A model generated the notes under the pieces. That model was not told where the DNA came from. It saw nothing but the letters and a program-made list of their open reading frames with translations, and searched no databases. Both the position numbers and the translations under genes were made by a program. A stretch of 48,006 nt of DNA from Clostridia bacterium (GTDB lineage: Bacteria; Bacillota; Clostridia; Oscillospirales; Acutalibacteraceae), in assembly GCA_017516485.1 (NCBI GenBank), contig JAFXCH010000042.1:1-48006 (forward strand). Direction: 5' to 3'. This document shows positions 1 to 48,006 of this stretch, in pieces. How positions within the stretch are numbered: position 1 is the first letter of the stretch; every line of letters begins with the position of its first letter.

Positions 1-99
1 AAGGATGTGGGACTTGTTGGAGTGACCTCTCATGGGCTTGCCGTTCTTGGACAGCTTAAAACGCTTCTTTGCACCGGAGTGAGTTTTGATTTTAGGCAT
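1..99 (-). CDS. rpmI: 50S ribosomal protein L35 (3' end cut by window edge)
   Basis: The first 33 residues are visible and begin [15 protein letters not shown], the diagnostic start of bacterial L35, a small basic protein of the large ribosomal subunit. The ATG lies at 99-97 and is preceded by GGAGGATAAACC, a strong ribosome binding site. The gene follows infC by 22 bases on the same strand, the usual infC-rpmI-rplT order in Bacillota, so rplT is expected just outside the window. The missing C-terminal half is due to the window boundary and is not a truncation. Confidence 0.95.
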
Positions 100-121
100 T
101 GGTTTATCCTCCTTATTAGTA

Positions 122-640
122 TTACTTGTTGGGCTTAGGTGCGAGGAACATCAGCATCTGGCGTCCCTCAAGTTTTGCGGCCTTCTCGACAGCAGCTGTA
201 TCTGCACAAGCCTGTGCAAAACGCTCCATAATTTCGATACCGAGGTTTGTGTGAGCCATCTCACGACCTCTGAAACGAATTGAAACCTTGACCTTGTCGC
301 CGCCTGCGATGAAACGCTTGGCGTGGCCGACCTTAGTGTCAAAATCGTGCGTATCAATGTTTACCGAAAGGCGGACTTCTTTAATATCAACTACACGCTG
401 ATTTTTACGTGCTTCTTTTTCACGCTTGGCCATATCGAAGCGATACTTGCCGTAGTCCATAATCTTACATACAGGCGGTTTTGCCTGAGGTGAGATTTTG
501 ACCAGGTCGAGATCACGCTCTTCTGCAAGGCGGAGAGCCTCACTTGCTGACATGATGCCGAGCTGTTCACCGTCGTTGCTGATTACTCGCAACTCCTTAT
601 CCCTTATTTCTTCATTGATCTGCAGTTCTTTAGCACTAAT
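122..640 (-). CDS. infC: Translation initiation factor IF-3, AUU start
   Basis: IF-3 binds the 30S subunit, prevents premature 50S joining and checks start-codon pairing. The protein begins with the conserved [10 protein letters not shown] segment, followed by the C-terminal domain with '[12 protein letters not shown]' and ends near KPNK. An ATG-initiated reading frame would extend to 700, but that runs through a leader hairpin and adds 20 unconserved residues. The better start is ATT at 640-638, which has GGGGGTG eight bases upstream and gives 172 residues, the usual length. An AUU start is a known feature of infC: IF-3 discriminates against it, which gives autoregulation. The ATT choice is inferred from ribosome-binding-site spacing and homology. 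Confidence 0.93.
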
Positions 641-653
641 GTTCAAGCACCCC

Positions 654-693
654 CAAAAATTAATAAATGCGTGGGCAGAAATTACCCACGCAT
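654..693 (-). promoter_or_regulatory. Leader hairpin of the infC operon (attenuator-like)
   Basis: Between the promoter and the infC ribosome binding site, the minus strand forms a 9-bp perfect stem (ATGCGTGGG / CCCACGCAT, 667-693) with a 9-base loop, followed by TTATTAATTTTT. This looks like a factor-independent terminator inside the leader. Bacillota infC-rpmI-rplT operons are commonly controlled by L20-dependent leader attenuation, so that is the likely role. I cannot see the L20-binding fold unambiguously. Confidence 0.6.
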
Positions 694-810
694 ACAACAT
701 TACACCTTAAACATCGGGACATACCGCCCCTTAAAGTGATGAGTATTGACCGCCGTAGAGCTTTGCCCCGACGGTGAGGACATGGATATTCCTGCTTTGT
801 TTGCTCAATG

Positions 811-839
811 ATAATAACAGACTTTGTCAAATCTGTCAA
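811..839 (-). promoter_or_regulatory. Sigma-A promoter of infC operon
   Basis: On the minus strand, TTGACA (839-834) and TATTAT (816-811) are separated by exactly 17 bases. Transcription would begin near 804, giving a leader of about 165 bases before the infC ATT. Confidence 0.8.
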
Positions 840-897
840 CACTTTTGCCAAAACTTTTTATCTCCTGAAAATTATATAATAAGTTCGCTAAAAATCC

Positions 898-926
898 TTG
901 AATTTATTCCGTGTTTGTTGTACAAT
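898..926 (+). promoter_or_regulatory. Sigma-A promoter of the PRTase-like gene
   Basis: TTGAAT (898-903) and TACAAT (921-926) are separated by 17 bases, about 43 bases before the ATG at 969. It is divergent from the infC promoter. Confidence 0.7.
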
Positions 927-968
927 AAGCACACATATCATAGGATTACCCCAAGGAGGTCATTAATA

Positions 969-1616
969 ATGCCTACAAAAGACACTTTAAAAATCAAAAC
1001 CAAGAAAAGCAATCTTTACCTTCGTGTATCAAAAGGACATTTTGCAACTAACCATTCACACAGCAATTATTATATAGATGTTGTTGCCCAGAAGTCACGT
1101 CTCTCCGAAGCAAAGGCTGTTGCAAAAGAGCTTTGCTCAGCATATAACTACAACACAACAATTGTTGATACAATTCTCTGCCTTGACGGTACTGAGGTTA
1201 TCGGCACCTGCCTTGCAGACCAGCTTACCAAAAACGACTTTATGAATATCAATGCTCACCAGACAATTTACGTTGTCACACCTGAAATGACGAGTTCTTC
1301 ACAGATGATATTCAGAGACAATATTGTTCCGATGATTCGCGGCAAGCACGTACTTGTGCTCGCTGTTTCCGTTGCTACGGGCTTTACAGCCAAAGCTGCT
1401 GTTGAAGCAATACAGTATTACGGCGGTGAAGTTTCGGGTATAGCATCCATCTTTGCTACAAGCGACGAGTGCTACGGTTATCAGGTCAACTCAGTATTCA
1501 ATCCACACGACCTGCCCGGCTACTTCACACTGCCCTCTCACGAGTGTCCGCTTTGCAAAGAAGGCAAGAAGCTTGACGCACTTATCAACAGCCACGGTTT
1601 CTCAAAGCTCGGCTAA
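969..1616 (+). CDS. Type I phosphoribosyltransferase-like protein with altered PRPP loop
   Basis: 215 residues. ATG 969 is chosen because AAGGAGGT lies just upstream; the longer open frame from 774 has no such signal and crosses the promoter. The region around residues 15-40 ('LRVSKGHFATNHSHSNYYIDV') resembles the N-terminal hood of orotate phosphoribosyltransferases. Residues 121-165 follow the PRTase pattern 'RGK-VLV-x-x-x-x-x-TG...A...GG-V-GI'. In active PRTases the PRPP loop reads V-D-D-x-x-T-T-G; here it reads L-A-V-S-V-A-T-G (130-137), so both acidic residues are missing. C193-P-L-C196 near the C-terminus could bind metal. The fold is fairly clear, but the activity is uncertain and may be regulatory or changed. 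Single-gene unit with its own promoter and terminator. Confidence 0.7.
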   Translation: MPTKDTLKIKTKKSNLYLRVSKGHFATNHSHSNYYIDVVAQKSRLSEAKAVAKELCSAYNYNTTIVDTILCLDGTEVIGTCLADQLTKNDFMNINAHQTIYVVTPEMTSSSQMIFRDNIVPMIRGKHVLVLAVSVATGFTAKAAVEAIQYYGGEVSGIASIFATSDECYGYQVNSVFNPHDLPGYFTLPSHECPLCKEGKKLDALINSHGFSKLG

Positions 1617-1629
1617 AACACAAATCAAC

Positions 1630-1673
1630 AAAGCGTTGTTGTCAGTAATGACGGCAACGCTTTATATTTTTTT
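1630..1673 (+). terminator. Intrinsic terminator
   Basis: AAAGCGTTG...CAACGCTTT pairs over 9 bp, continues through G-U pairs to a GTAA loop, and is followed by TATATTTTTTT. It closes the PRTase-like gene. Confidence 0.85.
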
Positions 1674-1709
1674 GCTGTTTGCCGGCCTAAAATATGTGCA
1701 AGTAAACAA

Positions 1710-1738
1710 TTGCACACTGCAATACTTTATGGTATTAT
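1710..1738 (+). promoter_or_regulatory. Sigma-A promoter of ddl operon, with inverted repeat over -35
   Basis: TTGCAC (1710-1715) and TATTAT (1733-1738) are spaced by 17 bases. The -35 is also the right arm of an inverted repeat, GTGCAA (1696-1701)...TTGCAC (1710-1715), which could be an operator. No regulator is identifiable. Confidence 0.65.
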
Positions 1739-1805
1739 ATATATTTGTATGAGTATAAATATATAATACAACTATAAAATATAACCCATTTAAGGAGATT
1801 CCGAT

Positions 1806-2882
1806 ATGGAAAAGCTTACCGTACTTACACTTTTCGGCGGCAACTCAAGCGAACACGATGTTTCAACAGTTTCCGCTCAGTCTGTTATAAACAATATTCC
1901 CCGTGACAAATATGATGTTATAATGCTCGGCATTACCAAAGACGGCCGCTGGCTGCGCTACAACGGCGACACAGCAAATCTGCCCGAGGACAGATGGCTC
2001 GAGGATGAAGCTAACCTTCACCCTGCATACATAGTACCCGACTCTTCTGTCGGCGGCATCGTCGAAATTGTTGACGGCAAAGCTGTCACCACAAAAATTG
2101 ACGTTGTTTTCCCCGTACTTCACGGCAAAAACGGTGAAGACGGCACAGTACAAGGCCTGCTTCAGCTTGCTGAACTTCCCTTTGTCGGTTGCGATATGCT
2201 CTCAAGTGCTGACTGTATGGATAAGGCAGTTACAAATGCACTTGCTGACAGAGCAGGTATTGACCAGGCAAAATGGATGGGCTTCACCGAATATGAATAC
2301 CGCAGCAACCCCCAAAAGTTGCTTGACGAAGCAGTTGAGAAACTCGGTTATCCGATATTCGTAAAGCCTGCAAACGCAGGCTCCTCCGTAGGCATCACCA
2401 AGGCAACGGATATCCACTCTCTTGCAGACGGTATTGAAACAGCCTTCGAAAACGACCGCAAGGTTGTGCTTGAAGAGACTGTTTTCGGCAGAGAGGTTGA
2501 GTGTGCAGTACTCGGAAACGATGAGCCTATTGTCGCAACACCCGGTGAGATTGCACCCTGCAACGATTTCTACGATTTCGATGCCAAGTATGTCGCAGGT
2601 ACAAGCGGACTTTTTATTCCCGCACGCATCAGTGAAGAGCAGCTTAAAGCAGTAAAGCAGCAGGCAATCAAGGCATATAAGGCTCTCGGTTGCGAAGGCT
2701 TCTCAAGAGTTGATTTCTTTGTAAACGATGAGCAGATTCTGCTCAATGAAATAAACACAATTCCCGGTTTCACATCAATAAGTATGTATCCCAAGCTGTT
2801 TGAGCACAGCGGTGTATCTTACCCCGAGCTTATCGACAGGCTTATCACACTCGCTATCCAGCGAAAGGAGAGCCGACGATGA
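1806..2882 (+). CDS. ddl: D-alanine--D-alanine ligase
   Basis: 358-residue ATP-grasp ligase that makes the D-Ala-D-Ala dipeptide for peptidoglycan precursors in the cytoplasm. Visible family marks are the N-terminal 'LFGGNSSEHDVS', 'VLHGKNGEDGTVQG' (ADP/substrate loop), 'FVKPANAGSSVGI', the omega-loop 'FYDFDAKY' and the C-terminal metal-binding 'LNEINTIPGFTSISMYPK'. The omega-loop tyrosine is of the type found in true D-Ala-D-Ala ligases rather than VanA-type D-Ala-D-Lac enzymes. ATG 1806 follows AAGGAGATT. It is the first gene of a tight operon: its stop overlaps the next start by four bases (ATGA at 2879-2882). Nothing suggests a resistance function. Confidence 0.96.
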   Translation: MEKLTVLTLFGGNSSEHDVSTVSAQSVINNIPRDKYDVIMLGITKDGRWLRYNGDTANLPEDRWLEDEANLHPAYIVPDSSVGGIVEIVDGKAVTTKIDVVFPVLHGKNGEDGTVQGLLQLAELPFVGCDMLSSADCMDKAVTNALADRAGIDQAKWMGFTEYEYRSNPQKLLDEAVEKLGYPIFVKPANAGSSVGITKATDIHSLADGIETAFENDRKVVLEETVFGREVECAVLGNDEPIVATPGEIAPCNDFYDFDAKYVAGTSGLFIPARISEEQLKAVKQQAIKAYKALGCEGFSRVDFFVNDEQILLNEINTIPGFTSISMYPKLFEHSGVSYPELIDRLITLAIQRKESRR

Positions 2883-3295
2883 GCCGCAAGGTAGTAATTA
2901 CAATTAACGATACTCACATTGTCGACGGACAAAAAGAAGCAGCAAAGCTCTCTACCGTCGGCAGATATGAGCAAAAGGAAAACGGCTATCTTCTTACATA
3001 TAAGGAAACTGAAGACTTCAAGGGCAGCGAAACCACCGTTTCATTTATCGACGGTGTTGTCACGATGAAGCGACTCGGCGGCAAGCATAACGCACAACTC
3101 ATCGTCGAGCCCGGCAAGCGTTACAGCTGTATGTATGCAACAGAATATGTCGACCTAATGCTCGGCGTGCACGGCAAGGAAGTAAAAAGCCGTGTAGGCA
3201 CAGATGAGGGTGAGCTTTATTTCAGCTACACTCTCGATTTTAACACAGGCTTCTGCTCACACAACGAGCTGAAGATGACTTTCAGATTTGAATAA
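2879..3295 (+). CDS. DUF1934 family protein (YwiB-like)
   Basis: 138 residues, calycin-like beta-barrel family DUF1934. The alternation of short beta strands, 'GRYEQKENGYLLTYKE', 'VVTMKRLGGKHNAQLIVEPGK' and a terminal 'YTLDFNTGFCSHNELKMTF' fit the family, which includes B. subtilis YwiB. Function is unknown. The link to argS matches the ywiB-argS arrangement in Bacilli, supporting the assignment. Its ATG overlaps the ddl stop by four bases, so translation is probably coupled, and argS follows after 24 bases. Confidence 0.85.
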   Translation: MSRKVVITINDTHIVDGQKEAAKLSTVGRYEQKENGYLLTYKETEDFKGSETTVSFIDGVVTMKRLGGKHNAQLIVEPGKRYSCMYATEYVDLMLGVHGKEVKSRVGTDEGELYFSYTLDFNTGFCSHNELKMTFRFE

Positions 3296-3319
3296 AATTG
3301 ACGAATTGAGGTACAAACA

Positions 3320-5014
3320 ATGTCAATAATAGTAAAACAGGTTCAGGACAAGCTTACTGCGGCAATCGGTGCCGCTTTTAAAAAAGCAATTTCTGCAGGT
3401 GCTCTGCCCGAGGCAGAAATCCCCGCATTCAATATCGAAGTGCCGGCAGACCGTGCAAACGGCGATTTCTCAACAAACGCCGCTATGGCAGGAGCAAGAG
3501 TTTTCCGCCGTGCACCCCGTCAGATAGCTGACGCTGTCTGTGCAAACATCGACCTTGAGGGCACTTACGTTGCAAAGTGCGAGGTTGCAGGTGCAGGCTT
3601 CATCAACTTCTATCTCAGCGATGAATATTATTCAGCTATTCTCCGTGATGTACGTGCCTGCGGTGCAGACTACGGTCGCTCCGATTACGGCGAAGGCAAG
3701 ACAATAAACGTTGAGTTTGTTTCCGCAAACCCGACAGGTCCGATGCATATGGGTAACGCAAGAGGCGGCGCACTCGGTGATTGCCTTGCAGCAGTACTCG
3801 ACTGGGCAGGTTACAAAGTAACACGCGAATTTTATGTTAATGATGCAGGTAACCAGATTGCTAAATTCGGCCTTTCTCTCGACGTCCGTTACCAGCAGAT
3901 TTTTAAGGGCGAAGATGCAGTTGAGCTGCCTGAGGACAGCTACCACGGCGAAGATATAAAGGAGCGTGCACAGCAGTTTGCCGATATTCACGGCGACAAG
4001 TATATGTCCGCAACAGAGGAAGAGCGCAGAGCAGCACTTGTTGAGTTTGCACTGCCGCTTAACATCGACAAAATGCATGCTAACCTCGACAAATACAGAA
4101 TCGATTATGATGTATGGTTCCGTGAAAGCTCACTCTACAACAGCGGCGAGCTTGAGGAAACACTCGGTCTGCTTAAAGATAAAGGCCTCACATATGAAAA
4201 AGACGGTGCAATCTGGTATAAGGCTACAGAGCACGGCGGCGAAAAAGACGAAGTCCTGGTCCGTGCAAACAGAAACCCCACATATTTTGCCGCAGATATC
4301 GCTTACCACCGCAACAAGCTCGAGGGCAGAAAGTTTGACAAGGCAATCAACATCTGGGGTGCCGACCATCACGGCCACGTTGCCAGAATGAAGGGTGTGC
4401 TCGAAGCACTCGGCACAGACTCAACAAAGCTTGATATAATTCTTATGCAGCTTGTTCGCCTCACACGCGGTGGCGAGGTTGTAAGAATGAGTAAGCGTAC
4501 AGGTAAATCAATCACACTTGAGGACCTTCTTGAAGAAATTCCGATTGACGCAGTACGTTTCCTCTTCAACATCCGCGAGCCCGGCTCACAGATGGACTTT
4601 GACCTTGACCTTGCGGTTGAGCAGAGTGCACAGAATCCCGTTTACTACTGTCAGTATGCACACGCAAGAATCTGCAGTATTTTCAAAAAGCTCGGCATTG
4701 AGGATATCAATGCTGTTGAGTGCACTGACGACGAGCTCAAGCTGCTCACCGCACCCGAAGAGAGAGAGCTTATCAGCCACCTTGCTTCACTCACAGGCGA
4801 AATTGTCAACTCTGCAAAAAATTACGACCCTGCAAGAATCACACGCTATTGCGTAGAGCTTGCTACACTCTTCCACAAATTCTACAATGCCTGCCGTGTC
4901 AGCAGTGAAGACGAGGCACTCACCAACGCAAGACTCTACCTTTGCTCATGTGTCAAGGCTACACTCAGCAACGTGCTCACAATGCTCCGTATAACAGTTC
5001 CCGAATCAATGTGA
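3320..5014 (+). CDS. argS: Arginine--tRNA ligase
   Basis: 564-residue class I aminoacyl-tRNA synthetase that charges tRNA-Arg. It has the N-terminal additional domain (residues 1-110), then 'SANPTGPMHMGNARGG' containing the HIGH-type signature as HMGN, the 'WGADHHGHVARMKG' segment, the KMSKS-type loop 'VRMSKRTGKS', and the C-terminal anticodon-binding DALR domain with 'QYAHARICSIFKK'. Length is normal. The ribosome binding site is a modest TGAGGT upstream of ATG 3320. It is third in the ddl-DUF1934-argS operon. Confidence 0.97.
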   Translation: MSIIVKQVQDKLTAAIGAAFKKAISAGALPEAEIPAFNIEVPADRANGDFSTNAAMAGARVFRRAPRQIADAVCANIDLEGTYVAKCEVAGAGFINFYLSDEYYSAILRDVRACGADYGRSDYGEGKTINVEFVSANPTGPMHMGNARGGALGDCLAAVLDWAGYKVTREFYVNDAGNQIAKFGLSLDVRYQQIFKGEDAVELPEDSYHGEDIKERAQQFADIHGDKYMSATEEERRAALVEFALPLNIDKMHANLDKYRIDYDVWFRESSLYNSGELEETLGLLKDKGLTYEKDGAIWYKATEHGGEKDEVLVRANRNPTYFAADIAYHRNKLEGRKFDKAINIWGADHHGHVARMKGVLEALGTDSTKLDIILMQLVRLTRGGEVVRMSKRTGKSITLEDLLEEIPIDAVRFLFNIREPGSQMDFDLDLAVEQSAQNPVYYCQYAHARICSIFKKLGIEDINAVECTDDELKLLTAPEERELISHLASLTGEIVNSAKNYDPARITRYCVELATLFHKFYNACRVSSEDEALTNARLYLCSCVKATLSNVLTMLRITVPESM

Positions 5015-5038
5015 TGCAAACAAAAAGGGTGATTTAAA

Positions 5039-5815
5039 ATGTATAATGTAAATATTATTACGCACAGAGGTGCAAATAAGCGTGCTCCGCAAAATACTCT
5101 GCCCGCATTTCAGAAAGCAATTGAAATGGGCACTGACGGTTTTGAAACCGACGTACATCTTTCAAAGGACGGCGTGCCCGTAATCTGCCATAATTACACC
5201 ATTGACGAGACTTCTAACGGTACGGGTGAAATCGAAAAGATGACACTTGAACAGCTTAAAAGCTACGATTTCGGTTCATATTACGACCTGAAGTTCAAAG
5301 GCACTCCCTTGCCCACTCTCGATGAGTTTCTCGACCTTGCCGTCGGTAAAAATCTCAAAGTCCTCAATATAGAGCTTAAGCCCGAAAAGGACACTGCAAG
5401 ACGCGAAACACTTGTACGCAAAACTCTCGATGCAGTAAAGGCAAGAGGACTTGACGATATACTTCTTATTTCAAGCTTCAGCCCCGAGATTCTTGAGTAT
5501 ATCAAGCAGGTTGACCCGAGCTGCAAAACAGCTTACCTCTATCCTGCCGGCTACGTAAGAGCGCACCTCGCATTCATTCCGCCTTACAAATTGATGAAAA
5601 AGCTCCAGTGCCACGCCGCACATCCGCACAAGCTGTGCATCAGAGGCGACTTCGTCAAAAAAGCACACGAAAAAGGCCTTGAGGTAAACGTCTGGACTAT
5701 CGACGAGTCCGAGGATATCCGCGCTATGATTGAAGCCGGTGTAGACGGCATCATCACCGACTGCCCTGACAGAGTACGCAGCATCCTCAACGAAATGAAC
5801 GGTTTCGCAGAATAA
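5039..5815 (+). CDS. Glycerophosphodiester phosphodiesterase
   Basis: 258 residues, GDPD TIM-barrel family, hydrolysing glycerophosphodiesters to glycerol-3-phosphate and an alcohol. The catalytic and metal-binding set is visible near the N-terminus: H9-R10 ('ITHRGANKRAPQNT'), E36 and D38 ('GFETDVHLSKDG') and H51 ('VICHN'). The C-terminal 'VNVWTIDES...GVDGIITDCPD' is also typical. There is no signal peptide, so it should be a cytoplasmic UgpQ-type enzyme. It starts 24 bases after argS and is the last gene before a strong terminator, so probably co-transcribed with argS. Confidence 0.93.
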   Translation: MYNVNIITHRGANKRAPQNTLPAFQKAIEMGTDGFETDVHLSKDGVPVICHNYTIDETSNGTGEIEKMTLEQLKSYDFGSYYDLKFKGTPLPTLDEFLDLAVGKNLKVLNIELKPEKDTARRETLVRKTLDAVKARGLDDILLISSFSPEILEYIKQVDPSCKTAYLYPAGYVRAHLAFIPPYKLMKKLQCHAAHPHKLCIRGDFVKKAHEKGLEVNVWTIDESEDIRAMIEAGVDGIITDCPDRVRSILNEMNGFAE

Positions 5816-5831
5816 AAACCTCAAAAAATTC

Positions 5832-5874
5832 AACCGCCCTGTTTGGAAAACACCAAACAGAGCGGTTATTTTTG
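5832..5874. terminator. Bidirectional terminator between convergent genes
   Basis: AACCGC-CCTGTTTGG pairs with CCAAACAG-A-GCGGTT around an AAAACA loop. A T-run follows on the plus strand and an A-run precedes it, so it can serve both the glycerophosphodiesterase and the minus-strand TIR gene. Confidence 0.85.
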
Positions 5875-5901
5875 TTTCTATGTATTCTTTATCTGTGTCA
5901 A

Positions 5902-8241
5902 TCAATAATCTTTCGGCTTACCGCATCTTACACACTTCTTGGTAAACAAGCCCTTGAATTCACCACCACAGTGCTGGCACAGGCCGGCAGAGCGCCTCTG
6001 CTGAACTATAAGTTCTTTTTGAGCCCGAGCTTCTTCAGTAGCATTTTTACTTTCCTGTTCAGCTTTAATCTCTTCAGCTACTTTCATACGAGCTTTTTCC
6101 ATATTTTCTTTACGTTCTTGTGCAACTGTGTCAATGTTTGTAAACAAACGCCAATCGCTGACACTGCATTGATCATTGTTATTACTACCAACTGCAATAA
6201 CGGTGCCATCTGCCTTAATACCTACCGTGTGTATACTGCCAGCAGAAACGGCAACTATATCTGCCCAATCACTTACATTGCATTGACCGTTATCATTACT
6301 ACCAACAGCAACAACCGTACCGTCTGACTTAAGACCTATCGTGTGATTGCCACCTGCCGCAACTGCAACTATATTTCTCCATCCACTTACATTGCATTGA
6401 CCTTCTTTGTTAAAGCCAACGGAAACAACAGTACCGTCTGTTTTGAGTGCTACTGTATGAATGTAACCTGCAGAAACCGCAACGACGTCGTTCCAACTGT
6501 TTACAGAGCATGCATCGTATTTATTATAACCGACAGCAACAACAGTGCCATCTGTTTTGAGACCTACTGTATGAGCGTGGCCTGCAGAAACAGCAACTAT
6601 ATCTTTCCAGTTGTTTACATCACACTCACCGCTATATGGAACATAATTACCATTAATAAATTTTGTTGCAACAACTGTACCGTCTACTTTTAAACCTACT
6701 GTATGATATCCTCCTGCAGAAACAGCAATAATATTTTTCCAATTACTCACATTGCATTGACCTGTTATATTATTACCAGCAGCAATGACAGTACCATCTG
6801 CTTTGAGGCCTACTGTATGAGTACTTGCAGAAACAGCAATTATATCTTTCCAGTTGTCTAAATTACATCTATTATCGCCATAATTACCATTGGTGACAAC
6901 AGTGCCATCTGTTTTCACACCTACGCTATGAGAGTTCGCACTTATTAGGTTTTGTAATTTTTGAGCTGATTGAATCTTAGTGCGTAGATTAATACGCGTC
7001 TGCTCAATATTCACGTTGACACACTCAATATAACTTTCAAGTGTTGCAACCAGGCTTGTATCGCCGTATTGTCTGATCTTCAGGTAATTGTTACTTTTGT
7101 CGAAATGATTGTTAAGTTCTTTTAAATACTCCAATTTTCTTACTTTAAGCTCCGACATCAGCTTGCCGAGATATGCCTGACCGTTTTCCGGGTCGATATC
7201 CAGCACCTTTTCACAGTATTCATCGGCAGATTTAAAATCACCGTCTGCAAGGAAGATAAACACACGCTTCAGGTATGAATCAACAGACGGATTGGCACTT
7301 GCCGCAACAGTTTGCACTGTGGCAGGTGCGGCAACGGAATTATTGTTTTTCGGCAGTATTTTTTCAATACCTCTCATCAGATCCTGCGTTGCGCCGACCT
7401 TGCCCATATCCTGCGCCTGAAGTTTTGCAAACTCCTTGGGCATATCGTAAGCGTCAACGCCCTTAAAGCAGGGAATGAGGTGCTTTGTCTTATCAGTTGC
7501 CATTAATTTGAGGTAACGGCTCCACTCATTTTTAACCCATACTGCATTGAAATACTCATAGTCCGTACCGAAAACAAGCATAATCTTAGCACTGTTAAGT
7601 GCCGCAAAAATATACGGCTCATACTCTACACCGAGCTTATCTTCAAGCGTTATTCGTGAGAAGAACACACGGTAACCCTTGCCTGTCAGCTCATCGTAAA
7701 CATCCTGCGCAATAACGGAGTCGAGCGTACGGTCGCCGTTCTCTGCCGTTTCTTTATAACAGATAAAAATATCATACGGTTCTTCGTTGGCAGACACCGC
7801 AATTATACCTTTGCGGATTTCTTCAATCTGCTTTGCTTCATCACGGTAGACCTTGCGAGTAAGAGCATCGGCATACTCCATTACCTGCTCAAAGTCGCTG
7901 TCATCCATAATACTCTCGAAGCTGGAGCGGTGGCAGGTGGGAATTTTCTTTGCAGTTGCAGGGTCGTCAACATACTCGATACCGTATTTACAAAGGCAAA
8001 GACCCCAGTAAGCCTCAGCTTCCTCGGGAAATTCGGCAATTATGCTTTCGTAGATACCTGCCGCCTTGTCAAAATCGTTCATCATACGCAGTCTGTTTGC
8101 ACGGTTGAAAAGAGTAATCTTCTTTTCACTATCCGCAGCTGCTACAGTCTGACTCGTACCGCAGTAATCGCACTCGATAATTTTTATTTCTTCGGTAACG
8201 TTAAGGTCACCGCCGCACATTTTACATTTGAATATTGCCAT
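5902..8241 (-). CDS. TIR-domain protein with terminal zinc ribbons and a seven-repeat RCC1-like propeller
   Basis: 779 residues from ATG 8241, preceded by GAGGTGG; a longer frame to 8298 adds an unsupported segment lying over the promoter. Order of parts: zinc ribbon (C6-x2-C9...C24-x2-C27); a TPR-like helical stretch (about 42-90); TIR domain about 155-293 beginning 'PYDIFICYKETAENG', with 'ITLEDKLGVEYEPY', where E208 sits where TIR NADases carry the catalytic glutamate; a second helical/TPR-like segment (320-430); seven RCC1-type repeats (437-702) with the core 'HTVGLKxDGTVVAVG'; a Lys/Glu-rich helix (705-748); and a second zinc ribbon (C755, C758, C770, C773). The zinc-ribbon/TPR/TIR front end recurs in gut Clostridia; the propeller fused to it is the unusual part. 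There is no signal peptide or TM segment, so it is probably cytoplasmic. NAD cleavage and a role in defence or signalling are inferences. It stands alone with its own promoter. Confidence 0.85.
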   Translation of the reverse strand: MAIFKCKMCGGDLNVTEEIKIIECDYCGTSQTVAAADSEKKITLFNRANRLRMMNDFDKAAGIYESIIAEFPEEAEAYWGLCLCKYGIEYVDDPATAKKIPTCHRSSFESIMDDSDFEQVMEYADALTRKVYRDEAKQIEEIRKGIIAVSANEEPYDIFICYKETAENGDRTLDSVIAQDVYDELTGKGYRVFFSRITLEDKLGVEYEPYIFAALNSAKIMLVFGTDYEYFNAVWVKNEWSRYLKLMATDKTKHLIPCFKGVDAYDMPKEFAKLQAQDMGKVGATQDLMRGIEKILPKNNNSVAAPATVQTVAASANPSVDSYLKRVFIFLADGDFKSADEYCEKVLDIDPENGQAYLGKLMSELKVRKLEYLKELNNHFDKSNNYLKIRQYGDTSLVATLESYIECVNVNIEQTRINLRTKIQSAQKLQNLISANSHSVGVKTDGTVVTNGNYGDNRCNLDNWKDIIAVSASTHTVGLKADGTVIAAGNNITGQCNVSNWKNIIAVSAGGYHTVGLKVDGTVVATKFINGNYVPYSGECDVNNWKDIVAVSAGHAHTVGLKTDGTVVAVGYNKYDACSVNSWNDVVAVSAGYIHTVALKTDGTVVSVGFNKEGQCNVSGWRNIVAVAAGGNHTIGLKSDGTVVAVGSNDNGQCNVSDWADIVAVSAGSIHTVGIKADGTVIAVGSNNNDQCSVSDWRLFTNIDTVAQERKENMEKARMKVAEEIKAEQESKNATEEARAQKELIVQQRRSAGLCQHCGGEFKGLFTKKCVRCGKPKDY
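6136..6933 (-). repeat. In-gene tandem repeats encoding seven RCC1-like blades
   Basis: The 3' part of the TIR gene contains seven imperfect repeats, mostly of 38 codons (114 bp); one is 44 codons. The blades start at residues 438, 475, 513, 557, 595, 633 and 671. Similarity between neighbouring units suggests expansion by duplication. It is coding and in frame throughout. Confidence 0.85.
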
Positions 8242-8269
8242 AAAAACCACCTCGCAAAAAATTATAATT

Positions 8270-8298
8270 ATTATATCACAGGCGTTCTTTTTATGCAA
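8270..8298 (-). promoter_or_regulatory. Sigma-A promoter of the TIR gene (extended -10)
   Basis: On the minus strand, TTGCAT (8298-8293), 17 bases, then TATAAT (8275-8270) preceded by TGA, an extended -10. The start codon lies about 30 bases further on. Confidence 0.75.
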
Positions 8299-8324
8299 TA
8301 AAGCAAAACAGCTTATAATAAAAA

Positions 8325-8432
8325 TGTCATCCTGAACGCAGTGAAGGATCTTGAACTCCCTCAGTCAAAACCTACGGTTTTGACAGCTCCCTCAACGAGG
8401 GAGCCGATAATATTCTTTCATTCAGAATGACA
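8325..8432. repeat. Palindromic repeat element (MITE/REP-like), 108 bp
   Basis: The ends are inverted copies of one another: TGTCATCCTGAA at 8325 and TTCAGAATGACA ending at 8432. Inside are two perfect palindromes with 3-base centres: 8364-8384 (9-bp arms around TAC) and 8387-8403 (CTCCCTC/GAGGGAG around AAC), plus an extra CTCCCTC at 8356-8362. It carries no gene. The architecture fits a non-autonomous dispersed element; copy number cannot be judged from one window. Confidence 0.65.
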
Positions 8433-8598
8433 TAAGTTTCAGTTTTGTTGCAAAAATCGGGGCAGGTGCGTGGTTTTTTGCCCCGAAGGAAATACAGTTT
8501 TGTTGCAAAAACGGAAGTGAATGTGCATTTTATTCGACCGACGGAATACTAAGGTATTTCGAGGGAGAAAAAATGTGCAGGCACGACGTTTTTCGCAA
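8433..8598. other. Non-coding stretch with short repeated words
   Basis: No gene is supported here. CAGTTTTGTTGCAAAAA occurs twice (8440-8456 and 8495-8511), and a related inverted word, TTTTTCGCAACAAAAA, lies near 8589-8604. CGGGGCA...TGCCCCG (8458-8485) is an inverted repeat around a T-run. These may be remnants of duplicated elements or terminators. Confidence 0.5.
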
Positions 8599-8634
8599 CA
8601 AAAAAACTAGCCACCCTATTGGGTGGCTAGTTTT
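8599..8634 (-). terminator. Terminator of the 5S rRNA gene
   Basis: AACTAGCCACCC and GGGTGGCTAGTT form a perfect 12-bp stem with a 4-base loop, followed on the minus strand by a run of T. It lies directly downstream of the 5S rRNA 3' end. Confidence 0.9.
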
Positions 8635-8641
8635 ATAAGTG

Positions 8642-8755
<114 letters not shown>

Positions 8756-8793
8756 CTATAATCTGCAAGTTCCGTCTCGCAGAGTGCTTTGCT

Positions 8794-8822
8794 ATAATAC
8801 CAAAACAAAACCGACTTGTCAA
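8794..8822 (-). promoter_or_regulatory. Consensus promoter of the 5S rRNA gene, overlapping the upstream stop codon
   Basis: TTGACA (8822-8817) and TATTAT (8799-8794) are spaced by 17 bases on the minus strand. The TGA stop codon of the glycerate kinase gene (8821-8819) lies inside the -35 hexamer. Confidence 0.85.
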
Positions 8823-9937
8823 GAGTTTTTTTCAATTTTTTTCAAAAAATCTGCAACATCGCCCGAAACCGCAACATAAAGCGACTCTTTACAAGTCGGG
8901 AGCACCTGCTCAAACGGCAGATGAAGCGGATTTGTTTCAACAATCTTTGCCACACCTTCGGCCGAATCGAGCAGACTCATTCCGCAGAGCACAACAACAG
9001 GTTTACCGTTCGCCCTGCCGATAACCTCGCTCGGCACTTTGCCCATAAGGCTCTGGCCGTCAAACCTGCCTTCACCCGTAATTATAACGTCTGCCTTTGC
9101 CGCACGCTCATTAAAGCCACAAATATCGAGCACTGTTTTTGCACCGCTTTTGAGAGTTGCACCGAGGAAAGCACGGAAACCGTAGCCCATACCGCCTGCC
9201 GCACCCGAGCCTTTATCGCCTGCGAAATCAACGCCGAGACAGCTCTTCACCGCAATCTCATAGTTACGCAGTGCATTATCAAGAAAAACAACCTTATCTG
9301 CATCCGCACCTTTTTGCGGCGCATAGATATAAGCCGCACCGTTTTCACCGTAAAGCGGATTTTCAACATCACACAGCACAGTAAACTCACATTCTTTGAC
9401 GCGTGAATCCATACCCGAAATATCGATTGACTTTATTTTTGACATACCCAGACCGTTAGGCTCAACTTCGATGCCTTTTTCGTTAAGAAAAAGCACACCC
9501 AAAGCAGAAAGGCAGCCTATACCGCCATCGTTTGTTGCACTGCCGCCTATACCGAGAATTATATGCCTGCAGCCTTTATTCAGTGCGGCAAGAATCAATT
9601 CACCCGAGCCGTAAGAAGTTGCAACCAAAGGGTCTTTTTTACCCTTTACAAGCGGAAGTCCGCTTGCCTGAGCTGTTTCGATAACTGCAGTATCGCCCAT
9701 AACAGCATAATGTGCCCTGACCTTTTTAAAATCGGGAGCTGTAACCTCAGCTTCACATAAATCTGCACCGCACGCAAACATAAAGCTGTCCGCAGTGCCC
9801 TCACCGCCGTCAGCAACAGGTATACAGTCAACCTCGCAACCCGACGAAGACGATTCAAGAGCATTTTTTACAATACTGCAAACTTCAAGTGCAGAAAGCG
9901 AACCCTTAAAAGAATCCGGCGCAACAAGCACCCTCAC
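8819..9937 (-). CDS. glxK: Glycerate kinase (GTG start)
   Basis: 372 residues, glycerate kinase type-1 family, phosphorylating D-glycerate to a phosphoglycerate that enters glycolysis. It begins MRVLVAPDSFKGSLSA and contains 'PVADGGEGTADSF', 'LGIGGSATNDGG' and 'ITGEGRFDGQS', all characteristic. The start is GTG at 9937-9935: GGGAGGAG lies eight bases upstream, the protein then begins at the conserved RVLVAPDSFKG, and the GTG overlaps the previous gene's stop as GTGA, which suggests translational coupling. A longer frame to 9955 would add six unconserved residues. It follows ylbJ and a small Cys4 protein on the same strand. Its TGA stop is embedded in the 5S promoter. Confidence 0.94.
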   Translation of the reverse strand: MRVLVAPDSFKGSLSALEVCSIVKNALESSSSGCEVDCIPVADGGEGTADSFMFACGADLCEAEVTAPDFKKVRAHYAVMGDTAVIETAQASGLPLVKGKKDPLVATSYGSGELILAALNKGCRHIILGIGGSATNDGGIGCLSALGVLFLNEKGIEVEPNGLGMSKIKSIDISGMDSRVKECEFTVLCDVENPLYGENGAAYIYAPQKGADADKVVFLDNALRNYEIAVKSCLGVDFAGDKGSGAAGGMGYGFRAFLGATLKSGAKTVLDICGFNERAAKADVIITGEGRFDGQSLMGKVPSEVIGRANGKPVVVLCGMSLLDSAEGVAKIVETNPLHLPFEQVLPTCKESLYVAVSGDVADFLKKIEKNS

Positions 9938-10152
9938 AGCACAAACTCCTCCCAAGTATGATCATCCATTAAAACATGGCGTGCAGGAGTACGGTTAAGG
10001 GGGTCATATTTAAATTTTTTGCAGGAAGATATATTGAGCATTACACCGCGCTTTTCGCAAAGCACACTATCACCGTCCGGAGCGTGTGTGCCGTACGCAC
10101 AGTTTGCACATATTTTATCTATTGATTTGAGATTGAGCAGTTTCTTTTTCAC
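9934..10152 (-). CDS. Small Cys4 protein of unknown function
   Basis: 72 residues from a GTG start at 10152 with GGAGGTGAGGTAA immediately upstream. C15-x2-C18 with C32 and C44 suggests a small zinc-binding knuckle ('ICANCAYGTHAPDGD', 'LCEKRGV'). The last codons GTG-CTG-TGA overlap the glycerate kinase start by four bases. I do not recognise a named family. The good ribosome binding site, four spaced cysteines and coupling argue that it is a real gene. Confidence 0.7.
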   Translation of the reverse strand: MKKKLLNLKSIDKICANCAYGTHAPDGDSVLCEKRGVMLNISSCKKFKYDPLNRTPARHVLMDDHTWEEFVL

Positions 10153-10176
10153 TTACCTCACCTCCGAATATATATA

Positions 10177-11232
10177 TTAACATATTTTTTTGTTTCTATC
10201 AAGGTCAATTATAAAAACCGTACAAAGTCCGAGCAAAGCAAGCGTGGCAGGTGCCGAGGCAGAAAAGAATTCAACCGCCGTATACGCTGCAAACGGAGCA
10301 AAAACAGAAGCCTCCAAAGGAAAAGCAGTGAGCAACAAGTGACAAACAACCGCAGAAAGAGCTGCGTGCACTGCACGGAATGACACAAACAAAGCAAACG
10401 GAGTACCCACCTTGCGGATATCGCCCAACACCTGACAGATAACGCACAAGCCCGACCAACCGAGTGTTGCCGTAACACAGTAAATGTTACCGTATTCACT
10501 TACTGCACGGCAACCGCCCGTAGCTTCAAGCAGACAACGGATTGCAGTCACAACATTTTTATCAAATCCGAATTCATTTATCAAAGAGAAAAAGCACGAA
10601 AAAAGAGTAATCCACGCACAGATTTTCAGCATTGACACAGCTGCCTTTTCCGTCGCTTCAACAAATCTGTCCGAAAGCGGAACATCCGAAATACCCCTGT
10701 TTTCATCTGTTATAGGTGCAGGCGCAAAAAAGCGCAGTACAAAGCCGATTAACAATGCCGATATGCAAAGCGAAGCATAAACAATGACACCTGCCCTGAC
10801 ACTGCCAAGCATAATCGACCCGACAGCCGTAACAGCAAACGCAGGCCCCGAATTGATACAAAAAAGCGTCATCCGCTGAGCCTGCTCGCGGGTTACTTTG
10901 CCCTGAGAATACAGCCTTGCCGTAACGGCACAGCCTACGGGGTATCCTCCGGCAAGTCCCGACACAATCGCATACACTGCATCACCGGGCAAGCGAAACA
11001 AAAGCCGCATCACAGCCGAAACTGCACCTGAAATTCTTTTCGGCAACGCAAAGCCCGAAACAAATATACTTACAACCATAAAAGGAAACAGCGACGGCAC
11101 GGCGACATTCAGACACAACTCAACACCCGAGCGAACACCCTCAAGTGACGCCCGGGGAAAAAACAATATAATCCCCCCGATTCCGACCGCAACCAAAACA
11201 GACAAAACCGATAGCCCCTTGAAACTTTTCAC
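10177..11232 (-). CDS. ylbJ: Sporulation integral membrane protein YlbJ-like (nucleoside-recognition domain)
   Basis: 351 residues with about eight hydrophobic segments. It has the Gate/nucleoside-recognition signature 'CLNVAVPSLFPFMVVSIF' near the N-terminus, 'GLAGGYPVGCAVTARLY' in the first half and 'LGWSGLCVICQV' in the second half, the pattern of YlbJ proteins. B. subtilis YlbJ is a sigma-E-controlled membrane protein needed for spore formation. The start is GTG 11232 with GGGGTGAT upstream. It is divergent from yqfC-yqfD, another sporulation pair, supporting a shared developmental role. Confidence 0.87.
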   Translation of the reverse strand: MKSFKGLSVLSVLVAVGIGGIILFFPRASLEGVRSGVELCLNVAVPSLFPFMVVSIFVSGFALPKRISGAVSAVMRLLFRLPGDAVYAIVSGLAGGYPVGCAVTARLYSQGKVTREQAQRMTLFCINSGPAFAVTAVGSIMLGSVRAGVIVYASLCISALLIGFVLRFFAPAPITDENRGISDVPLSDRFVEATEKAAVSMLKICAWITLFSCFFSLINEFGFDKNVVTAIRCLLEATGGCRAVSEYGNIYCVTATLGWSGLCVICQVLGDIRKVGTPFALFVSFRAVHAALSAVVCHLLLTAFPLEASVFAPFAAYTAVEFFSASAPATLALLGLCTVFIIDLDRNKKIC

Positions 11233-11267
11233 TTTATATCACCCCAACACATAACTATTGAAAAAAA

Positions 11268-11281
11268 GTAATATATATTAC
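11268..11281. promoter_or_regulatory. Palindrome in the ylbJ/yqfC divergent spacer
   Basis: GTAATATATATTAC is a perfect 14-bp palindrome in the 65-bp spacer between ylbJ and yqfC. No convincing sigma-A promoter is visible here; both genes may use a sporulation sigma factor. An operator role is a guess, since AT-rich palindromes can occur by chance. Confidence 0.3.
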
Positions 11282-11297
11282 ACGGGGTGATTGACAC

Positions 11298-11567
11298 TTG
11301 AAGAAAGATAAGCTGATATCACAGTTTATACAAAGCTCGGGACTGCCTAAATCCGCATTCAACGGATACGCGAAGATTGACCTGACAGGCAACGAAGAAG
11401 CTGACATAGACGGTTGCAAAGGAATCATAGAATACAGCAAAGACAAAATAACACTTGACCTCGGCAACTGCTGTGCCAGCTTCTGCGGTGACGCTCTTGA
11501 AATGCAGAATTTTGACGATGAGCGTACGGTAATACACGGAAAATTCCTGAGCATCGAATTCAGTTAG
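11298..11567 (+). CDS. yqfC: Sporulation protein YqfC
   Basis: 89 residues, YabP/YqfC family. It contains 'GLPKSAFNGYAKIDLTGN', 'GIIEYSKDKITLDLG' and the terminal 'IHGKFLSIEF', typical of YqfC. The start is TTG at 11298 with GGGGTGAT eight bases upstream; there is no in-frame ATG near the conserved start. yqfD follows immediately, the invariant partner in spore-forming Clostridia and Bacilli. Confidence 0.9.
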   Translation: MKKDKLISQFIQSSGLPKSAFNGYAKIDLTGNEEADIDGCKGIIEYSKDKITLDLGNCCASFCGDALEMQNFDDERTVIHGKFLSIEFS

Positions 11568-11578
11568 GGTGATAAACT

Positions 11579-12748
11579 ATTATTTTTGCAAAATTACTCA
11601 GCCTTTTTTACGGCTATGTTCATTTCCGTGCTCAAGGCGGATTCAGTGAAAGATTCCTCAACCTTTGCAGCAGAAACGGTATTACGCTATGGGCACTTGA
11701 TGTTGAAGGCAACCGCATTACTGCTTGCACAAGAGCTATACATTACCGTAAAATAAAATCCTGTGCCGTACGCTCGGGTATGGTTACAAAAATTATTTCC
11801 CGCCACGGTCTGCCGTTTTTCATCAACAAATACCGTCGCAGGTCGGGATTGCTTTGCGGATTCATCATAGGAGTATGCTTTATTACACTGATGTCAACAA
11901 TGGTATGGAGCATCAACATAAGCGGCAACAACCGCATCACAGACGAAGAGATACTTGCCGTGCTTGCAGAGTCAGGCATCAAGCCCGGCACCCTGCGAAA
12001 AAATGTAGATGCGGCATCAGCACGATTTCATGCAATTCATTCACTGCCCGAGCTTTCCTATATGTCGGTAAACGTAATCGGTTCATGTATAGAAGTACAG
12101 GTATCCGAAACAGCATACAGAGCTACCGAAATTGACAAAGATTTCCCCTGCGATGTAGTAAGCACTGTTGACGGTCAGATTGCAGCAATAGAGGTATATC
12201 AGGGCACAAAAATGCACAAAGAAGGTGAAGCGGTAAGAGCAGGCGAAGCACTTGCAGGCGGCTTCGTGGAGTTAAGAGACGGCGCCGTAAGATTAAGGCA
12301 CGCCGAAGCCTACGCACTGATACGCGCAGATATGAGCTTTGAAACCGTCACAAACCGCACTAAACCTGTACTGACGCTGACAGACGAAAAAGTCAAAACA
12401 ACGCTTCACTTTATGGGAATCGACATACCTCTTTATTATAAAGACAGCGGTACTGCCCCTGCCTCTACGCGACACAAACATATCTTAATCGGCAAAACTG
12501 TAATACCCCTCGGCGTAACACGAAAAATCTACCGCACATATTCCGAAAACGCAACAGAGGCTGACGATTCAAAGCTGATGCTGGATGCCGTCGAAAACTA
12601 TATGACAGAAAAGCTCAGGCGACTTGACAGAGTGTATATCTGCTCACAAACAATAAACATACAAAAAGACTCGGACACCATACACATCAGCACCGAAATA
12701 CTCGGAGAAATCAGCGCCGGTATTGCCAAGAAAATGGAATTAGAATAA
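11579..12748 (+). CDS. yqfD: Sporulation protein YqfD, apparent AUU start
   Basis: The first in-frame ATG (11780) would drop the conserved YqfD N-terminus. Reading upstream in the same frame gives 'LFYGYVHFRAQGGFSERFLN', then 'CSRNGITLWALDVEGNRI', the normal family start, with no stop back to TAA at 11573-11575. Between that stop and the homologous region there is no ATG, GTG or TTG in frame. ATT codons at 11579 and 11582 lie the right distance from AGGGTGAT. From 11579 the protein has 389 residues, close to the roughly 400 of known YqfD. A hydrophobic segment at about residues 90-110 and the 'GNNRITDEEILAVLAESGI' POTRA-like region follow. A base-level sequence error is the main alternative to an AUU start. 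Confidence 0.82.
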   Translation: MIFAKLLSLFYGYVHFRAQGGFSERFLNLCSRNGITLWALDVEGNRITACTRAIHYRKIKSCAVRSGMVTKIISRHGLPFFINKYRRRSGLLCGFIIGVCFITLMSTMVWSINISGNNRITDEEILAVLAESGIKPGTLRKNVDAASARFHAIHSLPELSYMSVNVIGSCIEVQVSETAYRATEIDKDFPCDVVSTVDGQIAAIEVYQGTKMHKEGEAVRAGEALAGGFVELRDGAVRLRHAEAYALIRADMSFETVTNRTKPVLTLTDEKVKTTLHFMGIDIPLYYKDSGTAPASTRHKHILIGKTVIPLGVTRKIYRTYSENATEADDSKLMLDAVENYMTEKLRRLDRVYICSQTINIQKDSDTIHISTEILGEISAGIAKKMELE

Positions 12749-12750
12749 AA

Positions 12751-12786
12751 AGCGGAGACACTTTATTCTGAAGTGTCTCCGTTTAA
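12751..12786. terminator. Terminator between yqfD and the convergent zinc-ribbon gene
   Basis: CGGAGACACTT and AAGTGTCTCCG form a perfect 11-bp stem around TATTCTG. GTTT follows on the plus strand and an AAAA run precedes it, so it may act in both directions. Confidence 0.8.
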
Positions 12787-12793
12787 ACTTATC

Positions 12794-13516
12794 TTATTTT
12801 TTATTAATTTTCACAGTATAATTGATTGCCTCGTAAATTATTACCGCACCGATAATTGAAACGGCTGATATCAGTGAAAAGCGAAGATTGACTTCGCCAA
12901 AAATATTCATATCGCTCAGAATCTCAAAACCTACTGTGAGAAGAGCTATCTGAACACCGATTGCCGTTGCTATATGGTTACCTTTTATTATCTTATACGA
13001 TATGAGAATACTCATTAATGCTGAAGAGAGTGTAATCATAAGGAATATCGGAAGCACCCATTCACGGTACCACTCTGCCCCGTCGTTTATATAGCCAAGG
13101 AGCAGCATATACAGCGAAATTACCGCAAGGCAACCGCACGCAGTTGCTACAGGGTACTTAGGCTTAAGCACAGGTAGCACAGCCGCCATCCATATACACA
13201 TAACAAAACCGAGAAGATACAGCGACCAATCCATATTGCCCTGCTCAAGAAGCTCTGCTTCAATCCCGAAAATATCGAGTATTTTATGTACAAGAGGCGG
13301 TGCTCCAAGGTAATCCATCATCAGACATATAAGCATCGGAAAAGCGAGCAAAGCTGAAATTATTGCCGCATAGCCCTTCGCTTTAGGACTTGCAGACTTT
13401 TTTTCTTTCTGCACAGGCGCTGACGCGCTGACAAAATTTGACGGCAACTGTGTGTTGCACTCGGGACAGACGGAAACACCGTCAGCTACTTTTTTTCCGC
13501 AATTATTACAGTACAT
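12794..13516 (-). CDS. Zinc-ribbon membrane protein of unknown function
   Basis: 240 residues from ATG 13516, preceded by GGGAGAG; a longer frame to 13561 is unsupported. The N-terminus is a zinc ribbon, 'MYCNNCGKK' then 'VCPECN' (C3, C6, C17, C20). A Pro/Lys/Ser linker and six hydrophobic segments follow (about 49-68, 98-116, 122-142, 153-174, 181-200, 212-230). Such N-terminal zinc-ribbon membrane proteins are common in Clostridia and mostly uncharacterised. It is 13 bases downstream of an XRE regulator, so the two probably form a unit. Confidence 0.75.
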   Translation of the reverse strand: MYCNNCGKKVADGVSVCPECNTQLPSNFVSASAPVQKEKKSASPKAKGYAAIISALLAFPMLICLMMDYLGAPPLVHKILDIFGIEAELLEQGNMDWSLYLLGFVMCIWMAAVLPVLKPKYPVATACGCLAVISLYMLLLGYINDGAEWYREWVLPIFLMITLSSALMSILISYKIIKGNHIATAIGVQIALLTVGFEILSDMNIFGEVNLRFSLISAVSIIGAVIIYEAINYTVKINKK

Positions 13517-13529
13517 AAAGTACTCTCCC

Positions 13530-13916
13530 TTATTCCAGAATTTCAGTTTCGTAAATCTCACTTACAGCCTGTACTATTCCGCTTTTGTTTTCGCAGGCGC
13601 GATAACACGCAATAAGATAGCGTTCTTCAGATGTACATTTACCAAGGTCATTCTCCTGAATGCCGTCAGCAACGGAATAAGCATTAGGCTCGCTGTTGCA
13701 AACCGCAAGTACAGGTTCAGGCACATCAAAACCGAGTAAAGTATTCATATCCACGCCGAGCATTTTGGCTATCTTTTTAAGATTATCTATGCTGGGCTCT
13801 GTTTTTCCGCTTTCGTAGTATGCGTATGCAGAACGGTCAAGACCGATAATCTTTGCAATATCATCCTGCCTGAAACCGGAAAGCTTACGGTATTTCTTTA
13901 AATTTTCAGCAAACAT
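13530..13916 (-). CDS. XRE-family helix-turn-helix regulator
   Basis: 128 residues. The N-terminal Cro/CI-type HTH spans about residues 4-60, with 'YRKLSGFRQDDIAKIIGLDRS' and 'YESGKTEPSIDNLKKIAKML'. The C-terminal part is acidic and unassigned. Of two in-frame ATGs, 13916 is preferred because GGGG lies about eight bases upstream; 13922 is too close to it. It is probably a repressor or activator for the downstream zinc-ribbon membrane protein, an inference from the 13-base spacing. Confidence 0.87.
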   Translation of the reverse strand: MFAENLKKYRKLSGFRQDDIAKIIGLDRSAYAYYESGKTEPSIDNLKKIAKMLGVDMNTLLGFDVPEPVLAVCNSEPNAYSVADGIQENDLGKCTSEERYLIACYRACENKSGIVQAVSEIYETEILE

Positions 13917-13945
13917 TTTCATTCCCCTTTCGCCGAAAAAACTGA

Positions 13946-14731
13946 TCAGATATATTCTCCAAGCGCCTCAAGACTTTCAGCCACAACGCTTGCGGGGATT
14001 CCTGCAGTTTCATACTCTTCCGTAGTGGTAACACCCGTAAGCACAAGTGCACATGGAATACCGTGGTCAGCGCCGATAGCAATATCGGTTGCAAGTCTGT
14101 CTCCTATAAAGGCAATCTCGTCACGCTGACAGCCGAGAAGCGAGGTAATATAATCAACCGTATGAGTCATAGGTTTGCCCATAACAAGCGGACGTTTGCC
14201 CGTAGAAGCAGCAAACATTTCAATCATAGAACCTGTATCGGGCATAAATCCGTTTGCCATCGGACAGTTAAAGTCGGGATGAGTTGCGATATAAACAGCG
14301 CCGCCTGCAATATAGTTGGCTGCCTTATTGATTTTCTCATAAGTAAGTGTTGTATCAAAGCCAAGTACGACAATATCGGGATCTTCATCAACAAGGTTGA
14401 TTCCGCCCTTGATAAAATCGTTGGTAAGGCGCTCATTACCGAGCAGATACACACGCTCACCCTTATGATTTTTGTTCAGATAATCAATAGTTACGTGAGA
14501 AGATATTATAATCTTATCTTCAGAAACGGGATAGCCCATTTTTTTGAGCTTCTCACAACAGACCTCAACATTGTTTGAGGAATTGTTGGTGAAAAATCTG
14601 AAATCCCTGCCGGTTGCGAGTGCCTTGTCGATAAATCTGTCCGCACCCTCAATAATCTCACCGCCGAGATAAAATGTACCGTCCATATCGATTATAAAGT
14701 ATTTTGTCTTTTCAAAAACAGTGCTGTTCAT
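13946..14731 (-). CDS. HAD-superfamily class IIA hydrolase (NagD-like)
   Basis: 261 residues. Motif I is 'YFIIDMDGTFYLGG' (nucleophile D15, acid D17), motif II 'FTNNSSNN', a lysine-bearing 'VMGKPM', and motif III 'AFIGDRLATDIAIGADHGI'. The large class IIA cap between motifs II and III matches NagD/4-nitrophenylphosphatase-type sugar or nucleotide phosphatases. Substrate cannot be read from sequence. It starts 28 bases after htrA with GAAGGA upstream, so it may share the htrA transcript. Confidence 0.92.
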   Translation of the reverse strand: MNSTVFEKTKYFIIDMDGTFYLGGEIIEGADRFIDKALATGRDFRFFTNNSSNNVEVCCEKLKKMGYPVSEDKIIISSHVTIDYLNKNHKGERVYLLGNERLTNDFIKGGINLVDEDPDIVVLGFDTTLTYEKINKAANYIAGGAVYIATHPDFNCPMANGFMPDTGSMIEMFAASTGKRPLVMGKPMTHTVDYITSLLGCQRDEIAFIGDRLATDIAIGADHGIPCALVLTGVTTTEEYETAGIPASVVAESLEALGEYI

Positions 14732-14759
14732 ATTGTTTTTCCTTCAAATTCGTAAATTT

Positions 14760-16310
14760 TCATCTTAATACTTCTCTTGTTGTGGGTTCTTCTTTTTGAT
14801 TATTCCTGCTATTTTCTTCAATAAGCTTAACCTTGACTTTGAACTCTTTTGTTGAATAATCGCTCTCGATTCTGAAAATTGACAGCTCAAGCTCATCACC
14901 TACTGCCGATTTTTCAATAGTTTCAAGAAGCACATCCGCCGTATCAAGTTTTTTGCCGTTCACAGCAGTGATCATATCACCGGGCTGAACATCGGTATTT
15001 GCAAGATCACTTTCATCGTCAATTGAATAAATGACAAGTGATCCGCTCGGAAGATCCATCATCTGTACCGCCATACTGTAGATACCGCTGATTTCTTGAG
15101 AATCGTTGGCAACATAAGAGATACCGAGTCTCGGTCTGCCGGGCACATAGCCATAGAGCATAATTTTATTTATAATATCCTGAGCCTGAGTTATCGGAAT
15201 TGAGAAAGATATACCTTCAAAATCGGTAGCGGCAATTTTTGAGGAATTGATACCTATTACCTGACCGAATTCGTTTACAAGTGCACCGCCGGAATTACCG
15301 GGACTGATTGCAGCATTGTGCTGAATACAGACCATATCGTATCCGATACTGCTTGTAATTGTTCTGCCGATTGCAGAAACCTTACCGTCGGTAAATGTAC
15401 CGAAAAGAGCAGAGCCGCCCGGATTTCCGATAGCATAAACCGTGCTGCCTACCTTGAGTGAATCGGAGTTGCCGAATTCTGCAGCCTTAAGACCGGAAAC
15501 CTTTATTCTGAGCACACCGATATCAGTACGCAGGTCGTAACCTACCATTTCGGCATCGTGACGGACACCGTCCTCCATCTGTATTGCCATATCTGTACCG
15601 GGCTCGGATATAACATGGGCACATGTGAGAATATAGGTGTATTCACCAACTTTATCCTCTTTCATAACAATACCCGTACCCTCAGTATAAAGATTATTGT
15701 TCTTATATACCATAACCGCTACGTTACTTGCCGCAATCTTTGCGTAAACCTGTTCAGATGTAAGTGCGCCATTGCTTGCACCGCCATCGTTTACGGGGGT
15801 ATTGCTGATATTCAGCTGAGGAGCATTTTCGTTAATTGTGGGAGGCTCACTCGTAGTTTCGGTGTTCTGGAACAATTGTGCAAAATTGATTTTACCCGAA
15901 AGTGCAACCGGAATTACAATTGCTGAAACCGCTACAACAACGGCAAGCACAATAAGGAAAGCCTTGCGACCCTTGCGGTTGCTATCACTCATCTTTTTTC
16001 TTTCTTCTTCACTTATCCGCCAAGTGCTGTCAGGTGCATAATTTGCATTGTTATTTACATAATTGCTTTCGTAAGGCTGTACGGGAGGCTGATACGCACC
16101 CTGTGTATTGTAGCCGTAAGAATTATTATAGTATCCGCCCTGCGGCTGCTCAGACATCTGCGGCTGCTTAGGTACTTGATATCGGGGTTCTGCAGGCTCA
16201 ACAAAGTCTGAATCACCTTTGTAATACTCCGTTCCGGCAGGCATTTCAACAGATGATTCGCCCGCAGACACACCTTCTGCTTCAGGTGTGTTATTTTTCA
16301 TTTCATCCAT
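14760..16310 (-). CDS. htrA: HtrA/DegP-type membrane-anchored serine protease with PDZ domain
   Basis: 516 residues from ATG 16310 with AAGGAGAGAG upstream. The N-terminus is a Gln/Tyr/Asn/Pro-rich cytoplasmic segment (1-110), followed by one TM helix (about 117-138) and an extracytoplasmic trypsin-like domain with the full triad: H232 ('LTCAHV'), D263 ('DLRTDIGVL') and S340 ('SPGNSGGAL'). A PDZ domain near residues 395-500 includes 'VQPGDMITAVNGKKLD'. HtrA proteases degrade or refold damaged envelope proteins. It lies downstream of a sensor kinase/response regulator pair, an arrangement seen in envelope-stress control. A large palindrome sits in its leader. Confidence 0.95.
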   Translation of the reverse strand: MDEMKNNTPEAEGVSAGESSVEMPAGTEYYKGDSDFVEPAEPRYQVPKQPQMSEQPQGGYYNNSYGYNTQGAYQPPVQPYESNYVNNNANYAPDSTWRISEEERKKMSDSNRKGRKAFLIVLAVVVAVSAIVIPVALSGKINFAQLFQNTETTSEPPTINENAPQLNISNTPVNDGGASNGALTSEQVYAKIAASNVAVMVYKNNNLYTEGTGIVMKEDKVGEYTYILTCAHVISEPGTDMAIQMEDGVRHDAEMVGYDLRTDIGVLRIKVSGLKAAEFGNSDSLKVGSTVYAIGNPGGSALFGTFTDGKVSAIGRTITSSIGYDMVCIQHNAAISPGNSGGALVNEFGQVIGINSSKIAATDFEGISFSIPITQAQDIINKIMLYGYVPGRPRLGISYVANDSQEISGIYSMAVQMMDLPSGSLVIYSIDDESDLANTDVQPGDMITAVNGKKLDTADVLLETIEKSAVGDELELSIFRIESDYSTKEFKVKVKLIEENSRNNQKEEPTTREVLR

Positions 16311-16329
16311 ATTTACTCTCTCCTTAAAA

Positions 16330-16365
16330 CTTGTCAGCGGTATTGATTCAATACCGCTTAACAAG
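16330..16365 (-). promoter_or_regulatory. Long palindrome in the htrA leader
   Basis: Positions 16336-16358 form a perfect palindrome with 11-bp arms around one base, extended by CTTGT/ACAAG to 36 bases. It ends about 20 bases before the htrA ATG; TTTT follows on the minus strand. It could be an operator for the adjacent response regulator, a weak terminator after the kinase gene, or an RNA control element. I cannot separate these. Confidence 0.5.
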
Positions 16366-16445
16366 CATATTAGAGTCTCGTTATATTCGCATTTCGATAT
16401 TGTTAACTCATTTTAAAAAATTTGTGCGTTTTGTGTTGCACGCAG

Positions 16446-17957
16446 TTATTTTGGCAGCGTGAAAACAAATTCGGTATACCTGCCTTCAACGCTTTCAGCA
16501 TATATTTTGCCGTTATGAAGCTCGAGTATACTCTTTACAATGTAAAGTCCGAGTCCCGTACTCTTTGCATCGGCACTTCGTGACTTATCAACTTTGTAAA
16601 AACGCTCAAATATTTTCTGAAGCTCGTCAGTTGCAACTCCCGTGCCGCTGTTGAGTATATGAACCTCTGTGGAGTCTTCATTCTCAATAACCCTTACTGC
16701 AATATAGCCTTGCTCGGGTGTAAACTTTACGGCATTGTCAACAAGGTTATACACAACCTGACCGAGCATATCTTTATCAGCTCTGACAAAATGCTTGCTG
16801 AGGTTATCAAGACCGCGCACCTCTATACTTCCGTTGCTTATCTTCTGTTCAAGATTCAGGAATGTGTTGAGGATTATATCGGACAAGTCAACATCGCTTA
16901 TACTGAGGTCGAGCTGACCTGCTTCAATCTTTGAAAGGTTGAGCATTGAAACAACAATTCTTGAAAGGCGCTTGACCTCTTCGGATACAATCCTGAGATA
17001 GTATTCCTGCTGTTCCGGCGGTATAGTTTCGTCAAGTATACCGTCGATAAAGCCGCTGATTGTTGTCATCGGAGTTTTAAGCTCGTGTGAAACATTTGCA
17101 ACAAAACTGCGTCGCGAGCTTTCGAGCTGAGCAAGACTGCGCGCCATGGCATTTATCGATGAAGCAAGCTGACCGATTTCATCTTTTCTCTTAATCCGTA
17201 TTCTGGGGCTGAAATCGCCTTCACCGTAACTTTTGGTAACAGCCGCCATATCCTTCAGCGGTTTAGTCATAATATGCGATGCAATATATATTGCCATAAT
17301 AGCGAATAGCATAACAGCAAAAAGTGCAACAGCAATCAGCTGAACTATAGGCGTAACGAAACTCAGCATAGCTTCTTTTTCGGGTGCAACGGCAAAGACG
17401 AGTGCAACGGTATGCCCCTCAACCATAACGGGCTCACCGACAATGAAATGCGACTCATCAAGCTTGTTGTCAGTATTGTCATCAAAAACGCTGACCTCGT
17501 CAAGCGTGATAACCGTTGAATAAGGGTCCATAAAAACTTCGTCGATTATTTCTTCGGGTACAACAAAGTTGTCGTGATACTCACACGCATTGGCCACAGG
17601 TGTACCGTCAACAAGGAAATCACGGCACATTATGATATGGCCCGTAGTATCACAAATAAAAACATCGGCATCAATCGAAGTGGATATGAGTGAAAGTGAT
17701 GAACCGAGCGCGGCAACCGAGTCACCGTCACCGTACATCGATATATATCCGCCCGAAAGCAATTCGGAAGCAGACTGAGCTACATTGTGGGTGTTTTCGG
17801 TCAGAAGATCGACCTTCTGGTCGCGCCAATAGCGCCCGGCAAATGCAACAAGAGCAATGCCGAGCAACAAAAAGCACGCAATAATTATAGAGGCAAGCAT
17901 AATAGTATATTTCGCACGAAGCGATATACTGTGACGCCTTCTTCTTCTCTTTCTCAT
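16446..17957 (-). CDS. Sensor histidine kinase
   Basis: 503 residues. A very basic N-terminus (MRKRRRRRH) is followed by TM1 (about 16-40), an extracytoplasmic sensor region (41-200) resembling a single Cache/PAS-like fold, TM2 (201-226), HAMP (227-280), the HisKA dimerisation helix with phospho-acceptor H291 ('FVANVSHELKTPMTT'), and an HATPase_c domain with N-box 'YNLVDNAVKFT' and 'STGLGLYIVKSI'. All catalytic elements are intact. It starts three bases after the response regulator. The signal is unknown; the htrA neighbour suggests the cell envelope. Confidence 0.95.
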   Translation of the reverse strand: MRKRRRRRHSISLRAKYTIMLASIIIACFLLLGIALVAFAGRYWRDQKVDLLTENTHNVAQSASELLSGGYISMYGDGDSVAALGSSLSLISTSIDADVFICDTTGHIIMCRDFLVDGTPVANACEYHDNFVVPEEIIDEVFMDPYSTVITLDEVSVFDDNTDNKLDESHFIVGEPVMVEGHTVALVFAVAPEKEAMLSFVTPIVQLIAVALFAVMLFAIMAIYIASHIMTKPLKDMAAVTKSYGEGDFSPRIRIKRKDEIGQLASSINAMARSLAQLESSRRSFVANVSHELKTPMTTISGFIDGILDETIPPEQQEYYLRIVSEEVKRLSRIVVSMLNLSKIEAGQLDLSISDVDLSDIILNTFLNLEQKISNGSIEVRGLDNLSKHFVRADKDMLGQVVYNLVDNAVKFTPEQGYIAVRVIENEDSTEVHILNSGTGVATDELQKIFERFYKVDKSRSADAKSTGLGLYIVKSILELHNGKIYAESVEGRYTEFVFTLPK

Positions 17958-17960
17958 AAA

Positions 17961-18653
17961 TTAATCTCTGGTTTCAAACTTGTAGCCTACGCCCCATACG
18001 GTACGAAGCTCCCACTTATCCGAAACACCTTCAAGCTTTTCACGAAGGCGCTTTACGTGAACGTCGACAGTACGGGAATCGCCGTAATAGTCGAAGCCCC
18101 ATACCTCATCAAGAAGCTGGTCACGTGTATAAACTCTGTTGGGGTTGCTTGCAAGGTGGTATATAAGCTCCATCTCTTTGGGCGGAGTATCAACCTGAAT
18201 ACCGTTAACACGAAGCTCGTAATTTGTAAGATTGATGAGCAGCTTGTCATACTGTACCTCCTGCACTGCGGCAACAGGTGCAGTTGTGCCCGAGCGGCGC
18301 AGTACAGCCTTGATTCTGGCAACAACCTCTTTGGTGTCAAAAGGCTTGACTATGTAGTCATCTGCACCAAGTTCAAGACCGAGCACCTTATCAAAGGTCT
18401 CGCCCTTTGCGGTAAGCATAATTATCGGCTTATCCGAAATCTTGCGGATTTCACGGCAGACCTGCCAACCGTCAAGCTTGGGCAGCATAATATCGAGGAG
18501 CATCAGGTCAGGCTGCTGCTCGCGGAACATTTTAACTGCCGTAGCACCGTCATTCGCAATAACAACGTTAAAACCCTCTTTCTCGATATAGAGTCTGAGA
18601 AGCTCGCAGATGTTGGTGTCATCGTCAACGATAAGAATCTTTTCAAGTGACAT
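17961..18653 (-). CDS. OmpR/PhoB-family response regulator
   Basis: 230 residues. The receiver domain has the acidic pair D10-D11 ('ILIVDDDTN'), phospho-acceptor D54 ('LLDIMLPKLDG'), T81 ('MLTAKG') and K103 ('IVKPFD'). The C-terminal winged helix contains 'DQLLDEVWGFDYYGDSRTVDVH' split over helices, then 'HVKRLREKLE' and 'TVWGVGYKFE'. ATG 18653 is preferred over 18659 because GGGAGAG is then about eight bases upstream. It leads the RR-HK-htrA gene order and is divergent from the MFS-hydrolase operon. Confidence 0.95.
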   Translation of the reverse strand: MSLEKILIVDDDTNICELLRLYIEKEGFNVVIANDGATAVKMFREQQPDLMLLDIMLPKLDGWQVCREIRKISDKPIIMLTAKGETFDKVLGLELGADDYIVKPFDTKEVVARIKAVLRRSGTTAPVAAVQEVQYDKLLINLTNYELRVNGIQVDTPPKEMELIYHLASNPNRVYTRDQLLDEVWGFDYYGDSRTVDVHVKRLREKLEGVSDKWELRTVWGVGYKFETRD

Positions 18654-18715
18654 TTTCATTACTCTCCCTTATATTTTGTCGGTTTTTTGCATACCGACCC
18701 AAGGTATTCAGTGTA

Positions 18716-18743
18716 ATTATAACACATTTTTTTCAAATGTGAA
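18716..18743 (-). promoter_or_regulatory. Promoter of the two-component operon
   Basis: On the minus strand, TTCACA (18743-18738), 16 bases, then a perfect TATAAT (18721-18716). The response regulator ATG is about 60 bases downstream. Confidence 0.7.
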
Positions 18744-18773
18744 GTATAAATAAAAAATTTTTTTATTGTTTGT

Positions 18774-18810
18774 AATACTCATTGACGAGTATTAATTTAT
18801 CTGTTATTAT
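18774..18810 (+). promoter_or_regulatory. MFS/hydrolase operon promoter with operator-like inverted repeat
   Basis: TTGACG (18782-18787) and TATTAT (18805-18810) are 17 bases apart. AATACTC (18774-18780) and GAGTATT (18787-18793) form a 7-bp perfect inverted repeat with a 6-base centre that covers the -35 element, a typical repressor-site position. Confidence 0.7.
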
Positions 18811-18878
18811 ATATAATAATTATTTATTAGTTGAAGTCTGCCCAACAGCAGGTTTCAACCGAGAAAGGCGGATTTACA

Positions 18879-20249
18879 ATGGCAAAATCAAAAAGCGGCA
18901 AGCTTCCGTTCAGCCTTTGGCTCAACCTCATTATGTTCGGTTTTATGGGTCAGGTTGCATGGGCTGTCGAAAACAACTTCTTCAACCTCTATATGCTTAA
19001 AGTCGGCGGCGATATGCACGATATTTCCGTAATGATTGGTGTAAGCGCTATCGTAGCATTCCTCACAACGCTCTTTATGGGCAGTCTGAGTGATAAAATA
19101 AACAAACGCAAAATTTTCATTTGCGGCGGCTATATTCTCTGGGGCCTCACTGTTATTGCCTTTGCAGTTATCAACCCCGAATTCATTGCTAAAATTATGG
19201 GCACAAACGTCGGCGCAGCTGTTTCGGCAACCGTTACACTTGTCATTATAATGGACGGCCTTATGACCTTTATGGGTTCAACAAGTAACGACGCTGCATT
19301 CAATGCATGGGTAACAGATATCGGTACATCCTCAAACAGGGCAAAAATCGAATCACTCCTTGCAATCATTCCCGTTGTTGCAACCCTTGCCGTTACAGGT
19401 TCATTCGGTGCAATCTTCGGCGACAGCAAAGAAGTAGGTCAGCGTGAATACTCGCTTTACTTCCTTATCCTCGGCGGTATTGTTACCGTTTGCGGTATCA
19501 TCGGTATCTTCACCATTAAGGAATCACGCACAAATGTAAAGACAACTGCAGGCTTTGTTGAAACCCTTGTTTACGGCTTCAAGCCCAATGTCATTAAAAA
19601 CAACAAGCGTCTTTACATTTCACTTGTATGTATGGGTATTTTCTCCGTATCAAGCCAGGTATTCTTCCCCTATATTTTCATCTACCTCGACAAACATCTC
19701 GATTTATCATCTCTCGGTTCAAAGCTCAACGTCGGCACAATTATTCTTCTGGTTGCTTACGTTGCAGTAATGGTCGGTTTCCTTGTTTATATAATTTCTA
19801 TGAGCGATAAGAAGGGCAAAGCACCTTATCTTTTCCCTGCCGCTATAGTTTACCTTATCGGTCTCGTATGCGTATTCTTTGCAGACGATAACATCCTCTA
19901 CTTCATCTTTGCCGCACTTGCAACAATAGTCGGCTACGGTCTGCTTATGATTATGCTTGGTGCGGCTGTACGCGACTTCACTCCCGAAGACAAAACAGGT
20001 CAGCTTCAGGGTATCAGAATGATATTCTCTGTGCTTCTGCCTATGCTTATCGGTCCGACTGTTGCAGAAAACATTTCCGAAAAATACTCAGTAACAACCT
20101 ATGCCAACGATTACGGTGAAATTCTCGCAACTCCCGCACCGCATATTTTCCTCGCTTCAGCCGCAATCGGTCTGCTTATATTCATTCCGCTCGTTTTCCT
20201 TGCAAAGGAATTCAAGAAAGCTCAGAAAAACGCAGAAGTTGAGGATTAA
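18879..20249 (+). CDS. MFS transporter
   Basis: 456 residues, about 12 hydrophobic helices. It starts at ATG 18879 with AAAGGCGG upstream; a longer frame from 18831 runs into the leader. The N-terminal 'NLIMFGFMGQVAWAVENNFFNLYM' region, split across TM1, and 'GSLSDKINKRKIFICGG' after TM2 (the MFS loop 2-3 signature G-x3-D-(R/K)) identify the superfamily. It resembles sugar-cation symporter-like MFS members, but the substrate cannot be assigned. Two secreted hydrolases follow at 30- and 19-base spacings, so it may import a product they release. Confidence 0.9.
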   Translation: MAKSKSGKLPFSLWLNLIMFGFMGQVAWAVENNFFNLYMLKVGGDMHDISVMIGVSAIVAFLTTLFMGSLSDKINKRKIFICGGYILWGLTVIAFAVINPEFIAKIMGTNVGAAVSATVTLVIIMDGLMTFMGSTSNDAAFNAWVTDIGTSSNRAKIESLLAIIPVVATLAVTGSFGAIFGDSKEVGQREYSLYFLILGGIVTVCGIIGIFTIKESRTNVKTTAGFVETLVYGFKPNVIKNNKRLYISLVCMGIFSVSSQVFFPYIFIYLDKHLDLSSLGSKLNVGTIILLVAYVAVMVGFLVYIISMSDKKGKAPYLFPAAIVYLIGLVCVFFADDNILYFIFAALATIVGYGLLMIMLGAAVRDFTPEDKTGQLQGIRMIFSVLLPMLIGPTVAENISEKYSVTTYANDYGEILATPAPHIFLASAAIGLLIFIPLVFLAKEFKKAQKNAEVED

Positions 20250-20279
20250 TTTTGTTCTCGAAAGGACGGTAGAAATTTT

Positions 20280-22037
20280 ATGAAAAAGCTTATCAGCATA
20301 TTGCTTTGTCTTACAATATTGACAGGTACAGTGGCAGTAGGTGCCGTTGCAACCGATGAAACTGTCGCCGAAGAAACCGAAACAATCGCATGGGACGGTG
20401 ACCCCGTAATATTCCTTCAGGGCTTCACAGGCTCACCTCTTATCAAGGACCAAGGCCTCGAAACAGAAGAAACCATACTCGGTGCAGGCTCGGAGTTTGA
20501 TATTGCAAAAATCCTCACCTCCTTACCCGGCATTCTTACAGGTATTGTCATTTATGCCATTACGGGCGACAGTGAAATGCTTGCAAACGGCTTTGCCGAC
20601 CTTGCAGCTGCAAAGCTCGACAATATGTCCTGCCTTCCGGACGGTTCATCAAAATATAATGTAACTACTTTCCCCTACTATGCAAAAGACGCTTCTGTTG
20701 CAACACTGGTTGAAAACGGACAGGAAGCATTTATTCCCGAAGCCGGGCTTACAACCGCAATCCGTGAATACGTACCTGACGAGTCGCTTTATATCTTCAA
20801 CAACGACTGGCGTATGGGTCAGGTCGAGAATTCAGAAAGCCTCGACCGCTTTATCGGCGAAGTGCTCGCTATAACAGGCAAAGATAAGGTCGATATTTAC
20901 GCCCTCAGTCACGGCGGTCAGCTTGCCGCAACCTACCTCTACTACCACGGTACAGAAGGTGAAGTTGACAACGTAGTGCTCAACGTTCCTTCAATCTGCG
21001 GCACAAGCATTGTAAACGGTCTGCTCGGCGACGGTGCGGCAAACTTCAGTATGGATGAAATCAGCCGTTTCCTCTCCGTTATGCTTCAAACAGAAGCTGA
21101 TCTTCGCTTTCTCGGCAAAATTCTCCCCGGCGAATTCCTCAACAAGCTGCTCAAGGTAGTATTTGTTGAAGTATTCCAGCCCGTTGCTCTCAACTTCGGC
21201 AGCATCTGGGATTTTATGAATATTGAAACCTACGACAATTACAAAGCAAAGCATCTCGATCCGACAGTTAACGCAGGTATTATCGAAAAAGCAGACAAGA
21301 TGCACTATGACTGTATGGCAAACATAGGTGAAGGTCTGCGTGCCGCTCAGGCTTCGGGCGTCAGCATCAGCATTATGTCAAACTACGGCACACGTCTCGG
21401 TTCGGGAGAAGCAATCGATGCAGACTTCGTTATCGACACCGCAAGCACATCCGGCGCATACGCAGCCGCTTTCGGCGAGCGCTTTGCAGACGATTACACA
21501 CCCAAATACACAGTATGTGATGACAAGTCACACAACCATATTTCACCTTCACGCACAGTTGATGCAACCTGTGCATATCTGCCCGAAAATACGTGGTTTA
21601 TAAACGGACAGTATCACGGTCAGGCAGCTTACGACAGCTACTCACTCAGCCTGCTTCTCAAGCTGCTTCTTACAGACGACATCAAGGATATTTATTCAGA
21701 CCCTGACTATCCTCAGTTTGAGCTTGCTCAGTGTCCCGTAGATGCCGTATATGCAAAATTCACAAACACAGTATCCGGCAGATTTACCGCCGAAACAGAC
21801 ACCCTGCTTATCCGCAACATTTCCAAAGAGCATACACTCGTCATCCGCTCACTTGAAGCAGACGGTGTTGAGTTTGAGATTGAGAAAAAGACCGCTGTAG
21901 CACCGGGCGAAGAAATCCTTATCCCCTGCTCCGGTCTTGAAGATGAAGATTTCATCGAAGTGGAAATGGTATACGCTCGCAAGGGCAAGCCGCTCTCATC
22001 ACCCTACACAAAAACATTTTATTTCACAGCCGCATAA
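20280..22037 (+). CDS. Secreted alpha/beta-hydrolase, LCAT/lipase-like (copy 1)
   Basis: 585 residues with a signal peptide (basic start, hydrophobic core to about 24). 'PVIFLQGFTGSPL' is the oxyanion-side strand; the nucleophile elbow is 'IYALSHGGQLAATYLY' with S210, in which the usual first Gly is Ala. The C-terminal 'DKSHNHISPSRTVDATCA' and 'LPENTWFINGQYHG' may supply the catalytic His/Asp. Its length and pattern resemble lecithin:cholesterol acyltransferase-type lipases. The last ~90 residues form a beta-rich tail. It is the tandem partner of the next gene. Acyl substrate unknown; not a cell-surface-anchored protein by sequence. Confidence 0.8.
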   Translation: MKKLISILLCLTILTGTVAVGAVATDETVAEETETIAWDGDPVIFLQGFTGSPLIKDQGLETEETILGAGSEFDIAKILTSLPGILTGIVIYAITGDSEMLANGFADLAAAKLDNMSCLPDGSSKYNVTTFPYYAKDASVATLVENGQEAFIPEAGLTTAIREYVPDESLYIFNNDWRMGQVENSESLDRFIGEVLAITGKDKVDIYALSHGGQLAATYLYYHGTEGEVDNVVLNVPSICGTSIVNGLLGDGAANFSMDEISRFLSVMLQTEADLRFLGKILPGEFLNKLLKVVFVEVFQPVALNFGSIWDFMNIETYDNYKAKHLDPTVNAGIIEKADKMHYDCMANIGEGLRAAQASGVSISIMSNYGTRLGSGEAIDADFVIDTASTSGAYAAAFGERFADDYTPKYTVCDDKSHNHISPSRTVDATCAYLPENTWFINGQYHGQAAYDSYSLSLLLKLLLTDDIKDIYSDPDYPQFELAQCPVDAVYAKFTNTVSGRFTAETDTLLIRNISKEHTLVIRSLEADGVEFEIEKKTAVAPGEEILIPCSGLEDEDFIEVEMVYARKGKPLSSPYTKTFYFTAA

Positions 22038-22056
22038 CTCAAGGAGTCTTTAAACA

Positions 22057-23805
22057 ATGAAGAAAAAGTTTCTCTGTTTTTTCTTAAGCATAACTCTACT
22101 GTTCTGTTCGGTCTCCTTCTCAATTCAGGCAAAAGACGAAACTCCTGCATTTGAGTGGGACGGACATCCGCTCATATTCATCCAAGGCTATTCAGGCCCC
22201 AAGCTCATAAGAGACAGAGGCCTCGAAACCGAGGAGCAGGTATGGACGTTTGACCCTCTTGATGTTGTCGGCAAGGTCGGCCTCAACTTATTCGATATAA
22301 TAGGCAGTGTTGTAGATTATGCCAAGGGTGACACCGCTCCGTTTGTTGAGTGTTTCCGTAATTTAACGGCAGAATGGTTCGACAATATCTCAATGAATCC
22401 AGACGGCACATCAAAATACAACATTTCCTCTTACCCCTATTACATCGAAGAGGCAAACGTCAAATATATCAACGAAGAAAAGAACGGCAAATATCTCCCG
22501 ATGACTGAAGGCGAATTCATCGAAGACCTCAGCCGTACAATTCCCGAAGACAGAATTTATATCTTCAACACAGACTGGCGCAGAAGTCACCTTGACAACT
22601 GCGAGCACCTGATGAAGTTTATTGACGAAGTGCTCGAGTATACAGGCAGTGACAAGGTTGACCTTTACGGTATGAGTCACGGCGGCCAGCTTGTTGCAAC
22701 CTACCTCTACTACCACGGTACAGAAGGCAAGGTTGACAATGCAGTTATGAACTCACCTGCAATAGGCGGCACAAGCCTTGTAATGGAATTATTGGGCCCC
22801 GACCCCGTAGCATTCGACCTCAACGAGCTTCTCCGTTTCGGCGGAGTTATGCTCCATACCGAGCTTGACCTGCGCTGGCTCGGCAATATATTACCGGCAG
22901 AGTTTCTTAACAGCCTGCTGAAAACGGCGTTCAACGAAGTACTGTTGCCCTATGTAATCCGCTTCGGCAGTATATGGGACCTTATGGACACTGAAACCTA
23001 TGTCAAACTGCGTGACGTTTATCTTGACCCTGTCGAGAATGCAGAAATTATAGAAAAAGCAGATAAAATGCACTTTGAGTGTATGCCGAATATGAGCGAA
23101 GGCCTCAAGAAAGCACAGGAGGCAGGTGTCAATATCGGCATCCTTGCCAACTACGGCTCTCACATAGGTACAGGCAAAGAAGTTGACTCCGATTTTATTA
23201 TCGACACAGTAAACACATCGGGCGCTACACCCGCAACTTTCGGCGAACGTTTCTCCGAGGGTTACAAGCAGCTCAACACTACCTGCACCGACCCGACACA
23301 CAATCACGTATCACCTACACGCACACTTGATGCTTCCACTTGTTATCTGCCCGAAAACACCTGGTTCAATTACGAGCAGTATCATACCCAGACCTGGTGG
23401 GACACATATACAAGAGCTCTTCTTCTCGAGCTTGTGCTTACCGATAATATAAAAGATGTACACTCTGACCCGAGATTCCCGCAGTTTGAAATTGCACAGT
23501 CTCCGCTTGACGGCGTTTACGCAAAGTATAACGGTCCGCAGTCATCAGGTTACTACAGCGATTCAAGCGACACTATCACGCTGCGCAACCTCTCAGAGGC
23601 CGCTATCGAAATACAGTCCGTAACAATTAACGGCAAAGCTGTCGATATCGGCGGCAAAATCAAGCTCAAAGATTCGGGCACTTATGACCTTAAGTACAAG
23701 CCCCAAAACAACGAATTCCTTACAGTTGAAATAGCCTATACAAGCAAAGGTGTTATTATCGAATCCGATACGTACACACGCACCGTATACTTCTCTCACA
23801 CATAA
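22057..23805 (+). CDS. Secreted alpha/beta-hydrolase, LCAT/lipase-like (copy 2)
   Basis: 582 residues, clearly paralogous with the preceding protein across its whole length. A signal peptide runs to about residue 25. The nucleophile elbow is a canonical G-x-S-x-G, 'LYGMSHGGQLVATYLY' with S207. Shared blocks include 'YYHGTEGKVDN', 'ADKMHFECMPN', 'THNHVSPTRTLDAS' and 'LPENTWFNYEQYH'. It starts 19 bases after copy 1 with AAGGAG upstream. The pair arose by tandem duplication and has diverged substantially, so the two may have different acyl or alcohol specificities. Confidence 0.8.
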   Translation: MKKKFLCFFLSITLLFCSVSFSIQAKDETPAFEWDGHPLIFIQGYSGPKLIRDRGLETEEQVWTFDPLDVVGKVGLNLFDIIGSVVDYAKGDTAPFVECFRNLTAEWFDNISMNPDGTSKYNISSYPYYIEEANVKYINEEKNGKYLPMTEGEFIEDLSRTIPEDRIYIFNTDWRRSHLDNCEHLMKFIDEVLEYTGSDKVDLYGMSHGGQLVATYLYYHGTEGKVDNAVMNSPAIGGTSLVMELLGPDPVAFDLNELLRFGGVMLHTELDLRWLGNILPAEFLNSLLKTAFNEVLLPYVIRFGSIWDLMDTETYVKLRDVYLDPVENAEIIEKADKMHFECMPNMSEGLKKAQEAGVNIGILANYGSHIGTGKEVDSDFIIDTVNTSGATPATFGERFSEGYKQLNTTCTDPTHNHVSPTRTLDASTCYLPENTWFNYEQYHTQTWWDTYTRALLLELVLTDNIKDVHSDPRFPQFEIAQSPLDGVYAKYNGPQSSGYYSDSSDTITLRNLSEAAIEIQSVTINGKAVDIGGKIKLKDSGTYDLKYKPQNNEFLTVEIAYTSKGVIIESDTYTRTVYFSHT

Positions 23806-23875
23806 AATTTTTAAGACGATAAATCTGATAAACGTCATTGTTTTTAAAAACACACTTTGAAAGGTAACCATATAT

Positions 23876-25537
23876 ATGACAAACAACGAAAAACTTGCAC
23901 AACTTTTATTTCCGCACATTACCAAAACCCCTGAAGATTACGAAGCACTCTATCCCCCAAGAGATTTGCCCGAAGGTGCGAGGGTAACACGTTTTGCCCC
24001 CAGCCCGACAGGCTATCTTCACATGGGCGGCTTTTTCGGTGCTCTTGTCGATATACTCACAGCCCGTGTATCCGGCGGTATCTCATACCTTCGTATTGAG
24101 GACACCGACAAAAAGCGTGAGGTTGACGACGGTGTTTCCGCAATCGTAAAGGGCTTTGATTACTTCGGCACACAGTTTGACGAAGGTGTGACGGGCTTCG
24201 GCACAGAAAAAGGTGCATACGGCCCCTATACCCAGAGTCAGCGTGCAGAAATATATCAGACAATTGCCAAGAGCCTTGTTGAAAAAGGCCTCGCCTATCC
24301 CTGCTTCTGTACTGCGGACGAGCTTACCGCACTCAGAGAAAAACAGGAAAGCGACGGCGCACTCATCAAGGGCTACTTCGGCAAATATGCCAAGTGCCGC
24401 GACCTGAGCTTTGAAGAGCAGGAAAGACGAATCAACGCAGGCGAAAGCTATGTGCTCCGTCTTCGCTCAATGGGCAGCGAGGACAAGCGTATTGCCTTCG
24501 ACGATGTTATCAAGGGCAAGATTGAAATGCCCGAAAACATAATCGACGAAGTACTTCTCAAATCCGACGGTATACTGACATATCACTTCGCACATGCTTG
24601 CGACGACCACTTTATGAGAACAACTCACGTAATCCGCGGTGAGGAATGGATTTCATCCGTCCCCAAGCACATTGAGCTTTTCAGAGCCTGCGGTTACAAG
24701 CTTCCCAAGTATGCGCATACACCTCAGGTGCTCAAGATAGACGAAGAGACAGGCGACAAGCGTAAGCTTTCAAAGCGTAAGGACCCCGAAGCAGCAGTAG
24801 GCTACTTTGTAGAAGAGGGCTTCCCGAAGGAAAGCGTGCTCGAATACCTTCTCACCCTTATCAACTCCAACTTTGAAGATTGGAGAAGAGCAAACCCGAA
24901 GGAAGATATTTCCAAATTCCCCTTCAACCTCAAGAAAATGAGCATCAGCGGCTGTCTGTTCGACCTTGTCAAGCTCAACGACGTAAGCAAAAACGTAATC
25001 TCCGTTATGAGTGCTGCCGAGGTTTACGAAAACGTTGCAAAGTGGTCTGCAGAGTTTGATACAGATTTCAACAGAATCTTCACAGCTGACCCTGCATTCT
25101 CCACAGCAGTGCTCAATATCGACCGCGAGGGTCCCAAACCCCGTAAGGATATCGCAAAGTGGAGCGAAGTCAAAGCATTTGTCAGCTACTTCTATAATGA
25201 GATTTATACTGCAGACGTTAAGTTTGATGAAAAGCTCGCGGTTGAGGATATAAAGGCAATACTGGGCAAATATCTCGAAATATACGACCCTGCAGACGAT
25301 AAGGATGCATGGTTTGCAAAGATTAAAGATATGTGCGAGCCTCTCGGCTTCACACCCAACGTAAAGGACTACAAGAAGAATCCCGACGCATTCAAAGGCC
25401 ACGTAGGCGATGTTTCGGGTGTAATCCGAATGGCAGTTACTTCACGCTCCAACACGCCGGACCTGTGTGCAATCATGCAGCTTCTCGGTAAGGACGAGGT
25501 AACAGCCCGAATCAACAACGCTATTTCAACTCTTTAA
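23876..25537 (+). CDS. gltX: Glutamate--tRNA ligase
   Basis: 553-residue class I synthetase charging tRNA-Glu. The HIGH-type signature is 'RFAPSPTGYLHMGGFFGAL' and the KMSKS-type loop 'KRKLSKRKDPEA'. A C-terminal helical anticodon-binding domain follows. It is about 60 residues longer than B. subtilis GluRS, as in the longer Clostridia form. ATG 23876 has GAAAGGTAA upstream. It is directly followed by glnS. Confidence 0.95.
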   Translation: MTNNEKLAQLLFPHITKTPEDYEALYPPRDLPEGARVTRFAPSPTGYLHMGGFFGALVDILTARVSGGISYLRIEDTDKKREVDDGVSAIVKGFDYFGTQFDEGVTGFGTEKGAYGPYTQSQRAEIYQTIAKSLVEKGLAYPCFCTADELTALREKQESDGALIKGYFGKYAKCRDLSFEEQERRINAGESYVLRLRSMGSEDKRIAFDDVIKGKIEMPENIIDEVLLKSDGILTYHFAHACDDHFMRTTHVIRGEEWISSVPKHIELFRACGYKLPKYAHTPQVLKIDEETGDKRKLSKRKDPEAAVGYFVEEGFPKESVLEYLLTLINSNFEDWRRANPKEDISKFPFNLKKMSISGCLFDLVKLNDVSKNVISVMSAAEVYENVAKWSAEFDTDFNRIFTADPAFSTAVLNIDREGPKPRKDIAKWSEVKAFVSYFYNEIYTADVKFDEKLAVEDIKAILGKYLEIYDPADDKDAWFAKIKDMCEPLGFTPNVKDYKKNPDAFKGHVGDVSGVIRMAVTSRSNTPDLCAIMQLLGKDEVTARINNAISTL

Positions 25538-25556
25538 TATACGGAGGTAACTAACA

Positions 25557-27197
25557 ATGGAAGAAGAAAAAGTATCAGTATCAAATTTTATTCACGATTT
25601 TATTGATGAAGACCTCGCCGCAGGTGTCAACACCAGAGTGCAGACCCGTTTCCCACCGGAACCTAACGGCTATCTTCATATAGGCCACGCAAAGGCTATA
25701 TGCATAGACTTCAGTACTGCTGAAAAATACGGCGGCGTATGTAACCTCCGTCTTGACGACACTAACCCTTCAAAGGAAGACGTCGAATACGTTGACGCTA
25801 TCAAAGAGGATATCGAATGGCTCGGCTTCAAGTGGAATGAGTGTCTTTATGCTTCAAGTTACTTTGATTTCATTTACGAGTGTGCAATAAAGCTCATCAA
25901 AGACGGTAAGGCTTACGTCTGTGACCTTAGTGCAGACGAAATCAGAGAATACCGCGGTACACTCACAGAGCCCGGTAAAAACAGCCCCTACCGTGACCGC
26001 TCAATCGAAGAAAACCTCGACCTTTTTGAGCGTATGACAAACGGCGAATTTGCAAACGGTGAGCGTGTGCTCAGAGCTAAAATTGATATGGCTTCACCCA
26101 ACATCAATATGCGTGACCCCGTTATCTACCGTATTGCTCATGTCAGCCACCACCAGACAGGTGATAAGTGGTGCGTATACCCGATGTACGACTTTGCACA
26201 TCCCCTCTCCGATGCAAAGGAAAAGGTAACATATTCTCTCTGCTCACTCGAGTTTGAGAATCACAGACCGCTCTACAACTGGTTCCTCGAGCAGATAGGT
26301 TTTGAAGAGCCGCCCAGACAGATTGAGTTTGCACGTCTTAACGTTAACTACTGCCAGACAAGTAAGCGTAAGTGCCTTGAGCTTGTTGAAAAAGGCATTG
26401 TAAGCGGCTGGGATGACCCGAGAATGGTAACTCTTTGCGGTATGCGCCGCAGAGGCTATCCTGCAGCAGCAGTGCGTGAATTCATCAACAGAGTCGGTGT
26501 TTCCAAGGCTTACAGCGTTGTTGACTACGGCCTGCTTGAGGCTTGCGTACGTGACAACCTCAACGCAAACGCACCCCGTGCAATGGCTGTACTTGACCCG
26601 CTCAAGGTTGTTATCGACAACTATCCCGAAGGCCAGACAGAGACAATCGAGGTCGAAGTCAACCCCGATAAGCCCGAGCTCGGCAAGCGTGAAGTTACAT
26701 TCTCACGCAACCTTTTTGTTGAGCGTGACGACTTTATGGTTGAGCCTGTCAAGAAGTATTTCCGTCTCTTCCCCGGCAACGAGGTAAGACTCAAGGGTGC
26801 ATACTTCGTAACCTGCACAGGCTATGAAGCAGACGACGACGGCAACGTAACCTGCCTGCACTGTACTTATGACCCTGCAAGCAAGGGCGGTAACTCACCC
26901 GACGGCCGTAAGGTTAAAGGTACACTCCACTGGGTAAGTGCAGACGACTGCATCGAAGCAGAAGTACGCCTTTACGACAGACTTTACAATGTCGAAACAC
27001 CCGAAAGTGATGCCGACCTCAATCCCGATTCGCTTAAAGTCCTCACAGGCTGCAAGATTGAAGGCGGTCTCAAAGGCCTCAAGGCAGGCGACACATTCCA
27101 GTTTATGCGTCAGGGCTACTACTGCGTAGATAAGGATTCCACCGAAGATAATATTATTTTCAACCGCACTGTTGCCCTCAACTCTTCATGGAAATAA
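25557..27197 (+). CDS. glnS: Glutamine--tRNA ligase
   Basis: 546 residues. It has '[19 protein letters not shown]' (HIGH motif), '[20 protein letters not shown]', the KMSKS-type loop read as '[11 protein letters not shown]', '[18 protein letters not shown]', and two C-terminal beta-barrels for anticodon recognition. Most Bacillota lack GlnRS and make Gln-tRNA by amidation through GatCAB; many gut Clostridia have GlnRS. Side-by-side gltX and glnS implies direct charging of tRNA-Gln here. Start ATG 25557 has GGAGGTAA upstream, 19 bases after gltX. Confidence 0.96.
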
Positions 27198-27217
27198 CAG
27201 AAAGCAGGTACAGATAA

Positions 27218-27889
27218 ATGAAAATACTTTACAGAGTTATAGCTGCTCTTGCAGCACTTCTCATAGTCCCCGCTCTCTGGTTTCTCAAGATGATCAATTT
27301 TGCCATAGAAACACCTGTAGGCATAATAGCCGATGAATTCTCACTTAACGAAATTTACAAAATGATTCAGGATTTCGACTTTGGCAGCCGGGAATTTCAA
27401 ATGACAGAAAGACTCGCAGCTGTTCTTGCTCCGCTCAAAGCACCGGTTATTACAACCATTGTGTTTATAGTTCTAATGCTTCTTATGATGCTTGCTGTGT
27501 TAATCTGTTCTGTTTTCACAAACTCACGCAAGCTTAACCTTATTTTTTCCGTTTCCGGCATAGTTTCTACAATAGGCGTTATGATATCCTTCGGCAAAAC
27601 AACTTCGCTTATTACCGAAGGTCCCGTAGGACTTGATAAAATCATCAACGCTCTTGCTGCTGACTCGGAATCAACCATCATAAAGCTTATTACGCTTTTT
27701 ATCGGCGGCATCGGTGATGCAGTTAATTCAATATTGCGTCTTCTGACATTACAGCTTACCGACGGCACAGTGGCAACACTCTTCATTTTCATCTTCATTG
27801 CACTCTGGACTGCAGCTTTTATGCTGATTGATATGGACGAAAACAAGATGCCCAAACAGAAAAAGCAAACAAAAAAGAAACATAATTAA
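27218..27889 (+). CDS. Integral membrane protein of unknown function
   Basis: 223 residues with hydrophobic segments at about 5-25, 75-98, 105-125, 150-170 and 184-204, ending in a Lys-rich tail (KQKKQTKKKHN). I recognise no family. It lies between glnS (20 bases upstream) and lepA (12 bases downstream) on the same strand, so it is probably co-transcribed. The basic C-terminus is probably cytoplasmic. Confidence 0.7.
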   Translation: MKILYRVIAALAALLIVPALWFLKMINFAIETPVGIIADEFSLNEIYKMIQDFDFGSREFQMTERLAAVLAPLKAPVITTIVFIVLMLLMMLAVLICSVFTNSRKLNLIFSVSGIVSTIGVMISFGKTTSLITEGPVGLDKIINALAADSESTIIKLITLFIGGIGDAVNSILRLLTLQLTDGTVATLFIFIFIALWTAAFMLIDMDENKMPKQKKQTKKKHN

Positions 27890-27901
27890 GAGGTGAACTC
27901 T

Positions 27902-29716
27902 TTGTCAGTACCCAAGGAAAATATACGAAACTTTTCAATTATCGCGCATATTGACCACGGCAAGTCCACTCTTGCAGACAGATTGCTTGAGCTGACAGAC
28001 TCTGTTGCCAAGCGTGATATGACTGCACAGCTTCTTGACAATATGGATCTTGAACGTGAACGCGGAATTACTATCAAAGCTCATGCCGTAAAGCTCAATT
28101 ATACAGCCAAGGACGGTCAGGAGTACGAGCTCAACCTTATTGACACACCCGGTCATGTTGACTTCAACTACGAGGTTTCACGCTCACTTGCAGCGTGTGA
28201 CGGTGCGGTGCTTATTGTTGACGCATCGCAGGGCATTGAGGCACAGACACTTGCCAACACATACCTTGCACTTGACCACAACCTTGAGCTTGTACCTGTA
28301 ATAAATAAAATCGACCTGCCTGCCGCAGACCCCGAAAGAGTTGCGGCAGAGGTTGAAGATATAATCGGTCTCGACTGCTCCAACGCACCGCGTGTTTCCG
28401 CAAAGACAGGTGAAAACGTTGAGCAGGTGCTTGAGCGTATTGTGCAGGATGTTCCTGCACCTACAGCAGATGAAAATCTGCCGCTTCGTGCACTTATCTT
28501 CGACTCTATCTACGACAGCTACCGCGGCGTTATTGTCTATGTACGTGTAATGGACGGTAAAATCAAAGCAGGCGACACAATGCGTATGATGGCAACGGGT
28601 GCACAGTTTACCGTTGTTGAGGTCGGCTATATGCGTGCAACCTCGCTTGAGCCTACAGATGTGCTTACCGCAGGCGAAGTAGGTTACATCACCGCTTCTA
28701 TCAAAACAGTCAGCGACGCACGTGTCGGTGATACTGTTACAACAGCAGAAAATCCTGCTGCCGAGCCTCTGCCCGGTTACCGAAAGGTCAACCCGATGGT
28801 TTTCTGCGGTATTTATCCTGCAGACGGTGCGGATTACGAGTCACTGCGTGACGCACTGCAGAAGTTACAGCTCAACGATGCCGCCCTCTCTTATGAGCCC
28901 GAAACCTCGGGTGCTCTCGGATTCGGCTTCCGTTGCGGCTTCCTCGGTCTGCTCCACCTTGAGATTATTCAAGAGCGACTTGAGCGTGAGTACAACCTCG
29001 ACCTTGTAACAACAGTACCGAGTGTTATTTATAAAATTCACACATCCGACGGTTCAATCCTTGAGATTGATAACCCGACGAATTATCCCGACCCTGCAAT
29101 CATTACAGATTGTGAAGAGCCGATGACAAACGCACATATCTATGCACCAAACGACTACGTCGGTGCAATTATGGAGCTTTGTCAGGACAGACGCGGCACT
29201 TTCAAGGATATGACTTACATTTCAAGTGACCGTGTTGATATCCACTACGAGCTTCCGCTCAACGAAATTATCTACGATTTCTTTGACACGCTCAAATCCC
29301 GTACAAGAGGTTACGCATCGTTTGACTATGAGCTGGCACAGTATCAGCCCTCAAAGCTCGTTAAGCTCGATGTACTTCTCAACGGTGATGTAATTGATGC
29401 ACTTTCATTTATTATCCACTCAGACAAGGCTTACGGCAGAGCAAGAAAGATTGCCGAAAAGCTCAAGGATAACATTCCGCGTCAGATGTTTGAAATACCG
29501 ATTCAGATTGCAATCGGCGGTAAGGTTATCGCACGTGAAACCGTAAAAGCAATGAGAAAAGACGTTCTTGCCAAGTGTTACGGCGGCGATATCACACGAA
29601 AGAAAAAGCTGCTTGAAAAGCAGAAGGAAGGTAAAAAGCGTATGCGCCAGTTCGGTACGGTTGAAGTGCCGCAGGAGGCGTTTATGGCTGTACTCAAGCT
29701 CGATGATGACAACTGA
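27902..29716 (+). CDS. lepA: Elongation factor 4 (LepA), TTG start
   Basis: 604-residue translational GTPase that acts on the ribosome, promoting back-translocation or initiation complex maturation. The G1 motif '[16 protein letters not shown]', '[13 protein letters not shown]' (switch I), '[18 protein letters not shown]' and 'VINKIDLP' are intact, and the C-terminal '[20 protein letters not shown]' is LepA-specific. The start is TTG 27902: AGAGGTG lies the right distance upstream, whereas the in-frame GTG at 27893 is part of that ribosome binding site. hemW overlaps its 3' end, the classical Bacillota lepA-hemW pair. Confidence 0.96.
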
Positions 29717-30815
29717 GTTACCGGGTCTGTATATCCATGTGCCCTTCTGTTCGTCCAAGTGCCCTTACTGCGATTTTTATTCGCTTGTCGCATCTGATGA
29801 GCTGAAAGACAGATATACCGACGCCTTAATTAAAAACATTATATTATATAATAATCAGGTGGGCGGTGCTTTTTCGACCGTATATTTCGGCGGAGGCACC
29901 CCCTCTTTACTCGGCAGTGAAAGGCTTTCAAGCATCCTGAACAATGTCAGTCGCACACCGGATTGTGAAGTAACGGTTGAGTGTAACCCGTCGGATTTAT
30001 GCAAAAACTGGAGCTTCAAAGATATGGAAGCACTTGTAAAGGCAGGTGCAAACCGTATCTCAATGGGTATGCAGTCTGCAGTTGACGAAGAACGGAAAGC
30101 ACTCGGCAGGCAGGCTGACCGTGAACAGGTAAAGCGTGCCGTAGAGCTTGTTAAATCGGCAGGTATCGACAATTTTTCACTTGACCTTATGCTCGGAATA
30201 CCGCATCAGACTATTGACAGCATAAAGGAAAGTATTGAGTTTTGCGCTGAAAACGGTGCGAAACACGTCAGCAGCTACCTGCTTAAAATCGAGCAAGGCA
30301 CACCGTTTGAAAAAGTCGAAAAGTTGCTCAATCTTCCGGATGAAGATGAATGCTGCGATATGTATTTAGCCGCTTGCAAGTGCCTTGAAGAACACGGATA
30401 CAAGCAGTATGAGATATCAAACTTTGCTGTGCCCAGCTATGAAAGCCGTCACAATCTCATTTACTGGGATTGTCGCGAATACCTCGGCCTCGGCGCTTCG
30501 GCACACTCGTTTATCGGCGGTAAACGCTTTTATTTTGAGCGTGATATCAACAAATTCATCGAAGAAGCTCAACCGATTCAGGATGGCGAAGGCGGCAGCT
30601 TTGAGGAGTACGTAATGCTCCGTTTAAGGCTTAACGAAGGTCTGCAAAGCGACCAAGTGCGTGCCCGTTTCGGATTTGATATTCCGCCCGAAATGCTTGA
30701 AAGAGCAAGAAAATTTGAGAAAAACGGTATGGCAAAGGTAACCGAAACCTCTATAAGCCTTACCACCGAAGGCTTCCTTGTATCCAACGCAATAATTGCA
30801 AATTTGCTAAACTAA
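29703..30815 (+). CDS. hemW: Radical SAM heme chaperone HemW
   Basis: 370 residues. The radical-SAM cluster motif is C16-x3-C20-x2-C23 ('[15 protein letters not shown]'); '[10 protein letters not shown]' and '[12 protein letters not shown]' follow. The first cysteine block and overall length match HemW (formerly HemN-like) rather than true coproporphyrinogen dehydrogenase. HemW inserts heme into respiratory enzymes. Tandem ATGs at 29703 and 29706 lie inside the end of lepA, giving a 14-base overlap; no strong ribosome binding site is visible, so translation is probably coupled to lepA. Confidence 0.92.
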
Positions 30816-30843
30816 AAAAGCACTCCGTATGGAGTGCTTTTTT
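30814..30843. terminator. Intrinsic terminator after hemW
   Basis: AAAAAAGCACTCC-GTAT-GGAGTGCTTTTTT forms a perfect stem with flanking A and T runs, and so can act in either direction. Confidence 0.92.
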
Positions 30844-30877
30844 ATTCGGAACAACGTAATAATCTCAATTTCCATAT

Positions 30878-30935
30878 AAAAAACAAAACTGCGTTAAGCG
30901 TACCGTTAAGTACACTTACGCAGTTGTTTTTATTG
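30878..30935 (-). terminator. Terminator of the YdbC-like gene
   Basis: AACTGCG...CGCAGTT with an adjoining TAAG/CTTA pair forms a stem. On the minus strand it is followed by TTTTGTTTTTT. It lies just downstream of the minus-strand gene ending at 30951. Confidence 0.75.
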
Positions 30936-30950
30936 TATTATGCCAAAAAC

Positions 30951-31172
30951 TTATTCGTAACGCTGTGCGAGAATCTTGAGGATTTCCTTAGCCTCTTCCT
31001 CTGTGAGAGTAACGCCCTTGCCCATCTTCTCGTGCTCGGGTGCCCACTCGCGGATGTCGAGCTTAGGCTCTGTGTTGTTCCAGCTGATGAGGTTGAGCTC
31101 CTTTGTCCAGCCCTTTGCTGTTTCGGAAAGGACACCAAGTGTTTCTACGATGTTGTAAGTAAATTCAGGCAT
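30951..31172 (-). CDS. YdbC-like PC4-family single-stranded-DNA-binding protein
   Basis: 73 residues. The conserved stretch 'KGWTKELNLISWNNTEPK' followed by 'DIREWAPEHEKMGKGVTLT' is typical of the YdbC family, small homodimeric relatives of the eukaryotic coactivator PC4 that bind single-stranded nucleic acid. Its role in bacteria is not settled. ATG 31172 has AAGGAGCG upstream, and it has its own promoter and terminator. Confidence 0.88.
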   Translation of the reverse strand: MPEFTYNIVETLGVLSETAKGWTKELNLISWNNTEPKLDIREWAPEHEKMGKGVTLTEEEAKEILKILAQRYE

Positions 31173-31224
31173 TGTTTTCGCTCCTTATGTATATTTTTAA
31201 GGGAAACCTATAAAAGTTAATTTT

Positions 31225-31252
31225 ATTATAATATAAAACAAATAAATATCAA
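31225..31252 (-). promoter_or_regulatory. Promoter of the YdbC-like gene
   Basis: On the minus strand, TTGATA (31252-31247), 16 bases, then TATAAT (31230-31225), about 50 bases before the ATG. Confidence 0.7.
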
Positions 31253-31362
31253 GATTATAATTAAAAATTAATAAATATTTTACAATTTAAAGGGAATATT
31301 TAAGGTAATATCCGTCATTATGCAGATTATATATCAAAGCCAATAAATTTATTGCAAACCGC

Positions 31363-31448
31363 TTGCAATTTGGCAACAAAAAGGATAATATAATAATGAT
31401 AAAATATCATTAAAATGGGTGAGAATTTGTATACTTTTTGAAAAGTAT
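31363..31448 (+). promoter_or_regulatory. Candidate promoter and palindromes upstream of oadA
   Basis: TTGCAA (31363-31368), 17 bases, then TAATAT (31386-31391) is the best promoter match. Just downstream is the palindrome AATGATAAAATATCATT (31395-31411), and a second palindrome with 8-bp arms, ATACTTTT/AAAAGTAT (31431-31448), lies before the ribosome binding site. Operators or an RNA hairpin are possible. The remainder of the roughly 300-base spacer is AT-rich with no gene visible. Confidence 0.5.
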
Positions 31449-31473
31449 GGTTTTGCACCCTGAAAGGAAAGTT

Positions 31474-32868
31474 ATGGCACAGATGAAAACTGTTCAGTTC
31501 ACCGAAACCGTACTCCGTGATGCCAACCAGTCACTCATCGCTACGAGAATGCCTATCTCCGATTTCAAGGAGATTCTCAGCGAGCTTGACAAGGCAGGCT
31601 ACTACTCACTTGAATGCTGGGGCGGCGCAACATTTGACTCATGCTTGCGTTACCTTAATGAAGACCCGTGGGAGAGACTGCGTACAATCAAGGCAGCTTG
31701 TCCCAACACAAAGCTCCAGATGCTTCTCAGAGGTCAGAATCTGCTTGGTTACAAGCATTATCCCGACGATGTAGTACGCAAGTTTGTTGCAAAGAGTGTT
31801 GAAAACGGTATTGACATCATTCGTATTTTCGACGCACTCAACGACCTTCGCAACGTTAAAGTTGCTGTTGACCAGACTCTTAAGAGCGGTGCTATCGCAT
31901 CAGGCACAATCTGTTACACAACAAGCCCCATCCACAGCATTGAAAACTATGTCAAGGTTGCAGAGGGCTTTGAGAAAATGGGCGTACAGACAATCTGTAT
32001 CAAGGATATGGCAGGTATCCTCGCTCCGCAGGAAGCTTACGACCTTGTAAAGGCTATCAAAGAGTCTGTAAAGCTTCCCGTAGTTGTCCACACACACTCA
32101 ACAACAGGCCTCGGTATGATTACACTTCAGAAGGCTGTTGAGGCAGGTGCAGACGTTATCGACACAGCTATTTCAAGCCTTTCCGGCGGTACATCACAGC
32201 CCCCGACGGAAACTCTTGCATACGCACTCAAAAACCAGGGCTACAATGTTGAACTTGATTCAAAGGTTCTTTCAAAAATCAACTCTTACTTCAAGCCCCT
32301 TCGTGCAAAATATCTCGAAAGCGGCGTGCTCAACCCCGTTGTTATGGCAACAGAGACCGACGCTCTCGATTACCAGATTCCCGGCGGTATGCTTTCCAAC
32401 CTTGTTGCACAGCTCACCGCACAGAACAAGCTCGACAAGCTTGACGAAGTGCTTGCTGAAACACCCAGAGTCCGTGAGGATCTCGGATATCCGCCCCTCG
32501 TTACTCCCATGAGTCAGATGGTCGGTGTTCAGGCTACATTCAATGTACTTCTCGGTGAGAGATACAAGAACATTTCCAAAGAAGTCAAGGCCTATATCAA
32601 GGGCGAATACGGTCAGGCTCCCGGCAAGGTAAGCGAAGACCTTCAGAAACTTGTCCTTGGCGACGAAAAGCCCTTTACAGGCAGATTTGCCGATACTCTT
32701 GAGCCCGGTTTTGAGGCTGCAAAAGAAGAAATCGGCGACCTTGCTCACAGCGAAGAAGATGTACTTTCCTATATCGCATTCCCGCAGCAGGCAAAGGCAT
32801 TCTTTGAAGAAAGAGCTGAAAGAGAAAAGCGCACATTCAAATATACAATACAGGAAATCAAGGAGTGA
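31474..32868 (+). CDS. oadA: Na+-pumping oxaloacetate decarboxylase alpha subunit (carboxyltransferase)
   Basis: 464 residues from ATG 31474 with GAAAGGAAAG upstream; a longer frame from 31438 includes the leader palindrome. The TIM-barrel carboxyltransferase domain has 'TETVLRDANQSLIATRM' (metal Asp16), 'IRIFDALNDLRNV', 'CIKDMAGIL' and metal histidines in 'VVHTHSTTGLG'. It moves the carboxyl group of oxaloacetate to biotin. The C-terminal biotinyl domain present in fused OadA proteins is missing; a separate carrier protein is encoded two genes on. Pyruvate carboxylase subunit B is the main alternative, but the following OadG and OadB favour the Na+ pump. Confidence 0.93.
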   Translation: MAQMKTVQFTETVLRDANQSLIATRMPISDFKEILSELDKAGYYSLECWGGATFDSCLRYLNEDPWERLRTIKAACPNTKLQMLLRGQNLLGYKHYPDDVVRKFVAKSVENGIDIIRIFDALNDLRNVKVAVDQTLKSGAIASGTICYTTSPIHSIENYVKVAEGFEKMGVQTICIKDMAGILAPQEAYDLVKAIKESVKLPVVVHTHSTTGLGMITLQKAVEAGADVIDTAISSLSGGTSQPPTETLAYALKNQGYNVELDSKVLSKINSYFKPLRAKYLESGVLNPVVMATETDALDYQIPGGMLSNLVAQLTAQNKLDKLDEVLAETPRVREDLGYPPLVTPMSQMVGVQATFNVLLGERYKNISKEVKAYIKGEYGQAPGKVSEDLQKLVLGDEKPFTGRFADTLEPGFEAAKEEIGDLAHSEEDVLSYIAFPQQAKAFFEERAEREKRTFKYTIQEIKE

Positions 32869-32875
32869 TTAATCA

Positions 32876-33454
32876 ATGTTAGCAGGAAAAGCACTCGGCT
32901 TGACTGACGCTCTCATGGTTTCCGGTGTCGGTATAGTCGTTGTTATGGCAGAGCTTGCTCTTCTGGCTGTGTTGGTCTTTTTGCTCTCCCGTCTTGTAAG
33001 TGCATTGGTCAACAAAAAATCGACAGAAGAAATTACGGACACAGCATCCGAATCCTCTGCCGCTGTTACGGTTACCTCTGCAGGCTCAGGCTCACAGACA
33101 AGCCATGTTGAGCTTTACGGAGTTGATGAGCAGACAGCCGCCACAATAATGGCAACAGTCAGCCACCAGACAGGTGTTGCGCTCGGGCATCTCGATTTCA
33201 AGTCAATCAAACTGCTCGATACTCCGCTTGAACTGATAGGTGTTGATGAACCCACAGCCGCAATGGTTATGGCAGTAGTAAGCCACCAGACAGGAATTCC
33301 GCTCGAAAAGCTCGATTTCAGACGTATTAAGTCTCTTGAGTGGAACGGAATTGACGAGCCCACAGCCGCAATCATTATGGCGTTGGTAAGCCACCAGACA
33401 GGTATACCGCTTGAGCGTCTCGACTTTAAATCAATCAAACTTATTGAGGAATAA
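32876..33454 (+). CDS. oadG: Oxaloacetate decarboxylase gamma-like subunit with three C-terminal repeats
   Basis: 192 residues, longer than ordinary OadG (about 80-120). One N-terminal TM helix (about 15-45) is followed by a Ser/Thr-rich linker (47-75), the usual OadG layout. After that, three copies of a 36-40-residue unit follow (79-114, 119-154, 155-190) with the core 'DEPTAAxxMAxVSHQTGIPL' and 'LDFKSIKL'. The C-terminal Ala-rich helix of OadG-type subunits appears triplicated here. OadG holds the complex together and helps assembly. It starts seven bases after oadA. Confidence 0.8.
   Translation: MLAGKALGLTDALMVSGVGIVVVMAELALLAVLVFLLSRLVSALVNKKSTEEITDTASESSAAVTVTSAGSGSQTSHVELYGVDEQTAATIMATVSHQTGVALGHLDFKSIKLLDTPLELIGVDEPTAAMVMAVVSHQTGIPLEKLDFRRIKSLEWNGIDEPTAAIIMALVSHQTGIPLERLDFKSIKLIEE
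33110..33451 (+). repeat. Three in-frame repeats in oadG
   Basis: Three tandem coding copies of about 108-120 bp encode the repeated SHQTG-containing unit. Copies 2 and 3 are the most alike. Confidence 0.85.
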
Positions 33455-33476
33455 AAGAAAGGTTAGGTAAAAAACA

Positions 33477-33905
33477 ATGAAATATATCGTAACACTTAAC
33501 GGCAAAAGCTATGAAGTAGAGGTCAACGAGACCGATGCAGTTATCACAAACGTTTCAACAGCTGCAGGTGCAGCTCCCGCTCCTGTTGCAGCACCCGTAG
33601 CAGCTCCCGCTCCTGTTGCAACTCCTGCTCCCGCAGCAGCACCCGCAAAGGAAGAAGCTCCCGCACCCGCTCCCGTAGCTGCTCCTTCAGCTGAAGGCAA
33701 GAACGTTGTAGCTCCCATGCCCGGCACAGTTCTCAAGGTTCTCTGCAGTGTAGGTCAGGCTGTCAAGGCAGGCGACACACTCTTCATCCTCGAGGCTATG
33801 AAGATGGAGAACGAAATCACAGCAGAATGTGACGGCGTTGTCAAGCAGATTCTTGTCGGCAGCAGCACAGTTGTCAACACAGACGACGTTCTCGCAGTTA
33901 TCTGA
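33477..33905 (+). CDS. Biotin carboxyl carrier protein of the decarboxylase
   Basis: 142 residues: a short N-terminal beta segment ('[18 protein letters not shown]'), a long Ala/Pro linker (about 29-72) and a biotinyl domain with the biotinylation signature '[10 protein letters not shown]' (K109). It carries CO2 as carboxybiotin from the alpha subunit to the membrane beta subunit. In fused systems this domain is the end of OadA; here it is separate. It lies between oadG and oadB with GAAAGGTTAGG upstream. Confidence 0.95.
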
Positions 33906-33927
33906 GTAAAGTGAGGCATTTCTCAAT

Positions 33928-35100
33928 ATGACATTTTTAGGTGTTCTTGAAGGCCTCTGGTCAAGCTCAGGCTTTGCTTCCCTCGGTTGGCAACAGGGCG
34001 TTATGCTTATTGTTTCCTTCGGCCTTCTTTATCTGGCAATAGTCAAAAAATTTGAGCCTATGCTCCTTCTTCCCATCGCATTCGGTATGATGCTTGCAAA
34101 CCTGCCCGAAACAGGCCTTATGGCTGACCCTGCAGGTCTTATGAGCGGCGTAAAAGAACCGGGGGCTCATTGGTATGATGACGGCGTATTGCGACTTATT
34201 TATGCAGGTGTAAAGAGCAGTATTTTCCCATGCCTTATCTTTATGGGTGTCGGTGCTATGACCGATTTCGGTCCCCTGCTCGCAAACCCATCCAGCCTTC
34301 TTCTCGGCGCAGCAGCACAGCTCGGTATTTATGTGGCATTCATCATAGCAATACTTTTCAAATTCACACCCGAAGAAGCTGCATCAATTGCAATCATCGG
34401 CGGTGCTGACGGTCCTACAGCCATCTTTACAGCTTCAAAGCTGGCATCTCACCTTCTCGCACCTATTTCGGTTGCAGCTTACTCCTATATGGCACTTATT
34501 CCGCTTATTCAGCCGCCCATTATGCGTGCTCTCACAACAAAAAAAGAGCGTGAAGTAAAAATGGGTCAGCTTCGTAAAGTAAGTAAAACCGAAAAGATTG
34601 TTTTCCCGATTATCGTTACAGTACTCTGTGCACTTCTTATCCCCTCAACAGCTCCCCTTATCGGTATGCTGATGATTGGTAACCTCTTCCGTGAGAGCGG
34701 TGTAGTCGAAAGACTAAGCGACGTATCACAGAATGCACTTTGTAACATCATAACAATCCTGCTCGGTGTAACAGTCGGTGCAACCGCAAACGGACAGCAA
34801 TTCCTTCAGGTTAAGACACTCGGCATCATTGTTATAGGCCTTGTAGCTTTCTCTTGCTCAACAGCAGGCGGCGTACTGCTCGGCAAGCTGATGTACATCA
34901 TCACAAAAGGCAAGGTCAACCCCCTTATCGGTGCCGCAGGTGTATCTGCCGTACCTATGGCAGCACGTGTTGCACAGGTTGAGGGTAAAAAAGCTAACCC
35001 TTCAAACTTCCTTCTTATGCACGCTATGGGCCCCAACGTCGCAGGCGTTATCGGTTCTGCGGTTGCTGCAGGCTTTATGATGCTCCTTTTCCAGTCTTAA
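33928..35100 (+). CDS. oadB: Na+-transporting decarboxylase beta subunit
   Basis: 390 residues, about nine to eleven membrane segments, OadB/GcdB/MmdB family. It includes the conserved '[18 protein letters not shown]', containing the essential aspartate, and '[19 protein letters not shown]' at the end. It decarboxylates carboxybiotin and exports Na+, making a sodium-motive force. It completes the alpha-gamma-carrier-beta operon. Its last 26 bases overlap the end of mecA on the other strand. Confidence 0.95.
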
Positions 35101-35662
35101 AGCTCAGTTTTTCCACAGCTTTTTTATCGGTGATGCACTGCCAATGCTCCGCTGTGTGAGCATAGAGCAGTGCCCCTTCACCGCTTACATTACCAAACTC
35201 GGAAAGGCATGGTTTGATTAACCCTGCTCCCGCTGTTTGTGTACGCACAAACAAACGGTACTTATTTTCATTTTTATAAAGTCGGCTTTCAACCGTAAAG
35301 CCCGAAAATCTTATCCGCTCGGCACAGTTAATAAGTTCAGTTACATTATCAAAATCGCAGGCTATGTAGTCTGATTTTTTAACAAGATATCTTTTTGTTT
35401 TTGTTGTGACCTTTTCCTGTTCAACAGAAAAGAAGAGCACACATCCGCCCGATTCGCGGCGCATCGCTTCAACAAGCAGTCTGCCCGAGGTGTTTATTTC
35501 ACGCCCGAGAGTTCTGCCTGCACGGGAGAGTATAGTCCATATCACTCTCTTCGTTTCAATTTTCGAATAATCCATCTCCTCATAGGTGATGTTTAGTTTT
35601 TTCATATCATCTGCCGACAGCTCCACTATAATCGCATCGTCGGCAAGAAGTTCAATCTTCAT
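35075..35662 (-). CDS. mecA: MecA-like adaptor protein
   Basis: 195 residues. The N-terminal domain '[21 protein letters not shown]' and '[15 protein letters not shown]' match the MecA substrate-binding half; the C-terminal half with '[29 protein letters not shown]' matches the ClpC-binding half. MecA delivers substrates to ClpCP and controls competence and sporulation regulators in Bacilli. ATG 35662 has AGGGGGAG upstream. It is convergent with oadB, sharing 26 bases, and divergent from the Rnf-like operon. Confidence 0.88.
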
Positions 35663-35742
35663 AACGCACTCCCCCTTGTCTATATCGTATGCTTTACCGC
35701 ACTATGAAATCAACGCATAAATAATGGAAAGGAGAAAAGAAA

Positions 35743-36687
35743 ATGGCAAAGCAAAGCAAACTCAACAAGACACGCTCGCTTCAGCTTGATTTACTCGCTA
35801 TGCTTTTAGTTCCCATGCTAAGCTCATGGTATTTCTATGGCCCTGGCGCAATACGTCTTATCTGCATAAGTGTTATCACCTGTGTGCTTTGCGAGCTTAT
35901 CGGCAGACGCATACTCAAGCAGCCGTCTACCGTCTCCGACCTGAGTGCGGTTGTAACAGGCATATTGATTGCTCTTATGCTTCCTGCCAACGCTCCCGCC
36001 TGGCTGCCTGTTTTAGGCGGTATGTTTGCAATATTTGCCGCTAAGCTGCCCTTCGGTTTCGTCGAAAACCTGCCGTTTTCCCCTGCTGCAGCAAGCTTCG
36101 CTTTCTTAACTATATGCTTCCCCGATCTGATTTTTGACTATCCGCGTATATCTGCTTTAAGTACGGCTCTTTCGAGCACAAGCAGTGTTTCACTCACTTC
36201 CATGCTCGCACAGAATACTTCTGTCAGCCTTCGCTCGGTAAAGGCGCTCGATATACTTGTCGGCAACTTCCCCGGCCCTATGGGTGCAAGCTGTATAATT
36301 GTACTTTTAGGCAGTGCAATATATATGCTCATACGACGCACAAAGCTCTTTGTAACAACCGCAGGTTTCCTTTCAGGTGCCGCACTTATGGCAATCTGTT
36401 TCCCGAGAGTTACAAACCTGTTTTCATCACTTGTACTTGAGCTGTGTGCAGGATGTATGATTTTTACCGCAATCTTCCTTATTACGGAGCAGAGCACTCA
36501 ACCCAGGCACATACTCAGCCGCCTGCTTTACGGATTTACCGCAGGTGTTTCGTGTATGCTTATGCGTCGATTCGGTGCATTTGAAGAGTGTGTATGTTTT
36601 GCGGTACTTATTATCAATGCAGCATGGCCCGTTGCTGATAAAGCGTTTATGAAGATAATTAATAAAAGGATGAAAAAGAGTAAATGA
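35743..36687 (+). CDS. rnfD: RnfD/NqrB-like membrane protein lacking the FMN motif
   Basis: 314 residues, about nine hydrophobic segments. Family marks are 'TVSDLSAVVTGILIALMLP', 'FAAKLPFGFVENLPFSPAAA' (canonical RnfD has a G-G-x-G-x-N-x-F-N-P-A block here), 'GNFPGPMGASCIIVLLG' and the late 'FLITEQSTQP'. Canonical RnfD/NqrB attach FMN covalently to a threonine in an S/T-G-A-T motif; the corresponding stretch here is Ser/Thr/Leu-rich and has no such motif. First gene of the operon, with AAGGAG upstream of ATG 35743. No convincing promoter is visible in the 80-base gap to mecA. It is a homologue by sequence; redox activity is doubtful. Confidence 0.85.
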   Translation: MAKQSKLNKTRSLQLDLLAMLLVPMLSSWYFYGPGAIRLICISVITCVLCELIGRRILKQPSTVSDLSAVVTGILIALMLPANAPAWLPVLGGMFAIFAAKLPFGFVENLPFSPAAASFAFLTICFPDLIFDYPRISALSTALSSTSSVSLTSMLAQNTSVSLRSVKALDILVGNFPGPMGASCIIVLLGSAIYMLIRRTKLFVTTAGFLSGAALMAICFPRVTNLFSSLVLELCAGCMIFTAIFLITEQSTQPRHILSRLLYGFTAGVSCMLMRRFGAFEECVCFAVLIINAAWPVADKAFMKIINKRMKKSK

Positions 36688-37496
36688 AAATTTCACAAAC
36701 CGTTGCTGCGTTGCTTGCTACAGCTATTCTATGCATAGCTTTGGTTTCATGTGACCGCACCCCCGTAAAGGATGATGCATCATCCGCGGAAACATCGAAT
36801 GAAGAAGTGCTGAACACATTTGAATCAGCCGATACAAGCACAACCGGCAATCCAGAAACAGAAGAAGAATTGACTACAGGCTTAATCACCACGTTGCCCG
36901 GCCAAAGTACAACTGCAGGCAACACAACAGCTGTTACGCCGACCAAGGTAACAACAACTGCGCCCTCAACGACAAAACCGGTTACAACAACAGCACCGTC
37001 GACAACTGCACCCTCAACAACCGTACCGTCGACAACTGTTCCCGACATTACAACAACTGCACCAAACATATCAACACAAACTACAACTACGCCGCCGGTA
37101 ACAGAGCGCCCGACGGATATAGTAACCGACAGTGAACCTATGGATAACGAGCAGACTGTAATTGCCGCAATAAACAGATACAGGGTTGAGGAAGGTTTGG
37201 GAGAGCTTGCTTATTCACCCGAACTTTCTGCGGCAGCTGATATCAGAGCAAAAGAACTTTCGGAAAGCTTCTCTCATATCCGTCCGGTCGGCGGCTTGTT
37301 CAACACTATCAGCCCGCTTGCACAGGCAGAAAACATAGCCAAAGGCTACTCCGCAGCCGAACAAGTTGCAATTTTCTGGGCAAAAAACGAAGGCTACAGG
37401 GAAGTAATGCTCACAAAGAACTTCACATTAACAGGTGTAGGCTGTTACTACGATAACGCAACCGACACATATTATTGGGTACAGCTTTTCGGCTGA
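36684..37496 (+). CDS. CAP (SCP/PR1)-domain lipoprotein in the RnfG position
   Basis: 270 residues. A lipoprotein signal ends 'IALVSCD' with lipidation cysteine C23. A long Thr/Pro/Ser linker (about 60-135) includes repeated TTAPST-type units, followed by a CAP domain (about 150-270) with 'ELSESFSHIRPVGG', 'AENIAKGY' and 'GVGCYYDNATDTYYWVQLF'. CAP proteins are extracellular; bacterial roles are mostly unknown. Its ATG overlaps the rnfD stop (ATGA), so translation is coupled. Canonical operons have RnfG here, also a single-anchor protein with its domain outside, but no flavin-binding S-G-A-T is present and the fold is different. Confidence 0.87.
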   Translation: MKISQTVAALLATAILCIALVSCDRTPVKDDASSAETSNEEVLNTFESADTSTTGNPETEEELTTGLITTLPGQSTTAGNTTAVTPTKVTTTAPSTTKPVTTTAPSTTAPSTTVPSTTVPDITTTAPNISTQTTTTPPVTERPTDIVTDSEPMDNEQTVIAAINRYRVEEGLGELAYSPELSAAADIRAKELSESFSHIRPVGGLFNTISPLAQAENIAKGYSAAEQVAIFWAKNEGYREVMLTKNFTLTGVGCYYDNATDTYYWVQLFG

Positions 37497-37530
37497 TAAC
37501 ACTCACCCCAAGCAGAAAGGAGGAAAAGAA

Positions 37531-38646
37531 ATGGCAGCCAACAGAAAATCACCGGGAATGTTAATGCATAATGCAGGTATATTCAACCCCGTCTTAGTAC
37601 AGGCCGTCGGTTTGTGTCCCGTTGTCGCTATGGCAACCTCACTCAGGAGTGCCGCTTTGCTTGCCGTTGTTTCTTCAGTAATAGTCACGCTAAGTGAATT
37701 TATTGCTTCACTTTTCCTCAAGCGTGTCCCCCGTTGGGTAAGAATAGGCATATACATCATTTTAGGTGCGGCAATCGTTTCACCTTTTATGATTTTAATC
37801 GAGCGTGTTAACACTCCTCTTTTCAGCTCATTGGGTATTTACCTGCCTATAATGGCGGTTAACTCCCTTATCGTGCTCAGGTGCGAGCGATTTGCCGTTA
37901 AAATCTCACCCGTCAAAGCTCTTTTGGACGGTATTACCGCCTCTGTTGGCTATGCCGCAGTACTGATTATTACGGGCTTTTTCAGAGAGCTTCTCGGCAA
38001 CGGCACACTGGCAGAGCGTACAATTTTCAAATCACCGGCACTTACGGGTATGCTTCTGCCCTTCGGCGGTTTTCTTATACTCGGCTTTGCAAGTGCAGCT
38101 CTGCGCACAATGGTTGCAAAATTCTGGCCGAAATATCTCGACAAAAAGCAGCCGAAACCCGGCAGTAAAAAGAAACACCGTACCGAACCTGTTAAAAAGC
38201 TGACAACTGCTCCCGTCACAAATATTGTGCCTGAATTTGTCGCAGATGAATCACCGTTCACACTTGAAGAGTTTGATATAATAACTAACGAGCCTTCTGA
38301 AGATACAGCACCTGAAACAACCGTTGAATCCGAATCAATAACCGAAACTCAGCAAGAGCCTGCAGTTACGCACGAAGAAAATATCGTTGCAGAGCAGCCT
38401 GCCGAAGAAAATTCGGAAAAAAAAGAAGAAAACAACGAAGTTGAATCCGATTCCGAAGAAACGGAAGAATCTGTCAAAGAAGAGCCGAAGCCTGTTTTTG
38501 CTGACCTTACAATTGACGATATCTCTACCGACAGCAGTGCAGAAGGTACAACGTACACAGATGCTGACGAGGAACTTGACGCACTTATGAACCGCTCAAT
38601 TGACGAGATTCTCACAAAGCAGAAAAAGGAGGAAAACGAAGAATGA
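37531..38646 (+). CDS. rnfE: RnfE/NqrD-like membrane protein with long acidic tail
   Basis: 371 residues; typical RnfE has about 200-230. Residues 1-200 are the six-helix Rnf/Nqr domain, with 'NPVLVQAVGLCPVVAMATS' retaining C29. The second half-site, normally N-C, is 'VNSLIVLRCERFA', so the expected cysteine is S112; C118 lies nearby. Residues 203-371 form an added Glu/Ser/Thr-rich cytoplasmic tail ending in KQKKEENEE, probably disordered, perhaps a docking arm. AAAGGAGG precedes ATG 37531, 34 bases after the CAP gene. Confidence 0.85.
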   Translation: MAANRKSPGMLMHNAGIFNPVLVQAVGLCPVVAMATSLRSAALLAVVSSVIVTLSEFIASLFLKRVPRWVRIGIYIILGAAIVSPFMILIERVNTPLFSSLGIYLPIMAVNSLIVLRCERFAVKISPVKALLDGITASVGYAAVLIITGFFRELLGNGTLAERTIFKSPALTGMLLPFGGFLILGFASAALRTMVAKFWPKYLDKKQPKPGSKKKHRTEPVKKLTTAPVTNIVPEFVADESPFTLEEFDIITNEPSEDTAPETTVESESITETQQEPAVTHEENIVAEQPAEENSEKKEENNEVESDSEETEESVKEEPKPVFADLTIDDISTDSSAEGTTYTDADEELDALMNRSIDEILTKQKKEENEE

Positions 38647-39227
38647 TTTTTGCATTTTTTAACGCCTCTGTTTTTGCCGTACTGTTGCAAAACCTTGTTT
38701 TCAACGGCGGTTTCGGTATGAGCGAAGCTATCAGAATCGCAACAAAGCCGAAGGAGTTTTACCCTATCGCTCTGCTTGTTGCATTCTTTACAAGTGCTAC
38801 TGCCGCAGTCTGCAGTGCACTTGACTCAATTAATATAATCAATACCCTTTCCACAGCAGAGCACCTCGGTATTTACTGCGTAGTTCTTGCTGTTATTTAC
38901 CTTGCATTTACAGCGGTTGTGATACTTATTACGCACAACAAAAAGAACACTCACCGTATCGGTATGGCGGCAGTTAATACACTTGTACTTGCCGTTCCGA
39001 TTATTAACCGCCGTGCCGCATTCAACCTTGCCGAATCAATAGGCTTCGGTCTTGGTGCAGGCGTTGCATTTATTATCGCAGTGCTCCTTATTTCTGCGGC
39101 TGAAGACCGTATCAAGGCAAACGAAACCATGAGCAACGCGTTCAAGGGCAAACCGGCACTGTTTATCTATATCGCACTGATTTCCCTCGGCTTTGCAGGC
39201 CTTACGGGTCAGTCTCTCTTTGTCTGA
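38643..39227 (+). CDS. rnfA: RnfA/NqrE-like membrane protein lacking cluster cysteines
   Basis: 194 residues, six hydrophobic helices. Alignment by eye to RnfA: 'AVLLQNLVFNGGFGMSEA' occupies the place of the A-L-L-V-N-N...G-I-C-P-F segment, so the cysteine is replaced by S27, and 'VNTLVLAVP' replaces the N-C-A-V-L-G site (T113). Overall length, inverted-repeat layout and the C-terminal 'LGFAGLTGQSLF' are conserved. ATG overlaps the rnfE stop by four bases. Without cysteines it cannot form its half of the intramembrane iron-sulfur centre described for Rnf/Nqr. Confidence 0.85.
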   Translation: MIFAFFNASVFAVLLQNLVFNGGFGMSEAIRIATKPKEFYPIALLVAFFTSATAAVCSALDSINIINTLSTAEHLGIYCVVLAVIYLAFTAVVILITHNKKNTHRIGMAAVNTLVLAVPIINRRAAFNLAESIGFGLGAGVAFIIAVLLISAAEDRIKANETMSNAFKGKPALFIYIALISLGFAGLTGQSLFV

Positions 39228-39237
39228 GGTGATACCG

Positions 39238-39573
39238 ATGGCAGATAATGAACTCAACTACAGCAATCAAAACACCGAAAGCGAAGAAGAATTCCGTCCG
39301 ATAATACCCGAGCCGGAAATTCACCGCAGACCTATTATCGGCTTTAAAAAGAATTATCCCGTTGAAGAAAACCCAACCTCAACACATACCGAAAGCTTTG
39401 CTCAGCAGGAATTCAAACGCAAAGTGCGTATGGGAATTATATATGCAGTTTTATTACTCGCAGCCTTTGTTTTTGCTTTTATAATTACCGATACCTGCAT
39501 CAAAATTTCGAGCGAGCCGATTGCGCAGACCGAGGTTGCTGATTCCGCAAGCGAAGAAAGCACACTTTCATAA
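39238..39573 (+). CDS. Small single-TM protein closing the Rnf-like operon
   Basis: 111 residues from ATG 39238 with GAGGTGAT upstream. The N-terminal ~60 residues are acidic and polar with 'EFRPIIPEPEIHRRPIIGFKK' divided around a basic patch; one TM helix spans about 64-84; the C-terminus is short and acidic. It occupies the place of RnfB but has only one cysteine (C87) and no iron-sulfur motifs. I recognise no family. Its start is 10 bases after rnfA, and its stop codon lies within the terminator stem. Confidence 0.75.
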   Translation: MADNELNYSNQNTESEEEFRPIIPEPEIHRRPIIGFKKNYPVEENPTSTHTESFAQQEFKRKVRMGIIYAVLLLAAFVFAFIITDTCIKISSEPIAQTEVADSASEESTLS

Positions 39574-39590
39574 AGAAAGTGTGCTTTTTT
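39557..39590 (+). terminator. Terminator of the Rnf-like operon
   Basis: AAAGCACACTTTC and GAAAGTGTGCTTT form a 13-bp perfect stem around ATAAA, then a T-run. The TAA stop (39571-39573) is inside the loop. Confidence 0.92.
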
Positions 39591-39603
39591 GTTGCAAAAA
39601 TGT

Positions 39604-39632
39604 TTGACAAACAGAGAAAAGATATATATTAT
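39604..39632 (+). promoter_or_regulatory. Consensus promoter upstream of rhaA
   Basis: TTGACA (39604-39609), 17 bases, then TATTAT (39627-39632), about 40 bases before the rhaA ATG. Confidence 0.8.
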
Positions 39633-39673
39633 TAATTATATATACCTAACTTTAAAATAAGGCGGTAATAATT

Positions 39674-40921
39674 ATGACTGAGCGCTATGAATCAGCAAAA
39701 AGAATATATGCTTCTATCGGTATCGATACTGATGCCGTTATCGAAAAACTCGACAGTGTGCGCATTTCTCTGCACTGCTGGCAAGGCGACGATGTAAGCG
39801 GTTTTGAGAATAGCGGTGAGCTTTCCGGCGGTATCCAGGCTACGGGTAACTATCCCGGTAAGGCACGCAACGCCGAAGAGCTTATGGCAGACCTCGACAA
39901 AGCTCTTTCGCTTATTCCCGGTGCACACAAAATCAACCTCCACGCTACCTACGCCGTAACAGGTGACGAAAAGGTAAGCCGTGACAAGCTCCTTCCCGAG
40001 CACTTCGCACCGTGGGTTGAATTTGCAAAGCAGAGAGGTCTCGGCCTTGATATCAATCCTACCCTCTTCTCTCACCCTCTTGCAGCTGACGGACTTACTC
40101 TTTCTCATCCCGACGAAAAAATCCGCCGTTTCTGGATTGACCACTGCAAAGCAATGAGAAAAATCGGCGAATACTTCGGCAGAGAGCTCGGTATAACCTG
40201 CGTCAATAATATCTGGATTCCCGACGGCTACAAGGATGTACCCGCAGACCGTATAGGCCCGAGAAAGCGTCTTATGGATGCGCTCGATGAAATTCTTTCC
40301 GAGCATATTGACCCGAAATATCTCGTTGATACCGTTGAGTCCAAGGTTTTCGGTATCGGTGTTGAGTCCTATACAGTCGGCTCACACGAGTTTTATATGA
40401 ACTACGCCGCAACAAGAGGCTGTGTTTGCCTTCTTGACAACGGTCACTATCATCCCACAGAAGTTGTTTCCGACAAAATCCCTTCGATGCTTCTCTACAG
40501 CGACAAGGTTGCTCTCCACGTAACACGCGGTGTCCGTTGGGACAGCGACCACGTTGTAACATTTGACGATGAGCTTAAAGAAATTGCAAAAGAAATCGTC
40601 CGTTGCGATGCTCTTGACAGAGTGCTTATCGGTCTTGACTACTTTGACGCAAGCATCAACCGCGTTGCCGCCTGGATAATCGGTGCACGCAATATGCGTA
40701 AGGCTCTGCTGAGCGCTATGCTTATTCCCCACGCACAGCTCAAAGAAATGCAGGACAGCGGAGATTTCACTTCACTTCTTGCTATGACAGAAGAGCTTAA
40801 GCTCTATCCCTTCGGTGACGTATGGGAAGAGTACTGTGCACGCAAGGGCGTACCTGCACGCGAAGGCTGGCTTGCAGAAATTAAAAAATATGAAGCAGAC
40901 GAGCTTTCAAAGAGGGTGTAA
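39674..40921 (+). CDS. rhaA: L-rhamnose isomerase
   Basis: 415 residues. The protein converts L-rhamnose to L-rhamnulose using divalent metal ions. Distinctive blocks are '[15 protein letters not shown]', '[15 protein letters not shown]', 'INLHATYA', '[15 protein letters not shown]' and '[16 protein letters not shown]'. Length is normal for RhaA. AAGGCGG lies upstream of ATG 39674. No rhamnulokinase, aldolase or regulator adjoins it, so the rest of the pathway must be elsewhere. The following NIF3-like gene starts three bases after its stop. Confidence 0.96.
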
Positions 40922-40924
40922 ACA

Positions 40925-41683
40925 ATGCCCACAGTAAAGCAGATTTATAACTTTATAAATTCACTCGCACCGTTTTGCACGCAGGAAAGCTGGGACAACA
41001 GCGGTCTCCTTCTCGGCAACCCGGACAAAGAGGTAAGCCGTGTTTCACTTGCTCTTGACGCAACTAACGAAACCGTTGCTGCCGCAAAAGCAAACAGTGC
41101 CGAGCTGATGATAACCCATCATCCCGTTATTTTTTCACCTGCCAAGAAAATTCTTGCAGGCAGTGTAATATATGAGCTTCTGATAAACGGCATTTCTGCA
41201 ATCAGTGCTCATACCTGCCTTGATTCTGCAGAGGGCGGCGTAAACGACACACTTGCTGCTATACTTGAGCTTGAGGATATTACTCCGCTCGGGCTTGACG
41301 GCACAGACACTCCGCTTGTAAGAGTCGGCAGACTTAAAGCTCCGATGAGCGGTGACGAGTTTGCAAAATATGTCAAAGCAAAGCTCGGCTGTAATCTCAG
41401 GCTTGCAGATGCTGGCAACGATATAAAAACAGTTGCCGTGTGCGGCGGCTCACTCAGCTCGCTCACTTACGAGCTTATCGGCAAGGTCGATGCGTTTGTA
41501 ACGGGTGACCTTACTCACCATTATTTCATCGATGCTGCCGACAGTGGTCTTACCGCAGTTGCGGCAGGTCACTTTGAAACAGAAAACCCCGTTATGAATG
41601 TACTGAAAACAAAGCTTGAAGCTGAATTCCCCGAAGTCAGCTTCACACTGATAAATCAAAAAAATCCTGTTAAATACTATTGA
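40925..41683 (+). CDS. NIF3-like dinuclear metal protein
   Basis: 252 residues, NIF3/YqfO/YbgI family, toroidal hexamers with two metals per subunit. '[15 protein letters not shown]', '[13 protein letters not shown]' (metal-binding HH) and '[16 protein letters not shown]' are diagnostic, and the terminal '[10 protein letters not shown]' supplies the last ligands. It is a short form without the PII-like insert of B. subtilis YqfO. GTP cyclohydrolase I type 2 is a label often used for this family but is unproven here. It lies between rhaA and serS. Confidence 0.92.
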
Positions 41684-41699
41684 AAGGATATGGCAAACA

Positions 41700-42971
41700 A
41701 TGCTTGATATCAAAATTCTCCGTGAAAACCCCCAACTCGTTAAAGACGCTATGAAAAAACGCAACAAGGATATGGACGCCCTTGTTGACGAAGTACTTGC
41801 TATAGACGTTCAGCGCCGTGAGCTTACAGTAAAGCTCGACCAGCTTAAGCAGGAGCAGAATGCCGCAAGCCGTGAGATTCCCAAAATCAAAAAAGAGGGC
41901 GGCGACATTTCCGCTATCATGGCTCGAATGAACGAAATCAAAGAAACCGTAAAATCCGGTGACGTACAGCTTTCTGAGCTTGAATCAAAGCAGCAGAAGA
42001 TTATGTACGAATTCCCCAACATCCCCAACCCGACAATTCCCGTTGGTAAGGATGACCGCGACAATGTAGAAATCCGCCGCTGGGGCGAGCCTACAGCATT
42101 CGATTTCGAGCCCAAGGCTCACTGGGACATCGGTGCTGACCTCGGTATTCTTGACCCCGAAACAGCTGCAAAGGTTACAGGCGCACGCTTCCACTTCTAC
42201 AAGGCAGCAGGCGCAAGACTCGAAAGAGCTATTATCAACTTCTTCCTCAACACTCATACAGAGCACGGCTATACAGAGGTTTTCCCGCCCTTTATGGTCA
42301 ACCGTGCATCAATGACAGGTACAGGCCAGCTTCCCAAGTTTGAGGAAGATGCTTTCAGACTTGAGCGTGAGGACTACTTCCTTATCCCCACAGCAGAAGT
42401 TCCCGTTACAAATATGCACCGCAGTGATATTCTCGAAGGTGCTCAGCTTCCCATCAGCTACTGTGCATACTCCGCTTGCTTCCGTGCAGAGGCAGGCAGT
42501 GCAGGCCGTGACACAAGAGGCCTTATCCGTCAGCACCAGTTCAACAAGGTTGAGCTTGTTAAGTTTGCTGACCCCGAAACATCATACGATGAGCTTGAGA
42601 AGCTCACAAATGATGCAGAGCGTGTACTTCAGCTCCTCGGTCTGCCTCATAGAGTTGTTTGCCTGTGTTCAGGCGACATCGGCTTCTCATCTGCAAAGAC
42701 ATACGATATCGAAGTATGGATGCCCTCTTACGGCAGATACGTTGAAATTTCTTCTTGCTCCAACTTTGAAGACTTCCAGGCAAGAAGAGCAGCTATCCGC
42801 TTCAAGAGAACACCTGCTGACAAGGCACAGCTTGTTCACACACTCAACGGTTCAGGTGTTGCAGTCGGCAGAACAGTTGCCGCAATTCTTGAAAACTACC
42901 AGAATGCTGACGGCAGCGTAACAGTCCCCGAAGCACTCCGTCCTTATATGGGTACAGATATTATCAAATAA
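41700..42971 (+). CDS. serS: Serine--tRNA ligase
   Basis: 423-residue class II synthetase. The N-terminal coiled-coil arm (about 30-105) binds the long variable arm of tRNA-Ser. Motif 2 is '[20 protein letters not shown]' and motif 3 '[20 protein letters not shown]'. Both are complete. AAAGGATA precedes ATG 41700, 16 bases after the NIF3-like gene. Confidence 0.97.
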
Positions 42972-42989
42972 TCAAAGGAGAGTTTTGCT

Positions 42990-43616
42990 ATGTTAAACAA
43001 GAATTCTCTCATCCTTTTTCAGGGCGACAGCATAACAGATACAGGCCGCACAGATTCGGCTGACCCTGCTTCTTCACTCGGTTACGGCTACCCTGCAAAA
43101 ATTGCCGAAACACTTGCTAATGATTATGCAGACCTTGGTGCAAGTGTAATTAACCGCGGCATCAGCGGCAACCGCACTTGGGACCTGCTTGAGCGTTGGG
43201 ACAAAGACTGTATTGATATCAAGCCCGATTATTTTTCACTGCTTATCGGTGTTAACGATACATGGCGCAGATACGATTCGGGTATGATTACAACCGCCGA
43301 AGAATACGAAACCAATATGCGTACTCTTCTTGACCGCGTTGTAAAAGAAACAAACGCAAAAATAATTCTGCTCAACATCTTCCTTCTCGATGTTACACCC
43401 GACAAGGCTCAGATGCGTCCTGACCTCGTCGAAAAGCAGGAGGTTATCAGCAGACTTATCAAGGAATACGATGTAACATACATCGATATTCAGAAGAAGT
43501 TTGACGAAATGGTTGCAAACGGTACACCGATGACAGACCTTTCTGAAGACGGTGTACATCCTACAGATTTCGGCCACAGCGTAATAGCTGCAGAATGGCT
43601 TAAAAACGTGCTGTAA
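42990..43616 (+). CDS. SGNH/GDSL-family hydrolase
   Basis: 208 residues. Block I is 'LFQGDSITDTGR' with nucleophile S14, block II 'INRGISGNRTWDLLERW' (Gly), block III 'LLIGVNDTWR' (Asn) and block V 'SEDGVHPTDFGHS' (Asp, His). There is no signal peptide, suggesting a cytoplasmic esterase or deacetylase acting on carbohydrate or lipid esters. It starts 18 bases after serS with AAAGGAGA upstream. Confidence 0.92.
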   Translation: MLNKNSLILFQGDSITDTGRTDSADPASSLGYGYPAKIAETLANDYADLGASVINRGISGNRTWDLLERWDKDCIDIKPDYFSLLIGVNDTWRRYDSGMITTAEEYETNMRTLLDRVVKETNAKIILLNIFLLDVTPDKAQMRPDLVEKQEVISRLIKEYDVTYIDIQKKFDEMVANGTPMTDLSEDGVHPTDFGHSVIAAEWLKNVL

Positions 43617-43650
43617 CACACATTACTTAACATTACGAAAGGCAATAGTG

Positions 43651-45204
43651 ATGGGTATAAATAACTCAGTTCAGCAAAACCGAACAGTTAACCTTCTTGT
43701 CACGGTTGATAAGAAGTATATTGATCCTTTGTGCGTTATGCTTGCCTCTTACGGTGAAACACACAAGGGTGTATCCACCTGCCTCTATATTGCACACTCA
43801 TCACTTGATGAGCAGGCTCTTTCTGCTGTAAGAGAATGTGCAGACAAATACTCAATATCGGTTGAAAGCGTATTGATAACCGAGCACTGGTTTGAAAACA
43901 CACCGGTACTTGAACGCTTACCCGAGGAATCGTTTTACCGACTAATGGCTTTCCATTATCTGCCTGCTGAGCTTGACCGTTGTCTTTACATAGACCCCGA
44001 TACTATCATCCGTCAGTCAATTACAGAGCTTTATAATATTGACCTTAACGGCTGTTATATCGCGGCGGCAACTCACACTTCCAAGTTCATAAACAAATTC
44101 AATAATGCCCGTCTTAACACGAAGGAAAACAAAGTATACTTCAACTCAGGCGTGCTGCTTATGGACCTTGAAGCTATAAGACGCGATTTCACGCTTGAAA
44201 AAGTACTTAAATCACTTGAGGACAATATTCAGCGTCTTTGGCTTGGTGATCAGGATCTGACAAACATCTTATTCTGCGGCAAAACGAAGCTGATTGACGC
44301 CAACATCTATAATCTTGATGAGCGTACACTTCACCGCACCCGCAAGAACTTTACGCTTGAAGACGTTGAAAACAAAACGGCTATTATTCATTACAACGGC
44401 AAACATAAGCCGTGGCTTCTTGACTACAAGGGTGTGCTTGACAGATTCTACCCTGAGGTTGAAAACAAAGGTCCCGCACCCGTAGGCAAATGGAAATCGC
44501 AAGCTAAAGCGATTAACGGAATAATAAAGCCCAACAACCGCCAGCGAATTATGATTTTCGGCATATTGAGCGTTATTGCACTTTGCGTAACGTGCTGGAT
44601 TGTATTTGGCAGAGAGGTTGTAAATGTTATTTCAGAGCCTGAGAAATTCAGAGAATGGCTCAACGGCTTCGGCCCGTATGATGAAATTGTTTTCATACTC
44701 ATACGAAGTGTGCAGACAATGATTAAAATTATACCTGCAGAGCCGCTTGAAATAGGTTCGGGATATGCGTGGGGCGCCGTACTTGGTATGCTCTACTGTC
44801 TGATTGGTAATTTTATCGGCACGCTTATTATACTTGCGCTGACAAGACGTTTTGGCAAAGCTTTTGTAGAATGTTTCCTGCCTTCAAACTCACTTCAGCT
44901 TTTAACTGTTTTCCAGAATTCCAAAAAAATTTATGTGCTTCTGTTTTTCTTCTACCTCATACCGGGCTCGCCTAAAGACGGCTTAACCTATCTTGTCGGT
45001 CTGATGAATATCAAGGTAGTTCCATTCCTGGTGCTGACATTTATTGCCCGAGTACCTTCAGTGCTTTCGTCAACACTATGCGGCTCCACACTTGCGGAAA
45101 AACAGTATTTCATATCCGCTGTTATTTTCGCTGCAACGCTTGTGCTTGCACTCGTCGGCGGATTCATTTACAAAAAATACACCGACAAAAAAATGCAGAA
45201 ATAA
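43651..45204 (+). CDS. GT8-type glycosyltransferase fused to a VTT (DedA/TVP38-type) membrane domain
   Basis: 517 residues from ATG 43651; GTG 43648 is an alternative. Residues 12-270 are a GT-A glycosyltransferase of family 8: N-terminal 'VNLLVTVDKKYIDPLCVML', the metal-binding D115-P-D117 in 'CLYIDPDTIIR', 'YFNSGVLLMDL', 'LGDQDLTN' and 'IIHYNGKHKPW'. A hinge follows, then TM1 (about 300-318) and a VTT domain (340-500) with 'EIGSGYAWGAVLGMLYC' and 'YLIPGSPKDGLTYLVG'. VTT/DedA-type proteins include lipid scramblases and transporters, so a glycolipid made at the inner face may be handled by the same chain. That coupling is inferred. Confidence 0.88.
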   Translation: MGINNSVQQNRTVNLLVTVDKKYIDPLCVMLASYGETHKGVSTCLYIAHSSLDEQALSAVRECADKYSISVESVLITEHWFENTPVLERLPEESFYRLMAFHYLPAELDRCLYIDPDTIIRQSITELYNIDLNGCYIAAATHTSKFINKFNNARLNTKENKVYFNSGVLLMDLEAIRRDFTLEKVLKSLEDNIQRLWLGDQDLTNILFCGKTKLIDANIYNLDERTLHRTRKNFTLEDVENKTAIIHYNGKHKPWLLDYKGVLDRFYPEVENKGPAPVGKWKSQAKAINGIIKPNNRQRIMIFGILSVIALCVTCWIVFGREVVNVISEPEKFREWLNGFGPYDEIVFILIRSVQTMIKIIPAEPLEIGSGYAWGAVLGMLYCLIGNFIGTLIILALTRRFGKAFVECFLPSNSLQLLTVFQNSKKIYVLLFFFYLIPGSPKDGLTYLVGLMNIKVVPFLVLTFIARVPSVLSSTLCGSTLAEKQYFISAVIFAATLVLALVGGFIYKKYTDKKMQK

Positions 45205-45207
45205 ACA

Positions 45208-45243
45208 TAAAATCGGCGTTCAGCTTTTGCTGCGCCGATTTTT
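45208..45243 (+). terminator. Intrinsic terminator
   Basis: AAAATCGGCG/CGCCGATTTT with an inner CAGC-TTTT-GCTG hairpin and a final T-run. It lies just after the GT8-VTT gene. Confidence 0.88.
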
Positions 45244-45267
45244 CACAAAACGGGAGGGTTAATCAAT

Positions 45268-46068
45268 ATGCCGGATTTGATAAATGAAATCTACTGCCCC
45301 TTAAGTCTGAAAGGTGTAGCCGCCTCGCTTACATCTGCACTCGGTGTTGATACACCTGCCGAAGCTGAAGCTCCGCTTGATATAATGTTAAAATTTATTG
45401 AGGGCAAAAGAATTGACCGTGTGCTGATGTACAATCCGGATGCGGTTGCACTGTGGCTATTTGAAAAATATACTGATATTTTTGCACCCGTTATGCTGAA
45501 TACTCAGCTCACACTGCCGCTACAGACAGTTATGCCGAGTGTAACACCCGTATGCTTTGCAACAATGTACACAGGTGCCGAGCCTGATATACACGGCATC
45601 AAGGCTTACCGCAAACCCGTTGTAAAAACAGACAGCGTGTTCGATGCTCTTATCCGTGCAGGCAAAAAGCCCTGCATTGTTTCTACAGGTGAAGACAGTA
45701 TGTCCAAAATCTTCCTTGAAAAAGATATGGACTACTTTATTGTTGACACTCCCGATGAAGCAAACGAAAAAGCTATTGAGCTTATAAAGCAAGATAAATA
45801 TGACCTTATATGCGTATACAACGGCAACTACGACGGAACGATGCACAAAGTCGGTCCCGAAGGCAAAGCAGCAATCGAAGCACTGAAGCATAACACGTCT
45901 GCTTTTGCAAAGCTTGCCGACGCGGTAAAAGAATATCAGCCGCACCGCAAAACGCTTATAGGTTTTGCACCTGACCACGGCTGTCACGAAATTGACGGCG
46001 TATCGGGCAGTCACGGCCTGATGATGCCCGAAGATATGAATATAATCCATTTTTACGGAGTTATCTGA
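45268..46068 (+). CDS. Alkaline-phosphatase-superfamily (nucleotide pyrophosphatase-like) protein
   Basis: 266 residues. 'RVLMYNPDAVALWLFEKY' gives the first metal Asp (D58), 'MPSVTPVCFATMYTGAEPDIHG' around T93 resembles the nucleophile motif of nucleotide pyrophosphatase/phosphodiesterases, and 'APDHGCHEI' with 'GSHGLMMPEDMNI' provide the late metal ligands. No signal peptide, so cytoplasmic. It is shorter than typical NPP proteins; the substrate is unknown. GGGAGGG precedes ATG 45268. It shares one base with the next gene (TGATG). Confidence 0.8.
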   Translation: MPDLINEIYCPLSLKGVAASLTSALGVDTPAEAEAPLDIMLKFIEGKRIDRVLMYNPDAVALWLFEKYTDIFAPVMLNTQLTLPLQTVMPSVTPVCFATMYTGAEPDIHGIKAYRKPVVKTDSVFDALIRAGKKPCIVSTGEDSMSKIFLEKDMDYFIVDTPDEANEKAIELIKQDKYDLICVYNGNYDGTMHKVGPEGKAAIEALKHNTSAFAKLADAVKEYQPHRKTLIGFAPDHGCHEIDGVSGSHGLMMPEDMNIIHFYGVI

Positions 46069-47264
46069 TGAAAAACACCGATATACTTATCATAGGCGGC
46101 GGTGCAAGCGGACTTGCCGCGGCAATAGAGGCAAAACGCACCGACAGTAATAAGAGTGTTACAGTGCTTGAGCATCTGCCCAAGGTCGGCAAAAAAATAC
46201 TCGCCACAGGCAACGGACGCTGCAACCTCGGCAACCTTGGTGCCGCAAACCACGCCTACACAAATATGCGTTTTGCATCGTACGCCATAGGAAAATACGG
46301 CACAGATTCGCTTGTTGAGTTTTTTGAGTCAACAGGTCTGTATGCCCGTGCCGACAGTGAGGGCAGGCTCTATCCGATGAGCAACTCTGCCGCAAGTGTG
46401 CTTGATGCACTGCGCTTTGAGTGCGAGAATCTCGGTGTGCTTTTCTGCTGTGAAGAAAAGGCAACCGAAATAAAAAAATGCACCGACGGTTTTACCGTAA
46501 ACGGTGCTTACAAAGCAAAGAATGTAATTATAGCTACAGGCGGCAAGGCGGCACCCTCACAGGGCAGTGACGGCAGCGGCTATCCCCTACTCAAATCACT
46601 CGGCCATAAAATAACAGCCCTTGCCCCCTCACTTGTACAGATTAAAACCGATACGGCAAAAATAAAATCGCTCAAAGGTGTGCGTGCAAAAGCAAGCCTT
46701 ACGCTCTCTACGGGCGGCAAGAGTGAGGGCGAAATTCTCTTTACCGATTACGGCGTTTCGGGTATTGCGGCAATGGATCTGAGCCGTTTTGTAAAGCCCG
46801 ACACAAAGGCTGAAATCTCAATTGACCTGCTCCCCGAATTCACTCAGGATAAGGTAAAGGAAATAATAATTCAGATAGCAAATCACAATCCTGCCGTTTC
46901 TGCAGAGCAGATGCTCGGTGGTATAGTTCACAAAGCTATAGGCACTGCAGCTATCAAATCCGCACTCGGATTTCTGCCTAAAACAGCAGGTGAAATCAAA
47001 CCGAAGCAGGCGGCAATCATCGCCGCAGAGCTTAAAGATTTCCGCCTTAAATTAACAGGTACCAAAAGCTTTAACGATGCGCAGGTCACCAAGGGCGGCG
47101 CAGATGTGAGCGAATTCGACAGCCAAACTATGATGTCAAAAAAGCACAGCGGCCTATTTGCCTGCGGTGAAGTGCTCGACGTGGACGGTGCCTGCGGCGG
47201 CTTCAATCTCGCGTGGGCATTCGCCTCCGGCAGACTTGCAGGCAAAAATGCCGCAAAACATTAA
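46068..47264 (+). CDS. HI0933/YhiN-family FAD-dependent oxidoreductase
   Basis: 398 residues. The N-terminal FAD-binding fold is 'ILIIGGGASGLAAAIEAK'; family marks are 'GKKILATGNGRCNLGN', 'GRLYPMSNSAASVLDALR', 'VIIATGGKAAPSQGSDGSGY' and the final 'GLFACGEVLDVDGACGGFNL'. Function of this widespread flavoprotein family is not defined. Its ATG overlaps the previous stop, so the two genes are translated together. Confidence 0.93.
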   Translation: MKNTDILIIGGGASGLAAAIEAKRTDSNKSVTVLEHLPKVGKKILATGNGRCNLGNLGAANHAYTNMRFASYAIGKYGTDSLVEFFESTGLYARADSEGRLYPMSNSAASVLDALRFECENLGVLFCCEEKATEIKKCTDGFTVNGAYKAKNVIIATGGKAAPSQGSDGSGYPLLKSLGHKITALAPSLVQIKTDTAKIKSLKGVRAKASLTLSTGGKSEGEILFTDYGVSGIAAMDLSRFVKPDTKAEISIDLLPEFTQDKVKEIIIQIANHNPAVSAEQMLGGIVHKAIGTAAIKSALGFLPKTAGEIKPKQAAIIAAELKDFRLKLTGTKSFNDAQVTKGGADVSEFDSQTMMSKKHSGLFACGEVLDVDGACGGFNLAWAFASGRLAGKNAAKH

Positions 47265-47273
47265 AAATTCACC

Positions 47274-47302
47274 TTGACACACGCAACTTAATTTAATATA
47301 AT
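47274..47302 (+). promoter_or_regulatory. Perfect-consensus sigma-A promoter, probably for tRNA-Pro
   Basis: TTGACA (47274-47279), 17 bases, then TATAAT (47297-47302): an exact consensus with optimal spacing. The start site would be near 47309, inside the left arm of the adjacent hairpin. The first gene downstream is tRNA-Pro, about 240 bases away. Confidence 0.85.
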
Positions 47303-47304
47303 AA

Positions 47305-47335
47305 AATGCGGTTGTGAAATCCAACCGCATTTTTC
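47305..47335 (+). terminator. Terminator overlapping the promoter's start site
   Basis: ATGCGGTTG and CAACCGCAT form a 9-bp stem around TGAAATC followed by TTTT. It terminates read-through from the flavoprotein operon; transcripts begun at the overlapping promoter would lack part of the left arm and could escape. Confidence 0.82.
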
Positions 47336-47374
47336 CTTCACTTCTTCACTATTCACTATTACTTATTAACTAAA

Positions 47375-47516
47375 AATTCGGGGTGTAGTGGCTCAAGGGT
47401 TGCCGCCGCCTGTGGCGGATAAAGGCAAGGCTTGAGCAGGAAGAAATACAGAGCATCGCGACGCTCTCCAAGCGAGCGAGGCGACAATATTTCTGACCGA
47501 TAGTTGGTAGCACGCC
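47375..47516 (+). pseudogene. Interrupted copy of the tRNA-Pro 5' part
   Basis: AATTCGGGGTGTAG (47375-47388) is identical to the start of the true tRNA-Pro with its upstream bases, and AGTTGGTAGCACGCC (47502-47516) matches its D-arm to anticodon-stem part with one difference. Between them, 113 bases (47389-47501) replace CGC of the intact tRNA. The 3' half of the tRNA is missing, so it is not functional. Confidence 0.65.
47391..47466. repeat. Palindromic insert within the tRNA-Pro fragment
   Basis: GCTCAAG (47391-47397) pairs with CTTGAGC (47431-47437), then TTGCC with GGCAA and CCGCC with GGCGG around TGT, giving one compound hairpin. A second near-palindrome, GAGCATCGCGACGCTC, follows (to about 47466). 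No coding potential. It resembles a small mobile palindromic unit. Confidence 0.55.
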
Positions 47517-47545
47517 ACATAAATATCACTTTCTCAAAAACAATT

Positions 47546-47621
47546 CGGGGTGTAGCGCAGTTGGTAGCGCGCCTGGTTTGGGACCAGGATGTCGGGAGTT
47601 CGAGTCTCTTCACTCCGACCA
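47546..47621 (+). tRNA. tRNA-Pro (anticodon UGG)
   Basis: A complete cloverleaf of 76 bases: acceptor CGGGGTG/CACTCCG, D-arm with AGTTGGTAGCGC, anticodon stem CCTGG/CCAGG with loop TTTGGGA (anticodon TGG), T-loop TTCGAGT, discriminator A and an encoded CCA end. It reads proline CCA and probably all CCN codons by wobble. Confidence 0.95.
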
Positions 47622-47659
47622 AAAAATCTTCTGATACCGTAGGTGTCGGGAGATTTTTT
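47621..47659 (+). terminator. tRNA-Pro terminator
   Basis: Begins at the last A of the CCA end: AAAAAATCT...AGATTTTTT with the inner TACC-GTA-GGTG forms an 18-bp stem including G-U pairs, followed by a T-rich tract. Confidence 0.85.
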
Positions 47660-47821
47660 ATTTGTAATGTGAGACTCGAACTCGGGAGAGTCTGAGCGTT
47701 AAGAAAACAGTTCGGTGAACTGTTTTCAGCGAAGAGTGGTGAGACGGGTACCGAATGCGAAGCATTGGGTCGTCGAGCCATAAGTGTGCGTAGCACACGG
47801 TCGAGTCTCTTCACTCCGACC

Positions 47822-47860
47822 AAAAAATCTTCTGACACCACAGGTGTCGGGAGATTTTTT
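47822..47860 (+). terminator. Second copy of the tRNA-Pro terminator
   Basis: Same hairpin as at 47621-47659, within array unit 2. Changes in the stem top (GACACC-ACA-GGTGTC instead of GATACC-GTA-GGTGTC) keep and improve pairing. Confidence 0.75.
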
Positions 47861-48006
47861 ATTTGCGATGATGACTCGAACTCGAGAGAGTCTGAGCGTT
47901 AAGAAAACAGTTCGGTGAACTGTTTTCAGCGAAGAGTGGTGAGACGGGTACCGAATGCGAAGCATTGGGTCGTCGAGCCATAAGTGTGCGTAGCACACGG
48001 TCGAGT

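Follow-up and report, generated by a model that had tools for sequence, protein, structure and literature searches.

Apparent loss of redox sites from a divergent Rnf-like membrane core suggests its reuse at the cell envelope

To our knowledge, Rnf and NQR are regarded solely as redox pumps. The rnf operon has the order rnfCDGEAB, and PMC4014512 describes how Na+-NQR arose from it: the operon was duplicated, rnfB was lost, RnfC became NqrA without cofactors, and a new function resulted. Na+-NQR kept the A/E cluster and both covalent flavins and gained a new reductase, NqrF (in part after an excerpt of PMC12174285). Smaller Nqr/Rnf-like complexes are portrayed in excerpts of PMC8238504 and PMC10979944 as having two subunits, an RnfG-like flavin subunit and a fusion of D to an NAD(P)H domain, with no E or A. 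Here we describe a family of loci encoding a divergent RnfD-, RnfE- and RnfA-like triad, which we named dDEA. Like the two-subunit complexes as those excerpts present them, dDEA is a partial Rnf/Nqr system with an RnfD-like subunit that lacks the flavinylation Thr; it is otherwise their reverse, as E and A are present and there is neither a flavin subunit nor an NAD domain.

The window, meaning the whole 48,006-nt stretch of DNA that was analysed, carries one such locus. Relatives were drawn from genome assemblies, many of them from metagenomes, and counts over the 'named loci' refer to 80 loci from them (L056–L135), which partly overlap with the remaining loci. ORF calling on the window gave five plus-strand ORFs at 35743..39573, flanked as follows:

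35075..35662, minus strand: mecA-like gene (PF05389), divergent from dD; a context common to many relatives (63/80 named loci)
35743..36687, plus strand: dD, divergent RnfD/NqrB homologue, 314 aa (PF03116, E 9.8e-61); the model keeps the RnfD fold (pLDDT 90.6; best PDB match 7zc6_D, RnfD, TM 0.81); FMN contacts Arg130 and Glu185 replaced
36684..37496, plus strand: CAP-domain lipoprotein, 270 aa, with a lipobox and a long Thr-rich linker (PF00188, E 5.4e-15; alignment); found at this locus only in the window's genus
37531..38646, plus strand: dE, divergent RnfE/NqrD homologue, 371 aa, with a long acidic C-terminal tail (PF02508, E 3.4e-35); second cluster Cys replaced by Ser
38643..39227, plus strand: dA, divergent RnfA/NqrE homologue, 194 aa (PF02508, E 2.4e-17); both cluster Cys lost
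39238..39573, plus strand: dTM, single-pass protein, 111 aa, without a hydrolase-like domain; matched by HMM cross-hits and alignment to the N-terminal tail and TM anchor of DUF4015 (PF13200) proteins
about 39554..39590, plus strand: terminator hairpin at the operon end (folding, z −6.7)

The initial annotation had read this stretch as five linked genes with ATGA overlaps and a strong terminator, and coordinates and folding agree: the overlaps join dD to CAP and dE to dA, gaps of 34 nt (CAP–dE) and 10 nt (dA–dTM) separate the other neighbours, and the hairpin is followed by T's. A 56-nt stretch here folds at −25.4 kcal/mol, a stability reached by none of 200 shuffles; the hairpin is missing from the output of a simple consensus scan for terminators. 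Pfam and PDB matches make D, E and A homologues of the Rnf membrane subunits over their length, in the D-E-A order of Rnf. The NCBIfam rnfD, rnfE and rnfA models match dD, dE and dA at 142.7, 109.5 and 45.1 bits against cut-offs of 207, 213 and 229; since no NCBIfam rnf model reaches its cut-off, 'divergent', as these homologues had been called from the outset, is the right label. The acidic tail of dE is probably cytoplasmic. An ELE-LM-RS-DD motif in this tail proved to occur in some lineages only, and the conserved GG..E end of dE is probably the dA ribosome-binding site read in frame. A conserved prkC-rsgA-rpe neighbourhood was likewise dropped, as the genes upstream of rpe vary.

A Pfam scan of the genes of the window locus found no rnfB, rnfC or rnfG, as had been claimed for it, and the ORF list together with Pfam revealed no reductase or FMN-binding gene there, with no PF04205 match among the genes scanned. 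The locus also has no NqrF, NqrC or covalent-flavin signature of Na+-NQR and no RnfD–PF00175 fusion with an FMN-binding partner; dD matches PF03116 alone. A complete canonical operon (apbE, C, D, G, E, A, B) sits on another contig of the same genome (L005), in which apbE is thus present. The earlier reading, made from the sequence of the stretch alone, was blind to this operon, to a degenerate RnfC in relatives and to DUF4015 genes after intact rnf operons.

Within the window's order we sampled 295 genomes, and at least 33 of them carry dDEA. Of the 31 genomes that scored 150 bits or higher, one (G156) was judged by score alone; a diverged dDEA may score only 132 bits (G057), so weaker members in other orders may have been missed. 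In the tree, a single branch with SH-aLRT support of 100 parts dDEA (52 rows) from canonical sequences (29 rows), and this sequence phylogeny makes dDEA a monophyletic family of paralogues that lies outside the canonical Rnf clade. None of the 80 named loci gave an rnfB, rnfC or rnfG match; 64 of them include 2 kb or more of sequence on each side. Constant company of these genes, or a place inside the canonical clade, was what the initial annotation had named as evidence against its reading, and neither was seen.

We next consider the residues on which electron transfer through the Rnf core depends, counted after removal of identical sequences, of 1.5-kb copies of loci that were also available as longer sequences, and of duplicates of the window and the canonical operon. 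All four Cys of the intramembrane [2Fe-2S] cluster at the A/E interface are present in 36/37 canonical loci. Among dDEA loci none is kept in 32/103, one in 71/103 and more than one in 0/103; the window locus keeps one of the four. Arg130 and Glu185, described in an excerpt of PMC9588780 as the polar FMN contacts of RnfD, are each found in 33/33 aligned canonical rows, and in 0/104 and 0/103 dDEA rows, respectively. With RnfG and RnfB missing as well, a loss of redox function, in which the electron route of dDEA would be broken at both the [2Fe-2S] site and the RnfD FMN site, is well supported by sequence.

Among the partner genes of dDEA that could be identified, the most frequent encodes an N-terminal tail and one TM helix, often followed by an outer, glycosyl-hydrolase-like DUF4015 domain. 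DUF4015 matches of at least 80 bits occur in 28/80 named loci, and in most named loci no DUF4015 was found; other dDEA loci have anchor-only forms (identical rows were retained in one survey of these). The closest structural resemblance of the DUF4015 model is to Cthe_0052 (4s1a, TM 0.87 by target length), followed at low TM by GH31, GH36 and GH20 barrels. dTM has no Pfam match above cut-off, PF13200 included, and its alignment to DUF4015 proteins covers the tail and TM helix only. Being homologous to the DUF4015 anchor, dTM is not the stand-in for RnfB that it had been taken for. Nor does a CAP protein replace RnfG as a rule: it occurs in 9/80 named loci, namely nine of the ten from the window's genus, where a bare anchor and an outer CAP lipoprotein are found instead of a full DUF4015 protein. 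DUF4015 also follows intact rnf operons, in 7/25 loci of the order in genomes without dDEA versus 0/21 in genomes with it (Fisher p 0.011, uncorrected for kinship). DUF4015 is likewise missing from five canonical loci (L248–L252) whose genomes belong to the same two families and have no dDEA, so that lineage could account for this contrast. In other orders DUF4015 follows rnf in 2/20 loci, both from one family, which rules it out as an order-specific partner.

Together these observations suggest that a machine for energy conversion has taken on a different task at the cell envelope. Our preferred explanation, with a probability of roughly one in two, is that dDEA, a paralogue of the Rnf core, has undergone neofunctionalisation and now serves envelope proteins as a membrane platform without redox activity; its redox part is read from sequence, and we infer the platform, including D-E-A assembly, topology and any contact made with DUF4015, dTM or CAP. 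Duplication of an rnfCDGEAB-DUF4015 operon would have preceded the divergence of the families now carrying dDEA, one copy retaining electron transfer and the other losing G and B, plus C in the window's lineage. dD, dE and dA may form the same assembly as their Rnf counterparts and keep the anchor protein in the membrane, which would place, and perhaps gate, an envelope-acting domain at the outer face, while the dE tail and the N-terminal tail of the anchor could dock a cytoplasmic partner; ion passage via D or the A/E pair may or may not persist. The initial annotation had already proposed that a membrane core was put to another use, a view strengthened by the position of dDEA outside the canonical clade, the gene set kept without B, C and G, and the lost ligands and contacts. 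Of the three uses it offered, scaffolding of an external protein agrees best with these data, ion movement may still apply, and a reduced electron path is disfavoured.

Alternatively, a cofactor-free D or A/E pair may act as a channel or transporter for an ion or small solute. The fold matches of the dD model are led by RnfD/NqrB, followed by urea transporters (3me1, TM 0.40, E 3e-3) and AmtB, and an excerpt of PMC12174285 reports both the kinship of D to urea and ammonium transporters and inward and outward states of A/E. However, a TM of about 0.4 is a weak match, inherited from RnfD itself, and the dD fold was dropped as a solute channel on that ground. As transport would also leave the anchor, DUF4015 and CAP partners unexplained, we consider it possible but unlikely.

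More doubtful is a redox-independent, ion-driven transducer, in which ion flow via D or the alternating-access A/E pair, formerly coupled to electrons and a swing of RnfG, would now move an anchored outer-face domain, DUF4015 or, in the window's genus, CAP. It would be an envelope motor of a new class, with MotAB and ExbBD as analogues. A bolder extension of this idea would make DUF4015 an extra subunit in some intact Rnf complexes and the second function ancestral.

Just as doubtful, in our estimate, is an alternative or simplified redox complex, with flavin on the invariant Ser of dD, a thiol pair in dE, and electrons from a degenerate RnfC-like Fe-S protein or soluble donors. The FMN-bearing Thr of RnfD (Thr153) is Ser in 90/104 dDEA rows and in 5/33 aligned canonical rows, ApbE accepts Ser as a flavin acceptor according to an excerpt of PMC12052999, and apbE is at hand in the window's genome. 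A second Cys, at a new position, is present in 83/104 dE and co-occurs with Cys26 in 63/104. The degenerate RnfC, which we call C-prime, was found in 10/20 wider dDEA loci and also in L279 (a call in L167, 8020–8661, is an rpe ORF caught by position and was left out of the count), and has eight Fe-S Cys in two CxxCxxCxxxC motifs in 10/10 proteins checked. However, GGAxFP is lost in all 10, C-prime is missing from the window and the 80 named loci, and the residue before the acceptor, Ala in 31/33 aligned canonical rows, is Ala in only four dDEA rows. The single remaining cluster ligand at most, the lost FMN contacts and the missing RnfG weigh against it further.

We think it less probable still that dDEA is an accessory or regulator of canonical Rnf, be it a swap-in core, an assembly factor or an inhibitor. 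Canonical RnfC_N is indeed present in 40/42 dDEA genomes, but one genome that is 99% complete (G232) has dDEA with neither RnfC_N nor a second PF02508 pair, canonical operons are as complete in dDEA-free genomes as in dDEA genomes, and all three subunits have diverged deeply.

Open frames and the gene set are kept in 78–80 of the 80 named loci, and alignments of the dDEA proteins show clade-wide invariant residues. For two pairs, dN/dS was 0.12 and 0.10 for dD, 0.08 and 0.11 for dA, 0.26 and 0.18 for dE, and 0.30 and 0.24 for CAP; dTM gave 0.10, its second pair being saturated. CAP and dE thus evolve faster than the other genes of the locus, and by these sequence estimates selection on dDEA is purifying. 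A decaying remnant of a duplicated rnf operon would explain why B, G, C and the cofactor ligands were lost, but is scarcely credible against dN/dS values of 0.08–0.26 for dA, dD and dE, a retained gene set and invariant residues.

In at least 33/295 sampled genomes of one order, selection thus maintains an Rnf core that has lost its cluster, including the A/E pair that in Rnf carries electrons across the membrane; a core functional without electrons, if true, would imply that the core has a separable function. Roles of A/E and D beyond electron transfer would then become testable, in a system where redox and non-redox copies share a cell. Annotation by subunit name would label dDEA loci as Rnf, overstating the energy metabolism of uncultured bacteria.

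Loss of the cluster was also seen in a genus designated g78, where an rnf operon followed by DUF4015 has lost three of the four cluster Cys (4/4 genomes read). The free tree put g78 on the dDEA side with a support of 97, which would mean one loss. Constraining g78 to the canonical rows of its own family gave a tree 12.7 log units better (p-AU 0.716), which disfavours a single origin shared with dDEA; two losses are preferred, short of proof. On these trees, g78 probably lost its cluster independently of dDEA.

The five linked genes at 35743-39573 lie on the + strand and are closed by a strong hairpin terminator. We refer to the divergent RnfD-, RnfE- and RnfA-like proteins as dD, dE and dA, to their triad as dDEA, to the small membrane protein after dA as dTM, and to rnfCDGEAB operons as canonical. 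The locus and its neighbours are as follows.

31438-35100, before the mecA-like gene: oxaloacetate-decarboxylase-like operon (alpha and beta subunits)
Upstream of the locus, opposite strand: mecA-like gene
+ strand: dD, PF03116 (Pfam)
36684-37496, + strand: CAP lipoprotein, PF00188 (Pfam)
37531-38646, + strand: dE, PF02508 (Pfam)
+ strand: dA, PF02508 (Pfam)
+ strand, last gene: dTM, 111 aa, no Pfam family
Downstream of the locus: rhaA and a NIF3-like gene

The initial annotation had called these proteins divergent Rnf homologues, and this description holds: Pfam names D, E and A, and all matches of NCBIfam rnf models to the window genes fell under cut-off. The window's genome has four PF02508 matches: dE and dA in this locus, and a further pair on contig C31 within a gene run that reads apbE, rnfC, D, G, E, A, B. 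Since C31 carries a full canonical operon, the window set is a paralogue and not a reduced sole copy. The oxaloacetate-decarboxylase-like operon precedes the locus in the window's genus; in other genera rpe takes that place.

With dE as the query, we obtained strong relatives (E at most 2.6e-91) from 10/10 congeneric genomes besides the window's own; in seven further genera of the family, weaker relatives stood beside a D-E-A triad. The D-CAP-E-A-TM order was complete in nine of the genus's ten loci, the tenth being cut by a contig end. A dA scan of named genomes yielded 80 loci, with dD in 78, dE in 79 and dA in 80; rnfB, rnfC and rnfG were seen in 0/80, of which 64 extend at least 2 kb on both sides, so that the triad is kept as a set without these genes alongside. 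Of the 295 genomes sampled from the order, 31 scored at least 150 bits with a wider profile, and with G298 (135 bits) and G057 (132 bits), also dDEA by gene set, this makes at least 33 dDEA genomes. In a 391-genome sample of the class, all nine matches of at least 180 bits fell in the same order, the next best scoring 126 bits, and high-scoring loci of other orders had rnfB beside A and E in 20/20 read. In a tree built from concatenated A, E and D sequences, with near-copies removed to leave 81 rows, a single branch separates 52 dDEA from 29 canonical rows (SH-aLRT 100), placing the window proteins outside the canonical Rnf clade. Canonical copies of dDEA genomes grouped with the order's canonical rows, so the split predates the families carrying both. 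Inner placements are unsure because several dDEA rows sit on long branches or are unusual in composition.

For Clostridium tetanomorphum Rnf, the accessible part of PMC9588780 places the metal site at RnfA Cys25 and Cys113 and RnfE Cys26 and Cys109, and FMN on RnfD Thr153, near Arg130 and Glu185. Both dA and dE were available at 103 dDEA loci; of the four cluster Cys, 32 of these loci kept none and 71 kept one, usually RnfE Cys26 (67/104), whereas canonical loci kept four in 36/37 and two in the remaining one. Arg130 was present in 33/33 aligned canonical rows versus 0/104 in dDEA, and Glu185 in 33/33 versus 0/103. The Thr153 column held Ser 90, Gly 8, Thr 3, Ala 2 and Asn 1 in dDEA, and Thr 28, Ser 5 and three gaps in canonical rows. 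Two points count against a clean loss of redox function, namely that flavinylation of Ser is possible (PMC12052999, in the part available) and that a new Cys is conserved in 83/104 dE rows. This Cys, C118 in the window protein, adjoins a Glu. dE also bears a long acidic tail, of at least 60 residues in 61/79 rows measured (window and relatives). A degenerate RnfC-like protein, C-prime, precedes dD in 10/20 wider loci and in locus L279, with none in the window. In all ten checked, the two CxxCxxCxxxC motifs are intact but the flavin/NADH motif GGAxFP is gone; two of the ten retain ExEP. The retained CxxCxxCxxxC motifs indicate that cytosolic Fe-S lasted a while in some lines. Separately, one canonical-looking locus (L030, genome G053) has two of the four cluster Cys left, one moved by one place.

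Comparing the window with two congeners, we obtained dN/dS values of 0.12 and 0.10 for dD, 0.08 and 0.11 for dA, 0.10 for dTM (other pair saturated), 0.26 and 0.18 for dE, and 0.30 and 0.24 for CAP, beside 0.08 and 0.06 for oadB, 0.14 and 0.13 for mecA, and 0.01 and 0.02 for rhaA. These ratios indicate that the locus is still under selection. The predicted dD model (52 rows, pLDDT 90.6) matched RnfD of 7zc6 at TM 0.81, followed by urea transporters and AmtB at about 0.4.

Neighbours in the 80 named loci were rpe (67), mecA (63), a DUF4015 gene at 80 bits or more (28) and CAP (9). All nine of these CAP genes lie in loci of the window's genus. At GH(R/K) or a nearby position, the window CAP domain carries Tyr in place of the His found in the other nine aligned congeners. 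Of 116 loci with room 3' of dA, 96 have a gene there whose product is predicted to be a TM protein, single-pass or longer, a count from hydropathy over two overlapping locus collections that includes a few unrelated long genes. Around an F-K-(N/D)-YP motif, the window dTM aligns to DUF4015 proteins over their N-terminal tail and TM, and HMMs of the two families match reciprocally; given this homology, the window's genus has the anchor but lacks the outer enzyme-like domain, and has a lipid-anchored CAP protein in addition. The predicted structure of a DUF4015 protein (pLDDT 77) most resembles Cthe_0052 (4s1a), then glycoside-hydrolase barrels, and one paper, in its accessible part, describes a fusion of DUF4015 with the deacetylase partner YkyA (PMC12700454).

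In Rnf/NQR, conformational change couples electron transfer to ion passage: the A/E pair opens to one side of the membrane or the other, G swings on the outer side and D may gate ions (available sections of PMC12174285). dDEA retains D, A/E and an outer-facing single-pass partner whose topology, judged from charges, is probably like that of RnfG (N inside, C outside). Most likely, dDEA is a membrane platform placing an envelope-acting domain, which it perhaps also gates. A precedent is NQR, for which an rnf operon was duplicated, lost rnfB and acquired a different role (PMC4014512, in part); Nqr/Rnf-like systems in the accessible parts of PMC8238504 and PMC10979944 keep flavin transfer without E/A, whereas dDEA keeps E/A. 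Our literature search, with most subscription papers outside its reach, turned up neither a cluster-less Rnf core nor an rnf-DUF4015 link.

DUF4015 also directly follows complete canonical rnfCDGEAB in 7/25 loci of the order from dDEA-free genomes (L053, L054, L055, L234, L237, L277 and L278), a count in which L055 and L237 are weak matches, L277 and L278 share one genus, and L276, ending at a contig edge, is scored as without. L054 has mecA upstream too, as at dDEA loci. In other orders we found 2/20 (L260 and L262, one family), and at the canonical loci of dDEA genomes 0/21. The difference between 7/25 and 0/21 (Fisher p 0.011) may be explained by lineage, because five canonical loci from dDEA-free genomes of the same two families (L248-L252) also have no DUF4015. 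DUF4015, a putative hydrolase, is possibly an unrecognised Rnf accessory. On a bold reading, a two-function rnf-DUF4015 operon would have been duplicated and its functions then parted between the copies. Another canonical locus, L250 (genome G030), has a second RnfG-like gene.

The four genomes of genus g78 (G168, G081, G115 and G128; 84-87% complete) each have one rnf locus (L241, L273, L274 and L275), judged from the matches in every genome, two to PF02508 and one to RnfC_N. Gene order is C-D-G-E-A-B-DUF4015, with G168 having no B at the locus. Both RnfA Cys and RnfE Cys109, three of the four cluster Cys, are lost in 4/4, and RnfC reads GGSAxP in 4/4; RnfG SGAT is retained in 3/4 and RnfD TPL in 4/4. 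The free tree placed g78, whose sister genera are canonical, on the side of dDEA, and constraining it to its own family scored 12.7 log units better (p-AU 0.716). That the cluster was lost twice independently, in dDEA and in g78, is the likelier reading.
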